Source of the DNA: Methanoregula sp.
GTDB lineage: Archaea > Halobacteriota > Methanomicrobia > Methanomicrobiales > Methanospirillaceae
Length of the DNA stretch: 45,869 nucleotides
Assembly: GCF_028712425.1 (NCBI RefSeq)
Contig: NZ_JAQTQD010000021.1
Coordinates: 1 to 45,869 of the forward strand
Direction of reading: 5' to 3'
Shown: positions 1 through 45,869 of the stretch, one piece after another
How the letters are laid out: each line of letters begins with the position of its first letter
How positions within the stretch are numbered: position 1 is the first letter of the stretch
The notes under the pieces: model-generated
What the model was told of the DNA's origin: nothing
The model's database searches: none
What the model saw: only the letters and a program-made list of their open reading frames with translations
Made by a program: the position numbers and the translations under genes

Positions 1-2
1 GA

Positions 3-209
3 GCGGATCTGAAAGCTCGGTTATACCAAATGCAGAGGAAGGAAATCTCTTGCAAGATTATCCTTGCTAACCTTGACAGATTCATTCAATTTATCTTAAT
101 TGAGGATTTCTACAGAGCAAAAAATTTCGAGCAAGTTCTGATTGATCCGGATCGCAAAATCAATCACGATCCGGACCGCGCTGAAATTTTTTCAAGCAGG
201 GTCCGATAA
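3..209 (+). CDS. possible 3' end of an unidentified gene (partial)
   Basis: One frame is open from the left edge to a TAA at 207-209, giving 68 residues with no start codon inside the window. The sequence is mixed charged and hydrophobic (it contains FIQFILIEDFYRAKNFEQ), and I do not recognise a family. A second frame (positions 2-70) is also open but shorter. The region is AT-richer than the downstream genes and an inverted repeat (196-202 with 224-230) covers the stop codon. It may be the C-terminus of a real gene or chance reading through non-coding sequence; there is no other support. Confidence 0.25.
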   Translation, partial: ADLKARLYQMQRKEISCKIILANLDRFIQFILIEDFYRAKNFEQVLIDPDRKINHDPDRAEIFSSRVR

Positions 210-360
210 AAAATTTTCAATCGAACCCTGCTGCAATTCTCCATCAAGAGTCACGACCAGGACGAGATCCTGGATTGAGGCAGCACCTCGTATTTCACGA
301 CATATACTGTCGATACTCCTCCAGAACCCCCCTATATATTAGTGCGTTTCCGGACCAGTC

Positions 361-384
361 GAAGAACGACATTCGTCGTTCTTC
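361..384. repeat. stem-loop of the GAAGAA/TTCTTC family, isolated copy
   Basis: A perfect 10-bp stem (GAAGAACGAC at 361-370 with its complement at 375-384) closes a 4-base loop ATTC. The base of the stem, GAAGAA paired with TTCTTC, is the same as in the clusters near 3.9 kb and 33.8 kb, while the top of the stem differs and is compensated on the other arm. No oligo-T follows that would mark it as a simple terminator. Confidence 0.75.
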
Positions 385-437
385 TTCAGTCGGATTTTGC
401 CCTATATTAATAGTGCAAAATCCTCCTCTTCAAAAAA

Positions 438-505
438 ACCCGTCACGGGTCAGTAACCTGTCACGGGTATCTGACCTGTGACAGGTTAGTTGACCCGTAT
501 AAGGG
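438..505. promoter_or_regulatory. array of 13-bp palindromes at 18-bp spacing (candidate operator array)
   Basis: Three copies of a 13-bp palindrome with consensus ACCYGTSACRGGT lie at 438-450, 456-468 and 474-486. A fourth half-copy, ACCCGT, lies at 493-498. The starts are 18, 18 and 19 bases apart and the spacers are unrelated 5-6-base sequences. The copies differ at symmetric positions and the first and third remain perfectly palindromic, as expected for a dimeric DNA-binding protein. No convincing gene starts immediately next to the array, so the target is unknown. Confidence 0.5.
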
Positions 506-1156
506 AATCCTAAATCTGATGAACTTCTCCCGTCGAAGAAATGAGGACTCATGTTCCCCAAACCCCTTTTCTGGAATGTAACTTCCCATAAAAACTATCT
601 CCCCGTAAATCGCTCCTTTTTCGGATCGGAGCCCAATTTGAAAAACCGACTTTTTGGAAGTCGCATTTTTTCGCGAATTACAGTACACCATTTTTAAAAT
701 ACGCCCATTGCGTTGATAGTATCCCCATTCAAGACCATATTAGCCTCCAAAAACTACCTAATTGGTGCCTTTTATTTCAACGATCGTCATTTTTTCTGGG
801 CATGAGCACGCGAAATCAACCGGGAGGCGCCGGCGATCCGGGGCACACCGTCGGAGAATGAGATCTCCCATCGTAGACCGTTACCTGAAAAGGGGGGTTT
901 CCCCATATCTCACCATCCACAGCCTGATCCGGCAGGAGATCGGCCAAAAGAATGTGGCTAAAATTTACCTCTGGTTTTCAGACGTGAAAATGGTTGTCGG
1001 AACGTGAATTATTCCCCCATTTTTGAGAATTATTCCCTCTGGTTCCGGAAAAGGGAGAAATCCGGGCCCTATACGTGCCCGTATTGGAGCACCTCAAAAA
1101 AGGGGATTCCATCCGGGAGCGGATTCCCGAAAAAGGGTATCTCCTGGACAAAATTC
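506..1156. other. gene-poor region with degraded coding-like scraps
   Basis: No intact gene is supported here. The first half is AT-rich with small hairpins (for example CGACTT...AAGTCG near 640). From about 860 to 1006 a plus-strand frame reads IVDRYLKRGVSPYLTIHSL. After a frame change another plus frame (about 1027-1197) reads VLEHLKKGDSIRERIPEKGY and ends in TAA inside the 3' end of the minus-strand DUF1624 gene. The change of frame suggests the remains of a decayed gene. The family is not recognised. Confidence 0.3.
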
Positions 1157-1948
1157 TCACAGAACCTTCGTCCCGGTCACCGCAGCAAGCAGTAAAATAA
1201 TCACCGGCTGGTGGACGAGATAGATCACGAGCGAATGCCGGCCGAGAAACGAAAGGGGCCGGACAAAATATTCCGGCAGGGGTTTCAGGGCAAAATGCCG
1301 GGTCCCGCCCGCGTATAAAAATGCCCCGGCCCCCATCCCGATCAGGACAACGCCCAGCCACGGGAAGAGCGGCGTGTAATCGACCGACCAGAACGATGGT
1401 GTATGGATCCCAAGCGGCAGGAGGAAGAGCGGAGGCGACGGAAGGCTGATGCGGCTCGTCACGAACCACCCGATGAGGATACACAGAATTCCTGCAGGAA
1501 TATTCCAGGCCTTAAGCCGCAAGAAGAGCGGCGAGAGCATCACCGAGACGCCGATCAGGTGCAGGATGCCGAAGATGACATAACCTTGGGGAAGATAGAA
1601 CCAGGTTGCGAGCGTGACCAGCAGGCCGAGCGCAAAAATACCGGCCCCGCGGAGAATAAATTTTTTCGTAAGCGAAAAGCCCGATAATTTCACCGCAGCA
1701 CGGTCATGGCTGATGACAAGCGAGACCCCGACAATCAGGAGAAAGAGTGTCGCGGTTGCATACGCAAAGTACCGCCAGAACCCGGTCGCGACATCGACCG
1801 GGAATATCGCAAAGAACGAGAGGTCGAAGACAGTGTGGAAGACGATCATCATGAGGATCGCGATCCCGCGGGCGCAATCGATCTCCCACAGCCGCGACTG
1901 CCTGCCCATGCACAGATATCGTCGTTGTTGCATCATATGTATTGCCAT
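1157..1948 (-). CDS. DUF1624-family polytopic membrane protein (acyltransferase-like)
   Basis: The protein opens with the typical DUF1624 motif (RLWEIDCARGIAILMMIVFH) followed by about seven hydrophobic segments. It ends with the GRHSLVIYLVHQP motif shared with heparan-alpha-glucosaminide N-acetyltransferase-like and acyltransferase-3 families. DUF1624 proteins are integral membrane proteins thought to acylate surface glycans or lipids; the substrate here is unknown. Possible starts are ATGs at 1948, 1936, 1933 and 1909, none with a clear ribosome-binding site. I chose 1948 because a TATA-like element at 1981-1990 would place transcription start near 1957, implying a nearly leaderless message. 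The family motif itself begins right after the ATG at 1909, so that start is also reasonable. It is divergent from mmp8. Confidence 0.82.
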   Translation of the reverse strand: MAIHMMQQRRYLCMGRQSRLWEIDCARGIAILMMIVFHTVFDLSFFAIFPVDVATGFWRYFAYATATLFLLIVGVSLVISHDRAAVKLSGFSLTKKFILRGAGIFALGLLVTLATWFYLPQGYVIFGILHLIGVSVMLSPLFLRLKAWNIPAGILCILIGWFVTSRISLPSPPLFLLPLGIHTPSFWSVDYTPLFPWLGVVLIGMGAGAFLYAGGTRHFALKPLPEYFVRPLSFLGRHSLVIYLVHQPVIILLLAAVTGTKVL

Positions 1949-1980
1949 GAACGCGGGCGGGAACCTGCCTGCATGCAATA

Positions 1981-1990
1981 ATCCTATATC
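1981..1990 (-). promoter_or_regulatory. TATA-like element in the DUF1624/mmp8 divergent gap
   Basis: Read on the minus strand this is GATATAGGAT, resembling an archaeal box A about 25-30 bases upstream of a plausible transcription start for the DUF1624 gene. On the plus strand the same bases (CTATATC) sit 35 bases before the mmp8 ATG, so the element could serve either direction. Confidence 0.3.
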
Positions 1991-2023
1991 CCCTGAAACA
2001 AACAGGTGTTGGGAAGATCCATC

Positions 2024-2884
2024 ATGACGCAGGGAAACGACGAGCATGTCATCGAAGCGATCGGCCAGTGCCGGATCGTGATCCACAACGGAAAGGTTGT
2101 TGAAGTCGGGGAGCCCCTGATCCGCGACTGCCCGCTTGCGAAAAAATTCGCGTACCCGATCCCGGATATCACGAAAGAGTCGGTGAAAGCAAACATTGAG
2201 CACCGGATCAAGGCATTCGGCATGTGCACACCGGACCGGGAGGTCATCGACAACCGGGAGTTTGTCGGGTTCGGGGCATCGGAACTGATCAGTTTCGGGA
2301 TCCTGGCCGGGCTGCTCGATGCAGCCGTCATTGCCTGCGACGGGGCCGGCACGGTCGTTGCCACAAAACCGGCGCTGGTACAGGGGATCGGGGGGCGGAT
2401 GTCCGGCCTTGCTTCCACCTGTCCCTACCCGCAGGTGATGGACCGTATCGAGAAGGAAGGTGGATTTGTCCTTGACCGGAAGCTGGCCACCATGGACGCG
2501 GTTGCCGGTGTCGCACTTGCCGCATCGAAAGGATTCAAAAAGATCGCCGTCACGGTTGCAGGGCCCGGGGCTGCAATGATGATCCGTAAAATCCACCCGG
2601 ATTCATTCATCGTCGGCGTCCACGTCACCGGGCTCACAAAACAGGAAGCCCTTGACCTGGTCGCGGCCTCTGATCTGGTAACTTCCTGCGCATCAAAAAC
2701 GATCCGGGAGGCGGTTGCGCAAAAAGCCCTTGTCCAGGCAGGAGTTGCCATACCGGTCTTTGCCATGACTCCCCGCGGGAAAGAGCTGATCATTGAGAAG
2801 ATCCGGCAGGGAAAAGAACCGGTCCTCATCAAGCCGACAAAACTTCCGGCGCTTGCGGATCAGCAACCGGGACCACTGGTCTGA
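2024..2884 (+). CDS. mmp8: methanogenesis marker protein 8 (DUF2099)
   Basis: 286 residues matching methanogenesis marker 8 throughout: VIEAIGQCRIVIHNGKVVEV near the N-terminus, FGMCTPDREV around residue 73, CDGAGTVVATKPALVQGIGG near 110 and GPGAAMMIRKIHP in the second half. The family is found almost only in methanogens and its exact biochemical role is not established; a link to methyl-coenzyme M reductase or its cofactors is inferred from its distribution. The ATG at 2024 fits the family N-terminus; an in-frame GTG at 2006 would add six residues. It is a single gene, divergent from the DUF1624 gene, with a GGGAAG stretch about 10 bases upstream. Nothing appears broken. Confidence 0.93.
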   Translation: MTQGNDEHVIEAIGQCRIVIHNGKVVEVGEPLIRDCPLAKKFAYPIPDITKESVKANIEHRIKAFGMCTPDREVIDNREFVGFGASELISFGILAGLLDAAVIACDGAGTVVATKPALVQGIGGRMSGLASTCPYPQVMDRIEKEGGFVLDRKLATMDAVAGVALAASKGFKKIAVTVAGPGAAMMIRKIHPDSFIVGVHVTGLTKQEALDLVAASDLVTSCASKTIREAVAQKALVQAGVAIPVFAMTPRGKELIIEKIRQGKEPVLIKPTKLPALADQQPGPLV

Positions 2885-2974
2885 ATACTCCCCGTTTCCC
2901 TCTTTTCACCAAAACTCTTTTCATGCAGCAATTATGAGCATAGATTACGTGCCCTGTTTGAAGGTGTTTCCATC

Positions 2975-3323
2975 ATGGCGGACACCTATTCCGTTCTTTA
3001 CGTAGACGATGAACCGGATCTCCTCGAACCGGGGAAACTCTTCCTGGAACACGATGGCCTGTTCACGGTATCTACTGCAGAGTCCGGGACCATTGCGCTG
3101 GAGATGATGAAAGAGCAGCAATTCGATGCCATCGTTTCCGATTACCAGATGCCCGAGTGCAACGGGCTCCGTTTCCTATGGCATTGTCAGCTCGGAACGG
3201 TACAAGGTCCGTGCCCGGCACCAGGATGGGTCCCTGTTTCCCGTCATCATCCATGGATCCCTGGCACGGTACAAGGGTAAGCCGGCGATCATCGGCTCGC
3301 TCACCGCAGGCGACAACACCTGA
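2975..3323 (+). pseudogene. broken REC-PAS response regulator (internal deletion plus frame change)
   Basis: The ATG at 2975 begins a good receiver domain (VLYVDDEPDLLEPGKLFLE, then IVSDYQMPECNGL with the phospho-acceptor Asp). The domain stops abruptly near 3168. From about 3174 a different frame carries the end of a PAS domain (SSERYKVRARHQDGSLFPV, then GSLARYKGKPAIIGSL), stopping at 3323. The simplest reading is a REC-PAS protein, of the same style as the large kinase at 6174, that lost its middle by deletion and was left out of frame. The surviving REC lacks the Lys/Thr region needed for normal switching, so function is unlikely. Confidence 0.8.
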
Positions 3324-3444
3324 TCCTGCATCATCCGTTTTTATTCTGCTTCCTTGCGCTTCATTCGGGGTGATGGTAAGTCTAATGAAGATGCAGGTTC
3401 ATGATACCACTCAGGGACACGGATGTCCTGACTGGTGTTTCATT

Positions 3445-3822
3445 ATGGTTGACAAAACACTTGGCGATGCCGAGAAAATGATCGGCAGCGGTGTATCAAG
3501 CCTGGGCAAAGGAGCCCAGGGATTCAGCAAGGAGTTCATGGACTTTTTGAACAAGTACCAGGTCATAGGGCTTGCGGTTGCGTTTGTCATCGGTTCTGCC
3601 GCAACGAAACTGGTCAATTCCACCGTGGCTGACATCATCATGCCCATCATCGCGGTCCTGATCCCCGGCGGGGACTGGCGGATGGCAACCCTGGAGATTG
3701 GCCCCCTGAAGTTCCTTGTCGGCGACTATGTCGGTGCCATCATCGACTTCACCATCATCGCACTCGTGATCTTCCTGTTGGTGAAATATATCATGAAAGG
3801 AGACACGACACAAAAGATCTGA
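3445..3822 (+). CDS. mscL: large-conductance mechanosensitive channel MscL
   Basis: 125 residues, the normal MscL length. The N-terminal helix leads into FLNKYQVIGLAVAFVIGSAA (first transmembrane segment, gate region). A periplasmic-type loop follows, then a second transmembrane segment (AIIDFTIIALVIFLLVKYI) and a short charged tail. MscL forms a homopentamer that releases solutes when membrane tension rises. The ATG at 3445 is chosen because the family starts just before the amphipathic helix; the frame stays open upstream but those codons overlap the broken REC-PAS gene and do not resemble MscL. A GGTG lies 9 bases upstream. The gene stands alone, with a stem-loop cluster just after it. Confidence 0.93.
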   Translation: MVDKTLGDAEKMIGSGVSSLGKGAQGFSKEFMDFLNKYQVIGLAVAFVIGSAATKLVNSTVADIIMPIIAVLIPGGDWRMATLEIGPLKFLVGDYVGAIIDFTIIALVIFLLVKYIMKGDTTQKI

Positions 3823-3840
3823 TGAATCCGAGACCTTCAT

Positions 3841-4100
3841 ATGAATCCGAATTGTTCTTCAGAACTATGAGGATGAGAAGAACTCATAAGAGTTCTTCGA
3901 AGGTCGAGGAAGAGAAGAACCGCAGGTTCTTCGAACCCCTCGCAAGTCGAAGAACGCCTTTTGGCGTTCTTCTCCAACCCGGGGATCGGAGAGGTCGGAG
4001 AATCTGAAGGGTTCATCAGAATCCTGAGGATGAGAAGATTTCAACAGAAATCTTCGAATCTCGACGAGCTGAAGGGAGGCATCAGCCGACCTTCAGGTCT
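3841..4100. repeat. cluster of GAAGAA/TTCTTC stem-loops with covarying stems
   Basis: Four perfect stem-loops share a stem base but differ at the tip. 3877-3898: 9-bp stem, ATAA loop. 3914-3932: 8-bp stem, GCA loop. 3949-3972: 10-bp stem, TTTT loop. 4034-4055: 9-bp stem, AACA loop. Each change on one arm is matched on the other. The units at 3877 and 4034 are both preceded by TGAGGATGA and followed by TTCGAA. The second is preceded by an imperfect hairpin with an ATCA loop (about 4009-4026). The cluster lies between mscL and the PKD gene, both on the plus strand; no protein is supported in it. Confidence 0.8.
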
Positions 4101-4440
4101 TAAGACCCCTCGTTCATCGTAGAAGATTTGAGATTCTTTTTTGCGTTCAGGGACTGACGTCCGCTCATAAAAATCCACACTTATTTTCTCATACCCGGGA
4201 TTGAAGAGCATACGATTCTTTTGTTTTCCTGGATTCAGCTAACCGCGGGGATCGCAATAATTCATCAGCATGTGCAGCGAACTGTTGGAGAATGAATTAA
4301 ACGATTCGTCTGCTTTGACAGCCGCGAGAAAGAACCGTGCTGAAGACAATCCCTTTATGATTCCGAAGAGAAAACAAAAACAGATACGAGCTAATCAATC
4401 ACCTCCACCAGTGTGTACCACTTCAATCGGGTGAACAATC
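4101..4440 (+). other. upstream region of the PKD/M50-like gene; possible 54-codon small ORF
   Basis: No conserved gene is recognised. An ATG at 4270 opens a 54-codon frame ending at a TGA at 4432-4434, six bases before the next gene's ATG. The product would be hydrophilic and basic, with two cysteines. Its codons (TTA, TTG, AGA, TCT) are unlike those of neighbouring genes and there is no clear ribosome-binding site, so I do not call it a gene. A GGGTGA at 4430-4435 is the ribosome-binding site of the gene at 4441. Confidence 0.25.
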
Positions 4441-5958
4441 ATGCACAACAAACAATTCCTCCTGCTTGTCCTGATCCTTACGGCCGGGCTGCTTACCGTA
4501 CCCGCTTGTGCGGCAGCAGCCGAGACATCGGGTCCGGGCTACATAACGGTTACCAATCCCCCGGTTGCTGAATTTTTCTCCAGCACCCGGCTTGGCCCGG
4601 CGCCGCTTACGGTCAGTTTCGCGGATACATCACGGGGCTTTTCTCCGATGGAGTATCACTGGGACTTTGGCGACGGGTCAACCTCTGACCGGGAGAACCC
4701 GACGCACACGTACACTGCAGATGGTGAATATACCGTCCGGCTCACGGTCACCAATATCTACGGCACCGATACCCGGAGTGAACCTGTGTATATTCAGGTC
4801 GGGAATCCCCCTGTTGCTGGCTTTTCCGCATTCCCGGTGGAGGGGATTGTCCCGTTAAGCGTATCGTTCTCTGACACCTCGGTAAACCGCCCTGTCGCAT
4901 GGCAGTGGGAGTTTGGTGACGGCGCAACATCTAAAGAACGGTCCCCGTTGCATTCCTACGCCGTACCCGGGACCTACACAGTCCGGCTCAGGGTATCCAA
5001 TGCATTTGGCAGCGACACCCTGTCCCGGACAGACCTCATCAGCGCAGGAAGCATTATTCCTGTCGAGTCGGCCAGCGACACCGGGGGACCAGTGCGAAAA
5101 GAAGGGATCATCGGCCTGATCCAGGAAGCAAAAGGTCCTGCGGCAACGAACCTTCCGGCATCTGCATACATCCCGGCACAGTTCATGGCGCTTGCCGCAG
5201 TCATCACGAGCATTGCGGTTCTCGTCATCCAGGTCATCGTCGCAAACATCGCGTTCATCTGGCAGGTAATCCTGAAGTTCATGAAGTTCTTTGCAGACCT
5301 TATCGGGGGGCATGCGATCGAGAAGCTGAGCGAGAAGGAGATTGCTGCACGGAAGATTGCCGCAAGGAAGATGGAGCAGCATTATTTCGGGCTCTCGGCA
5401 ACGGAAGTCCTTGTCATCGAGATCGCCATCATCGTTGTCGCGCTGGCATTCATGCTTGCGGACCGGGCCGAACTCACCCTTGACATGGTGCTCATTTACA
5501 TTGCTGTTGGTGCGGTATCCGTGCTGCTCCACGATTTTGCACACCGGTACATTGCCACACAACACGGGCAGGATGCAGACACCCAGTTCTGGGGCCTTGG
5601 AACCGTCATCATGTTCGTCACGGCATGGCTCTTTGGCAATGCATTCGGCGCCTCGTACCGGAACCTCGTGAACCGGAACGATGACGAAAACCCCCGGACG
5701 ATAGGGATCGAGATGGTGGCCGGGCCGGTTGTATCCATCATCCTCACGTTCGTCTTCCTGGCTATGGTGATGGTGGGAGGGATCTGGGCTGTTGCCGGAG
5801 GGATCGGGTTTACCATCAACCTTATCACTGCAGTCTACAGCCTGATGCCCATCGAGACCATGGATGGTCTTGCGATCTGGCGCTGGAACAAATCGCTCTA
5901 TCTCGCGCTCTTCATCCCACTCTTCGCATTCTACTGCGCGGTGTTTTTGCTGATATAG
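4441..5958 (+). CDS. exported PKD-repeat protein fused to an M50-like membrane domain
   Basis: 505 residues. A signal peptide (about 1-26) is followed by two PKD domains (about 38-120 and 122-202), each with the W-x-FGDG core and a YTVRL strand. A linker and several transmembrane segments fill roughly 245-280 and 320-505. The C-terminal part follows the order of site-2-type M50 proteases: HDFAH at 364-368 where HExxH is expected, AGP at 427-429, and an N-x-P-x-DG stretch around 460-476. The catalytic Glu of HExxH is Asp here, so activity is uncertain. PKD domains normally face outside and bind surface sugars or proteins, suggesting a membrane sensor or processing factor. The ribosome-binding site GGGTGA fits this ATG. 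The stop is TAG. Confidence 0.85.
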   Translation: MHNKQFLLLVLILTAGLLTVPACAAAAETSGPGYITVTNPPVAEFFSSTRLGPAPLTVSFADTSRGFSPMEYHWDFGDGSTSDRENPTHTYTADGEYTVRLTVTNIYGTDTRSEPVYIQVGNPPVAGFSAFPVEGIVPLSVSFSDTSVNRPVAWQWEFGDGATSKERSPLHSYAVPGTYTVRLRVSNAFGSDTLSRTDLISAGSIIPVESASDTGGPVRKEGIIGLIQEAKGPAATNLPASAYIPAQFMALAAVITSIAVLVIQVIVANIAFIWQVILKFMKFFADLIGGHAIEKLSEKEIAARKIAARKMEQHYFGLSATEVLVIEIAIIVVALAFMLADRAELTLDMVLIYIAVGAVSVLLHDFAHRYIATQHGQDADTQFWGLGTVIMFVTAWLFGNAFGASYRNLVNRNDDENPRTIGIEMVAGPVVSIILTFVFLAMVMVGGIWAVAGGIGFTINLITAVYSLMPIETMDGLAIWRWNKSLYLALFIPLFAFYCAVFLLI

Positions 5959-6173
5959 AGTATGTATATGTTGGTATTGGGGTTTCAGACGGAATTTTTT
6001 TGATATTTCCCCGGAAAAAGGAGCTGAATCCGTTGGATTGTCTGCATTTGCAGGAAAATACCGACAGATTTTTTCCTTTTTTTACAGAATAAAACCGAGT
6101 TGTATATCAGCCCCTGCGAGAAAATGTACATTGTTACAGCCCGGGGCATCGTCTCGTGCCAGGACGCCTGCAT

Positions 6174-9100
6174 ATGATTTCAGTCCTCTATGTAGATGAT
6201 GAAGAAGTGCTCCTTGACATTGGCAAGACGTACCTTGAGCGGACGGGCAAACTCAAAGTCGACATAACAACCTCTGTTTCACGCGCACTCGAACTCCTCT
6301 CGACCTCCCACTACGATGTGATCGTATCCGATTACCAGATGCCGGAAATGGATGGCATCGAATTTTTGAAGACCTTACGGAGGCAGTTCCCAAAACTGCC
6401 ATTCATCATTTTTACCGGCAAAGGACGGGAGGAGGTAGCGGTTGAGGCATTCGAGTACGGTGCGGACTTCTACATGCAGAAGGGGGGGGCTCCCAAGCCC
6501 CAGTTCACAGAACTTGCGCGGAAGATCATCACCGCCCACGAGCACCGGCAGGGGGAGTTCCATATCTACCGGCTCAACCGGCTCTACTCCCTCCTGAGTG
6601 CAACCAACAAGGCCATCGTGCGGAACACAAAAGTGCCTGACCTGCTCGAGGAGATCTGCAGGATCTCGGTTGAGAGCGGCGGGTTCCGGATGGCATGGGC
6701 CGGTATCGCCGGCGGATCCGATACTATTGGTCCCATTGCCTCGTACGGGCACACGGACGGCTTTCTGGAGACCCTGACCATGGCACCCGAAACGGATGAT
6801 CCCGAAAGCAGCCCGACGATAACTGCATTCCGTTCGGGGAAATGCACGATCTGCAACTCCCTACCTGAAGATCCGGAATCCTGCCCATGGAAAGATGAGG
6901 CCATCCGAAGGGGATACCAGGCAATCGCGGCGATCCCCTTTGCACGCGGCACGCGCTATGCCGGCGCCCTCACGCTCTGCGCCCCCGAGACCGGGTTCTT
7001 TGATGACCAGATTGTCTCCCTTCTGGAAGAGATGGCCCATGACCTGACCTTTGCCCTCCGTGTCCGTGAAGATGACGAGCGGAGGAAACGGGCAGAGGCT
7101 GAACTGCACAGGACAAACGTGGAACTTGCGGCAGCATACGAACAATTGACAGGGCAGGAAGAGGAACTTCGGGCAAACTACGATGAACTGAAACGGAGCG
7201 AAGATGCCCTGCGCCAGAGCGAGGAGAAATACCGCAGGATCGTAGAGACAGCAAACGAAGGTATCTGGGCACTGGACAAAGACTTTTCCATCTCCTTCAT
7301 CAACCGGAAATTCGCCGAGTTCCTCGGGTATTCCGAGCAGGAACTGATCGGGAAGAAGATCACAAGCCTCATGGGTGCGGAACATGCGCGGGATTACGGT
7401 GTCAGAAAGAAGAGCTGGAAGGAGGGGAAGAGCGAGCAGTTCGAATGCCGGTTCATCCGTAAAGACGGAAGTACCTGCTGGCTCCTTGTCTCCGGCTCTC
7501 CTTCTGTCGACACGACGGGCAATTTCACCGGCTCGTTTGCCATGGTCACGGATATCAGCAACCTCAAGGCTGCCGAGAACAAACTGGCAAGAAACGAGAA
7601 GAAGTTCCGGCATATTTTCGATGCCGCACCCTACCTGATCATCTCGGTCAACCGGCAGGGCATTATTGTCGACTGCAACCGCAAGATCCAGGACGTGCTG
7701 CAGTACGACAAGAGTGAGATCCTCGGAATGCCGTTTGACTCCCTCCTGCATGACGATGATAGTGCCGAAATGCAGGAACATTTCCGGCAGACACTGACAA
7801 CCGGTTCAGCAAAAAACCAGACATTTTCCATGCTGAGGAAAGATGGGACAAAGATCGGCGTCAGCCTTAGTTCCAGCGGGCTTAAAGACCAGCACGGGAC
7901 CTTCTTCCGGGTTGTCTGCATCATCGAGGATATCACCGAACTCCGGGAGATGCAGGATTCGCTGCTCAGGAAGAACGAGGACCTTGCCGCATCCTTTGAG
8001 GAACTGACTGCCATCGAGGAGGAACTCCGCCACCACCATGAAATCCTGCTGAAAAACGAGGCTGCCCTCAAGGCAAGCGAGGAGAAGTTCCGACGCATTG
8101 TGGAGACGGCAAACGAAGGCATCTGGATGCTTGATTCTGACTTCAACACCACGTTCGTCAACCGGAAACTCACGGAGTTCCTCGGCTATTCAGAAGAGGA
8201 GATCCTGGGGGAGAGCATCACCAGGTTCATGGCCGAGGAGCATGCAAAGGACCATGCAATAAGGAGACAGAACCGGATCGCCGGCAAAAGCGAACAGTTC
8301 GAATGCCGGTTTATCCGGAAAGACGGGAGCACGTGCTGGTTTTTGGTATCCGGTTCCCCGATCTTCGATGATGCTGGGTGTTTTACCGGTTCATTCGCCA
8401 TGGTGACGGATATCAGCCGTCTTAAAAATGCTGAAGAGAAACTGGCACGAAACGAGAAAAAGTTCCGGCATATCTTCGATGCCGCACCCTACCTGATCAT
8501 CTCGGTCAACCGGCAGGGCATCATTGTTGACTGCAACCGCAGGATGAACGACGTCCTCCAATACAACAAGGGCGAAATCCTCGGAAAACCGTTTGTGTCC
8601 CTTGTCCACGGGGATTATGCTGATACTGCAAAGGAGTATTTCCAGCAGGCGCTGACTACCGGCTCGTCACGGAACCAGATCTACCGGATGCAAAAGAAAG
8701 ACGGGACCAGCCTCGATGCCAGTGTCAGTGCAAGCGGGCTCAAAGACCAGCACGGGACCTTCTTCCGTGTTGTCTGCATTGTCGAGGACATTACCGGACT
8801 CCGTCAGATGCAGGAATCGCTGCTCAGGAAGAACGAGGACCTTGCAGCGTCCTTTGAAGAACTGACAGCCATCGAAGAGGAACTCCGTCACCACCACGAG
8901 GAACTGTTACGAAACGAGGCTGCCCTCAAGGCAAGCGAGGCCCGGTACCGGAATATCTTCGAGAATGCGATCCTGGGTATTTACCGGACTGCTCCGGACG
9001 GGACCATCATCGAGATCAACCCGGCCTTTGCACGGATATTCGGCTACACCACTCCCGATGAGATGAAGCAGTCGGTCAAATCCATGCGTGACCTGTATGC

Positions 9101-9995
9101 CAATCCCCGGGAACGCGATGAGGTCACCGGCAGGATTACACGGGGAGAGGCCATCAGGGCAATGGATGTGGAGTTCGTCAGGAGTGACGGGGAGCATATC
9201 TGGCTGACCATAAACACCCGCGGGATACCCGACGAACGCGGCGGGATCGTTACTCTTGAAGGGACAACCGAGGATATCACGGACCGCAGGCTCGCCGAGA
9301 CAGGGCTTAAGACCGCCCATGCCAAGCTCCAGCTCCTCTCGAGTATAACCCGCCATGATATCCTCAACCAGCTCAATGCACTCCGGGCCTACCATGACCT
9401 GGCCCAGGACAACGAGAGCGATTTGGAGAAACTGGAACTCCTGAAAAAACAGATGAAAGTTGTCAATACCATCGAAGAACAGATCACCTTCACCCGGGAC
9501 TACCAGACCATGGGCATGATAGCGCCGTCGTGGCAGAACATGAACGCACAACTGGTCAAATCCACGCGGGGCCTTGTCTTAAAGGATGTCCGGATCGAGG
9601 CAGAACGGACTGATGTTGAGGTGCTGGCTGACCCGCTGCTGACGAAGGTCTTCTATAACCTTGTTGACAACTCCCTCCGCCATGGCGGTAAAACGATGGA
9701 CAGGATCCAGCTCTCTTTCCATGAGTCCGATGAGTGCCTTACCTGCTTCTATGAAGACAATGGCCAGGGTGTCCCCCAAAAAGACAAGGCTCTTGTCTTT
9801 AACCGGGGCTTTGGGAAGAATACCGGCCTTGGTATGTTCCTTGCAAAGGAGATCCTTGCTATTACGGGCATGAGCATCCAGGAGATCGGGGAATCTAGTA
9901 AGGGTGCCCGGTTTGCCATAACCATCCCGAAAGGGGCATACCGGTTCGTTGAAGCCGCGGATAGCGTTCCACAACAATCAAAGAAAAAAGCCTGA
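6174..9995 (+). CDS. hybrid histidine kinase REC-GAF-PAS5-HisKA-HATPase with internal tandem duplication
   Basis: 1273 residues, no membrane segments, hence a cytoplasmic sensor kinase. Receiver domain at 1-118 (acidic D8/D9, phospho-acceptor D53 in VSDYQMP, K83), then a GAF-like domain (about 150-290) and a coiled coil. Next comes a PAS-PAS-coiled-coil module present twice (about 349-634 and 635-920), a fifth PAS (about 921-1045), a phospho-acceptor helix with H1061 in TRHDILNQL, and an ATPase domain with N box (NLVDNSLRHG) and G boxes (EDNGQGV, NTGLGMF). The two modules are nearly identical in places and exactly 858 bases apart. ATG 6174 fits the receiver start; an upstream GTG at 6156 is less likely. 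The last codons and stop lie in a 15-base repeat shared with the tRNA-Leu 3' end. The signal and output are unknown. Confidence 0.92.
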   Translation: MISVLYVDDEEVLLDIGKTYLERTGKLKVDITTSVSRALELLSTSHYDVIVSDYQMPEMDGIEFLKTLRRQFPKLPFIIFTGKGREEVAVEAFEYGADFYMQKGGAPKPQFTELARKIITAHEHRQGEFHIYRLNRLYSLLSATNKAIVRNTKVPDLLEEICRISVESGGFRMAWAGIAGGSDTIGPIASYGHTDGFLETLTMAPETDDPESSPTITAFRSGKCTICNSLPEDPESCPWKDEAIRRGYQAIAAIPFARGTRYAGALTLCAPETGFFDDQIVSLLEEMAHDLTFALRVREDDERRKRAEAELHRTNVELAAAYEQLTGQEEELRANYDELKRSEDALRQSEEKYRRIVETANEGIWALDKDFSISFINRKFAEFLGYSEQELIGKKITSLMGAEHARDYGVRKKSWKEGKSEQFECRFIRKDGSTCWLLVSGSPSVDTTGNFTGSFAMVTDISNLKAAENKLARNEKKFRHIFDAAPYLIISVNRQGIIVDCNRKIQDVLQYDKSEILGMPFDSLLHDDDSAEMQEHFRQTLTTGSAKNQTFSMLRKDGTKIGVSLSSSGLKDQHGTFFRVVCIIEDITELREMQDSLLRKNEDLAASFEELTAIEEELRHHHEILLKNEAALKASEEKFRRIVETANEGIWMLDSDFNTTFVNRKLTEFLGYSEEEILGESITRFMAEEHAKDHAIRRQNRIAGKSEQFECRFIRKDGSTCWFLVSGSPIFDDAGCFTGSFAMVTDISRLKNAEEKLARNEKKFRHIFDAAPYLIISVNRQGIIVDCNRRMNDVLQYNKGEILGKPFVSLVHGDYADTAKEYFQQALTTGSSRNQIYRMQKKDGTSLDASVSASGLKDQHGTFFRVVCIVEDITGLRQMQESLLRKNEDLAASFEELTAIEEELRHHHEELLRNEAALKASEARYRNIFENAILGIYRTAPDGTIIEINPAFARIFGYTTPDEMKQSVKSMRDLYANPRERDEVTGRITRGEAIRAMDVEFVRSDGEHIWLTINTRGIPDERGGIVTLEGTTEDITDRRLAETGLKTAHAKLQLLSSITRHDILNQLNALRAYHDLAQDNESDLEKLELLKKQMKVVNTIEEQITFTRDYQTMGMIAPSWQNMNAQLVKSTRGLVLKDVRIEAERTDVEVLADPLLTKVFYNLVDNSLRHGGKTMDRIQLSFHESDECLTCFYEDNGQGVPQKDKALVFNRGFGKNTGLGMFLAKEILAITGMSIQEIGESSKGARFAITIPKGAYRFVEAADSVPQQSKKKA
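7219..8934 (+). repeat. 858-bp in-frame tandem duplication inside the kinase gene
   Basis: Copy 1 is about 7219-8076 and copy 2 about 8077-8934. The landmark GCAAACGAAG occurs at 7251 and again at 8109, an offset of 858 bases (286 codons). Each copy encodes two PAS domains plus the coiled-coil linker (EDLAASFEELTAIEEELRHH). Several stretches are almost identical at the DNA level, for example the one encoding FDAAPYLIISVNRQGI, while others have diverged. This implies a fairly recent duplication or ongoing gene conversion. Confidence 0.9.
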
Positions 9996-9998
9996 TGC
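9984..9998. repeat. 15-bp direct repeat, left copy (at the kinase stop codon)
   Basis: AAAAAAGCCTGATGC matches 10897-10911 exactly; counting the next four bases the match is 18 of 19. This copy contains the last codons and TGA of the kinase gene. The partner overlaps the 3' end and oligo-T of tRNA-Leu. The 913-base offset encloses the AT-rich GNAT gene. Confidence 0.7.
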
Positions 9999-10228
9999 AA
10001 GGAGGTTTTCTCATCTTCGATCCTGATAGTTGATGGGATGGAAACCAACAATTTGAAATCTGGAGTTTTCTCTTCGCCTTCCAGAGAAAAAATGGCCAGG
10101 AATGGGATGGCGTATGAAAAATTCCGCACGCAATATGGCGAGAATAAATATGGCGAGAATACCTCGTTAGCGATAATCCGGGCGATACGACGGAAAATAA
10201 ACCTGACAAGTGAGGAAACAACAGAGAT

Positions 10229-10714
10229 ATGGTGAAAACCGAAAAAATTCTCAAAAATAAGAAACAGTTCCTTGACTTATTGCTGCTCGCTGACGAGCAG
10301 GAAACCATGATTGACAAGTATTTGCCGGGTGGGGACTTGTTTGCTTTATTTGACGATGATTTGAAAAGTGTTTGCGTTGTCGTGCCGAAAGACAGCGAAA
10401 CCTGCGAGTTGAAGAACATTGCAACATACAAAAAGTATCAGGGTAAAGGATACGGGAGAGCATTGATACAATTTATTTCTGATTTCTACAAAACCGATTT
10501 TAAAACAATGCTTGTCGGGACAGGAGAAACGCCGGCTATCCTGTTGTTTTATGAACAGTGTGGATTTGAAATCTCACATCGGGTAAATAATTATTTTACC
10601 GACAATTACGACCACCCGATTTTCGAGGGCGATATACAACTTGTTGATATGATTTATCTTAAAAAGAATTTACAGGAACAACGGGATTGTATTACAGACG
10701 AAATACAATGCTGA
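10229..10714 (+). CDS. GNAT-family N-acetyltransferase
   Basis: 161 residues with the GNAT core. A strand ending [20 protein letters not shown] carries the Q-x-x-G-x-G/A acetyl-CoA pyrophosphate loop (about residues 65-84). A helix follows, then [13 protein letters not shown] near 110-122, the usual fourth motif. GNAT enzymes transfer acetyl groups from acetyl-CoA to amines; the substrate is not evident. The gene is clearly AT-richer than its neighbours, with many TTT, ATT and AAA codons, which suggests recent transfer, possibly from a bacterium. It lies between two 15-bp direct repeats, one at the tRNA-Leu 3' end. No strong ribosome-binding site precedes the ATG. Confidence 0.85.
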
Positions 10715-10896
10715 ACAAATAAACACTTCCCCCAACAACGGCTTAAACGCTATGCGGTTTTCAGAGGTTTTTCATGCAGCTGTTCCCGCATCATAGTTTT
10801 TCCTCGGGGGATACAGGCGCACGTGCAATCCCGGGAAGCATTGAGAACAGTGATGTAATGCGAGAAGAGTTCAAAATACACGAAATACCTGTTACT

Positions 10897-10911
10897 AAAA
10901 AAGCCTGATGC
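10897..10911. repeat. 15-bp direct repeat, right copy (tRNA-Leu 3' end and terminator)
   Basis: Read on the minus strand this is GCATCAGGC followed by six T residues: the last bases of the tRNA plus its oligo-T terminator. The exact partner is at 9984-9998. Such repeats are the usual mark of site-specific insertion at a tRNA 3' end. Confidence 0.7.
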
Positions 10912-10993
10912 GAGGGATGGGATTCGAACCCAAGAACTCCTGCGAGATCAGGCCCTGAACCTGACGCCGTTGACCTGGCTTGGCTACCCTCGC
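10909..10993 (-). tRNA. tRNA-Leu (anticodon CAG)
   Basis: Read on the minus strand, a 7-bp acceptor stem (GCGAGGG with CCCTCGC) plus discriminator A encloses a D arm, an anticodon stem UCAGG/CCUGA with loop UUCAGGG (anticodon CAG, decoding CUG), a long variable arm typical of class II tRNA-Leu, and a T arm with loop UUCGAAU. The 85-base length fits tRNA-Leu. CCA is not encoded. Six T residues at 10897-10902 form the terminator. No TATA box lies directly upstream; the nearest promoter-like element is beyond the truncated copy at 11020-11077. Confidence 0.95.
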
Positions 10994-11019
10994 TCGTGAT
11001 GCGCACTACGATCTGATGC

Positions 11020-11077
11020 CGGGATCTTGCCTTAGACCCTGAACCTAACGCCTTTGACCTGGCTCGGCGATCCTCGC
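11020..11077 (-). pseudogene. truncated tRNA-Leu copy (5' part only)
   Basis: On the minus strand this starts GCGAGGATCGCCGAGCC and continues through a full D arm and an anticodon arm UUAGG/UCUAA with the same loop UUCAGGG (anticodon CAG). It then reaches AAGGCAAGATCCC and loses all similarity: the rest of the variable arm, the T arm and the 3' acceptor strand are missing. It lies 26 bases upstream of the intact tRNA-Leu, in the same direction, and between that gene and its likely promoter. Confidence 0.85.
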
Positions 11078-11098
11078 GCCTGTATAGATTACCCGCCG

Positions 11099-11110
11099 GA
11101 TTAAATAAAG
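11099..11110 (-). promoter_or_regulatory. probable box A promoter for the tRNA-Leu pair
   Basis: On the minus strand the sequence CTTTATTTAAT resembles an archaeal TATA box and lies about 25 bases upstream of the 5' end of the truncated tRNA-Leu, the expected distance. No comparable element is seen between the truncated and the intact tRNA, so the intact gene is probably transcribed from here. Confidence 0.45.
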
Positions 11111-11126
11111 GTAGGGGAAATGAGGA

Positions 11127-12989
11127 TTAGGCTTTCTTCTGGCCGTTCATCTCGTTCTGGAACTTCTTCAGCTCGCGGTCGCGGAGTTCGTTCCTGCGGA
11201 TCTTGCCGGAGATTGTCTTGGGGAGCGATTCGACAAACTCGATTGCCCGCGGGTACTTGTACGGTGCGGTCACTTTCTTGACATGGTTCTGGATCTCGCG
11301 GATGAGCCCTTCGGACGGGGTGTATCCCGGTTTTAAGATGATGAATGCCTTGACGATCAGGCCGCGGATGTCATCCGGGGACCCGACGACCGCGGCTTCC
11401 TGGACTGCCGGGTGCTCGATCAGGGCACTCTCAACCTCGAACGGTCCGATCCGGTACCCGGAAGCCTTGATCACATCGTCGTCCCTGCCAATGAACCAGA
11501 GGTACCCGTCTTCATCCTTGTAAGCCTTGTCCCCGGTGTAATACCAGTCGCCGATAAAGGACTTTTTGTTCTCCTCAGGGTTGTTCAGGTACTCGCGGAA
11601 CATTCCCACGGGGCGGGGATTGCAGCGGATCGCAATCTTGCCTTCTTCATGGAACAGGACCGGCTTCCCGTGGTCGTCATGGAGCTCGATCTCCCACCCG
11701 GGGGAGGGGCGTCCCATCGAGCCGTACTTCGGCTGCATGCCCGGGAACGTGCCAACACAAAGGATAGTCTCGGTCTGGCCGTAGCCTTCGTAGATGGTCA
11801 GGCCTGTCGCGTCCTTCCAGGCCTTAATGACCTCAGGGTTGAGCGGTTCGCCGGCACTGGTGCAGTGCCGGAGCTCGGTGAAGTCAAACTTGTCGAGGTC
11901 CGCGAGGATCAGCATCCGGTAGATCGTTGGCGGGACACAGAATGTTGTGATGCCGTATTTCTCCATGAGCGGCAGGATCTCGGTTGCATTGAACCTGCCC
12001 CGGATATCGTAGACAAAGATGGCCGAACCCTCGATCCACTGACCATAGAACTTGCCCCAGGCGCTCTTGGCCCATCCCGTGTCGGAAAGCGTGAGATGGA
12101 GATCGGTCGAGCGGAGGTCATGCCAGAACCGTGCCGTGACAATATGCCCGAGAGGGTAACTGTGGTCGTGAACCACCATCTTTGGTTCACCCGTGGTGCC
12201 GGAGGTGAAGAAGATGACGAGTGGGTCAGTGCTTTTTGTCTTTTTCATTCCCGGAAGGGTGACGAGTTTTGCCGAAACCGGTGCCGGGTAATCGAGCTCC
12301 ACCGGATAGCTGATCCACCCGTCACGTTTCCCATCGATCAGCATGCGGCAGGTAAGCGACGGGCAGTCTTTCATGATGGAATCAATCGTATCGGCATGTT
12401 CGGTGTCGGTAATGACCATCTTGATCTCTGCGATATTGATACGGTATTTCAGGTCTTTTGCCGTCAGCATCGTGGGCGCCGGGCAATAGACAGCACCGCG
12501 TTTGATCAGGGCGATGGTGGCGGTCCACCATTCCGGGATACGGGGGAGCATGATCAGGACGCGGTCTCCCTTGTTGACACCGTACTTTATGAACATGTTC
12601 GCGATCTGGTTCGAGAGGCGCATCAGGTCCCAGAACGTGAACTTCTTCTCCTCACCTTTCTGGTTCACCCAGATCATCGCAAGCTTGTTCCGGTCCTTCT
12701 GTGCCCAGGCATCGATGACATCGAAGCCGAAATTAAAAAAATCAGGGACATCGATCCGGAAGTTCTTTGCCATGGTCTCGTAATCGGGCATGTTATACTG
12801 GTCAGGGAAGATGGTTTTTCCGGTGGACGGGAGCGTTGTGGAGCTTACCGTGACTGCACCGGGAGTTGTCGAGAGATGGGCCTCGCACGCTTCGGTAATC
12901 CACTCGGATCGTGACAGCCGTTGCTTTTTGGCAGACACATCAATCGTATCAGCAAGGGTATCGTCCATAGTAATGGAGTATCGCACCAT
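11127..12989 (-). CDS. acyl-CoA synthetase (AMP-forming) with N-terminal ribbon-helix-helix domain
   Basis: 620 residues. From about residue 67 it is a complete ANL-family acyl-CoA synthetase: P-loop FFTSGTTGEPKMV, YGQTE motif, GDKAYKDEDGYLWFIGRDDD hinge region and the C-terminal catalytic Lys in KTISGKIRRNE. It resembles medium- or branched-chain acyl-CoA synthetases and would convert a carboxylic acid, ATP and CoA to acyl-CoA, AMP and pyrophosphate. The first 45 residues (VRYSITMDDTLADTI, then KKQRLSRSEWITEACEAHL) have the strand-helix-helix pattern of a CopG-type DNA-binding domain. A Ser/Thr-rich linker joins the two parts. The paralogue just upstream lacks this domain. An internal start at about 12789 would remove it, but no ribosome-binding site is seen there. 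Confidence 0.9.
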   Translation of the reverse strand: MVRYSITMDDTLADTIDVSAKKQRLSRSEWITEACEAHLSTTPGAVTVSSTTLPSTGKTIFPDQYNMPDYETMAKNFRIDVPDFFNFGFDVIDAWAQKDRNKLAMIWVNQKGEEKKFTFWDLMRLSNQIANMFIKYGVNKGDRVLIMLPRIPEWWTATIALIKRGAVYCPAPTMLTAKDLKYRINIAEIKMVITDTEHADTIDSIMKDCPSLTCRMLIDGKRDGWISYPVELDYPAPVSAKLVTLPGMKKTKSTDPLVIFFTSGTTGEPKMVVHDHSYPLGHIVTARFWHDLRSTDLHLTLSDTGWAKSAWGKFYGQWIEGSAIFVYDIRGRFNATEILPLMEKYGITTFCVPPTIYRMLILADLDKFDFTELRHCTSAGEPLNPEVIKAWKDATGLTIYEGYGQTETILCVGTFPGMQPKYGSMGRPSPGWEIELHDDHGKPVLFHEEGKIAIRCNPRPVGMFREYLNNPEENKKSFIGDWYYTGDKAYKDEDGYLWFIGRDDDVIKASGYRIGPFEVESALIEHPAVQEAAVVGSPDDIRGLIVKAFIILKPGYTPSEGLIREIQNHVKKVTAPYKYPRAIEFVESLPKTISGKIRRNELRDRELKKFQNEMNGQKKA

Positions 12990-13124
12990 ACTGATCCATT
13001 TAGTGGTGCACTTATTACATGTTTCGTTTTACTATGTGCATCAGATCCTGAAGACGGGCATATCATATCCAAGGAAAAAAGAGAAATAAACGAGAGAGAT
13101 TGTTACTGCACCACATGTGACAGG

Positions 13125-14792
13125 TTATTTGCTGTCAAGGTATTTTTTCAGCTCTGCCGCACGAAGCTCATTCCGTTTGATCTTGCCCGAGATGGTCTTG
13201 GGGAGTTCGCTGACAAATTCTATCTGCCTCGGGTACTTGTAGGGCGCGGTGGTGCGTTTGACATAGGTCTTGATCTCCCGCACCAGCGATTCCGAGGGTT
13301 CGTATCCCTTCTTCAGGACCACAAATGCCTTGACGATCAGTCCGCGGATGCGATCGGGAGATCCGACAACGGCAGCCTCCTGCACGGCAGGGTGTTCCAG
13401 AAGGGCACTCTCGACCTCGAACGGACCGATACGGTACCCCGAGCTCTTGATCACGTCATCATCACGCCCGACAAACCAGAAGTACCCCTCGCCATCGCGG
13501 TACACCTTGTCGCCGGTGTAATACCAGTTGTTGACAAACGACTTCTTGTTCTCTTCCGGGTTGTCAAGATACTCGACAAAGAGGCCCGGCGGGCGGGGCT
13601 TGCAGCTGATGGCAAGCCGGCCTTCCTCGTGGTTTCCCAGTGCCTTGCCGCCATCGTCATGCACCTCGATCTTCCATCCGGGAGAAGGCTTTCCCATGGA
13701 ACCGGGCCGTGGTTCGACCGTCGGGAACGCGGCAACACAGCAGCAGGTCTCTGTCTGGCCGTACCCTTCGCAGATGGTCAGGCCCGTTCCTTCTTTCCAG
13801 ACCCGGATCACTTCCGGGTTCAGCGGTTCGCCTGCGCTGGTGCAGTGCCGGAGCGAGGAGAGGTCAAACTTCTCCAGGTCGGCAAGGATAAGCATCCGGT
13901 AAATTGTCGGGGGACAGCAGAACGTACTCACCTGGTATTTTTCCAGCAGGGGGAGGACCTCGGTTGCCTGGAACTTTCCGGTGAAATTGTACGCAAAGAT
14001 GCAGGCGCCTTCGATCCACTGCCCGAAGATCTTGCCCCAGGCACACTTGGCCCACCCGGTGTCGGAGACCGTGAAGTGCAGGTCATTGTGCTTCACGTCC
14101 TGCCAGAGCCGGGCAGTCACAATATGTCCCAGCGGGTACCCGTGGTTGTGGAGAACCATCTTGGGTTCCCCGGTGGTGCCGGAAGTGAAGTAGATGAGCA
14201 TCGGGTCTGTGCTCTTTGTCTTGAGATCATCCGGGATGCTTACCGAGCGGTGGGAGACGGGTGCCGGGTAGAGTAACTCGTAGGGGAAGCTTGCCCATCC
14301 CGCAAGTTCGCCGTCCGCGATCATCCGTGAGGTCAGTGTCGGGCACTCGTTGCAGATCTCTTCGACCTTGGACGCGTTCTCAAGGTCGGTAATGATCATA
14401 CGGAACTTCCCCTTGTTCACCCGGTACTTGATGTCACGGGCCGTGAGCATGGTGGGGCAGGGAGCAAAGACGGCACCAAGCTTGATCAGCGCAATAGAGA
14501 AGATCCACCACTCAGGGATCCGCGGAAGCATCACGAGTACGCGGTCGCCCTTGTTGATGCCGTATTTGAGCAGGATGTTTGCAGCCTTGTTGGAGAGGTT
14601 CTTTAAATCGAGGAAACTGTATTTCTTCTCCTCTCCCTGCTGGTTCACCCAGATCATCGCAAGCTTGTTCCGGTCCTTCCTCGCCCAGAAATCGATCACG
14701 TCAAATCCGAAGTTATAGTATTCCGGCACATCGATAGCGAAACGTTCGCACATCTTATCGTAACTATCCGTGCCATGAACGGTCTTTTTCAT
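13125..14792 (-). CDS. acyl-CoA synthetase (AMP-forming), paralogue without RHH domain
   Basis: 555 residues, with the same architecture as the catalytic part of the gene at 11127 and close similarity along the whole length: YFTSGTTGEPKMV P-loop, YGQTE, GRDDDVIKSSGYRIGP hinge and KTISGKIKRNE with the catalytic Lys. It starts about 20 residues before the shared motif IDVPEYYNFGFDVID, which supports the ATG at 14792. The two genes run head to tail on the minus strand with a 135-base gap and probably arose by tandem duplication. Likely substrates are short, branched or medium-chain acids. In a hydrogenotroph such enzymes would serve carbon assimilation rather than energy; the substrate cannot be told from sequence. 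Confidence 0.92.
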   Translation of the reverse strand: MKKTVHGTDSYDKMCERFAIDVPEYYNFGFDVIDFWARKDRNKLAMIWVNQQGEEKKYSFLDLKNLSNKAANILLKYGINKGDRVLVMLPRIPEWWIFSIALIKLGAVFAPCPTMLTARDIKYRVNKGKFRMIITDLENASKVEEICNECPTLTSRMIADGELAGWASFPYELLYPAPVSHRSVSIPDDLKTKSTDPMLIYFTSGTTGEPKMVLHNHGYPLGHIVTARLWQDVKHNDLHFTVSDTGWAKCAWGKIFGQWIEGACIFAYNFTGKFQATEVLPLLEKYQVSTFCCPPTIYRMLILADLEKFDLSSLRHCTSAGEPLNPEVIRVWKEGTGLTICEGYGQTETCCCVAAFPTVEPRPGSMGKPSPGWKIEVHDDGGKALGNHEEGRLAISCKPRPPGLFVEYLDNPEENKKSFVNNWYYTGDKVYRDGEGYFWFVGRDDDVIKSSGYRIGPFEVESALLEHPAVQEAAVVGSPDRIRGLIVKAFVVLKKGYEPSESLVREIKTYVKRTTAPYKYPRQIEFVSELPKTISGKIKRNELRAAELKKYLDSK

Positions 14793-15019
14793 AGGATCAG
14801 GAAGAATGTTTTCTCCGGTCCGTCTTCAATCTGCCTTTTTACGGTCGATCATCCATTCGTGGAGCAATTCCCCTTGAGGTACCGCAGGAATTGTTTTCCG
14901 GAAACGGGTGGATACAATCGTTCCGGAACACCCGGAAATCCGTCGGCACAGGGAGTCGCCGGGACAACATAAAGGTTCTCCATTAGTATTATGATTCAGA
15001 GCACAGCATAGTATAGTGG

Positions 15020-15574
15020 ATGGCTGACAAAAAGTACGCGTCATTGAAGATTGAGAATATCGTAGCTTCCGGGGTTATTGCGGATTCCATTGACCTTGCT
15101 GATGTCTCAAGTAAGATCAAGAGCTGCGAACTCAATACAAAACGGTTCCCGGGTGCAGTCTACCGTATTGAAAACCCCAAGATTGCATCCCTGATCTTCT
15201 CATCGGGTAAGGTTGTGCTGACCGGTATCCGTGACAAGAAAGCACTCGCTGACGGCCTTGGCATCATCATCAAGTCCCTCAAGGCTGCCGGTGTCGACAC
15301 CTTCAAGGAGCCCAAGGTCGCAATCACCAATATTGTCTGTTCCTACGATATCGGGAAATATATCAACCTCAATAAAGTGGTTATCACCCTGAACCTGGAG
15401 AACATCGAGTACGAGCCCGAGCAGTTCCCCGGCCTCGTGTACCGCATCAAGGATCCCAAGATCGTTGCGCTTCTCTTCTCTTCAGGAAAGATTATTCTTA
15501 CCGGTGGAAAGAACCTCGAAGACATCAAGAAAGGCCTCGACTTCCTCGAGCAGAAGCTCGAGAGCATAATGTAA
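15020..15574 (+). CDS. tbp: TATA-box-binding protein
   Basis: 184 residues, the usual archaeal TBP length, made of two direct repeats of the saddle fold (about 8-90 and 100-180). Matching landmarks in both halves are FPGAVYRIENPKIASLIFSSGK and FPGLVYRIKDPKIVALLFSSGK, each followed by a helix. It recognises box A and recruits TFB and RNA polymerase at every promoter. The N-terminus MADKKYASLKIENIVAS fits the family, supporting the ATG at 15020. It stands alone, divergent from the acyl-CoA synthetase pair and convergent with lhr; a T-rich tract just after the stop (about 15580-15588) may end transcription. Confidence 0.97.
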   Translation: MADKKYASLKIENIVASGVIADSIDLADVSSKIKSCELNTKRFPGAVYRIENPKIASLIFSSGKVVLTGIRDKKALADGLGIIIKSLKAAGVDTFKEPKVAITNIVCSYDIGKYINLNKVVITLNLENIEYEPEQFPGLVYRIKDPKIVALLFSSGKIILTGGKNLEDIKKGLDFLEQKLESIM

Positions 15575-15610
15575 TATCCCCTTTTTTCCCTGTATCCGTG
15601 GTTCACTAAA

Positions 15611-18307
15611 TCATGCCCAGTACCGGTGTGTCTGGACAAAAATGCGTTCTGCCTTGAGGATCTCACGGTAGAACGCATCCCCTTCCGCCAGCGTCCCGAG
15701 GATCCGGGAGGCAGTATCTGGCCCAACGCCCCGGGCAGAGAGCGCGATAACCGCTTTTTTCCCGCTTGAAAGAACGATGTTTGCGTTTTTTTTGAGCCGC
15801 TGCTCAGTTGCGCGTTCTTCGGCATTCTTCCGCTGCTTTTTTACTTGGGCATACTGCTACTCCTCATATGGTTTCAGCGCAGCAACGAGCCTTGCCCCGC
15901 ATTTCGGGCACCGGGGATGTTCCTCAACACGGGAGACAATCGTCCGGCTCTTCCAGTCACGGCAGTTCATGCAGGCAAGGATGACATCGTCCTGGCTGAG
16001 CCGGCGCTTCAGCGTGGCAAGCACAGCACTGTCCATTGTGGGCGGGGGGATCTGGTCGCGGGATGAGAGGAGGCCCCCTGCCCCGATTAGGGAGTGCGGA
16101 CCGAGCGCCACCTGGATCTTCCCGTTCCGGACAAGGGTAACGATCGCTGCTGCAGTGTCGATATCCATATACTCAGACAGCAGCTCGCGATAGGCTTCCT
16201 GCTGGACAACCGTGTTATCAAAGAAGTCGAGGAGGCGCTGGATGCTGATCTTTTCATAATCGGCATCGGGATCAATGGCCCCGAACTTCTTGGCAATCTG
16301 GACCAGCTTCCACTTGAAGAGCGCGGTCCGTTTCAGGGCAAGCCGGAGGACGCCGGGCATCGTCGCAGGGTCCAGGGAGAGAAGAAGGTCGCGGACATCT
16401 GCTGCCCGGATGGAGGAGGGGAGGCGCAGGAGCATACGGTAGGCATCCAGTTCAAGGCCGACCGTTGTACCGTAGCGGGCGGAGAGCAGGATCGAGAGGA
16501 CTCTTCCAAGCGCCTCGTTTGCCTTGTGACCGGCACAGACATTGCAGACAACACCGTCATCGGTATTCTCAAGCGTGATAAGGTCGTCAGTCGGGACAAG
16601 AGACCTGTTTTTGTCCATTTCCCGGAAGAATGCGGATGCAAAGGCGATCCCGTCGGGTTCTGTGCGGTATTTCGCAAGCGACCGCGTCCTCCGGATGCCG
16701 CCAGCTTCCTGTGCAACGGAGTGCGGGACCGGGATCTGCTCGCCTTCCCATGAGGGGAGCTCACCGATTGCCTTCTTTGCAGGTTCCACGGTCAGCTTCC
16801 CGTCAGCGATCTCAAGCACGCGCCAGAGCTGCCCCTTGGTGATAAAAACAACCCCGGTGTGGACCCAGCCAACGACAAAGGATTCATCCAGGGTCCCGAC
16901 TGTGCGCCGGGAGACAATGTCGAAAATGGGTACCTTACGCTCATCATGGATCATTGAGAGGTTCCCTGCAAGGTACCGTCGTGCCCGGGCAGTGGTGACG
17001 ATCCGGCTCCCGTCAATCCGGATGAGGTGGTGATCTTCCATCTGACGGCAGACCTTTTCTAAGAGTTCGTCACAATCGGGGAACAGGATTGTCCGTTCGC
17101 AGATCTCGCGGATTCCCGAACATTCGATCTCCCCGTATTCGACCGCAATCGCCGCTACCTGGTTTGCGAGAACATCTGCTGCATACCGTGGCAGTACCAC
17201 CGGTTCGATCTCGTTTGCGCCCGCCTTCCGGGCAATGACAAGGGATTCCAGGAGGTCGTCAAATCCCGTGGCAAGAATGGTGCCGCGCGATATGGTATTC
17301 AGCTGGTGCCCGGCCCGGCCCACGCGCTGCACCAGGCGTGCAACCTCACGCGGCGAGCCGAACTGGATGACATGATCAACGCGGCCGATATCAATCCCGA
17401 GCTCCATGGATGAGGTGCAGATGAGGGTGCGGATCTCCCCTTTCTTGAACCGCTCTTCTGCATCAATCCGTACTTCCTTGGAGAGCGAACCATGGTGCAC
17501 CTCAACATCACCGTGGCCGAAAAGGGCATGCCCGAGTGCTTCCGCCGTGACCCGTGTATTGACAAAGACAAGGGTCGATCCCTCGCGTTTCAGGTATTTT
17601 TTCAGCACTTCGACCTGGTGACGGAAATCGTCGCCCACGAACTGTACCGAAAGGTCCAGCTGTTTGGCTACCGGCACCTGCACCACAGAGCAGGGCCTGA
17701 CCCCGCACAGGAAGCCTGCTATCTCCCCGGGATTTCCCACGGTTGCCGAGAGGCCGATTCGCTGGAATTCCCCGGCATACACGTGGAGACGCTCGAGCCC
17801 GACCGCAAGCTGGGCGCCCCGCTTGCTCCCGGCAAGCTCGTGGATCTCGTCGATGATGACATACCGGACATGGGCCAGGTGCTGCCGGAGCCGTTTTCCC
17901 ATGAAAAGGGCCTGGAACGTTTCCGGCGTTGTTATCAGCAGATCGGGAGGCGAAAGAGCCTGTTTCCTCCGTTCAGCCATCGGCGTGTCGCCATGCCTTA
18001 CACCAACGGTAAGGCCAAGCTCACCGCACCACCACTGCATGCGGGAGAGGATATCGCGGTTCAGGGAGCGCAGGGGTGTGATGTAGATGGCCTTGAATCC
18101 CCCACCTCCCGGAAGGGGGATGAGGCCATTAAAAACCGGAAACATCGCGCTCTCGGTTTTACCGGTTCCGGTGGGTGCAATGAGGACGATGTTATTCCCA
18201 TCAAGAATGAGCGGTATCGCCTGTTTCTGTGCATCGGACAGGGATGTAAATCCGCGTTTCCGGATACACGAACGGACCCGCGGATCCAGCCGTTCAACCG
18301 TCTTCAT
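15611..18307 (-). CDS. lhr: Lhr-type ATP-dependent helicase, reading frame interrupted by one in-frame TAG
   Basis: Superfamily 2 helicase. Walker A APTGTGKT (44-51), DEIH box (153-156), SAT motif, QRVGRAGH motif VI, then Lhr winged-helix and core domains and a zinc-finger pair (CMNC...CPKC). The uninterrupted frame ends after 816 residues at a TAG (15857-15859). Beyond it the same frame continues for 81 codons, encoding the usual end of archaeal Lhr-like helicases (KNANIVLSSGKKAVIALSAR, GVGPDTASRIL, ending THRYW), and stops at a TGA at 15611. I start at ATG 18307 (MKTVERLDPRV); the frame is open upstream but overlaps the phosphoesterase. The family unwinds DNA or RNA-DNA during repair. Genes upstream in the operon encode a phosphoesterase and an RPA-associated protein. 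Confidence 0.88.
15857..15859 (-). other. in-frame TAG inside lhr
   Basis: The codons on either side read ...LKPYEE-TAG-QYAQVKKQRK... with no frame change. At least five other genes in this window end in TAG (4441, 19924, 26341, 34011, 35381), so TAG acts as a normal stop here. TAG is one base from CAG (Gln) or GAG (Glu). Confidence 0.9.
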
Positions 18308-19049
18308 CCTGCACCAGTGAACTGAAGGGGCCGATGTATGTCCCATCGGCAAGGATGATCTCGGCGCTTTTGCTGTCCATGCACCGTGACAACGGGGAGA
18401 AGGGATCGTTGACGATACGGGAGATATCATAGCCGGCAAGTTCGTTGAAGGCCGGCATGAAAAGCAGCCTTGTCTGTGCCACCTTCGCAGCAGGAACGGA
18501 GAGGTCCCCCTTGCCGGCCATCAGCCCGGCCCTGATATAGGCGGGTTCCTGGAGGGCACAGCCTACCTCGTCACGGAGGGCCAGGAGCGGGTGGTGATGC
18601 CCGACAACGATGAGATTCCCAAACAGGTCCGGTGCCGGGTTCATATGTCCGTGGAGAAACGCAATCCCGTTGATCAACGCTCCGTCCCGGGGACAGATCT
18701 CGGTTTTTTTAGCAAACCGCTCGATCCCGATGTCATGATTGCCGGGAAAGATGAGGAGGGGGAGCCGCGAACGCAGGGTCTCCATAACCCCCGGGAGTTC
18801 ATGGTACTCCTGCCGGGTCAGGGAGGGAATACTGTGCTTGATATCGCCCAGGAGAATAAGCCGGTCCGGGTCGGTGAGATCGATGACCCGCATCAGCCGC
18901 TCCAGGCGTTCTGTACTCCGGCTGGCAAAATGGAGGCCGTGGGCTGCAAGGTCTGCCTCGATACCAAAATGCAGGTCGGACACAACCAGCAGGCGCTCTT
19001 CGTTCTCGATAACAAGCGCCGGGCCGGAGCGGATGAATTCCAGTTTCAT
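18294..19049 (-). CDS. calcineurin-like metallophosphoesterase (COG1407/PdeM-like)
   Basis: 251 residues with the metal-binding motifs of the family in order: SDLHFG near residue 23, GDIKH, GNHD, and GHHHP around 150. It belongs to the small ICC/PdeM-like phosphoesterases that are often neighbours of Lhr helicases; the bacterial PdeM is part of a ligase-associated DNA repair set. The start ATG at 19049 overlaps the stop of the upstream gene as ATGA, and its 3' end overlaps the start of lhr by 14 bases, so the three are almost certainly one transcript. A nuclease or phosphodiesterase role in DNA repair is inferred from context, not proven. Confidence 0.88.
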   Translation of the reverse strand: MKLEFIRSGPALVIENEERLLVVSDLHFGIEADLAAHGLHFASRSTERLERLMRVIDLTDPDRLILLGDIKHSIPSLTRQEYHELPGVMETLRSRLPLLIFPGNHDIGIERFAKKTEICPRDGALINGIAFLHGHMNPAPDLFGNLIVVGHHHPLLALRDEVGCALQEPAYIRAGLMAGKGDLSVPAAKVAQTRLLFMPAFNELAGYDISRIVNDPFSPLSRCMDSKSAEIILADGTYIGPFSSLVQDEDG

Positions 19050-19816
19050 AAGAGCCTGACGTACCCTTTCCGGGGCTGGTAGCACTCGTCGTCTACGATG
19101 AGTGACTCAAGTGCCGCAAGCACGGATTCTTTCCGGATTCCCTTCCTTCCCAGCACCGCGATCACTTCTTCAACCGCAATCCCCTGCGGGCCGGAAGCAG
19201 TCCCGACCAGCCCCCGCACTTCAGCAATGATATCTGCTGCAACTTCCGCGGTAACCGGCGCGAGCGGGCGAATCCCCAGGATGACGCGCTCCACCATCTC
19301 CAGGATTTCCTGAAGGTCTTTTGTGGTGGTGGCGTAATGCCGGAGCGCCCTCCTGATATTTTCATCAGCGTTCCCACCATTGATCGCAAGGCGCATCTGC
19401 CCGATACGCTGAAGCGTGTATTCCGCTGTTGAGAGATAGATCTGGTCGCGGGTGGCCCGGTCAATAGGCAGTATCTGTTCCGGGCGCATGGTGGGGGAAC
19501 CAGGCCTCCTGTTCTGGTTCATCTGGGCAAGACCGGTTACCGTCACAAAGGAAGGTATCGGGATCGTAGTGATGGCATCCTTCAGCGCTCCTTTTCTCCA
19601 GGAGATGAGATCGAAGGCCCCGGTAGGATCCGCCACACGGCAGCGTGCCATGTCACCGGATTCATCGGCTTCTGTTAAAACCCCGGCAAAAAATACCTGC
19701 CGGCAGCAGGCACCGGTAGGTGTAACGATCCCTCCCGGAGCACTGCTTTCCCCGGACGGTTCAACGAGCGTTGACCGGGAAAACTCCCCGGCAAATACCC
19801 TGGCTGCACCTTCCAT
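19046..19816 (-). CDS. RPA-associated OB-fold protein (COG3390-like)
   Basis: 256 residues. An N-terminal OB-fold region contains RQVFFAGVLTEADESGD and a DPTGAFDLISWR strand, and TVTGLAQMNQNRR follows. The middle is helical, and the C-terminal 70 residues look like a winged helix (VEEVIAVLGRKGIRKESVLAAL). This arrangement matches RPA-associated proteins, which accompany replication protein A in euryarchaea and bind single-stranded DNA. It is the first gene of the minus-strand operon that continues with the phosphoesterase and lhr. Only the ATG at 19816 includes the whole N-terminus. No rpa gene is visible next to it. Confidence 0.75.
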   Translation of the reverse strand: MEGAARVFAGEFSRSTLVEPSGESSAPGGIVTPTGACCRQVFFAGVLTEADESGDMARCRVADPTGAFDLISWRKGALKDAITTIPIPSFVTVTGLAQMNQNRRPGSPTMRPEQILPIDRATRDQIYLSTAEYTLQRIGQMRLAINGGNADENIRRALRHYATTTKDLQEILEMVERVILGIRPLAPVTAEVAADIIAEVRGLVGTASGPQGIAVEEVIAVLGRKGIRKESVLAALESLIVDDECYQPRKGYVRLL

Positions 19817-19923
19817 GATCCTTACTACTATGGTCCAGAGTAACTATTCAAGATATAGCCCGTTACAAACCGGCCAACACCATTCATGGAAATAATTGAT
19901 ACAAAAAAGAAAGGGGATGATTC

Positions 19924-20475
19924 CTATTGACTGCAACGAGCCCTGTAGCAAACCAGTGCTACCAGTATTGAAACGATGATGATACCGGGATGAAAAGGAC
20001 TTTTCGTGGCAGACGGATGTGCAGTTCCCGCGGTTTTGTCGGTAACCATTGAGGGGGGGACAAGGCTGCTGTCCAGGCTGTATGCCTGTGTATAGGCATC
20101 TGCTGCCTCGTTCACCCGGCCAAGCGCCCGCAGAGCATCACCTTTACTGTAATAAGCAGCCGCATAGGCATTGGGAAGATCGGTTGCATTGACGGAGACA
20201 ACGCGATCCGCAGCAACAATCGCGTCTTCATACCGTCCCAGCTGCACAAGGATTCCTGCCTGGTTGGCCCATGCCAGCGGCATGCTCTCGTTCAGGGAGA
20301 GTGCCTTCTCGTTTGCCGCAAGAGCAGCAGAGAACTGGCCGGCATTTGCCAGGTCTACGGCCTGGTTGTACCAGTACCAGGGATTGTCTTCAGCAGGTGT
20401 ATTTTCCGCCGAGAGTGCCGGCGTGATGATCAGGAGGCTTGCGACAATGACCAACAGTCCTGTTCTGATGTCCAT
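19924..20475 (-). CDS. membrane-anchored exported TPR protein
   Basis: 183 residues: a signal peptide (MDIRTGLLVIVASLLIITPALS), then about three tetratricopeptide repeats (WYWYNQAVDLANAGQFSAAL, LAWANQAGILVQLGRYEDAI, AYYSKGDALRALGRVNEAAD), a Ser/Pro linker and a C-terminal hydrophobic segment (GIIIVSILVALVCY) with basic residues after it. It is probably held in the membrane by its C-terminus with the repeats outside, where they could mediate protein contacts. No specific function can be assigned. The stop is TAG. A T-rich tract after the stop on the minus strand (about 19904-19914) may act as a terminator. Confidence 0.8.
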   Translation of the reverse strand: MDIRTGLLVIVASLLIITPALSAENTPAEDNPWYWYNQAVDLANAGQFSAALAANEKALSLNESMPLAWANQAGILVQLGRYEDAIVAADRVVSVNATDLPNAYAAAYYSKGDALRALGRVNEAADAYTQAYSLDSSLVPPSMVTDKTAGTAHPSATKSPFHPGIIIVSILVALVCYRARCSQ

Positions 20476-20557
20476 AAAACCACTTCAGATAGAATATGTG
20501 GCCGTAATCGTTAATAACGTGGCCAGGATTGATGAGAAAAAGGGATTTTTTAGCGTA

Positions 20558-21592
20558 TCAATGCCGGTATCGCGCGAGAAGAATTCCGGCACCCAGGAGA
20601 CCAAGAACCACTGCCCACGGCGGAAGGGGGGAGTAGGTCACTTTTGCTGGGGGTTCCTCGATTGTTGTTGCCGGAACGGTAACAATGACGTGCGTCACAG
20701 TACTGGTCGGGATGATTGTTTCAGGAACGCTGGTGACTGGCTCCGATGGCACGGCAGTCGTCTGCATTGCTGGAGATTCTGGAGGAAGGAACGTGACACT
20801 GGCCGAAGAGGTGGTCCTGCCATTGCGTGATTCTGTACTGGTATAGGAGTTTTTCATGCCATTCAGGTCCTGGACAACCGTGAACGTGTAGGTACCTGTC
20901 GGGTAAAGATAGCCTCCCGTTGTATCACGCGAGAGCCGGTTCCATGCTTCGAGGTTCCTGCCATAATAGGTCGGGCTTGTCATGAAGGGAGTGCTGTCGA
21001 ATTCGAGGATCTGGGTTGTTGGGGATCCGACACTCCCGGTATAGATATTTTTCATGTCCTTTCCCGAAGGACTGGTTAACGTGACTGTAAAAAAACCGTC
21101 AGCTGGCGTGAGTTCGGTGCGGTCAGTGTAACTGAGGACTTTGTACAGGTTCGTATCGATCCGGTAGGTGATATTTGTCGTAACGGGAACGGCTTTCCCG
21201 GTGATATCCTCGTCTTTGTCAAGGTCCCGGACACGGATGGAGATCTCCGGTTCATGAACATTCAGGACAACGAATGTGGGCTTCTTGTCTTCGCAATACC
21301 AGTTCCCAAGATGCCCGCGGAAAAGATCCGGGCTGATATTGAAGTGGTTGACCGGAAGGATCACCTCATTCACCAGTTTTATCGTGATATTCTTTGCAGC
21401 CGGGCCGGACATATCTGCTCCTTCGGGCCACCAGGCAATCACCTTGCAGTCGCGGATTGAGGAACTGATATCAAGATCGCTCTCCCCGATAAATACCGGT
21501 GCGCCAGTCGCAATCTTTTTTGTACTGGCTGCGGCGGGAGAACAGACCAGGAAAATGACAATAAGGGCGCAGAAAATATATTTTATTTGCAT
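20558..21592 (-). CDS. DUF3821 surface protein with C-terminal membrane anchor
   Basis: 344 residues. A signal peptide (IKYIFCALIVIFLVCSPAAA) precedes the motif GAPVFIGESDLDIS, characteristic of the DUF3821 domain found in Methanomicrobiales and Methanosarcinales surface proteins. The body is beta-rich. A Thr/Pro/Val-rich spacer (about 280-320) leads to a single C-terminal transmembrane helix (PPWAVVLGLLGAGILLARYRH). It is likely a cell-surface protein; its role is unknown. ATG 21592 is chosen because it directly precedes the signal peptide. The frame is open farther upstream, but those codons overlap the divergent promoter region and the rfcS start. Confidence 0.8.
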   Translation of the reverse strand: MQIKYIFCALIVIFLVCSPAAASTKKIATGAPVFIGESDLDISSSIRDCKVIAWWPEGADMSGPAAKNITIKLVNEVILPVNHFNISPDLFRGHLGNWYCEDKKPTFVVLNVHEPEISIRVRDLDKDEDITGKAVPVTTNITYRIDTNLYKVLSYTDRTELTPADGFFTVTLTSPSGKDMKNIYTGSVGSPTTQILEFDSTPFMTSPTYYGRNLEAWNRLSRDTTGGYLYPTGTYTFTVVQDLNGMKNSYTSTESRNGRTTSSASVTFLPPESPAMQTTAVPSEPVTSVPETIIPTSTVTHVIVTVPATTIEEPPAKVTYSPLPPWAVVLGLLGAGILLARYRH

Positions 21593-21740
21593 GGAAAGTA
21601 ATTTCAAAACCCTTATGATAAACGTTATGACATTCATTACACACAGCACGCTGTTCCGGTTACCTGTACAATAATTTTCAAGGAACGCCAGCGCATAGTG
21701 ATAAGATACCAGAACAATTTTCCTGCAAAGATGATCGAAT

Positions 21741-22709
21741 ATGGATGAGTCCCACACGATCTGGATAGAGAAATACCGCCCGCAGAAACTTGCCGATATC
21801 GTAGGACAGGACGAGATTGTCGAGAGGCTGTCATCCTACGTCAGGAGCGGGAACCTCCCCCACCTCCTCTTCACGGGCAGCGCGGGCGTGGGAAAGACCA
21901 CTGCTGCAGTAACGCTGGCACGGGAATTTTTCCAGGACTCGTGGCAGATGAACTTCCGCGAACTGAATGCATCGGATGAGCGGGGAATCGATGTGGTAAG
22001 GAACCAGATCAAGCAGTTCGCCCGCACCACACCCCTTGGTGAGGCCACGTTCAAGGTCCTCTTCCTTGACGAAGCCGATGCCCTCACTACAGACGCCCAG
22101 GCTGCCCTCCGCCGCACGATGGAGAGTTATGCGCAGACCTGCCGGTTCATCCTTTCCTGCAACTACTCCTCAAAGATTATCGATCCCATCCAGAGCCGGT
22201 GTGCCATCTATCGTTTCAAACCGCTCGGGCCGGAAGCAGTACGGGAAGAGGTGCGCCGTATAGCGAGCCGCGAGGGATTGACAATCACCGGAGGGGCGAT
22301 GGATGCGATCGTCTATATCGCGCAGGGGGATATGAGAAAGGCCATTAACGCATTGCAGGGAGCAGCTATCATTAATCCGGCTATTGACGAAAAACGGGTC
22401 TATTCCATCACGTCAACAGCCCGCCCCGAAGAGATCGGGGAACTGCTCACTCTCTCGCTGAACGGAGACTTCGATGGCGCAGAATCGCTCCTTGCCCAGC
22501 TCCTCCATGAGCGGGGTATTGCACCCAACGAACTGATCAACCAGATGTACCGGGCACTCCTGAAACGCGAGATGCCCCGGGAGTTGAAGGTAAAACTCAT
22601 TGACCACCTCGGAGAGGCTGATTTCCGGCTTTCGGAAGGTGCAAACAGTGATATCCAGATGGAGGCACTGGTTGCACGGTTCGTCCTCTCCTCCCAGGCA
22701 GGGCACTGA
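21741..22709 (+). CDS. rfcS: replication factor C small subunit
   Basis: 322 residues, the normal RfcS length, with all AAA+ clamp-loader motifs: [16 protein letters not shown] (boxes II-III region), Walker [10 protein letters not shown], Walker [10 protein letters not shown], sensor 1, and SRC in [12 protein letters not shown], followed by the C-terminal collar domain. It loads the PCNA clamp with RfcL. No intein is present, although this gene often carries one in archaea. It is the first gene of a run with mcm 21 bases downstream. The divergent gap of about 150 bases to the DUF3821 gene must hold its promoter. Confidence 0.97.
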
Positions 22710-22730
22710 GGCATAAAGAGGGAGCTGGAA

Positions 22731-24842
22731 ATGGAGAAACAACCGGATCTCCACGAAGGTGACAGGACTGGCGACTGGACCCGCCTCCTGAAGACGAAGT
22801 ACAAAAAACAACTCGGGGAGTTGTCGCGCGAGTACCCCCACAAGAGATCACTCTCGATAAATTACCGCGATGTGGAACGGTTCGGCAAACCGGGTATCGC
22901 GATGGCTGATGAGCTCCTCGAGAATCCCGGAAAAGTTCTCGAAGATGTCTGGGATGCCATAAAGAACGGTCAGCTCGTCCGCACCAAGGATGGAAAGGAT
23001 CCCAGAGAGATCAATATCCGGTTTACCAACCTGCCTCGAAAGACCCTCATACGCAACATCCGCTCCGACGATATCAACCGGTACATTTCAGTCGAGGGGA
23101 TCCTCAGAAAGACAACGGAAGTCCGGCCCCGTGTCGTGGAAGCAGTGTTTCGCTGCCCGGCGGGTCATTTCACGGTAAAACAGCAGAAGTACGGGAAATT
23201 CATTGAGCCGGACGGATGTGCAACGGACGGGTGCACGTTCAAGAAACTTGAACTGCTTCCCAAACGCTCGAAGTTCGTGGATTCCCAGAAACTCCGGATC
23301 CAGGAATCGCCGGAAGGCCTCCGCGGGGGCGAGCAGCCGCAGACGCTCGACATCGATGTTACCGATGACCTCTCCGGTATCGTATCACCGGGCGACCGGA
23401 TCATCATCAACGGCATCCTGCGTTCCATGCAGCGGGTGGTCAGGGGAGAGAAGAGTACGGTCTTTGATATCTTCCTTGAATGCAACTCCATCGAGGTTGC
23501 CGAAAAGGAGTTCGAGGAAGTCGAGATTGATGAGAAAGCCGAGGACGAGATCAACCGGCTCAGTAAAGACCCGATGATTTACCGGATGATCACGCACTCT
23601 GTCGCTCCAACGATCTATGGGAGCGAGGATGTGAAGCAGGCAATCGCGCTCCAGCTGTTCGGCGGGATTGCAAAAGAGATGCCGGACGGGAGCAGGCTCC
23701 GGGGCGACATCCACGTCCTCCTCATCGGGGACCCGGGTATCGCAAAGAGCCAGCTGCTCCGGTACGTGGTCAAGCTCTCTCCCCGGGCTATCTACACGAG
23801 CGGGCAGTCTTCAACGGCCGCAGGACTGACAGCAACTGCCGTGAAAGACGAGTTCGGAGAAGGTCGCTGGACTCTTGAAGCCGGTGCCCTCGTGCTCGCT
23901 GATATGGGTGTCGCCGCTGTTGATGAGATGGACAAGATGGAGAAAGGCGACCGCTCCGCCCTCCACGAAGCCATGGAACAACAGTCCATCAGCGTTGCAA
24001 AGGCCGGCATAACGGCAACGCTCAAGTCACGGTGTGCCCTCCTGGGGGCAGCCAACCCCAAATACGGCCGGTTCGACATGTTCGGCGATCTTTCAGACCA
24101 GATCAACATGCCCCCTTCCCTGCTCTCCCGGTTCGACCTGATCTTCATCATGACCGACCAGCCCGAGCAGAAACGCGACATGGCTATCGCCGAGCATATC
24201 CTCAAGGCACACAGTACCGGGGAACTGATTGCCCAGCATAAAAAGACTCCCATTCCGGGAGTAACAGACGAGTACATCCAGCAGCAGCTCAAGCCGGTGA
24301 TGCCGGATATCGAACCGGGGCTCTTCCGGAAATATGTTGCCTATTCAAAACGTACGTGTTTCCCGCTGCTCTCGCCGGAAGCCCGGGATGCACTGGTAGC
24401 GTATTACCTGAAACTCAGGGGGATTGCCGAACCGAACAAACCTGTCCCGGTAACCGCCCGTCAGCTCGAAGCCCTTGTCCGGCTTGCCGAGGCGAGTGCA
24501 CGTATCCGCCTCTCGAACACGATCGATACCAGCGATGCGGAGCGGGTGATCCATATTGTTGACGCGTGCCTGCGGCAGATCGCGTATGACGCAAAGACCG
24601 GAACGTTCGATATTGATAAAATTGTTACTGGAATCTCCAAGGAGAAACGTGATATCGTACGGGTTATCAAGGATGCAATCCGCGATATTGGCGGTGATGG
24701 ACGGCGCGCCGGTATCGACCAGGTCATTGATGCTGTCAGCGCAAAAGGGTTCCCCCGGGACAAGGTGCGCGAGGGTATCGAGATGCTCCTACGGACCGGG
24801 GAAGCAATGGAGCCCAAGAACGGTTTAATTCAGTTGATCTGA
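22731..24842 (+). CDS. mcm: replicative DNA helicase MCM
   Basis: 703 residues. The N-terminal domain has a zinc site made of CPAGH (about 142-146) and CATDGC (about 163-168), i.e. C-x3-H with C-x4-C rather than four cysteines. The AAA+ core has Walker A GDPGIAKSQ (about 333), Walker B VDEMDKM, sensor 1 GAANP and the arginine finger LLSRFDLIF. A C-terminal winged helix spans about 620-703. It forms the hexameric 3'-5' replicative helicase. It lies 21 bases after rfcS and probably shares its transcript. No intein is seen. The ATG at 22731 follows a GGGAG/GGA-rich stretch. Confidence 0.97.
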   Translation: MEKQPDLHEGDRTGDWTRLLKTKYKKQLGELSREYPHKRSLSINYRDVERFGKPGIAMADELLENPGKVLEDVWDAIKNGQLVRTKDGKDPREINIRFTNLPRKTLIRNIRSDDINRYISVEGILRKTTEVRPRVVEAVFRCPAGHFTVKQQKYGKFIEPDGCATDGCTFKKLELLPKRSKFVDSQKLRIQESPEGLRGGEQPQTLDIDVTDDLSGIVSPGDRIIINGILRSMQRVVRGEKSTVFDIFLECNSIEVAEKEFEEVEIDEKAEDEINRLSKDPMIYRMITHSVAPTIYGSEDVKQAIALQLFGGIAKEMPDGSRLRGDIHVLLIGDPGIAKSQLLRYVVKLSPRAIYTSGQSSTAAGLTATAVKDEFGEGRWTLEAGALVLADMGVAAVDEMDKMEKGDRSALHEAMEQQSISVAKAGITATLKSRCALLGAANPKYGRFDMFGDLSDQINMPPSLLSRFDLIFIMTDQPEQKRDMAIAEHILKAHSTGELIAQHKKTPIPGVTDEYIQQQLKPVMPDIEPGLFRKYVAYSKRTCFPLLSPEARDALVAYYLKLRGIAEPNKPVPVTARQLEALVRLAEASARIRLSNTIDTSDAERVIHIVDACLRQIAYDAKTGTFDIDKIVTGISKEKRDIVRVIKDAIRDIGGDGRRAGIDQVIDAVSAKGFPRDKVREGIEMLLRTGEAMEPKNGLIQLI

Positions 24843-24851
24843 GGTGCTTAT

Positions 24852-25190
24852 TTGACCAGCGACAGGGAACAGGCAGTATTTGAAGCGGGGATCAAACTCG
24901 GGGCGCTGTACCACCAGTGGGTAGGAACTCCCATCTCCCGCATCTCCGCGGCAAGTGTTGAGAAGGCGATCGAGCAGGCAGTGATCCTCCAGCCCTTTGT
25001 CGAAGAGATCACGGTCCGGCTCGACCGCTCGCTTATGAACGAGAACCGGTTCGGGTACAGCGAGCTCTCCGGCATGATGTTCGATGTCGAGATCATCACC
25101 CGTGTCGGCTTCACGTACTGCCGGGCCCGGCTTTCACCCGAGACCGGGTACCCGCTGATGAAGATCGTGGAATGCCATGAAATCTCCTGA
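24852..25190 (+). CDS. mptD: dihydroneopterin aldolase MptD (methanopterin biosynthesis)
   Basis: 112 residues matching archaeal MptD (DUF381): FEAGIKLGALYHQWVGTPIS near the N-terminus, SVEKAIEQAVILQPFVEEI and GYPLMKIVECHEI at the end. The enzyme cleaves 7,8-dihydroneopterin to 6-hydroxymethyl-dihydropterin and glycolaldehyde on the way to tetrahydromethanopterin, the C1 carrier of methanogenesis. The start is a TTG at 24852, set by a GAGGTG ribosome-binding site at 24841-24846; no ATG or GTG lies nearby. It follows mcm by nine bases and overlaps the next gene by 14 bases. Confidence 0.88.
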   Translation: MTSDREQAVFEAGIKLGALYHQWVGTPISRISAASVEKAIEQAVILQPFVEEITVRLDRSLMNENRFGYSELSGMMFDVEIITRVGFTYCRARLSPETGYPLMKIVECHEIS

Positions 25191-26007
25191 GTTCCCGGTC
25201 ACGGACGACCACATCCACTTCGACCCGGTGAATGGACGGGGTGTTGAGGCGGCCAAAGATTTTTTCCGGGCAGGGGGCACCCATGTCTTCCTTGTCTCAA
25301 AACCTTCGTGGTCCCTTTCCGTCCACCCGGTTTCCGGCGCGGATTATACCCGGGTCTTTGATGAGACGCTGCGTGTTGGAAGACTGGTTGCCGAAACGGG
25401 CATTATTGTCTTTCCCGTTCTTGGCGTTCACCCGGCTGAGATTACCCGGCTCTTGGAACGGATGACCCTTCCGGAAGCAGTAGCCACGATGAAGGGTGGG
25501 ATCGACTGTGCAGCGGATTACGTGCGGGAAGAAAGAGCCGTTGCTCTCAAAAGCGGCCGTCCCCATTATGAGACAACTCCGGAACTGATGGCCGCATCGA
25601 ATGATGTCCTCATGCATGCGCTCACGGTTGCAGCAGACCTCGGGTGCGCCCTCCAGATCCACGCCGAGACCGGTCCCTGCAGTGACATTGCTTCAATGGC
25701 ACGGGATGCCGGAATTCCTGTTGAAAAGGTAGTCAAGCATTACGGATCACCGGACACGCCTCTCCACCCTTCGCTTATCGCAAAGCATAAAGGAATACCC
25801 GCGCTCGTACAATCCGGACGACCGTTCACCATGGAGAGCGATTACATGGATGAGAACTCACGGCCGGGTGCAGTGATCGGCCCCAAATCCGTGCCCCGGT
25901 ATACCAGGCAGCTCCTTGCATCCGGTGTGATTACTATTGAAGATTGTTTCCGCATCCATGGAGAGACGATTGAAAATGTCTATGGTGTGACCGTCACCAT
26001 TCCCTGA
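25177..26007 (+). CDS. TatD-related metal-dependent hydrolase
   Basis: 276 residues with the metal ligands of the TatD/amidohydrolase fold: DDHIHFD near the N-terminus, VLGVHPAE around residue 85, QIHAETGPC near 160, VVKHYGSP near 188 and MESDYMDEN near 220. It belongs to the archaeal branch of TatD-related proteins (COG1099), whose substrate is not established; TatD itself is a DNase. The start overlaps the end of mptD by 14 bases, so the two are co-translated. The neighbouring pterin gene raises the possibility of a cofactor role, but that is only context. Confidence 0.85.
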   Translation: MKSPEFPVTDDHIHFDPVNGRGVEAAKDFFRAGGTHVFLVSKPSWSLSVHPVSGADYTRVFDETLRVGRLVAETGIIVFPVLGVHPAEITRLLERMTLPEAVATMKGGIDCAADYVREERAVALKSGRPHYETTPELMAASNDVLMHALTVAADLGCALQIHAETGPCSDIASMARDAGIPVEKVVKHYGSPDTPLHPSLIAKHKGIPALVQSGRPFTMESDYMDENSRPGAVIGPKSVPRYTRQLLASGVITIEDCFRIHGETIENVYGVTVTIP

Positions 26008-26050
26008 GACCAACTCACCTTTTTTATTCCTGACCGCCAATGAATGATCA

Positions 26051-26344
26051 ATGTTCCTGAAGATTCACCGTTCTCCCGAAACGGGGGATGTCGTGGCAAT
26101 CTGTGATCGCGAACTCCTGAATACGACGATCAGCAACGATTCGATCACTGTTACCATAAGTGAAGCATTCTATGGCAGCAGTGCTGCCACGGAAGATGAA
26201 GTAAGAAAGGCCCTGTCGTGTGCTGCCAATGCAAACCTTATGGGTGAGCGGACAATAGCAATTGCCATCGATATGGGTCTTGTCACCCGGGCCGGCTGCA
26301 TCATGATCGGCAGCGTGCCGCATGCACAGATCTACCAGCTATGA
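26051..26344 (+). CDS. DUF424 family protein
   Basis: 97 residues, the standard length of this archaeal family, with FLKIHRSPETGDVVAICDRE at the start and a conserved GCIMIGSVPHAQIY at the end. DUF424 is widely conserved in euryarchaea and its function is unknown. It often sits beside translation genes, and here its stop overlaps the nmd3 start as ATGA, suggesting coupled translation and a role in ribosome assembly or RNA biology. Confidence 0.85.
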   Translation: MFLKIHRSPETGDVVAICDRELLNTTISNDSITVTISEAFYGSSAATEDEVRKALSCAANANLMGERTIAIAIDMGLVTRAGCIMIGSVPHAQIYQL

Positions 26345-27381
26345 GTATCCGGGATACCTTCTGCCCGAAATGCGGAAAACCAACCGATAACGGGGGATTC
26401 TGCAGGGAATGCCGCATCGGCAATACCCCCTGGTATACCTGCGATTCCCGGGTTATGAGTACCCAGTGTCCCAGTTGCGGGGCGATAAAACAGGTCAATA
26501 CCTGGTCTGACAGCGAACTGACAAAGGATGAGCTGGGGCCTGCTTTGGCACGTTCCGCTGTCCACTTTCATCACGATGTCAGGAAACCCTCTGTCACGGC
26601 CCGGATCGAGGACGTGACCGTGAACCGGTCCAGGGCATTCCTCACTATTCACGGAACGTTCTATAATGCACCGGTTGAAGCGGCGTGTACGGTCGAGATC
26701 ATCTGGAACAAGGAGCAGTGCGACCGGTGTAACCGGATCAGCGGGAGCTATTACGAGGGTGTCGTCCAGGTACGGGCCGAAGGAAGGAGCCCCAGTACAT
26801 TCGAGATCCAGATGGCTTCCTCCATTGCCCAGAATATTGAGGATAATCTCCAGGCCGGAGGAGAACGGCTTTCGTTTATTTCGGACATGAACGAGATCCA
26901 TGATGGTATCGATATCATCATCGGTTCACAGCATATCGGGCTCATGATTGCACAGGCCATTGTTGCCCAGCTGGGTGGCAGGTATACAACACACCCGAAA
27001 CTGGTGGGCGAGAAGAACGGCAGGCAGCTCTACCGGATCACCTATTCGGTCCGCCTCCCCCGGTTCCAGAAGCATGACATCATCGTCTCCAGGAAGAGGT
27101 ACTATGAAGTTGACCGGGTGGAAGCGCACCACGTCCGGGTGACCGACCTCATGGATGGGACGACAAAATCCATCCGGGATGATGATGTTGAGCGGATCGC
27201 GGGGAATTCCCGGAATGCAATCCCTGCGCTTGCTGCATTTGTTGACGGCTCAATGGTCGGCATCATCGACCCGGAAACCAGCAAATCCATGGATGTTGCA
27301 AAACCGAAATGGATAGAGATCCGTGCCGGCGACCATGTCAGCATCATCAGGGACAACGAGAACCTCATCATTGTCAGGTAG
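26341..27381 (+). CDS. nmd3: archaeal NMD3 homologue
   Basis: 346 residues. The N-terminal zinc region has paired cysteines (CPKCG, CREC, CPSCG, CDRC), as in NMD3. The middle matches archaeal NMD3 (GGERLSFISDMNEIHDGIDI, GGRYTTHPKLVGEKNGRQLYR). The C-terminal part contains the SH3-like region. Eukaryotic NMD3 is the export adaptor of the large ribosomal subunit; the archaeal form is thought to act in large-subunit maturation. The start overlaps DUF424 as ATGA. The stop is TAG, followed by ATA and then the ATG of the next gene in the same frame, so read-through would join the two proteins. Confidence 0.9.
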   Translation: MSIRDTFCPKCGKPTDNGGFCRECRIGNTPWYTCDSRVMSTQCPSCGAIKQVNTWSDSELTKDELGPALARSAVHFHHDVRKPSVTARIEDVTVNRSRAFLTIHGTFYNAPVEAACTVEIIWNKEQCDRCNRISGSYYEGVVQVRAEGRSPSTFEIQMASSIAQNIEDNLQAGGERLSFISDMNEIHDGIDIIIGSQHIGLMIAQAIVAQLGGRYTTHPKLVGEKNGRQLYRITYSVRLPRFQKHDIIVSRKRYYEVDRVEAHHVRVTDLMDGTTKSIRDDDVERIAGNSRNAIPALAAFVDGSMVGIIDPETSKSMDVAKPKWIEIRAGDHVSIIRDNENLIIVR

Positions 27382-27384
27382 ATA

Positions 27385-28263
27385 ATGCGGGCAAGGAAGA
27401 TATCCCGGGAGGATCTGCCAAAGGTCCTCAACGAAGAGTGGGTGGATTCCTCGCGCAGTCCATTTGTAGAAGGGGATACCGCATGGGTCCCGGTTCGGAT
27501 GGGAGAGCCATACGATACTGAAATTCCCGAACGTTCCCGTTACCAGGGCAGGGGCTATTACATGACAGGAGATGTCGCCATCGTCCATGGCGAACTTCCG
27601 TCACCTGCCGAGATCGAATCCATTGTCGCGTTTCGTCACCCGCGCGGCATTGTCTGGATCGAATCGCTCGATGGTGCGACCCGGACGCCACGGACCAGAC
27701 TGATCTGGGGAGAGGCCGGAGAAGTCCGCCACAAAGAGGATGGTTACACATTCATCCTTGATCCGCAGAAGGTGATGTTCTCGATGGGCAACCGTATGGA
27801 GAAGAGGCGGATCTCTGCACTGGTCCGTTCCAGCCGGAATCCTGAACGGGTGGCGGATATGTTTGCCGGAATCGGGTATTTCACGATACCCCTTGCCGGT
27901 GCGGAGGCATGTGTGCATGCCATGGAGATTAACCCTGTGGCATACGGGTATCTTGAGCGGAACATTCAGGAGAACCAGCTCACCGACAACGTCACCCTGT
28001 CGCTCGGGGACTGCCGCAACCAGCTCGAAGGGACATACCAGCGGATCGTCATGGGGCATTTTGCGGCAATCTCCATGCTCCCGGAAGCGCTTGCCCATGC
28101 AGAAGCCGGTACGGTACTCCATATCCACAGCATCGGGCCGATGGTGGAGCAGGTCAGGCAGATTGCGGAAGGCGCAGGTTTTTCTTCTTCCATCGAGGTA
28201 CATACAGTAAAGAAATACCGCCCCCATGCATGGCATGTAGTGCATGATGTGACACTCGCATGA
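27385..28263 (+). CDS. taw2: tRNA wybutosine-synthesis protein Taw2 (Trm5-like methyltransferase fold)
   Basis: 292 residues with a Trm5/TYW2 fold: GRGYYMTGDVAIVHGELPS, GEVRHKEDGYTFILDPQKV and SMGNRMEKRRI, then the SAM motif DMFAGIGYFTIPLAG and MEINPVAYGYLERN. At motif IV it has MGHF where Trm5 methylases have N-P-P, the distinction used to recognise Taw2, which transfers the 3-amino-3-carboxypropyl group of SAM to the tricyclic base at position 37 of tRNA-Phe. It begins three bases after the nmd3 stop and overlaps coaBC as ATGA, so it sits in the middle of the operon. Confidence 0.85.
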   Translation: MRARKISREDLPKVLNEEWVDSSRSPFVEGDTAWVPVRMGEPYDTEIPERSRYQGRGYYMTGDVAIVHGELPSPAEIESIVAFRHPRGIVWIESLDGATRTPRTRLIWGEAGEVRHKEDGYTFILDPQKVMFSMGNRMEKRRISALVRSSRNPERVADMFAGIGYFTIPLAGAEACVHAMEINPVAYGYLERNIQENQLTDNVTLSLGDCRNQLEGTYQRIVMGHFAAISMLPEALAHAEAGTVLHIHSIGPMVEQVRQIAEGAGFSSSIEVHTVKKYRPHAWHVVHDVTLA

Positions 28264-29414
28264 CAACCGTTCAGACGCTTGCAGGAAAAGAGATCGTTCT
28301 TGCTGTAACGGGGAGCATTGCAGCCGTCGAGTGTGTCAGGCTTATCCATGCATTCCGGAGGAAAGGGGCATCCGTCCAGGTGGTCATGAGTGGCGCCGCA
28401 GCGGGGATTGTCACTCCCGATGTCCTGACGTATGCCTGTGGCAGGCCAGCCATCACCAGGATCTCCGGGATGGTTGAGCATGTGACCTTTTGCGGAGATG
28501 GCGGAAGTGCCCATCTCCTGGTAATCGCCCCCTGCACCGCAAACACCATCAGCAAGATAGCATGCGCGATCGATGACACGCCTGTCACCACGTTTGCCAC
28601 TACCGCGATCGGCAGTGGCATGCCGGTACTTATCGTCCCTGCAATGCATCACAGCATGTTCCGCCACCCGGGCCTGACGGAAAATATCGAGAAACTGGAA
28701 GAATGGGGGATCAGGATCCTGTCGCCCCGCATCGAAGAGGGCAAGGCGAAGATCGCGGATATCGATGAGATTGTCCTTGAAGCCGAGCGCGCTGTCATGG
28801 GAAAGCCGCTTGCCGGAAAACGGGTGCTCATCACGAGCGGCCCCTGCCGTGAACTGGTCGACGATGTGCGAATCCTGACAACCCGTTCAAGCGGAACGAT
28901 GGGAAAGGAGCTGGCCCTTCAGGCGTTCCGGCTCGGTGCCGAGGTGACCATCGTTCATGGGGACACGATCCCCTGCGTGACAAATATTCATGCCGGGTCT
29001 GCCGGAGAGATGCGGGATGCTGTCATGAATGAGATGGCAATACGCGGGGGAACCGATATCTACATCAGCGCAGCGGCCATCTCCGATTTTGCACCGGAGA
29101 GGACAAGCGGCAAGATCCGGAGCGGCAAGCCTGCAATAATCCATCTCAATCCGCTGAAAAAGCTGATCGATGAAGTCATGCAGGAATATTCACCCTTTAC
29201 GGTTGCATTCAAGATCGATCAAAAGCCGGAAGGACCGGCACGTGCAATGCTGAAGAAGGGCATCGCGATGGTCCTGATGAACCACCCGGATACCATGGGC
29301 AGCAGAGATGGTGAATACAATCTGCTCACTTCTAGGGGATCAAAGAAGCTTTCCGGTTCAAAAGAAGAGATAGCAAAAGACGTCTGGAAGTCGATACTCG
29401 GCATATTTCCCTAA
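28260..29414 (+). CDS. coaBC: bifunctional phosphopantothenoylcysteine decarboxylase / phosphopantothenate-cysteine ligase
   Basis: 384 residues. The N-terminal flavoprotein decarboxylase (about 1-175) shows AVTGSIAAVECVRL, APCTANTISKIA and the catalytic-loop motif PAMHHSMF. The C-terminal ligase (about 185-384) shows ITSGPCRELVDDVRILTTRS, SSGTMGKELA and SAAAISDFAPE. Together they convert 4'-phosphopantothenate and cysteine to 4'-phosphopantetheine for coenzyme A. It starts in an ATGA overlap with taw2 and ends the first run of the operon. The next two CoA genes lie 115 bases downstream on the same strand. Confidence 0.95.
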   Translation: MTTVQTLAGKEIVLAVTGSIAAVECVRLIHAFRRKGASVQVVMSGAAAGIVTPDVLTYACGRPAITRISGMVEHVTFCGDGGSAHLLVIAPCTANTISKIACAIDDTPVTTFATTAIGSGMPVLIVPAMHHSMFRHPGLTENIEKLEEWGIRILSPRIEEGKAKIADIDEIVLEAERAVMGKPLAGKRVLITSGPCRELVDDVRILTTRSSGTMGKELALQAFRLGAEVTIVHGDTIPCVTNIHAGSAGEMRDAVMNEMAIRGGTDIYISAAAISDFAPERTSGKIRSGKPAIIHLNPLKKLIDEVMQEYSPFTVAFKIDQKPEGPARAMLKKGIAMVLMNHPDTMGSRDGEYNLLTSRGSKKLSGSKEEIAKDVWKSILGIFP

Positions 29415-29529
29415 CCGTTTCCATGGATTTTGTATAACAGTACTTCTTCTGAGGGAAACGCATCCCATTACAGTGTCCATAATCCCTTAAAGGCTGAAAC
29501 ACCTACCAGTACATACCAAGCGGAACGTC

Positions 29530-30396
29530 ATGAAAGCAACAACGGTCACTGCATTCTGCCCGGGCCATATCTCCGGCTATTTCAAACGGGTTAATGGCGC
29601 TACACCGGCCTCCACCGGGAGTCTCGGGGCCGGAATTGTCATCGACAGCGGAGTCACCGCAACCGTGACCCGGTCAAACAAGATCACAGTTCACATCCGC
29701 CGTAAGAACAGGGATGGGACCATCCGTGAACAGCTGGTGGGGTCACCACTCATAGAATCGGTTATGAAAAAACTCGGCCAGACGGTATCGATTATCACGC
29801 AGTGCAGCTTGCCCATCGGTGCGGGATTTGGCCTCTCTGCCGCAGCGCTGCTCTCCACGCTGACAGCAGTAAACCGGTTGCATAACCTCAACCTTTCCAA
29901 TCATGATATTGCTGTTCTCGCCCATGAAGCCGAGGTTCGGTACCAGACCGGCCTTGGCGATGTTGCTGCATGCCAGGCCGGGGGATGGGTTGTCCGGGAC
30001 GGGCCCGGGATCGATGCGCCAATTCACCGGCGCTATGATCTGACAAAACCAATCTATGCCGTGAGTTTTGGTCCCATCCACACACCCTCCGTCCTTGCTT
30101 CCCCACAACAGATGGAACGGGTAGCCTCGGCGTTTCCGCACCATGCGCCGCGCAATGGCGAGGACCTCTTTTCTGTCTCGCAACACTTCACGCTCAAAAG
30201 CGGCCTTGCAACAGAGGAGATCCTTGAAGTGATCCGGTTGTGTAATGCAAGGAAAATACCGGCCAGCATGACCATGCTCGGCAACGGAGTCTTTGCGTAC
30301 GGTGAGTCTGCAAAGGAAATTCTCGCTCCCTACGGAGAGGTTTACGAATGCCGGATTGCCAAGGGCGGCCCCCGAATCACGGGAGTGAGCCTATGA
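29530..30396 (+). CDS. pantoate kinase (GHMP family)
   Basis: 288 residues. GHMP-kinase motifs: an N-terminal FCPGHISGYFKRV strand and loop, the ATP loop SLPIGAGFGLSAAALLS near residue 98, YQTGLGDVAACQAGGWVVR near 138 and a C-terminal glycine-rich strand. It matches archaeal pantoate kinase, which phosphorylates pantoate to 4-phosphopantoate, replacing the bacterial pantothenate kinase order of steps. Its stop overlaps the start of phosphopantothenate synthetase (ATGA), the gene for the next step. The 115-base gap before it may hold a separate promoter. Confidence 0.92.
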   Translation: MKATTVTAFCPGHISGYFKRVNGATPASTGSLGAGIVIDSGVTATVTRSNKITVHIRRKNRDGTIREQLVGSPLIESVMKKLGQTVSIITQCSLPIGAGFGLSAAALLSTLTAVNRLHNLNLSNHDIAVLAHEAEVRYQTGLGDVAACQAGGWVVRDGPGIDAPIHRRYDLTKPIYAVSFGPIHTPSVLASPQQMERVASAFPHHAPRNGEDLFSVSQHFTLKSGLATEEILEVIRLCNARKIPASMTMLGNGVFAYGESAKEILAPYGEVYECRIAKGGPRITGVSL

Positions 30397-31124
30397 TTCC
30401 TCCAGACCACCCGCGCTACCGTTCCCTCATTACCCGTGAGCGTCTTGCACGGTGTGCACAGGGCGGAATTGTTGCCATGGAAGGTCTCGCCGCGCATGGC
30501 CGGGGAGAGGCATTCGATTACCTCCTTGGTGAAAAAACCACGAAAAGTGCCTTCCTTGCAGAACAGACCGCTGCCGCCATGCTCCTTTCCGCCAGTTACC
30601 CGGTTATCTCGGTAAACGGAAACACCGCAGCACTGGCAGCAAAGGAAATCGCAGAACTGCAGAAGGCCTGCGGTGCAGTTGTCGAGGTCAACCTCTTCCA
30701 CCGTACCGAGGCACGGGTGGCACAGATCGAGAAGATCCTCCGCGATGCCGGTGCAGAAGTCTTTTCGGGACCTGCCGAGCAGCTGCTTCCCCTCTCCCAT
30801 GACCGTGCATGGTGCCGGAGGGAGGGTATGTATACAGCAGATGTCGTCCTTGTTCCGCTCGAGGATGGGGATCGCTGCGAAGCGCTGGTCGGCATGGGAA
30901 AAAAGGTGATAGCAATCGACCTCAACCCGCTCTCCCGTACAGCAAGGAAAGCAACGCTGACGGTAGTTGATGAAGTGACCCGTGCCCTTCCTGCAATTGC
31001 CAGGGCCTGCCAGGATCTTTCCGATGAAGAGAAAAGCCGTCTTCTTTCAACGCTTGACAACCATTATCTTTTGTCGGAAGCAATACGTGAGATAACTGCG
31101 AGGTTATCCCATGCTCTGGATTGA
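30393..31124 (+). CDS. 4-phosphopantoate-beta-alanine ligase (phosphopantothenate synthetase)
   Basis: 243 residues matching the archaeal enzyme: IPPDHPRYRSLITRERLA at the N-terminus, GLAAHGRGEAFDYLLGE, SVNGNTAALAAKE and LIPL-type strands, and GKKVIAIDLNPLSRTARKA near 180. It joins 4-phosphopantoate and beta-alanine using ATP to give 4'-phosphopantothenate. ATG 30393 is chosen because it makes the ATGA overlap with pantoate kinase and fits the family start; the frame is open a little upstream. Its 3' end overlaps the next gene by 14 bases. Confidence 0.93.
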   Translation: MIPPDHPRYRSLITRERLARCAQGGIVAMEGLAAHGRGEAFDYLLGEKTTKSAFLAEQTAAAMLLSASYPVISVNGNTAALAAKEIAELQKACGAVVEVNLFHRTEARVAQIEKILRDAGAEVFSGPAEQLLPLSHDRAWCRREGMYTADVVLVPLEDGDRCEALVGMGKKVIAIDLNPLSRTARKATLTVVDEVTRALPAIARACQDLSDEEKSRLLSTLDNHYLLSEAIREITARLSHALD

Positions 31125-32106
31125 GAAATACCGCCCTGCAACATTTCCGGAGATCGTGGGACAGGATGCTGTTATCCACCACCTTGTTTCGTTTGCCACC
31201 ACGAAGACCTCTCCTCACCTAATTCTCACCGGGCCGCACGGCACAGGGAAGAGTGCTGCGGTTGAATGTTTTGCCAGGGCACTGTATGGCGAGAACTGGG
31301 AGCAGAATACCTCCATCTTCCAGACTTCCGATATCTTCCACCAGGGAAAAGCATTGCTCGAACAGGATGAGCGGTATACCCATATTTACCAGAAGAACCT
31401 CTCGCTGATAGCCAATTTCAAGTACATCATCAAGTGGTACGCATCACTTAGGCCTCTCGATGCAGAGTTCAAGATCCTTGTCTTTGAGGACGCGCACACC
31501 CTGACCCGCGATGCCCAGCAGGCGCTCCGCAGGATCATGGAGCAGACCAGCAGAACCTGCCGTTTTATCTTTACCACAACCAATTCGAGCGCAATCATCC
31601 CCGCGATTGCTTCCCGCTGCCTTCCGCTCTTTTTTTCCCCGGTCGACCAGGATATCATGCTCCTGCACCTGAAACAAATTCTCAAAAAAGAGTCTTTGCA
31701 GGACTCGCCCTGCTCTGATGATGATCTGGACCTTATCGTCCAGGCATCAGGGGGCGATTTGCGGCAGGCAATCCTGCTGCTCCAGGTTGCCCTTGCCACC
31801 GGCAAATGCCAGAAGATCCTTGAAGTTGCGCAACCGGAAACCACGACAATTGCGGGTTCTGCGATCACAATCCTCAAAGAAGGCGATACCCGGGGAGCGA
31901 TGAGACGGCTCGAATCGCTGGTGATCGATTACGGGCTCTCGGGAAGCGAAGTCCTTTCCGAGATCCGCACGGTTATAAAACGCGAGTACAATGACCCGAG
32001 ACTGGCAATCTGCCTTGCTGATGCCGAGTCCCGTATGCGGAACTCCAATAACGAATTTATCCAGATAGGGGCACTCACTACCGGGATGCGGGAGATCTTC
32101 ACATGA
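31111..32106 (+). CDS. divergent RFC small-subunit paralogue (AAA+ ATPase)
   Basis: 331 residues. It has the clamp-loader start LWIEKYRPATFPEIVGQD, Walker A GPHGTGKSA (41-49) and an SRC motif (168-170). The Walker B region is FEDAH (125-129) where the true RfcS at 21741 has LDEAD, so the catalytic Glu is Asp and the flanking residues differ. About 25 extra residues lie between Walker A and B. The C-terminal collar is recognisable. It is probably a non-canonical subunit of the clamp loader or an alternative loader, perhaps binding but poorly hydrolysing ATP. It overlaps the CoA ligase gene by 14 bases and the next gene as ATGA, so it is co-transcribed with CoA genes. Confidence 0.85.
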   Translation: MLWIEKYRPATFPEIVGQDAVIHHLVSFATTKTSPHLILTGPHGTGKSAAVECFARALYGENWEQNTSIFQTSDIFHQGKALLEQDERYTHIYQKNLSLIANFKYIIKWYASLRPLDAEFKILVFEDAHTLTRDAQQALRRIMEQTSRTCRFIFTTTNSSAIIPAIASRCLPLFFSPVDQDIMLLHLKQILKKESLQDSPCSDDDLDLIVQASGGDLRQAILLLQVALATGKCQKILEVAQPETTTIAGSAITILKEGDTRGAMRRLESLVIDYGLSGSEVLSEIRTVIKREYNDPRLAICLADAESRMRNSNNEFIQIGALTTGMREIFT

Positions 32107-32834
32107 ACCGGGTACAACAGGAGAAGATCCAGGAGCACTATGATTCCGTTGCCTGCACGTACGACAACCATTACGATCACCTTACCCGGGGCCGGCCGTA
32201 CCATGACCACCTGAGCGACCACCTTATCAAAGCCCTCCCGGAGAAGGGTGATCTGCTCGATATTGGTTGCGGAACTGCGCTCTTCGCGGAGAAATACCTG
32301 CGGAACGGGGGAACAGCAACAGGTCTTGACATCAGCGGGAAGATGCTCGCCAGGGCACGCGAGCGGTGTCCCGGCTGCACATTCGTTGTCGGGAAAGGCG
32401 AGACGCTCCCGTTCCGGGACGGGTCATTCGATGCCATCTCAAGCCTTCTTGTCTTCAGCTATGTGAAAACTCCTGACACAATGCTTGCTGAAGCCAACCG
32501 CGTCCTCCGGCCCGGGGGCAGCATTGCTGTCTGCACCCTGGGAAAGAAACTCATCACAAAGGGGATTCCGGCACTCTATCATATCAGTGAAAAAGTAAAA
32601 TTCCAGCACGTGGTGATGAAGAACTTTGGGGAACGATACTATAACGAAGAGGAGATGATTCACCTTTTCTCTGATGCGGGATTCACGGATATCACCGTTA
32701 AATGGTGCTCTTTTGCCCACATCGACATGATCGACCCGCTCTTCTCCCTGGCGTCGAAACTCGAACCATTTGTCGAGAAGCGCGTACCCCAGCTGGCCTT
32801 TAACATATTCGTTTCTGCAAAAAAACGCAGGTGA
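32103..32834 (+). CDS. class I SAM-dependent methyltransferase
   Basis: 243 residues with Methyltransf_11-type motifs: YDSVACTYDNHYDHL at the start, the SAM loop LLDIGCGTALFAEKY near residue 50, GLDISGKMLARARERCPG, FDAISSLLVFSYVK (motif IV region) and AEANRVLRPGGSIAVCTLGK. This resembles UbiE/MenG-like small-molecule methyltransferases. The substrate is not evident. Last gene of the long plus-strand run; its start overlaps the RFC paralogue as ATGA. The 237-bp repeat begins about 90 bases after its stop. Confidence 0.85.
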   Translation: MNRVQQEKIQEHYDSVACTYDNHYDHLTRGRPYHDHLSDHLIKALPEKGDLLDIGCGTALFAEKYLRNGGTATGLDISGKMLARARERCPGCTFVVGKGETLPFRDGSFDAISSLLVFSYVKTPDTMLAEANRVLRPGGSIAVCTLGKKLITKGIPALYHISEKVKFQHVVMKNFGERYYNEEEMIHLFSDAGFTDITVKWCSFAHIDMIDPLFSLASKLEPFVEKRVPQLAFNIFVSAKKRR

Positions 32835-32924
32835 CACATGGAAGCTGCTCCCCTGGAAGAAGGCTATCCCCCTGCCAGAAAAGAAGGCTCCATCAAAGAT
32901 TACTCTTCAGAGGAGTGCCCTCAT

Positions 32925-33161
32925 CCCCTGAAAACCTTTATTCAAATTGGGACTATTTTTGTAATCAGAGGTCATTTTGAACCCCTTTGTTTTGGCCGTT
33001 TTTTCACGGGAGCCGCGAAGTTGACTTATTCGACCGGATAACCTGACATAAACTTCCGTAAACGTTCATTTTGGCCTCCGATTTTAAGGATTTTACGACG
33101 GCAGGCCCAAATTGCGCTAATAGAACCCTAACAGATCGCAAAAGTCACCTGCGATCGGGCT
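32925..33161 (+). repeat. 237-bp inverted repeat, arm A
   Basis: The segment matches the reverse complement of 36548-36784 over exactly the same length without net gaps; by eye roughly three quarters or more of the bases agree. Long identical runs include AATCAGAGGTCATTTTGA, ACCTGACATAAACTTCC, TTTTACGACGG, AAATTGCGCTAATAG and GTCACCTGCGATCGGGCT. A small inverted repeat GATCGC...GCGATC with the loop AAAAGTCACCT lies near the inner end in both arms. Weaker similarity continues about 55 bases farther inward. No protein is supported in it. Confidence 0.85.
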
Positions 33162-34010
33162 CCAGAAAGGGGGTTCTGGGGGCCGGATCGCCGGATCCGG
33201 AGGCCCGGGGGATTTCTGTCACTAATACCTGGAACCCGGGAATCTGTCTCGGGCATCCCCCGGTTTTTTTCTGATGGAACGTTTTGGCAATAACGTTCTA
33301 TTGAGGATCTTCAAACCAAGACACGATAAGAATCTGAAACGTTCTTTAAGTTAAGGATTCGAAATTGGAAATTTCATCAGAACTTTGATAATGAGAAAAT
33401 AGACATAAACCGATCTTCGAAAAACGCATCCGCGTTCATCTCATCGTCTTGGTTTTCAAACCAGCCAGAGGCGCAAGGATGGCAATTATCTGAAGGGATC
33501 TTTTCTACTGAACGGTAGATGAGTGAGAATCGTGTCAGAGAATATTCCTGCCATTTTTTCGCTATTTGGATTTATTATGTTCCTTTGACTCAAGAGATCT
33601 CCTACTCACAACGCACTCAGTGGAATTACGAGAGTGGCCCCCACTCTCATCGAAGAACGCTGATGCATTCAGGAGAAGGTCAACGACCTTCTCCTGCCGC
33701 AGGTCTGACGACCTGTGGCATTCTGCAACCTCCCTACGGTCGGTCCCCCAGAGGGGGAGTCCGAATGGTCCATCAGGACCATGAGGAAGGAGAAGAACCC
33801 AAAAGGTTCTTCGAGGGCGAGAAGATGCCGCGCATCTTCTCGTCTCGCAGTCCAATGACTGTGAAGACAGCCCAAGGGGGCAAGCTCCCTTGACCCCCAG
33901 TTTTCAATTTTATTGAAATCCGCGTACGGCTTTGTTCCACGGGGCGAGGGTCGGAAGACCCCGAGCGCCCGTGGCTCCATCCCAATCTAACGCTATCCCA
34001 TACAAATTTT
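33162..34010. repeat. gene-poor region with a second cluster of stem-loops
   Basis: No protein is supported. Stem-loops read from left to right: 33277-33298 (7-bp stem), 33630-33648 (8-bp, CCC loop), 33671-33695 (11-bp, AAC loop), 33696-33719 (10-bp with one G-T pair, TGAC loop), 33744-33758 (6-bp, AGA loop), 33765-33782 (7-bp, ATCA loop), 33792-33812 (8-bp, GAAGAACC stem) and 33818-33842 (11-bp, CGC loop). The order ATCA-loop hairpin, TGAGGA-like spacer, GAAGAA hairpin repeats the arrangement near 4.01-4.06 kb. A degenerate copy of the ATCA-loop unit is visible near 33375. Confidence 0.75.
33937..33974 (-). terminator. large hairpin after the AIR-synthase-like gene
   Basis: CCACGGG (33937-33943) pairs with CCCGTGG (33968-33974). 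Inside, GGGTC pairs with GACCC around a GGAA tetraloop. It lies about 37 bases past the TAG of the minus-strand gene at 34011 and could protect or end its transcript. No long T tract follows, so a terminator role is only a guess. Confidence 0.4.
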
Positions 34011-35339
34011 CTACAGAGCAGTTTTTTTCAGGTTAGCAAGCACGCGTTCCTTTTTCCGGATCGCCGCTTCCGAAGCCCGCACAACCCCGTTTTTCATCTC
34101 CTCGAAATCGCGGGCTTCCGTGTCAGCAACCTTCTTGACCGGCGTGTACGCGGACTCGCGGAACCGTGGCGAGAAGTCATGGTCCCTGCCATCCCTGCGG
34201 AGTACAGCTTCAGATTTCCCGGCCTCGACATGACCAATCTGCTTCATGGTTACTCCTGCAGAGCCGATGGCCCGGATAATTTCCGCTGCCACATCCTTTG
34301 GGGCAACCACCAGCAGGGAGTCCAGCGAAACGCCGAGATAATCGATCCGGAGTTTCTCAAGCATCTCTTTTACCTGCGGCTGGACAAGGCTGCCAATCTC
34401 CGTCTCATCAATGACAATCCGGCAGCCGGCAGTCTCGGCCATCTCGAATGCATCCCCGCGGAGGCCGCCATTGGTAACATCGGTCATTGCGTGAATGCGG
34501 GAAAAGACAGGATGTTTCATCAGCGACTCGCAGGCAAAGAGGAAATTTAAGTTTATTGTCTGCTCGACAACCTCGGGGAATCCGGAGTAGATTGCAGCAG
34601 TCGCAATTGTGCCACCGCCTGCTCCCTCTGTCATAAGAAGGACATCTCCCGGCCGTGTGGATTTTCTTGCAGTGAGGTGCTCTGCGACCCCTACTGCGCC
34701 GACGCAGCCGGTGAGCCGGTTGCCAAGCACCATATCCCCGCCGATCCGCAGCGTTGAGCCGGTGACCAGCGGGACGTTCATCGCTTCCCCGACAGTTGTG
34801 ATCCCGGCAGTATAGTCAAAGATCTTTGCCACATCGCCATCATCAGCAACATGGATATCGGAGAAGAGCATGACGGGCTTTGCACCCATAACATAAGCAT
34901 CCCTGAGCGTGGCCCGGGTCACATGGAATCCTGCAAGGAAGGGGAAATCGGAGAGACGGGAATGCATACCATCAACCGTACAGACGATGTACTGGCCGCC
35001 GGCCTTCACCGCGCCGGCATCATCCATCTCGTCAACCCCGACAGATGCAGAAGTCTTGCCGATGATGCGGGCGATCTGGCGGTGCGCAAAAAAGTCCCCT
35101 TTCCCCCGGGAGCCCACGCCAAACTCACCCATGCAGACACCTGCAGGTTCAAACTCGAAGAGATCTCCCGAGAGTCCACCGGAGTTTTTTGCCTCCTCGA
35201 TCACTGCCTGTGCGAAAGCTGATGCATACGAGGGATTACACCCTTTCATCCGGACAATATGATCAGCGAGGCTTTCAATGAGGGCGCTCTCGTTCCTGCC
35301 TTCGGCAAGACCCCTGCGGGCATACTCCTCAACATCCAT
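34011..35339 (-). CDS. AIR synthase-related protein (PurM/HypE/ThiL-like)
   Basis: 442 residues. After a helical N-terminal region of about 100 residues (DVEEYARRGLAEGRNESALI) comes an AIR-synthase-type fold: VGVDEMDDAGAVKAGGQYIV, VTRATLRDAYVMGAKPVMLF, VTGSTLRIGGDMVLGNRLTG, MTEGAGGGTIATAAIYSGFP and DVTNGGLRGDAFEMAETAGC. Members of this superfamily bind ATP and phosphorylate or cyclise small substrates (PurM, ThiL, SelD, HypE). The long N-terminus fits a methanogen-type AIR-synthase-related protein, sometimes called HypE-like, without a proven function. Minus strand, stop TAG. It lies inside the segment bounded by the inverted repeats but looks like an ordinary core gene. Confidence 0.82.
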   Translation of the reverse strand: MDVEEYARRGLAEGRNESALIESLADHIVRMKGCNPSYASAFAQAVIEEAKNSGGLSGDLFEFEPAGVCMGEFGVGSRGKGDFFAHRQIARIIGKTSASVGVDEMDDAGAVKAGGQYIVCTVDGMHSRLSDFPFLAGFHVTRATLRDAYVMGAKPVMLFSDIHVADDGDVAKIFDYTAGITTVGEAMNVPLVTGSTLRIGGDMVLGNRLTGCVGAVGVAEHLTARKSTRPGDVLLMTEGAGGGTIATAAIYSGFPEVVEQTINLNFLFACESLMKHPVFSRIHAMTDVTNGGLRGDAFEMAETAGCRIVIDETEIGSLVQPQVKEMLEKLRIDYLGVSLDSLLVVAPKDVAAEIIRAIGSAGVTMKQIGHVEAGKSEAVLRRDGRDHDFSPRFRESAYTPVKKVADTEARDFEEMKNGVVRASEAAIRKKERVLANLKKTAL

Positions 35340-35380
35340 GTATTCCGGTTCGTGGAGCGGACATAAAAATGCGGAGTATC

Positions 35381-36337
35381 CTACCGCAGGAGAATCCCCA
35401 GGACTTCAGAAAAAGCGTGGAACGCATCGTCGACATTCCCGTTTTTCAAAAGTGCCAGGCCTTTCACAAGACCCGTGCGGACATCCTTTACATCGATGTA
35501 ATACGCTTTGTCGAAAGCGCGGGCCGATTCTTCGAGCCGGCCGGTGAGGAAACAGGAGTTGCTCAAGACAACCCAGGCATCAGCGTTAGAAGGATCGATC
35601 CCGAGCGCCTTTTCAAGAACCGGGATCGCTTCATCATGACGGCCCATGAGCGAGAGCGCAAGCCCTTTCCGGTATAATGCTTTTGCATGCGCAGGTTCAA
35701 GGGAGAGAGCACGGTCAAGGCTCTCAATGCCGTCACGGTATTCTTTCAGGTGGATGTGCGCAATACCCTTGTTGACAAGAGCCGAGAGAAAGAACGGGAA
35801 GATCTTCAGGGCGCGATCATAGCACGCGATCTCCTCTTCATAGCGTTTCAGTTTCCCGAGCGCAAATCCCTTGTTCACCCACGCTGAGAGGTAACGGGGC
35901 CGCACGGCAAGTGCGCGATCGCAACAATGGATCTCTCCCTCATGTCTGCCGAGCATCCCCAATGCAACACCCTTGTTGTTCCATGCCGTTGCATTCTCCG
36001 GATCGATTGCAAGGGCCTGATCGCAGCAGGAGATCTTCTCCTCAAACCGGGCCAGCATCCCGCAGGCAAATCCGCGGTTGTTCCATGCATCGATATTCCT
36101 GGGATCGAGCTCGATAGCTTTCTTACAGCATTCGATCTCCTCTTCGTAGCGCCCCAGTTTGCCAAGGGCAAAACCACGGCCCACCCATGCGGGGGCAAAT
36201 GAGGGATCAGCATCAATGGCACGGGTGAACGCCTCAAGTGCCTCTTTGTGCTGCCTGCTGCGCCCAAGCGCAAGGCCCCGGGTATGGTAATTCCTGCATT
36301 CTTCCCTGGATCCGGAATGAGAATTTTGTATTGACAT
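35381..36337 (-). CDS. tetratricopeptide-repeat protein
   Basis: 318 residues, almost entirely about nine tandem 34-residue TPRs with a regular W-x-GRG/NKG-FALGKLGRYEEEI pattern, for example AWVGRGFALGKLGRYEEEIE and AWNNRGFACGMLARFEEKIS. Cysteine pairs (ECCKKA, SCCDQA, HCCDRA) recur in successive repeats, which is unusual and might reflect metal or disulfide chemistry, or simply recent repeat expansion. There is no signal peptide, so it is likely a cytoplasmic scaffold. No partner is evident. It lies upstream of the AIR-synthase-like gene on the same strand with a 41-base gap, so the two may be co-transcribed. The stop is TAG. Confidence 0.85.
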   Translation of the reverse strand: MSIQNSHSGSREECRNYHTRGLALGRSRQHKEALEAFTRAIDADPSFAPAWVGRGFALGKLGRYEEEIECCKKAIELDPRNIDAWNNRGFACGMLARFEEKISCCDQALAIDPENATAWNNKGVALGMLGRHEGEIHCCDRALAVRPRYLSAWVNKGFALGKLKRYEEEIACYDRALKIFPFFLSALVNKGIAHIHLKEYRDGIESLDRALSLEPAHAKALYRKGLALSLMGRHDEAIPVLEKALGIDPSNADAWVVLSNSCFLTGRLEESARAFDKAYYIDVKDVRTGLVKGLALLKNGNVDDAFHAFSEVLGILLR

Positions 36338-36547
36338 GAGCGACTCGATAATTCGGGAAATACTCTTGGGCTTTTACCAGAAATAGGTTCACGGCATATT
36401 TATTATCAGCAGGTAGGGGATCGGGGACCTGATTGCCGGCCATTGCCCAGTGACACCGTCCTGACTTCTGAACGTGAGGGAGATTTTCAGCGGGAAATCC
36501 CCCGGCCCCCCAAATTGCCCGATCGGGCCGCCGGAACACCCCCCCAT
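36338..36547. other. upstream region of the TPR gene, gene-poor
   Basis: No gene is supported. The stretch contains the presumed promoter of the minus-strand TPR gene and, from about 36490, the weakly conserved inward extension of repeat arm B, which is rich in C and G runs. Confidence 0.4.
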
Positions 36548-36784
36548 AGCCCGATCGCAGGTGACTTTCGCGATCTATTAGGGTCCTATTAGCGCAATTT
36601 GAGCGTACCGTCGTAAAACACCCAAAATCGGAGGCTGAAATGGGCTCTTTTGGAAGTTTATGTCAGGTGATCCAATCAAATAAGTCAATTTCACGGTTCC
36701 TGTAAAAAACAGCCGGAACAAATGGGGTCAAAATGACCTCTGATTTGAAAAAGGGGCCCGATTTGAAAAAGTGGTTTTCAGGGG
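36548..36784 (-). repeat. 237-bp inverted repeat, arm B
   Basis: This is the reverse-complement partner of 32925-33161, with the same 237-base length. Both arms begin at their outer ends with CCCCTGAAAACC and end inside with GATCGGGCT. Together they bound 3.86 kb containing the second stem-loop cluster, the AIR-synthase-like gene and the TPR gene. No target-site duplication or transposase was noticed. Confidence 0.85.
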
Positions 36785-37113
36785 GCGGGGGGACTCCGGG
36801 AAGGATCATTCTCCGACGTGCAACAGCTCATCCAACCTGGAGCGTGAGGAGAGTCCGGAAGATTCTTCGAATGAGAAACGGATCCTTGGGATAGTGATCT
36901 CCTCAACCGCGGGCAGCGTCCGGGTTCTCAAGAATCCAAAGTATATGGAGGAACATTGAGAGAAATACTGAACACAGGTATTTCCAGGAAGCAAAGTAAA
37001 CCAGTTACCGCATCAATCCCCTGAATGGCTGATATGGTAAAAGAGTCTCTGAGAAAAAAATTTATGAGTTATAATTGATAAAAATTATTAATAATTATTG
37101 TAAATATTAAATT
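36785..37113. other. AT-rich upstream region of the pilin-like gene
   Basis: No conserved gene is recognised. A short plus-strand frame ending at 36959 (reading ILGIVISSTAGSVRVLKNPK) has no family match I know and starts inside repeat arm B. The last 60 bases are very AT-rich and probably hold the promoter of the gene at 37114. Confidence 0.4.
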
Positions 37114-37674
37114 GTGGTAACTGAACGAGAACGGGCATCATCCGCAATTCACGGGTGTATTTTCCTCGTCGCAATAACGATTATTCTTTCCTCACTGGTT
37201 TTGCTCATGACGCCAAATCTTCCTTTATTTTCATCAGATGAAATCCCGGTAATTTTTGAGATCGTATCAATGAAATATACCAAAACCGGGAGCTGGAAAT
37301 ATGAGAACAAACTGGTTGTGAAAAACTCCGGGCCGATAGCATATGATAACCGGAAACTCTCAGCCATCACCTACCGGAACGGAGAGCCTCTTGCCTGTAA
37401 AATACCCTATATCAATTTCCAGTATTATATCAATAACAAACCGCTGGGAATCCAGAGAATCGGGGGAATGGGGACCGATGATTTGTCCTGGGTCCCGGAA
37501 GCTACGATATTTATCGATTACTCCCAGGGGACATTCCGTCCCGGGGATACGATCCGGTTCGAGGTCTATGACAGGGAGACCAACAGGATCATTTCAAGCG
37601 ACACATACCCACACAAAGAAAAAACAGGAGAGGAAAAAATGATGGAAGAGTATCTCAGTCGTCCAGGCGCCTGA
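37114..37674 (+). CDS. archaeal type IV pilin-like protein (DUF1628/Pilin_N type)
   Basis: 186 residues. The N-terminus ERASSAIHGCIFLVAITIIL resembles the archaeal pilin signature (R-A-x-S-x-x-I-G followed by a hydrophobic helix), so it should be cleaved by a class III signal peptidase and assembled or anchored by its hydrophobic helix. The remaining 150 residues form a beta-rich head domain without recognised motifs. The start is a GTG at 37114 with no ribosome-binding site; the upstream sequence is extremely AT-rich, suggesting a leaderless message. It is convergent with rubredoxin and overlaps it by 20 bases at the 3' ends. Confidence 0.7.
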   Translation: MVTERERASSAIHGCIFLVAITIILSSLVLLMTPNLPLFSSDEIPVIFEIVSMKYTKTGSWKYENKLVVKNSGPIAYDNRKLSAITYRNGEPLACKIPYINFQYYINNKPLGIQRIGGMGTDDLSWVPEATIFIDYSQGTFRPGDTIRFEVYDRETNRIISSDTYPHKEKTGEEKMMEEYLSRPGA

Positions 37675-37846
37675 AGACACCCTTCTTTGCTTTCAGGATT
37701 TTACATTCAGGACAACGCCAGGTATCAGGGACCTTTTCCCAGGGGGTTCCTGCCGGGACTCCATTCTTCGGGTCGCCTTTTACCGGATCATAGATATAGT
37801 GACATTCAAGACAGACCCAGCGTGCAAGTTTTTCATCCTTAACCAT
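37655..37846 (-). CDS. rubredoxin
   Basis: 63 residues with the two iron-binding pairs WVCLECHYIYDP and WRCPECK and the conserved VPDTW between them. It is a one-iron electron carrier; in methanogens it typically supplies electrons to oxygen- or peroxide-detoxifying enzymes. The ATG at 37846 is preceded by GGAG about nine bases upstream; a longer frame upstream does not look like rubredoxin. A short lysine-rich tail follows the second pair. Its 3' end overlaps the convergent pilin-like gene. Confidence 0.93.
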   Translation of the reverse strand: MVKDEKLARWVCLECHYIYDPVKGDPKNGVPAGTPWEKVPDTWRCPECKILKAKKGVFRRLDD

Positions 37847-37917
37847 GGGATACAACTCCGTACAAGAATCGTGAATTGATATCAATCATTTTTCTTTTGG
37901 TTACTTGAAGTCACCTC

Positions 37918-38511
37918 TCAGGGCAAAATGTCCTGCTCGCCGATAGGTTTTTGGTATGTGAGTGATGAGCGTGAACGGGCGCAGAGACGGGCTACCCGCA
38001 GGGGTTCCGGAATCCCGCCTTCATGAGTAAAATCATTGCAGAGCCGGCCTGCATCTTCCAGCGAGATTTCCCAGGCCCTGATAAAAATTGTCTGGCCGGT
38101 ATGCAACGGGACAGGGATTCTTTTCCCCAGGTTCCGGTATGCCAGGAGCCTTTTTTCATCATGAGGAAAATGGTGCCGTATCTCGTTCTCGAGCCCGTCC
38201 GATTCCTCATAGGTAACGCAGATAACCGGAACACCGGAGACTTCTGCAATCCGCCCGGGATCGATTACATTAAACCAGGAGATGACACAGCCGGAGAGGA
38301 GGATGACATTCAGGTCTCTTCGCTCAAGAGACTGGACCATACCTGTTATGGATTCTGTCGCATCCATACCTCCAACCGTCACGGTCCCAAAGCAGAACCC
38401 GTCAATCCGGAGGTCCTTTCTCATCACGACCCCGGCAAGTGTCGAAAAGGTCCTTCCGGAATAGCTTTCTGCAATCCCCAGCGCTCTCAGCCCTTTCTTG
38501 GGCAGATGCAT
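37918..38511 (-). CDS. DUF99 family protein (endonuclease V-like fold)
   Basis: 197 residues typical of the archaeal DUF99/UPF0215 family: LRALGIAESYSGRTFSTLAG at the start, GTVTVGGMDATESITGMVQS, LNVILLSGCVISWFNVID and VSGVPVICVTYEESDGLE. The family shares the endonuclease V fold and is proposed to be a nuclease; its role in this organism is unknown. Minus strand, divergent from the glycosyltransferase gene with a 38-base gap, so the two promoters must overlap or both messages are leaderless. Confidence 0.88.
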   Translation of the reverse strand: MHLPKKGLRALGIAESYSGRTFSTLAGVVMRKDLRIDGFCFGTVTVGGMDATESITGMVQSLERRDLNVILLSGCVISWFNVIDPGRIAEVSGVPVICVTYEESDGLENEIRHHFPHDEKRLLAYRNLGKRIPVPLHTGQTIFIRAWEISLEDAGRLCNDFTHEGGIPEPLRVARLCARSRSSLTYQKPIGEQDILP

Positions 38512-38549
38512 AGAAGCACTTATGACACCGGATTAAAAATACTATACCG

Positions 38550-39479
38550 ATGAAATTCAACAAAGATGAGGTCTGCATTTTAATTCCCACCCTCAATGAG
38601 GGTCCGACCATTGGCGGCATGGTCAAGGAATTCAAGGCACTTGGCTACAACCACATCCTTGTCATGGATGGCAGGAGCACGGACAATACGGTCAAGGTTG
38701 CCCGTGAGGCTGGTGCAAATGTCCGGACGCAGTCCGGGAAAGGGAAAGGAAATGCAATCATTGAGGCATTTGAGGTCATCGAACAGCCCTACATCCTCAT
38801 GCTTGATGGCGACGGCACCTACTCTGCAAGGGATGCGGAAAAGATGCTGACGCCCCTGTTCCTCGGTTTTGACCAGGTCATCGGGGACCGCCTCATCAAT
38901 GCCGAAGAAGGTGCGTTTTCGCGGATGAACCTCTTTGGCAACCACATGCTCAACATGCTTTTCAAGATCGCCCACAGCCGGGATCTTCATGACATCCTGT
39001 CGGGATACCGGGCATTCACGAAACTTGCCATCCACCAGATGCACTTAAAGGAGAAGGGCTTTGAGATCGAGACCGAGATCTCGGTGGAGGCCGTGCGGAA
39101 CGGTCACCGGATCATGGTCGTGCCGGTGAAATATTCCCGCCGTCCCGGCACCGCAACAAAACTCTCCCCATTCCATGATGGCATGAAAATTGTCAGCACC
39201 ATTTACCGGCTCGCGCGGGTCAACAACCCCATGTTTTATTTTGGCATGATGGGGCTGTTCACAACCCTGCTCGGCCTGCTCACAGGGCTTTATGTCCTGC
39301 TTGAATGGTTACAACCCGGCCATATCGAGCATATCCCGCTCACGATCCTCACAGTGCTCCTCATTGTTGTGGGAATTGAAATCTTCATGTTCGGCATCAT
39401 CAGCGATATGCTGCTCGTCTTCCACAGGGAAATTGTCCGGGAGATCCAGCTCCTCCAGCCTCCAAAGCCCCCAAAGTAA
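38550..39479 (+). CDS. aglJ: GT2 family glycosyltransferase, AglJ-like
   Basis: 309 residues. The GT2 domain is at the N-terminus: CILIPTLNEGPTIGGMVKEF, VMDGRSTDNTV, MLDGDGTY (metal-binding DxD), DILSGYRAFTK and EIETEISVEAV. Two to three C-terminal membrane segments follow (about 225-300). This is the layout of AglJ, which adds the first sugar to dolichol phosphate in archaeal N-glycosylation of S-layer and archaellum proteins. The cytoplasmic domain uses a nucleotide sugar. No other agl gene is adjacent, so AglJ rather than a related dolichol-phosphate glycosyltransferase is likely but not certain. Confidence 0.82.
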   Translation: MKFNKDEVCILIPTLNEGPTIGGMVKEFKALGYNHILVMDGRSTDNTVKVAREAGANVRTQSGKGKGNAIIEAFEVIEQPYILMLDGDGTYSARDAEKMLTPLFLGFDQVIGDRLINAEEGAFSRMNLFGNHMLNMLFKIAHSRDLHDILSGYRAFTKLAIHQMHLKEKGFEIETEISVEAVRNGHRIMVVPVKYSRRPGTATKLSPFHDGMKIVSTIYRLARVNNPMFYFGMMGLFTTLLGLLTGLYVLLEWLQPGHIEHIPLTILTVLLIVVGIEIFMFGIISDMLLVFHREIVREIQLLQPPKPPK

Positions 39480-39557
39480 TTTTTATTTCCTTATTCTGCT
39501 TTTTGGCTGTCAACAGATTTTTTTATTGAAAAACAGCGGCGACCAGGGCGGAATCCC

Positions 39558-40094
39558 TTACCGGAATACCTGTTTTATTGCGAGCACCCGGCACGAGTGT
39601 TCTGCAAGCGATGTGAACTGGTATGCTTCGTCAAGATTCTTCCCTGCCGCAAATGTCCCATGTCCCCGCACGATAACCAGTTTTGTTGATTTGAGTGCGC
39701 ATGCGACATTATCAGCAAGTTCCTGCGTGCCCGGTGCCCCATCAACAACAGGTATTTTCGGGCAGAACATCCTGCCCTCACTATCTTCAGGCAGGACTTC
39801 ATCCATCACCAGCGATGCGGCTATTGCAGCCTGGGGATGAGCGTGAACGATGGCCTGGTAGTCCGCGTTCTTGTATATCGCACGATGGACGCGGTACTCG
39901 CTGGAAGCGTTTTTTGGGACGGTCCCTTCAAGAGGGACGAAGACCAGTTCATGGACTTCATCCAGGTAATCTCCGGTCCGCTTGATAAAAAAACCCTCAT
40001 CTCCGTTACGGACACTGATATTACCGAAGTTGCCACCGACGAGATGCTCGGCAAAGAGCCGTTTTCCAATCCTCTCGAATTCGCGGACAGGCAT
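39558..40094 (-). CDS. fucA: class II aldolase, L-fuculose-1-phosphate aldolase-like
   Basis: 178 residues with the zinc-binding histidines HAHPQAA (about residue 84) and VRGHGTF, and a GGNFGNISVR loop for phosphate binding near residue 20. In methanogens this aldolase is thought to supply L-lactaldehyde, which is oxidised to lactate for coenzyme F420 synthesis. Its position just after the F420:NADP oxidoreductase gene (58-base gap, same strand) fits F420 metabolism. It is somewhat shorter than bacterial FucA, as usual in archaea. Confidence 0.85.
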   Translation of the reverse strand: MPVREFERIGKRLFAEHLVGGNFGNISVRNGDEGFFIKRTGDYLDEVHELVFVPLEGTVPKNASSEYRVHRAIYKNADYQAIVHAHPQAAIAASLVMDEVLPEDSEGRMFCPKIPVVDGAPGTQELADNVACALKSTKLVIVRGHGTFAAGKNLDEAYQFTSLAEHSCRVLAIKQVFR

Positions 40095-40152
40095 AGTGTG
40101 TTACTCCACTTCAGGTACTATCGGAGGTTATCGTTGATAAAAAGGGGAGTGA

Positions 40153-40803
40153 TTACCGGAACTGGATCCCGACATCCCGCATCTTGTTATACCGGGCAAT
40201 GTTGAGCAGGAGCGGGGTAAGGGACTCCACCATGCAGGACACGGTAAGGGGGCCGGCGTCAAATGCCCTGAGCCGGGATACCTTGTTTACTATCTCCATC
40301 ACGGTCTTCTTTGCTTCGGCATCATCTCCACAGACCGGTACGGAGTATTCGAGCTCCTCGTCCAGTGCTTTCCACTTGTTTGCCGCGATTGTGTTGAACG
40401 CGGTACAGAGCCGGGCTTCTTTTGGCAGGATGCTGCGGATCATGAGTGCGGCCGACCCCTCCGGCGGTGGAACGAAAACAAAATGATCGGTCTTTTCCAT
40501 CGGGTTGACCGGGCTGACAACGATCTTGTTCTCGAACCCGTGGAGCGTTGCAAGCGTGGATGCGGCATGCTTGAACGGGATTGCAAGGATGACCACGTCC
40601 GCAGCGTCCACAGCATCCTGGTTTGTCACGCCTTTCATCGAGCAGGGCTTTCCACGCTTTGCCATCTGTTCCCTGCCCATGGTGCAGGTCGCTTCTGCCT
40701 TGTCCTGTTCCCGGGATCCGACAATCACATCATAATAAGGGGAGAGCCGCATGGCCATACCCTCGCCGATATCCCCGGTCCCGCCGACTATTCCAATCTT
40801 CAT
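40153..40803 (-). CDS. npdG: F420H2:NADP+ oxidoreductase
   Basis: 216 residues with the N-terminal dinucleotide fold KIGIVGGTGDIGEGMAMRL, a VGSREQDKAEA second strand selecting NADP, DVVILAIPFKHAASTL, NPMEKTD and AFNTIAANKWKAL. These match the F420-dependent NADP reductase family (Fno/NpdG), which passes electrons between reduced F420 and NADP for biosynthesis. The protein is cytoplasmic. The gene ends 58 bases before fucA and starts just after thioredoxin, with only one base between stop and start, so the three are probably co-transcribed. Confidence 0.95.
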   Translation of the reverse strand: MKIGIVGGTGDIGEGMAMRLSPYYDVIVGSREQDKAEATCTMGREQMAKRGKPCSMKGVTNQDAVDAADVVILAIPFKHAASTLATLHGFENKIVVSPVNPMEKTDHFVFVPPPEGSAALMIRSILPKEARLCTAFNTIAANKWKALDEELEYSVPVCGDDAEAKKTVMEIVNKVSRLRAFDAGPLTVSCMVESLTPLLLNIARYNKMRDVGIQFR

Positions 40804-40804
40804 G

Positions 40805-41077
40805 TTATCCCACCAGAGGTCTTAACAGGTTTTCCAGGGTGGGGAGATCTGTTACCCCCTCCAATGACTGGACGACCCTGTCGTCTTTCTCGATGATGAG
40901 GGTGGGAACAACCCGGATCCCGTATTTTTCCGCCAGGTCCATGTGGGCGTCCACGTCAATTTTCCGGATCTCAACTGCATCTCCCATCTTTTTTGCCAGT
41001 TCCTCGATGATGGGGGTCTGCATCTTGCAGGGGCCGCACCATGTGGCAAAGAAATCAAACAATACCGGTTTGCTCAT
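40805..41077 (-). CDS. thioredoxin
   Basis: 90 residues with the redox motif FATWCGPCKMQ (residues about 10-20), the cis-proline stretch VVPTLII near 58 and a normal thioredoxin length. It is a cytoplasmic disulfide reductase; archaeal members may be reduced by an F420- or NADPH-dependent reductase, and an F420:NADP oxidoreductase is encoded immediately downstream. Confidence 0.95.
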   Translation of the reverse strand: MSKPVLFDFFATWCGPCKMQTPIIEELAKKMGDAVEIRKIDVDAHMDLAEKYGIRVVPTLIIEKDDRVVQSLEGVTDLPTLENLLRPLVG

Positions 41078-41130
41078 TAAATTTACCCGATATGGTTGTC
41101 GATGAAAAAAAAGATAAATCTATGGTATTG

Positions 41131-42588
41131 TTACTTGGAGAGGATCTGCATGATGATCCTGCCATACGCAGGACGCGTGACGATAACCCCGACCAGCACA
41201 CCAAGGATGGTGATGATGGCAAAACCCTTCAGGGTTGAAAGGTCCATCAGGGCCAGCGGAATCATCGCGATTACCACGGTCGCTGCTGCGGCAACGATGA
41301 TACCGAGTGCCCGGGCAAGCCGTTTGAGATAGAGGTTCGGTGAAGGTACTTTTCCCTCATGCAGGATCTCATCCGTGATGATGACCAGCTGGTCAATACC
41401 GGTTCCCAGGACCGCGATCAGACCCGCTATTGTGGGAAGGTCCATCTGGAACTTGATGGCTGCAATGAAACCAAGCAATATGACGACTTCCGAGGCATTG
41501 ATGAGCACCATCGGCAGTACAATGCCGGGCTCGCGATACCGGTAATACACTGCACAACCTACAGCAATAAGTGCGCAGATACCGGCAAGGATACACATCA
41601 TTTTGTAGCGTTCGCCAAGGGGCGCGGATGTGCTTCCCGAACCTGCAACGGCAACATCAACCGGGAGGGCTCCGGCACGCAGGTGGATCTCCAGGTTCGT
41701 TGCCTGGTCGGATCCGGCATTGCCGGTACCGGTAGATGCAACCATGCGCCGTGTGGACGTTGTCTTCAACGATGAGGCGAGATCCGAACTCAGTGGCGCC
41801 GAGTACACAGTCTTGTTATCGAGGATCATTGCCAGGTAGTGGTTATCCGGATCATCGGTTGCACCGTACCTGATTGCAGCGTCCTGGAATGCCTGTGCCC
41901 CTGCTTCGCTTAAGGTAAATTCAACGCCCCAGGAATTTGTCTGGAGATCTTTCTGGGGTCTCTGGACACTCGTGATCACATCGCCGAAGAGCACATGTTC
42001 AGTCTGGTTGCCGATCGTCTGGACTCGTATCTCGAACTTCCCCTGCTTGCCGACAATCTCCTGTGCTTCCGTCATGTCGACACCGGCAAGCTCGACACGG
42101 ATATACCGTACCACGTTGTTCAGTCCGGCCAGGGTATTGACTTTTGCATCCTTGGTGCCCAGACTGTTGATCTTGGTCTCAAGAATGGTCTTTACATGGC
42201 TGCCGGTATCCTTGGAAACTCCCTGCTGGTAGCTGGTCAGTTTCCCGCCTGCTTCGGCAAACTTCTGTTCCAGTTCAGCCTGGGTGAAGTACTTCCGGAT
42301 CTCGATATGGTTCTCGTCGATGAGTTCGACATCCGCATCAAGGCTGTCTGAAAGTTTCGTGACGAATTCCTGGAGAGGCTCGTCCGTCGTGAACCCGACC
42401 ACCTCTGCCCGGAGCTCAAGCTGGATCCATGCTCCCTGCTGGAGGTCAAGGCCGTACTGGAGGTTTGTTGCAAGCTTTCCGTTCTCATCGATATGAGGGG
42501 CGATTGCGACCAGGGAAAGGATGACAAGGATAATGAGCGTAGCGACACGCCAGTCCGTCAGGATCGCTTTGATTTCTGCGGAGTTCAT
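41131..42588 (-). CDS. secD: protein-export membrane protein SecD
   Basis: 485 residues. A first transmembrane helix (about 13-32) is followed by GLDLQQGAWIQLEL, the large extracytoplasmic domain with an FTLSEAGAQAF-type stretch, and a C-terminal bundle of about five helices (from residue 330) with GLIAVLGTGIDQLVIITDEI, the archaeal SecD signature. With SecF it assists SecYE-dependent export. ATG 42588 is chosen: it overlaps the secF stop as ATGA and follows a GGGAGGTG ribosome-binding site. The frame is open upstream but lies inside secF. Confidence 0.95.
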   Translation of the reverse strand: MNSAEIKAILTDWRVATLIILVILSLVAIAPHIDENGKLATNLQYGLDLQQGAWIQLELRAEVVGFTTDEPLQEFVTKLSDSLDADVELIDENHIEIRKYFTQAELEQKFAEAGGKLTSYQQGVSKDTGSHVKTILETKINSLGTKDAKVNTLAGLNNVVRYIRVELAGVDMTEAQEIVGKQGKFEIRVQTIGNQTEHVLFGDVITSVQRPQKDLQTNSWGVEFTLSEAGAQAFQDAAIRYGATDDPDNHYLAMILDNKTVYSAPLSSDLASSLKTTSTRRMVASTGTGNAGSDQATNLEIHLRAGALPVDVAVAGSGSTSAPLGERYKMMCILAGICALIAVGCAVYYRYREPGIVLPMVLINASEVVILLGFIAAIKFQMDLPTIAGLIAVLGTGIDQLVIITDEILHEGKVPSPNLYLKRLARALGIIVAAAATVVIAMIPLALMDLSTLKGFAIITILGVLVGVIVTRPAYGRIIMQILSK

Positions 42589-43436
42589 CGGACACCTCCC
42601 TTCTGAACGTACCATTTCAGGATAGCTGCATTGGTCAGCCACGTATTGATGACATCAAAGAGAAGCCCGATGAGAAGCACTGCAGAGATCTCCATGAGGA
42701 TCTGGATTGAGCCAAACCAGGAAACAATAAAGAGGGCGGTGATAGCGGCAAAGGTGGTTGAGGTCATGACAATCCCCGTGTGGAATGCACCCGCAAGTTT
42801 GTCATGCAGTTTTCCCTGACGTTTCAGTACGCGATTTGTGAGGAGGATGTCGCTATCCACGGAGTAACCAATCAGCATGAGAAGAGCTGCGGTTGTTCCC
42901 AGGGTCAAAGAAATGCCAATAAGGTTCATTGCTGCCGCGGTCATGACGATATCCGCGAACGCAGATAATACAATGGCAACACTGGGAACAAACGTCCGGA
43001 ACGTGAGAAAAACAACAATTGCCATACCGATGAACGAGAAGATCAGGGCAATGAAAGCCTGGTATTGCAGCGATTTCCCGAAGGTCTCGCTGATCTGGCT
43101 GATGCTCGCATCGGGATATTTCTGGCCGACAAAGGTTACAAGGGACTTTGACTGTGCATCGTCCATGGTCCCGAATTTCAGGAATTTCGCATCGTTCATG
43201 TCGCTGATCTCAGAGAGGGGATACCCGGCAAAGACGGTCCGCAGATCGTCCTGTGTATCGGTTGTCCTGATAGTAACCGCGGTGCCTCCCGAGAAATCAA
43301 GACCGGGCGTGACCGGCATTCCTATCGACATCATGGTAAAGCCGACAAAGAGGAGAGAGAGAACAAGAAGCACAAGCGGGATGACTACCAACTGTTTGGG
43401 AGAATATTTCTCTATGTTATAGTTGATCAATCCCAT
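42585..43436 (-). CDS. secF: protein-export membrane protein SecF
   Basis: 283 residues with six predicted membrane segments: an N-terminal helix, then GLDFSGGTAVTIRT (the conserved D-x-x-GG), a short external domain, and a five-helix C-terminal bundle including GYSVDSDILLTNRVLKR, the SecF motif 6 region. It partners SecD. The order secF-secD with a one-base-overlap junction is usual in archaea, the reverse of bacteria. A box-A-like element 25-30 bases upstream suggests a leaderless transcript. Confidence 0.95.
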   Translation of the reverse strand: MGLINYNIEKYSPKQLVVIPLVLLVLSLLFVGFTMMSIGMPVTPGLDFSGGTAVTIRTTDTQDDLRTVFAGYPLSEISDMNDAKFLKFGTMDDAQSKSLVTFVGQKYPDASISQISETFGKSLQYQAFIALIFSFIGMAIVVFLTFRTFVPSVAIVLSAFADIVMTAAAMNLIGISLTLGTTAALLMLIGYSVDSDILLTNRVLKRQGKLHDKLAGAFHTGIVMTSTTFAAITALFIVSWFGSIQILMEISAVLLIGLLFDVINTWLTNAAILKWYVQKGGVR

Positions 43437-43460
43437 GTCTTACTCATCTGTTGATGAACG

Positions 43461-43470
43461 ATTAAATAGT
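43461..43470 (-). promoter_or_regulatory. box A of the secFD operon
   Basis: On the minus strand this reads ACTATTTAAT, a TATA-like element centred about 29 bases before the secF ATG, which would place transcription start almost at the start codon. Confidence 0.45.
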
Positions 43471-43618
43471 TATCAGGTTATCCCGGTGAAAGGAAAGTGT
43501 ATCACCAGAGTATACGGTTTCGCGCGGGAGGGCAATTTCATGATTGCGCAGAAAATTTTTGTTTCTTTTTTAATTGGCGGAATTTGCTAATAGGGTTTCA
43601 AAATCGCGCAAAATCAAA

Positions 43619-43629
43619 AATTATATATA
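43619..43629 (+). promoter_or_regulatory. TATA box of the DUF2551 gene
   Basis: AATTATATATAG is a strong archaeal TATA element about 28 bases upstream of the ATG at 43653, implying a very short leader. Just upstream the phrase TTGCTAATAGGG resembles part of the 237-bp repeat, which may be chance. Confidence 0.6.
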
Positions 43630-43652
43630 GAGCGACCGGTGACACTAGATGT

Positions 43653-43964
43653 ATGAGATCTCCCTCCGAGATCAAGAGAGTCATTGAGGGCCGGCTCCGG
43701 TCATACCTGTCCCGCGACAGGACCGGGATCCGGCGCGAAGTCCTCAGGCTCTTTGTAAAGTCAAAAGCGATCACCATCGCTGAACTGGTGGCCATACTCC
43801 AGAAACAGTTCACGGTCACCTTTCATGCGATTGCTTCAATGGTCGGGATCATCGCTTCCCGCATCGGGATCCTGCGTTCAACGCGGAATCCCGATGGAGT
43901 GAACAGCTACGAGCTCAAGGAAAAGTATACCGACATCGTAACCAGGATTGTCAACACTGCATGA
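43653..43964 (+). CDS. DUF2551 family protein (small winged-helix-like regulator)
   Basis: 103 residues matching DUF2551, a family confined to methanogens: RSPSEIKRVIEGRLRSYLSR, DRTGIRREVLRLF, then a helical region resembling a winged helix (ITIAELVAILQKQFTVTFHA) and ASRIGILRSTRNPDGVNSYE. A DNA-binding role is inferred from the helix pattern; its target is unknown. ATG 43653 is chosen because it matches the family N-terminus and sits right behind a strong TATA box; the longer upstream frame would run through the promoter. Confidence 0.85.
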   Translation: MRSPSEIKRVIEGRLRSYLSRDRTGIRREVLRLFVKSKAITIAELVAILQKQFTVTFHAIASMVGIIASRIGILRSTRNPDGVNSYELKEKYTDIVTRIVNTA

Positions 43965-44014
43965 GCAGGTACTTTTCCGATCCATAACCGTTTTTACCCG
44001 GCCATTCCTATGCT

Positions 44015-44302
44015 ATGAGCATAATGTATTCTCATGGCCGGCCTGATTTACACGACATCAGTATTGATCCGGAAGTCATCGAATTCATGGATAAGCGCGA
44101 TTCTGATTTCCGGATCTGCACTTCCTGTGGTGGCCCGATACTATTGCCGGTCCGCATCAAGCCACCGAAGAAAACCGATCTCCTGGTAAAAGCCGGTAAC
44201 CATACCATCTATGTCTCCATCCACCAGGCACGTTTTCTCAATTGCATCCAGATGGAGATGGTTCCGTTCTTTGACGATGATTCCTACGGGTACGACCACT
44301 GA
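44015..44302 (+). CDS. small conserved protein with one CxxC motif, next to archease
   Basis: 95 residues, acidic at both ends, with a single zinc-finger-like pair RICTSCGGPILLPVRIKPPK near the middle followed by two beta strands (HTIYVSIHQARFL). I do not recognise a named family. The stop overlaps the archease start by one base (TGATG), so it is translated with archease and probably rtcB. This suggests a link to RNA ligation, or to RNA processing in general, but no function can be assigned from sequence. Confidence 0.7.
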   Translation: MSIMYSHGRPDLHDISIDPEVIEFMDKRDSDFRICTSCGGPILLPVRIKPPKKTDLLVKAGNHTIYVSIHQARFLNCIQMEMVPFFDDDSYGYDH

Positions 44303-44709
44303 TGAGTTTTGAGGAAATATCGCACACGGCAGATGTGAAAATCCAGGTGTCGGCATCCACCCTTGAAGCGCTTTTCTCTGACGCATTCGACGCACTGATG
44401 CAGGTAATGTACGGAAAGAACCGGAGAGGCGGGACACGGCGCGAATTCACCCTGCATGCAGACAATAATGAAACGCTCCTTGTGGATTTCCTGTCTGAGG
44501 TCCTGTTCATCTCCGATGTTGACGGGCTGGTCTTCTCCCGTGCCGGCATCACCATCAACCGGGAAGAGTTAACTGCCGTGCTTGATGGCGAAGCATTTGA
44601 TCCTTCACGACATGCGGGGGGTACCGAAGTCAAGGGCATCTCCTATTCCGGCCTCTCAATTACGCACGATACGAACGGATATATGCTGGACGTCCTACTT
44701 GATGTATAA
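44302..44709 (+). CDS. archease
   Basis: 135 residues matching archease: SFEEISHTADVKIQVSASTL at the N-terminus, ALMQVMYG, LVDFLSEVLFISDVDGLVF, VKGISYSGLSI and a C-terminal YMLDVLLDV strand, with the conserved metal-binding acidic residues in HTAD and the final Asp. Archease activates the RNA ligase RtcB, allowing multiple turnovers and GTP or ATP use. rtcB follows 21 bases downstream. Confidence 0.95.
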   Translation: MSFEEISHTADVKIQVSASTLEALFSDAFDALMQVMYGKNRRGGTRREFTLHADNNETLLVDFLSEVLFISDVDGLVFSRAGITINREELTAVLDGEAFDPSRHAGGTEVKGISYSGLSITHDTNGYMLDVLLDV

Positions 44710-44716
44710 CGGGACA

Positions 44717-44722
44717 AGGAGG
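44717..44722 (+). promoter_or_regulatory. ribosome-binding site of rtcB
   Basis: AGGAGG, with a spacing of 8 bases to the ATG at 44731, is one of the strongest Shine-Dalgarno matches in the window and fixes this start. Confidence 0.7.
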
Positions 44723-44730
44723 GCGATGAG

Positions 44731-45869
44731 ATGATCGAAGGTGTTGTGCGGATCGCGGAAAATGAATGGGAAGTCCCATGCGGGTACATTCCCGGTATGC
44801 GGGTACCCGGGAAGTTCTTCCTCTCTGAATCTCTCGGGCGTACCCTCGAGCCGGGGGCCATTTCTCAGCTTGCCAATGTCGCGACCCTGCCCGGAATCGT
44901 AAAACACGCTCTTGCCATGCCGGATATTCACTGGGGATATGGTTTTCCCATTGGCGGGGTTGCCGCATTCTCGCTGGAAGACGGGGTCATCTCTCCCGGA
45001 GGGGTAGGATTCGATATCAACTGTGGTGTCCGACTCCTGACCACCCCGATATCGATGCAGGATATCAACAACCGCAAGAAGGACCTGATCGATCAACTCT
45101 TCCATGTCGTCCCCACAGGTGTCGGGGCAAAAAGCTCCCAGAAACTTCCCTCGCGTGCACTCGATGATATGATGATAAAAGGTGCCCGCTGGGCAGTGGA
45201 GAATGGTTATGGCAACGAACGGGATCTTGTCAGGTGCGAAGAAGCCGGTGGCATGAAGGGTGCCTCGGTAAAAACTGTATCCGCAAAGGCACGCCAGCGG
45301 GGCATCCCGCAGGGTGGCACCCTGGGGTCCGGCAACCACTTCCTGGAGATCCAGGTTGTCCGGGAGATCTTTGATCCGGTTGCAGCCAGGGCATTCGGCC
45401 TCCACGAGGGGCAGGTCTGCTGCATGATCCATTGCGGCTCACGCGGGCTGGGGCACCAGGTGTGCACGGATCACTTGAAACTCCTTGAAACAGCGACAAA
45501 AAAGTACCAGATCAGGCTCCCTGACCGCCAGCTCGCCTGTGCACCGATCAGTTCGCCGGAAGGGAGAGACTACTTCAGCGCCATGGCCTCTTCGGCGAAT
45601 TATGCCTGGGCCAACCGCCAGTTAATCACGCATGCAGTCCGTGAAGTCCTGGCAAAGATGTTTGGGGTCGGCCACGATGAGATGCCCCTTGTGTATGACG
45701 TTGCCCACAATGTGGCGAAGATTGAAGAGCATTGCGTTGATGGCAAACGGATGCAGGTCTGTGTCCACCGGAAGGGAGCAACGCGGGCATTCGATCCCGG
45801 ATCGGCGGATCTTCCATCAGACCTCTCAACAATCGGCCAGCCGGTTATCATTCCCGGCAGCATGGGCAC
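44731..45869 (+). CDS. rtcB: tRNA-splicing ligase RtcB (3' end beyond window)
   Basis: The first 379 codons of RtcB; the gene runs off the right edge. Active-site residues seen in order: D95 and C98 in GFDINCGVRL, H203 in GNHFLE, H234 in IHCGSRGLGH and H326 in YDVAHNVAK, all metal ligands or neighbours. The guanylylated histidine near 400 lies outside the window. RtcB joins 2',3'-cyclic phosphate and 5'-OH RNA ends in tRNA splicing and repair using GTP and Mn2+. The GFDINCG site, a known intein position in archaeal RtcB, is uninterrupted. It forms an operon with archease. Confidence 0.95.
   Translation, partial: MIEGVVRIAENEWEVPCGYIPGMRVPGKFFLSESLGRTLEPGAISQLANVATLPGIVKHALAMPDIHWGYGFPIGGVAAFSLEDGVISPGGVGFDINCGVRLLTTPISMQDINNRKKDLIDQLFHVVPTGVGAKSSQKLPSRALDDMMIKGARWAVENGYGNERDLVRCEEAGGMKGASVKTVSAKARQRGIPQGGTLGSGNHFLEIQVVREIFDPVAARAFGLHEGQVCCMIHCGSRGLGHQVCTDHLKLLETATKKYQIRLPDRQLACAPISSPEGRDYFSAMASSANYAWANRQLITHAVREVLAKMFGVGHDEMPLVYDVAHNVAKIEEHCVDGKRMQVCVHRKGATRAFDPGSADLPSDLSTIGQPVIIPGSMG

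Follow-up and report, generated by a model that had tools for sequence, protein, structure and literature searches.

Does the single in-frame TAG in a helicase gene of Methanoregula sp. reflect a truncated protein, a stop codon that is translated through, or a wrong base in the assembly? The gene lies on the minus strand of the 45,869-nt stretch of DNA that we analysed (the window), together with the following features:

18294..19085, minus strand: metallophosphoesterase directly upstream, with a 14-base overlap with the helicase frame (family match; context as in PMC8301817)
15860..18307, minus strand: aLhr1-type SF2 helicase, codons 1-816, with RecA1, RecA2, winged helix, Domain 4 and a Cys4 zinc-finger-like motif (PF00270, PF00271, PF19306, PF08494; Cys alignment)
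15857..15859, minus strand: in-frame TAG at codon 817, where relatives have Glu, as GAG in the closest two and as GAG/GAA in the two after them (codon alignment)
15611..15856, minus strand: conserved C-terminal tail, 81 codons and TGA (in-frame alignment to relatives)
15020..15574, plus strand: gene for the TATA-binding protein, intact and in convergent orientation to the helicase (family match and comparison with the closest relative, G002)

Translation of 15611-18307 (minus strand) gave a frame of 898 codons, with 816 codons opening on ATG at 18307, then TAG, 81 further codons and TGA. This confirmed the description in the initial annotation of one TAG (15857-15859) splitting an Lhr-type helicase from an 81-codon tail in the same frame that ends with the TGA at 15611, and the tail aligned in frame to the HRYWA end of the relatives. 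No stop other than codon 817 preceded the terminal TGA, so the frame was otherwise undamaged, as had been claimed. The gene was single-copy in this genome, and its named relatives were Methanoregula species, like the host, which agrees with the Methanomicrobiales affiliation assumed in the initial annotation. The helicase closes its strand run and faces a convergent gene, so the TAG affects no downstream gene.

Two further observations were made in the same part of the window. Two adjacent genes on the minus strand (11127-12989 and 13125-14792) encode AMP-binding (acyl-CoA/acetate ligase-like) proteins, and each cross-matched the other's G002 counterpart at ~71% DNA identity, which suggests a tandem duplication. 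At tRNA-Leu(CAG) (10909-10993, minus strand), G002 carries ~13.6 kb of additional DNA with no counterpart in the window, which probably stems from integration of an element at this tRNA in that relative.

The domains of the helicase (DEAD, Helicase_C, Lhr winged-helix and DEAD_assoc, the last being Domain 4, PF08494) supplied the SF2 core, winged helix and Domain 4 expected of an aLhr1. Domain 4 is followed by a Cys-rich motif, CMNC...CPKCG (CxxC...CxxCG), in which C779, C782, C800 and C803 were invariant among the aligned relatives. A C-terminal Cys-rich motif of this zinc-finger-like kind separates aLhr1 from aLhr2 (Hajj et al. 2021, PMC8301817), and the same study reported Methanomicrobiales to be without aLhr2 and many of them to have a metallophosphatase gene upstream of alhr1. 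Given the Cys motif, the reported lack of aLhr2 and the upstream metallophosphoesterase, we take the Methanoregula protein to be an aLhr1, an assignment made on motif, domains and gene context.

The tail itself yielded few clues to function. Searches of Pfam and PDB with the tail alone returned nothing significant, and the match to the RuvA C-terminal region was non-significant (E ~0.4), a hint at most. Helices were predicted in the tail at low confidence, and the AlphaFold model was poor there (pLDDT ~40). With its GVGPxxASRIL motif and predicted helices, the tail probably binds nucleic acid or a partner. None of its 81 codons is an in-frame ATG, GTG or TTG, so re-initiation is not a simple route to the tail.

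Among the homologues listed, the stop occurred in this genome alone. Relatives at 96, 95, 90 and 89% identity aligned along the full 898 residues and contained no stop, and the homology of the tail is thus not due to chance. Of 39 genomes of the genus, ~30 had a helicase matching at full length (898 residues, 79-96% identity), and an internal stop occurred only in this genome; the remaining matches were partial and mostly from fragmented genomes. Order-wide, the helicase was present in 207 of 232 genomes and in 132 of the 135 near-complete ones. Among the matches listed from those 207 genomes, no homologue besides the one studied here had an internal stop and the full-length homologues retained the tail. 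The initial annotation had held that close relatives whose helicase also ended at the TAG would speak against its reading, and no such relative was found among those checked. In the codon alignment, codon 817 was GAG in the nearest two relatives and GAG and GAA in the next two. The TAG is therefore explained by one G-to-T change, which reads C-to-A on the plus strand. Provided that the base is real, this comparison of sequences establishes a change from GAG to TAG.

Selection on the tail bears on the age of the stop. The dN/dS of the tail was 0.157 and 0.110 between this genome and two sisters, and 0.138 between the sisters, in line with the earlier statement that the tail had kept its coding character. 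The helicase body was under strong constraint (dN/dS ~0.05). When tail changes were polarised by parsimony, nonsynonymous to synonymous counts were 2/3 in this genome and 3/4 and 3/6 in the sisters. A tail unconstrained over the whole branch would predict dozens of amino-acid-changing differences (~44 as a rough figure), and the observed changes were far below this expectation, so the tail has been under selection for nearly all of the branch. An old stop with relaxed selection on the tail was rejected, since neither dN/dS nor the polarised counts showed measurable relaxation. With a tail as constrained as in the sisters, the stop is very young, false, or read through; if the base is real, the comparison establishes its youth. 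The constraint fits read-through and does not require it.

Whether TAG is decoded in this organism was examined at the level of the genome. The initial annotation counted at least five other genes ending in TAG, and five conserved window genes (4441-5958, 19924-20475, 26341-27381, 34011-35339 and 35381-36337) did so exactly where the aligned G002 orthologues end in TAG as well, so that TAG acts as a stop in this genome. We therefore rejected reassignment of TAG, and the earlier opinion that a genome-wide reassignment is unlikely gained further support from the missing pyl genes and CUA anticodon. A search for PylS gave only matches below the cut-off (19-27 bits against 178), and a PylD search of the genome gave nothing above its cut-off; in control searches, one of 14 control genomes, a set that includes Methanosarcina acetivorans, passed the cut-off in each case. 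An anticodon of CUA, UUA or UCA was absent from the 43 that could be read among 44 tRNA matches (one tRNA-Met had an intron), and ARAGORN made no tRNA call at the weak match C18:128528 (31 bits). With up to one mismatch allowed, the pattern of a pylT-like anticodon arm occurred at a tRNA-Lys and at a single chance site and nowhere else. The genome-wide search for pylT, pylS and suppressor tRNAs that had been proposed at the outset thus found none, and since the draft is ~97% complete in 56 contigs, the absence of decoding genes is strong, short of absolute. Pyrrolysine decoding was rejected, as neither PylS, PylD nor a pylT-like anticodon arm was found; a pyrrolysine-decoded gene is expected with PylRS, with PylD and tRNA-Pyl (CUA), and with an in-frame TAG conserved in orthologues, and each of these was lacking. 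A suppressor tRNA was likewise rejected on the anticodons read. The 110 nt after the TAG folded slightly worse than shuffled sequences (z +1.2), and an RNA element after the stop was rejected accordingly. Programmed read-through is recognised by a conserved stop and a downstream signal, and here the stop was unconserved and the RNA fold not unusual.

The tRNA survey also recovered four tRNA-Cys(GCA) genes (contigs C50 and C12), three of which lie within 12 kb on C50. Such redundancy for one anticodon is unusual in a small archaeal genome.

These results bear on the options named in the initial annotation (recent nonsense mutation, read-through or suppression, assembly error), which all stand, with a mutation or a one-base error fitting the data and suppression unlikely. 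We consider it an even chance that the TAG is a recent nonsense mutation, maybe polymorphic, that yields a helicase without its last 81 residues. A recent G-to-T transversion would have turned Glu codon 817 from GAG to TAG in the single-copy gene, possibly in only part of the population, and translation would end after the zinc-finger-like motif; the resulting protein of 816 residues would retain the helicase core in full. Production of the short protein in the cell, and any change in its activity, are inferred. Counting against the nonsense mutation, a single-copy, constrained gene kept by nearly all near-complete genomes of the order would not usually carry a fixed truncation. Slightly less probable is an intact gene that encodes Glu at codon 817 in the organism, the TAG being either a single wrong base in the consensus or assembly or a minority variant chosen by the assembler. 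The one aberrant base stands in a gene that is otherwise intact and under strong selection, with an undecayed tail; the assembly is a draft, and the publicly available relatives are mostly metagenome bins. However, the change is a simple substitution, lies 15.8 kb into the contig, and is neither a homopolymer indel nor at a contig end. Of the conserved window genes compared with the syntenic G002 region, none but the helicase was broken, and none of the matches listed for ABC_tran, Radical_SAM and HATPase_c domains genome-wide (~130) had an internal stop. The consensus as a whole is therefore not poor, nor are internal stops in excess. A lone wrong base is still quite possible, the more so given the strong constraint on the gene.

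If the TAG is real and undergoes partial read-through or suppression, by a near-cognate tRNA, a suppressor tRNA or pyrrolysine, a mixture of helicases of 816 and 898 residues would result; we regard this as unlikely. The purifying selection still acting on the tail speaks for it, in-frame stops under purifying selection in bacteria have been interpreted as read-through (PMC7918605), and for a tail without its own start this is the sole simple way to be made. Yet a young stop explains the selection signal, the stop is absent from the relatives listed, the other TAGs are true stops, and neither known decoding machinery nor a favourable RNA fold was found. Still more doubtful is useful translation through a real TAG without pyrrolysine machinery, by which one gene would give a core and a tailed helicase. 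A genuine split, with the tail made as a separate small protein, is hardly credible: the tail is an intact open frame, but its lack of a start codon led us to reject a separate tail gene, and the relatives listed have no split at this position. The locus has the look of a commonplace, very recent mutation or a consensus error, not of a novel mode of decoding.

The finding is ordinary in that, according to Belinky et al. (2021, PMC7918605), single in-frame stops of very short age are widespread among the genomes of bacteria; lone recent nonsense changes or consensus errors are to be expected in draft genomes. The helicase TAG resembles those stops in being single, in an otherwise constrained gene and of very short evolutionary age. 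It differs in occurring in one genome, whereas that survey kept stops common to at least two species as a guard against artefacts. Hajj et al. (2021, PMC8301817) stated that no aLhr1 had yet undergone biochemical characterisation, and if the base is confirmed, the strain would show in a natural setting whether aLhr1 can do without the portion beyond its zinc-finger-like motif. The Methanoregula protein shares with the aLhr1 group (MCL class 3, PMC8301817) the RecA1/RecA2 core, winged helix, Domain 4, C-terminal Cys-rich motif and a further helical C-terminal part, and its locus shares with those of many other Methanomicrobiales the upstream metallophosphatase gene. The Methanoregula copy is set apart by a TAG after the Cys motif that would remove the last 81 residues.
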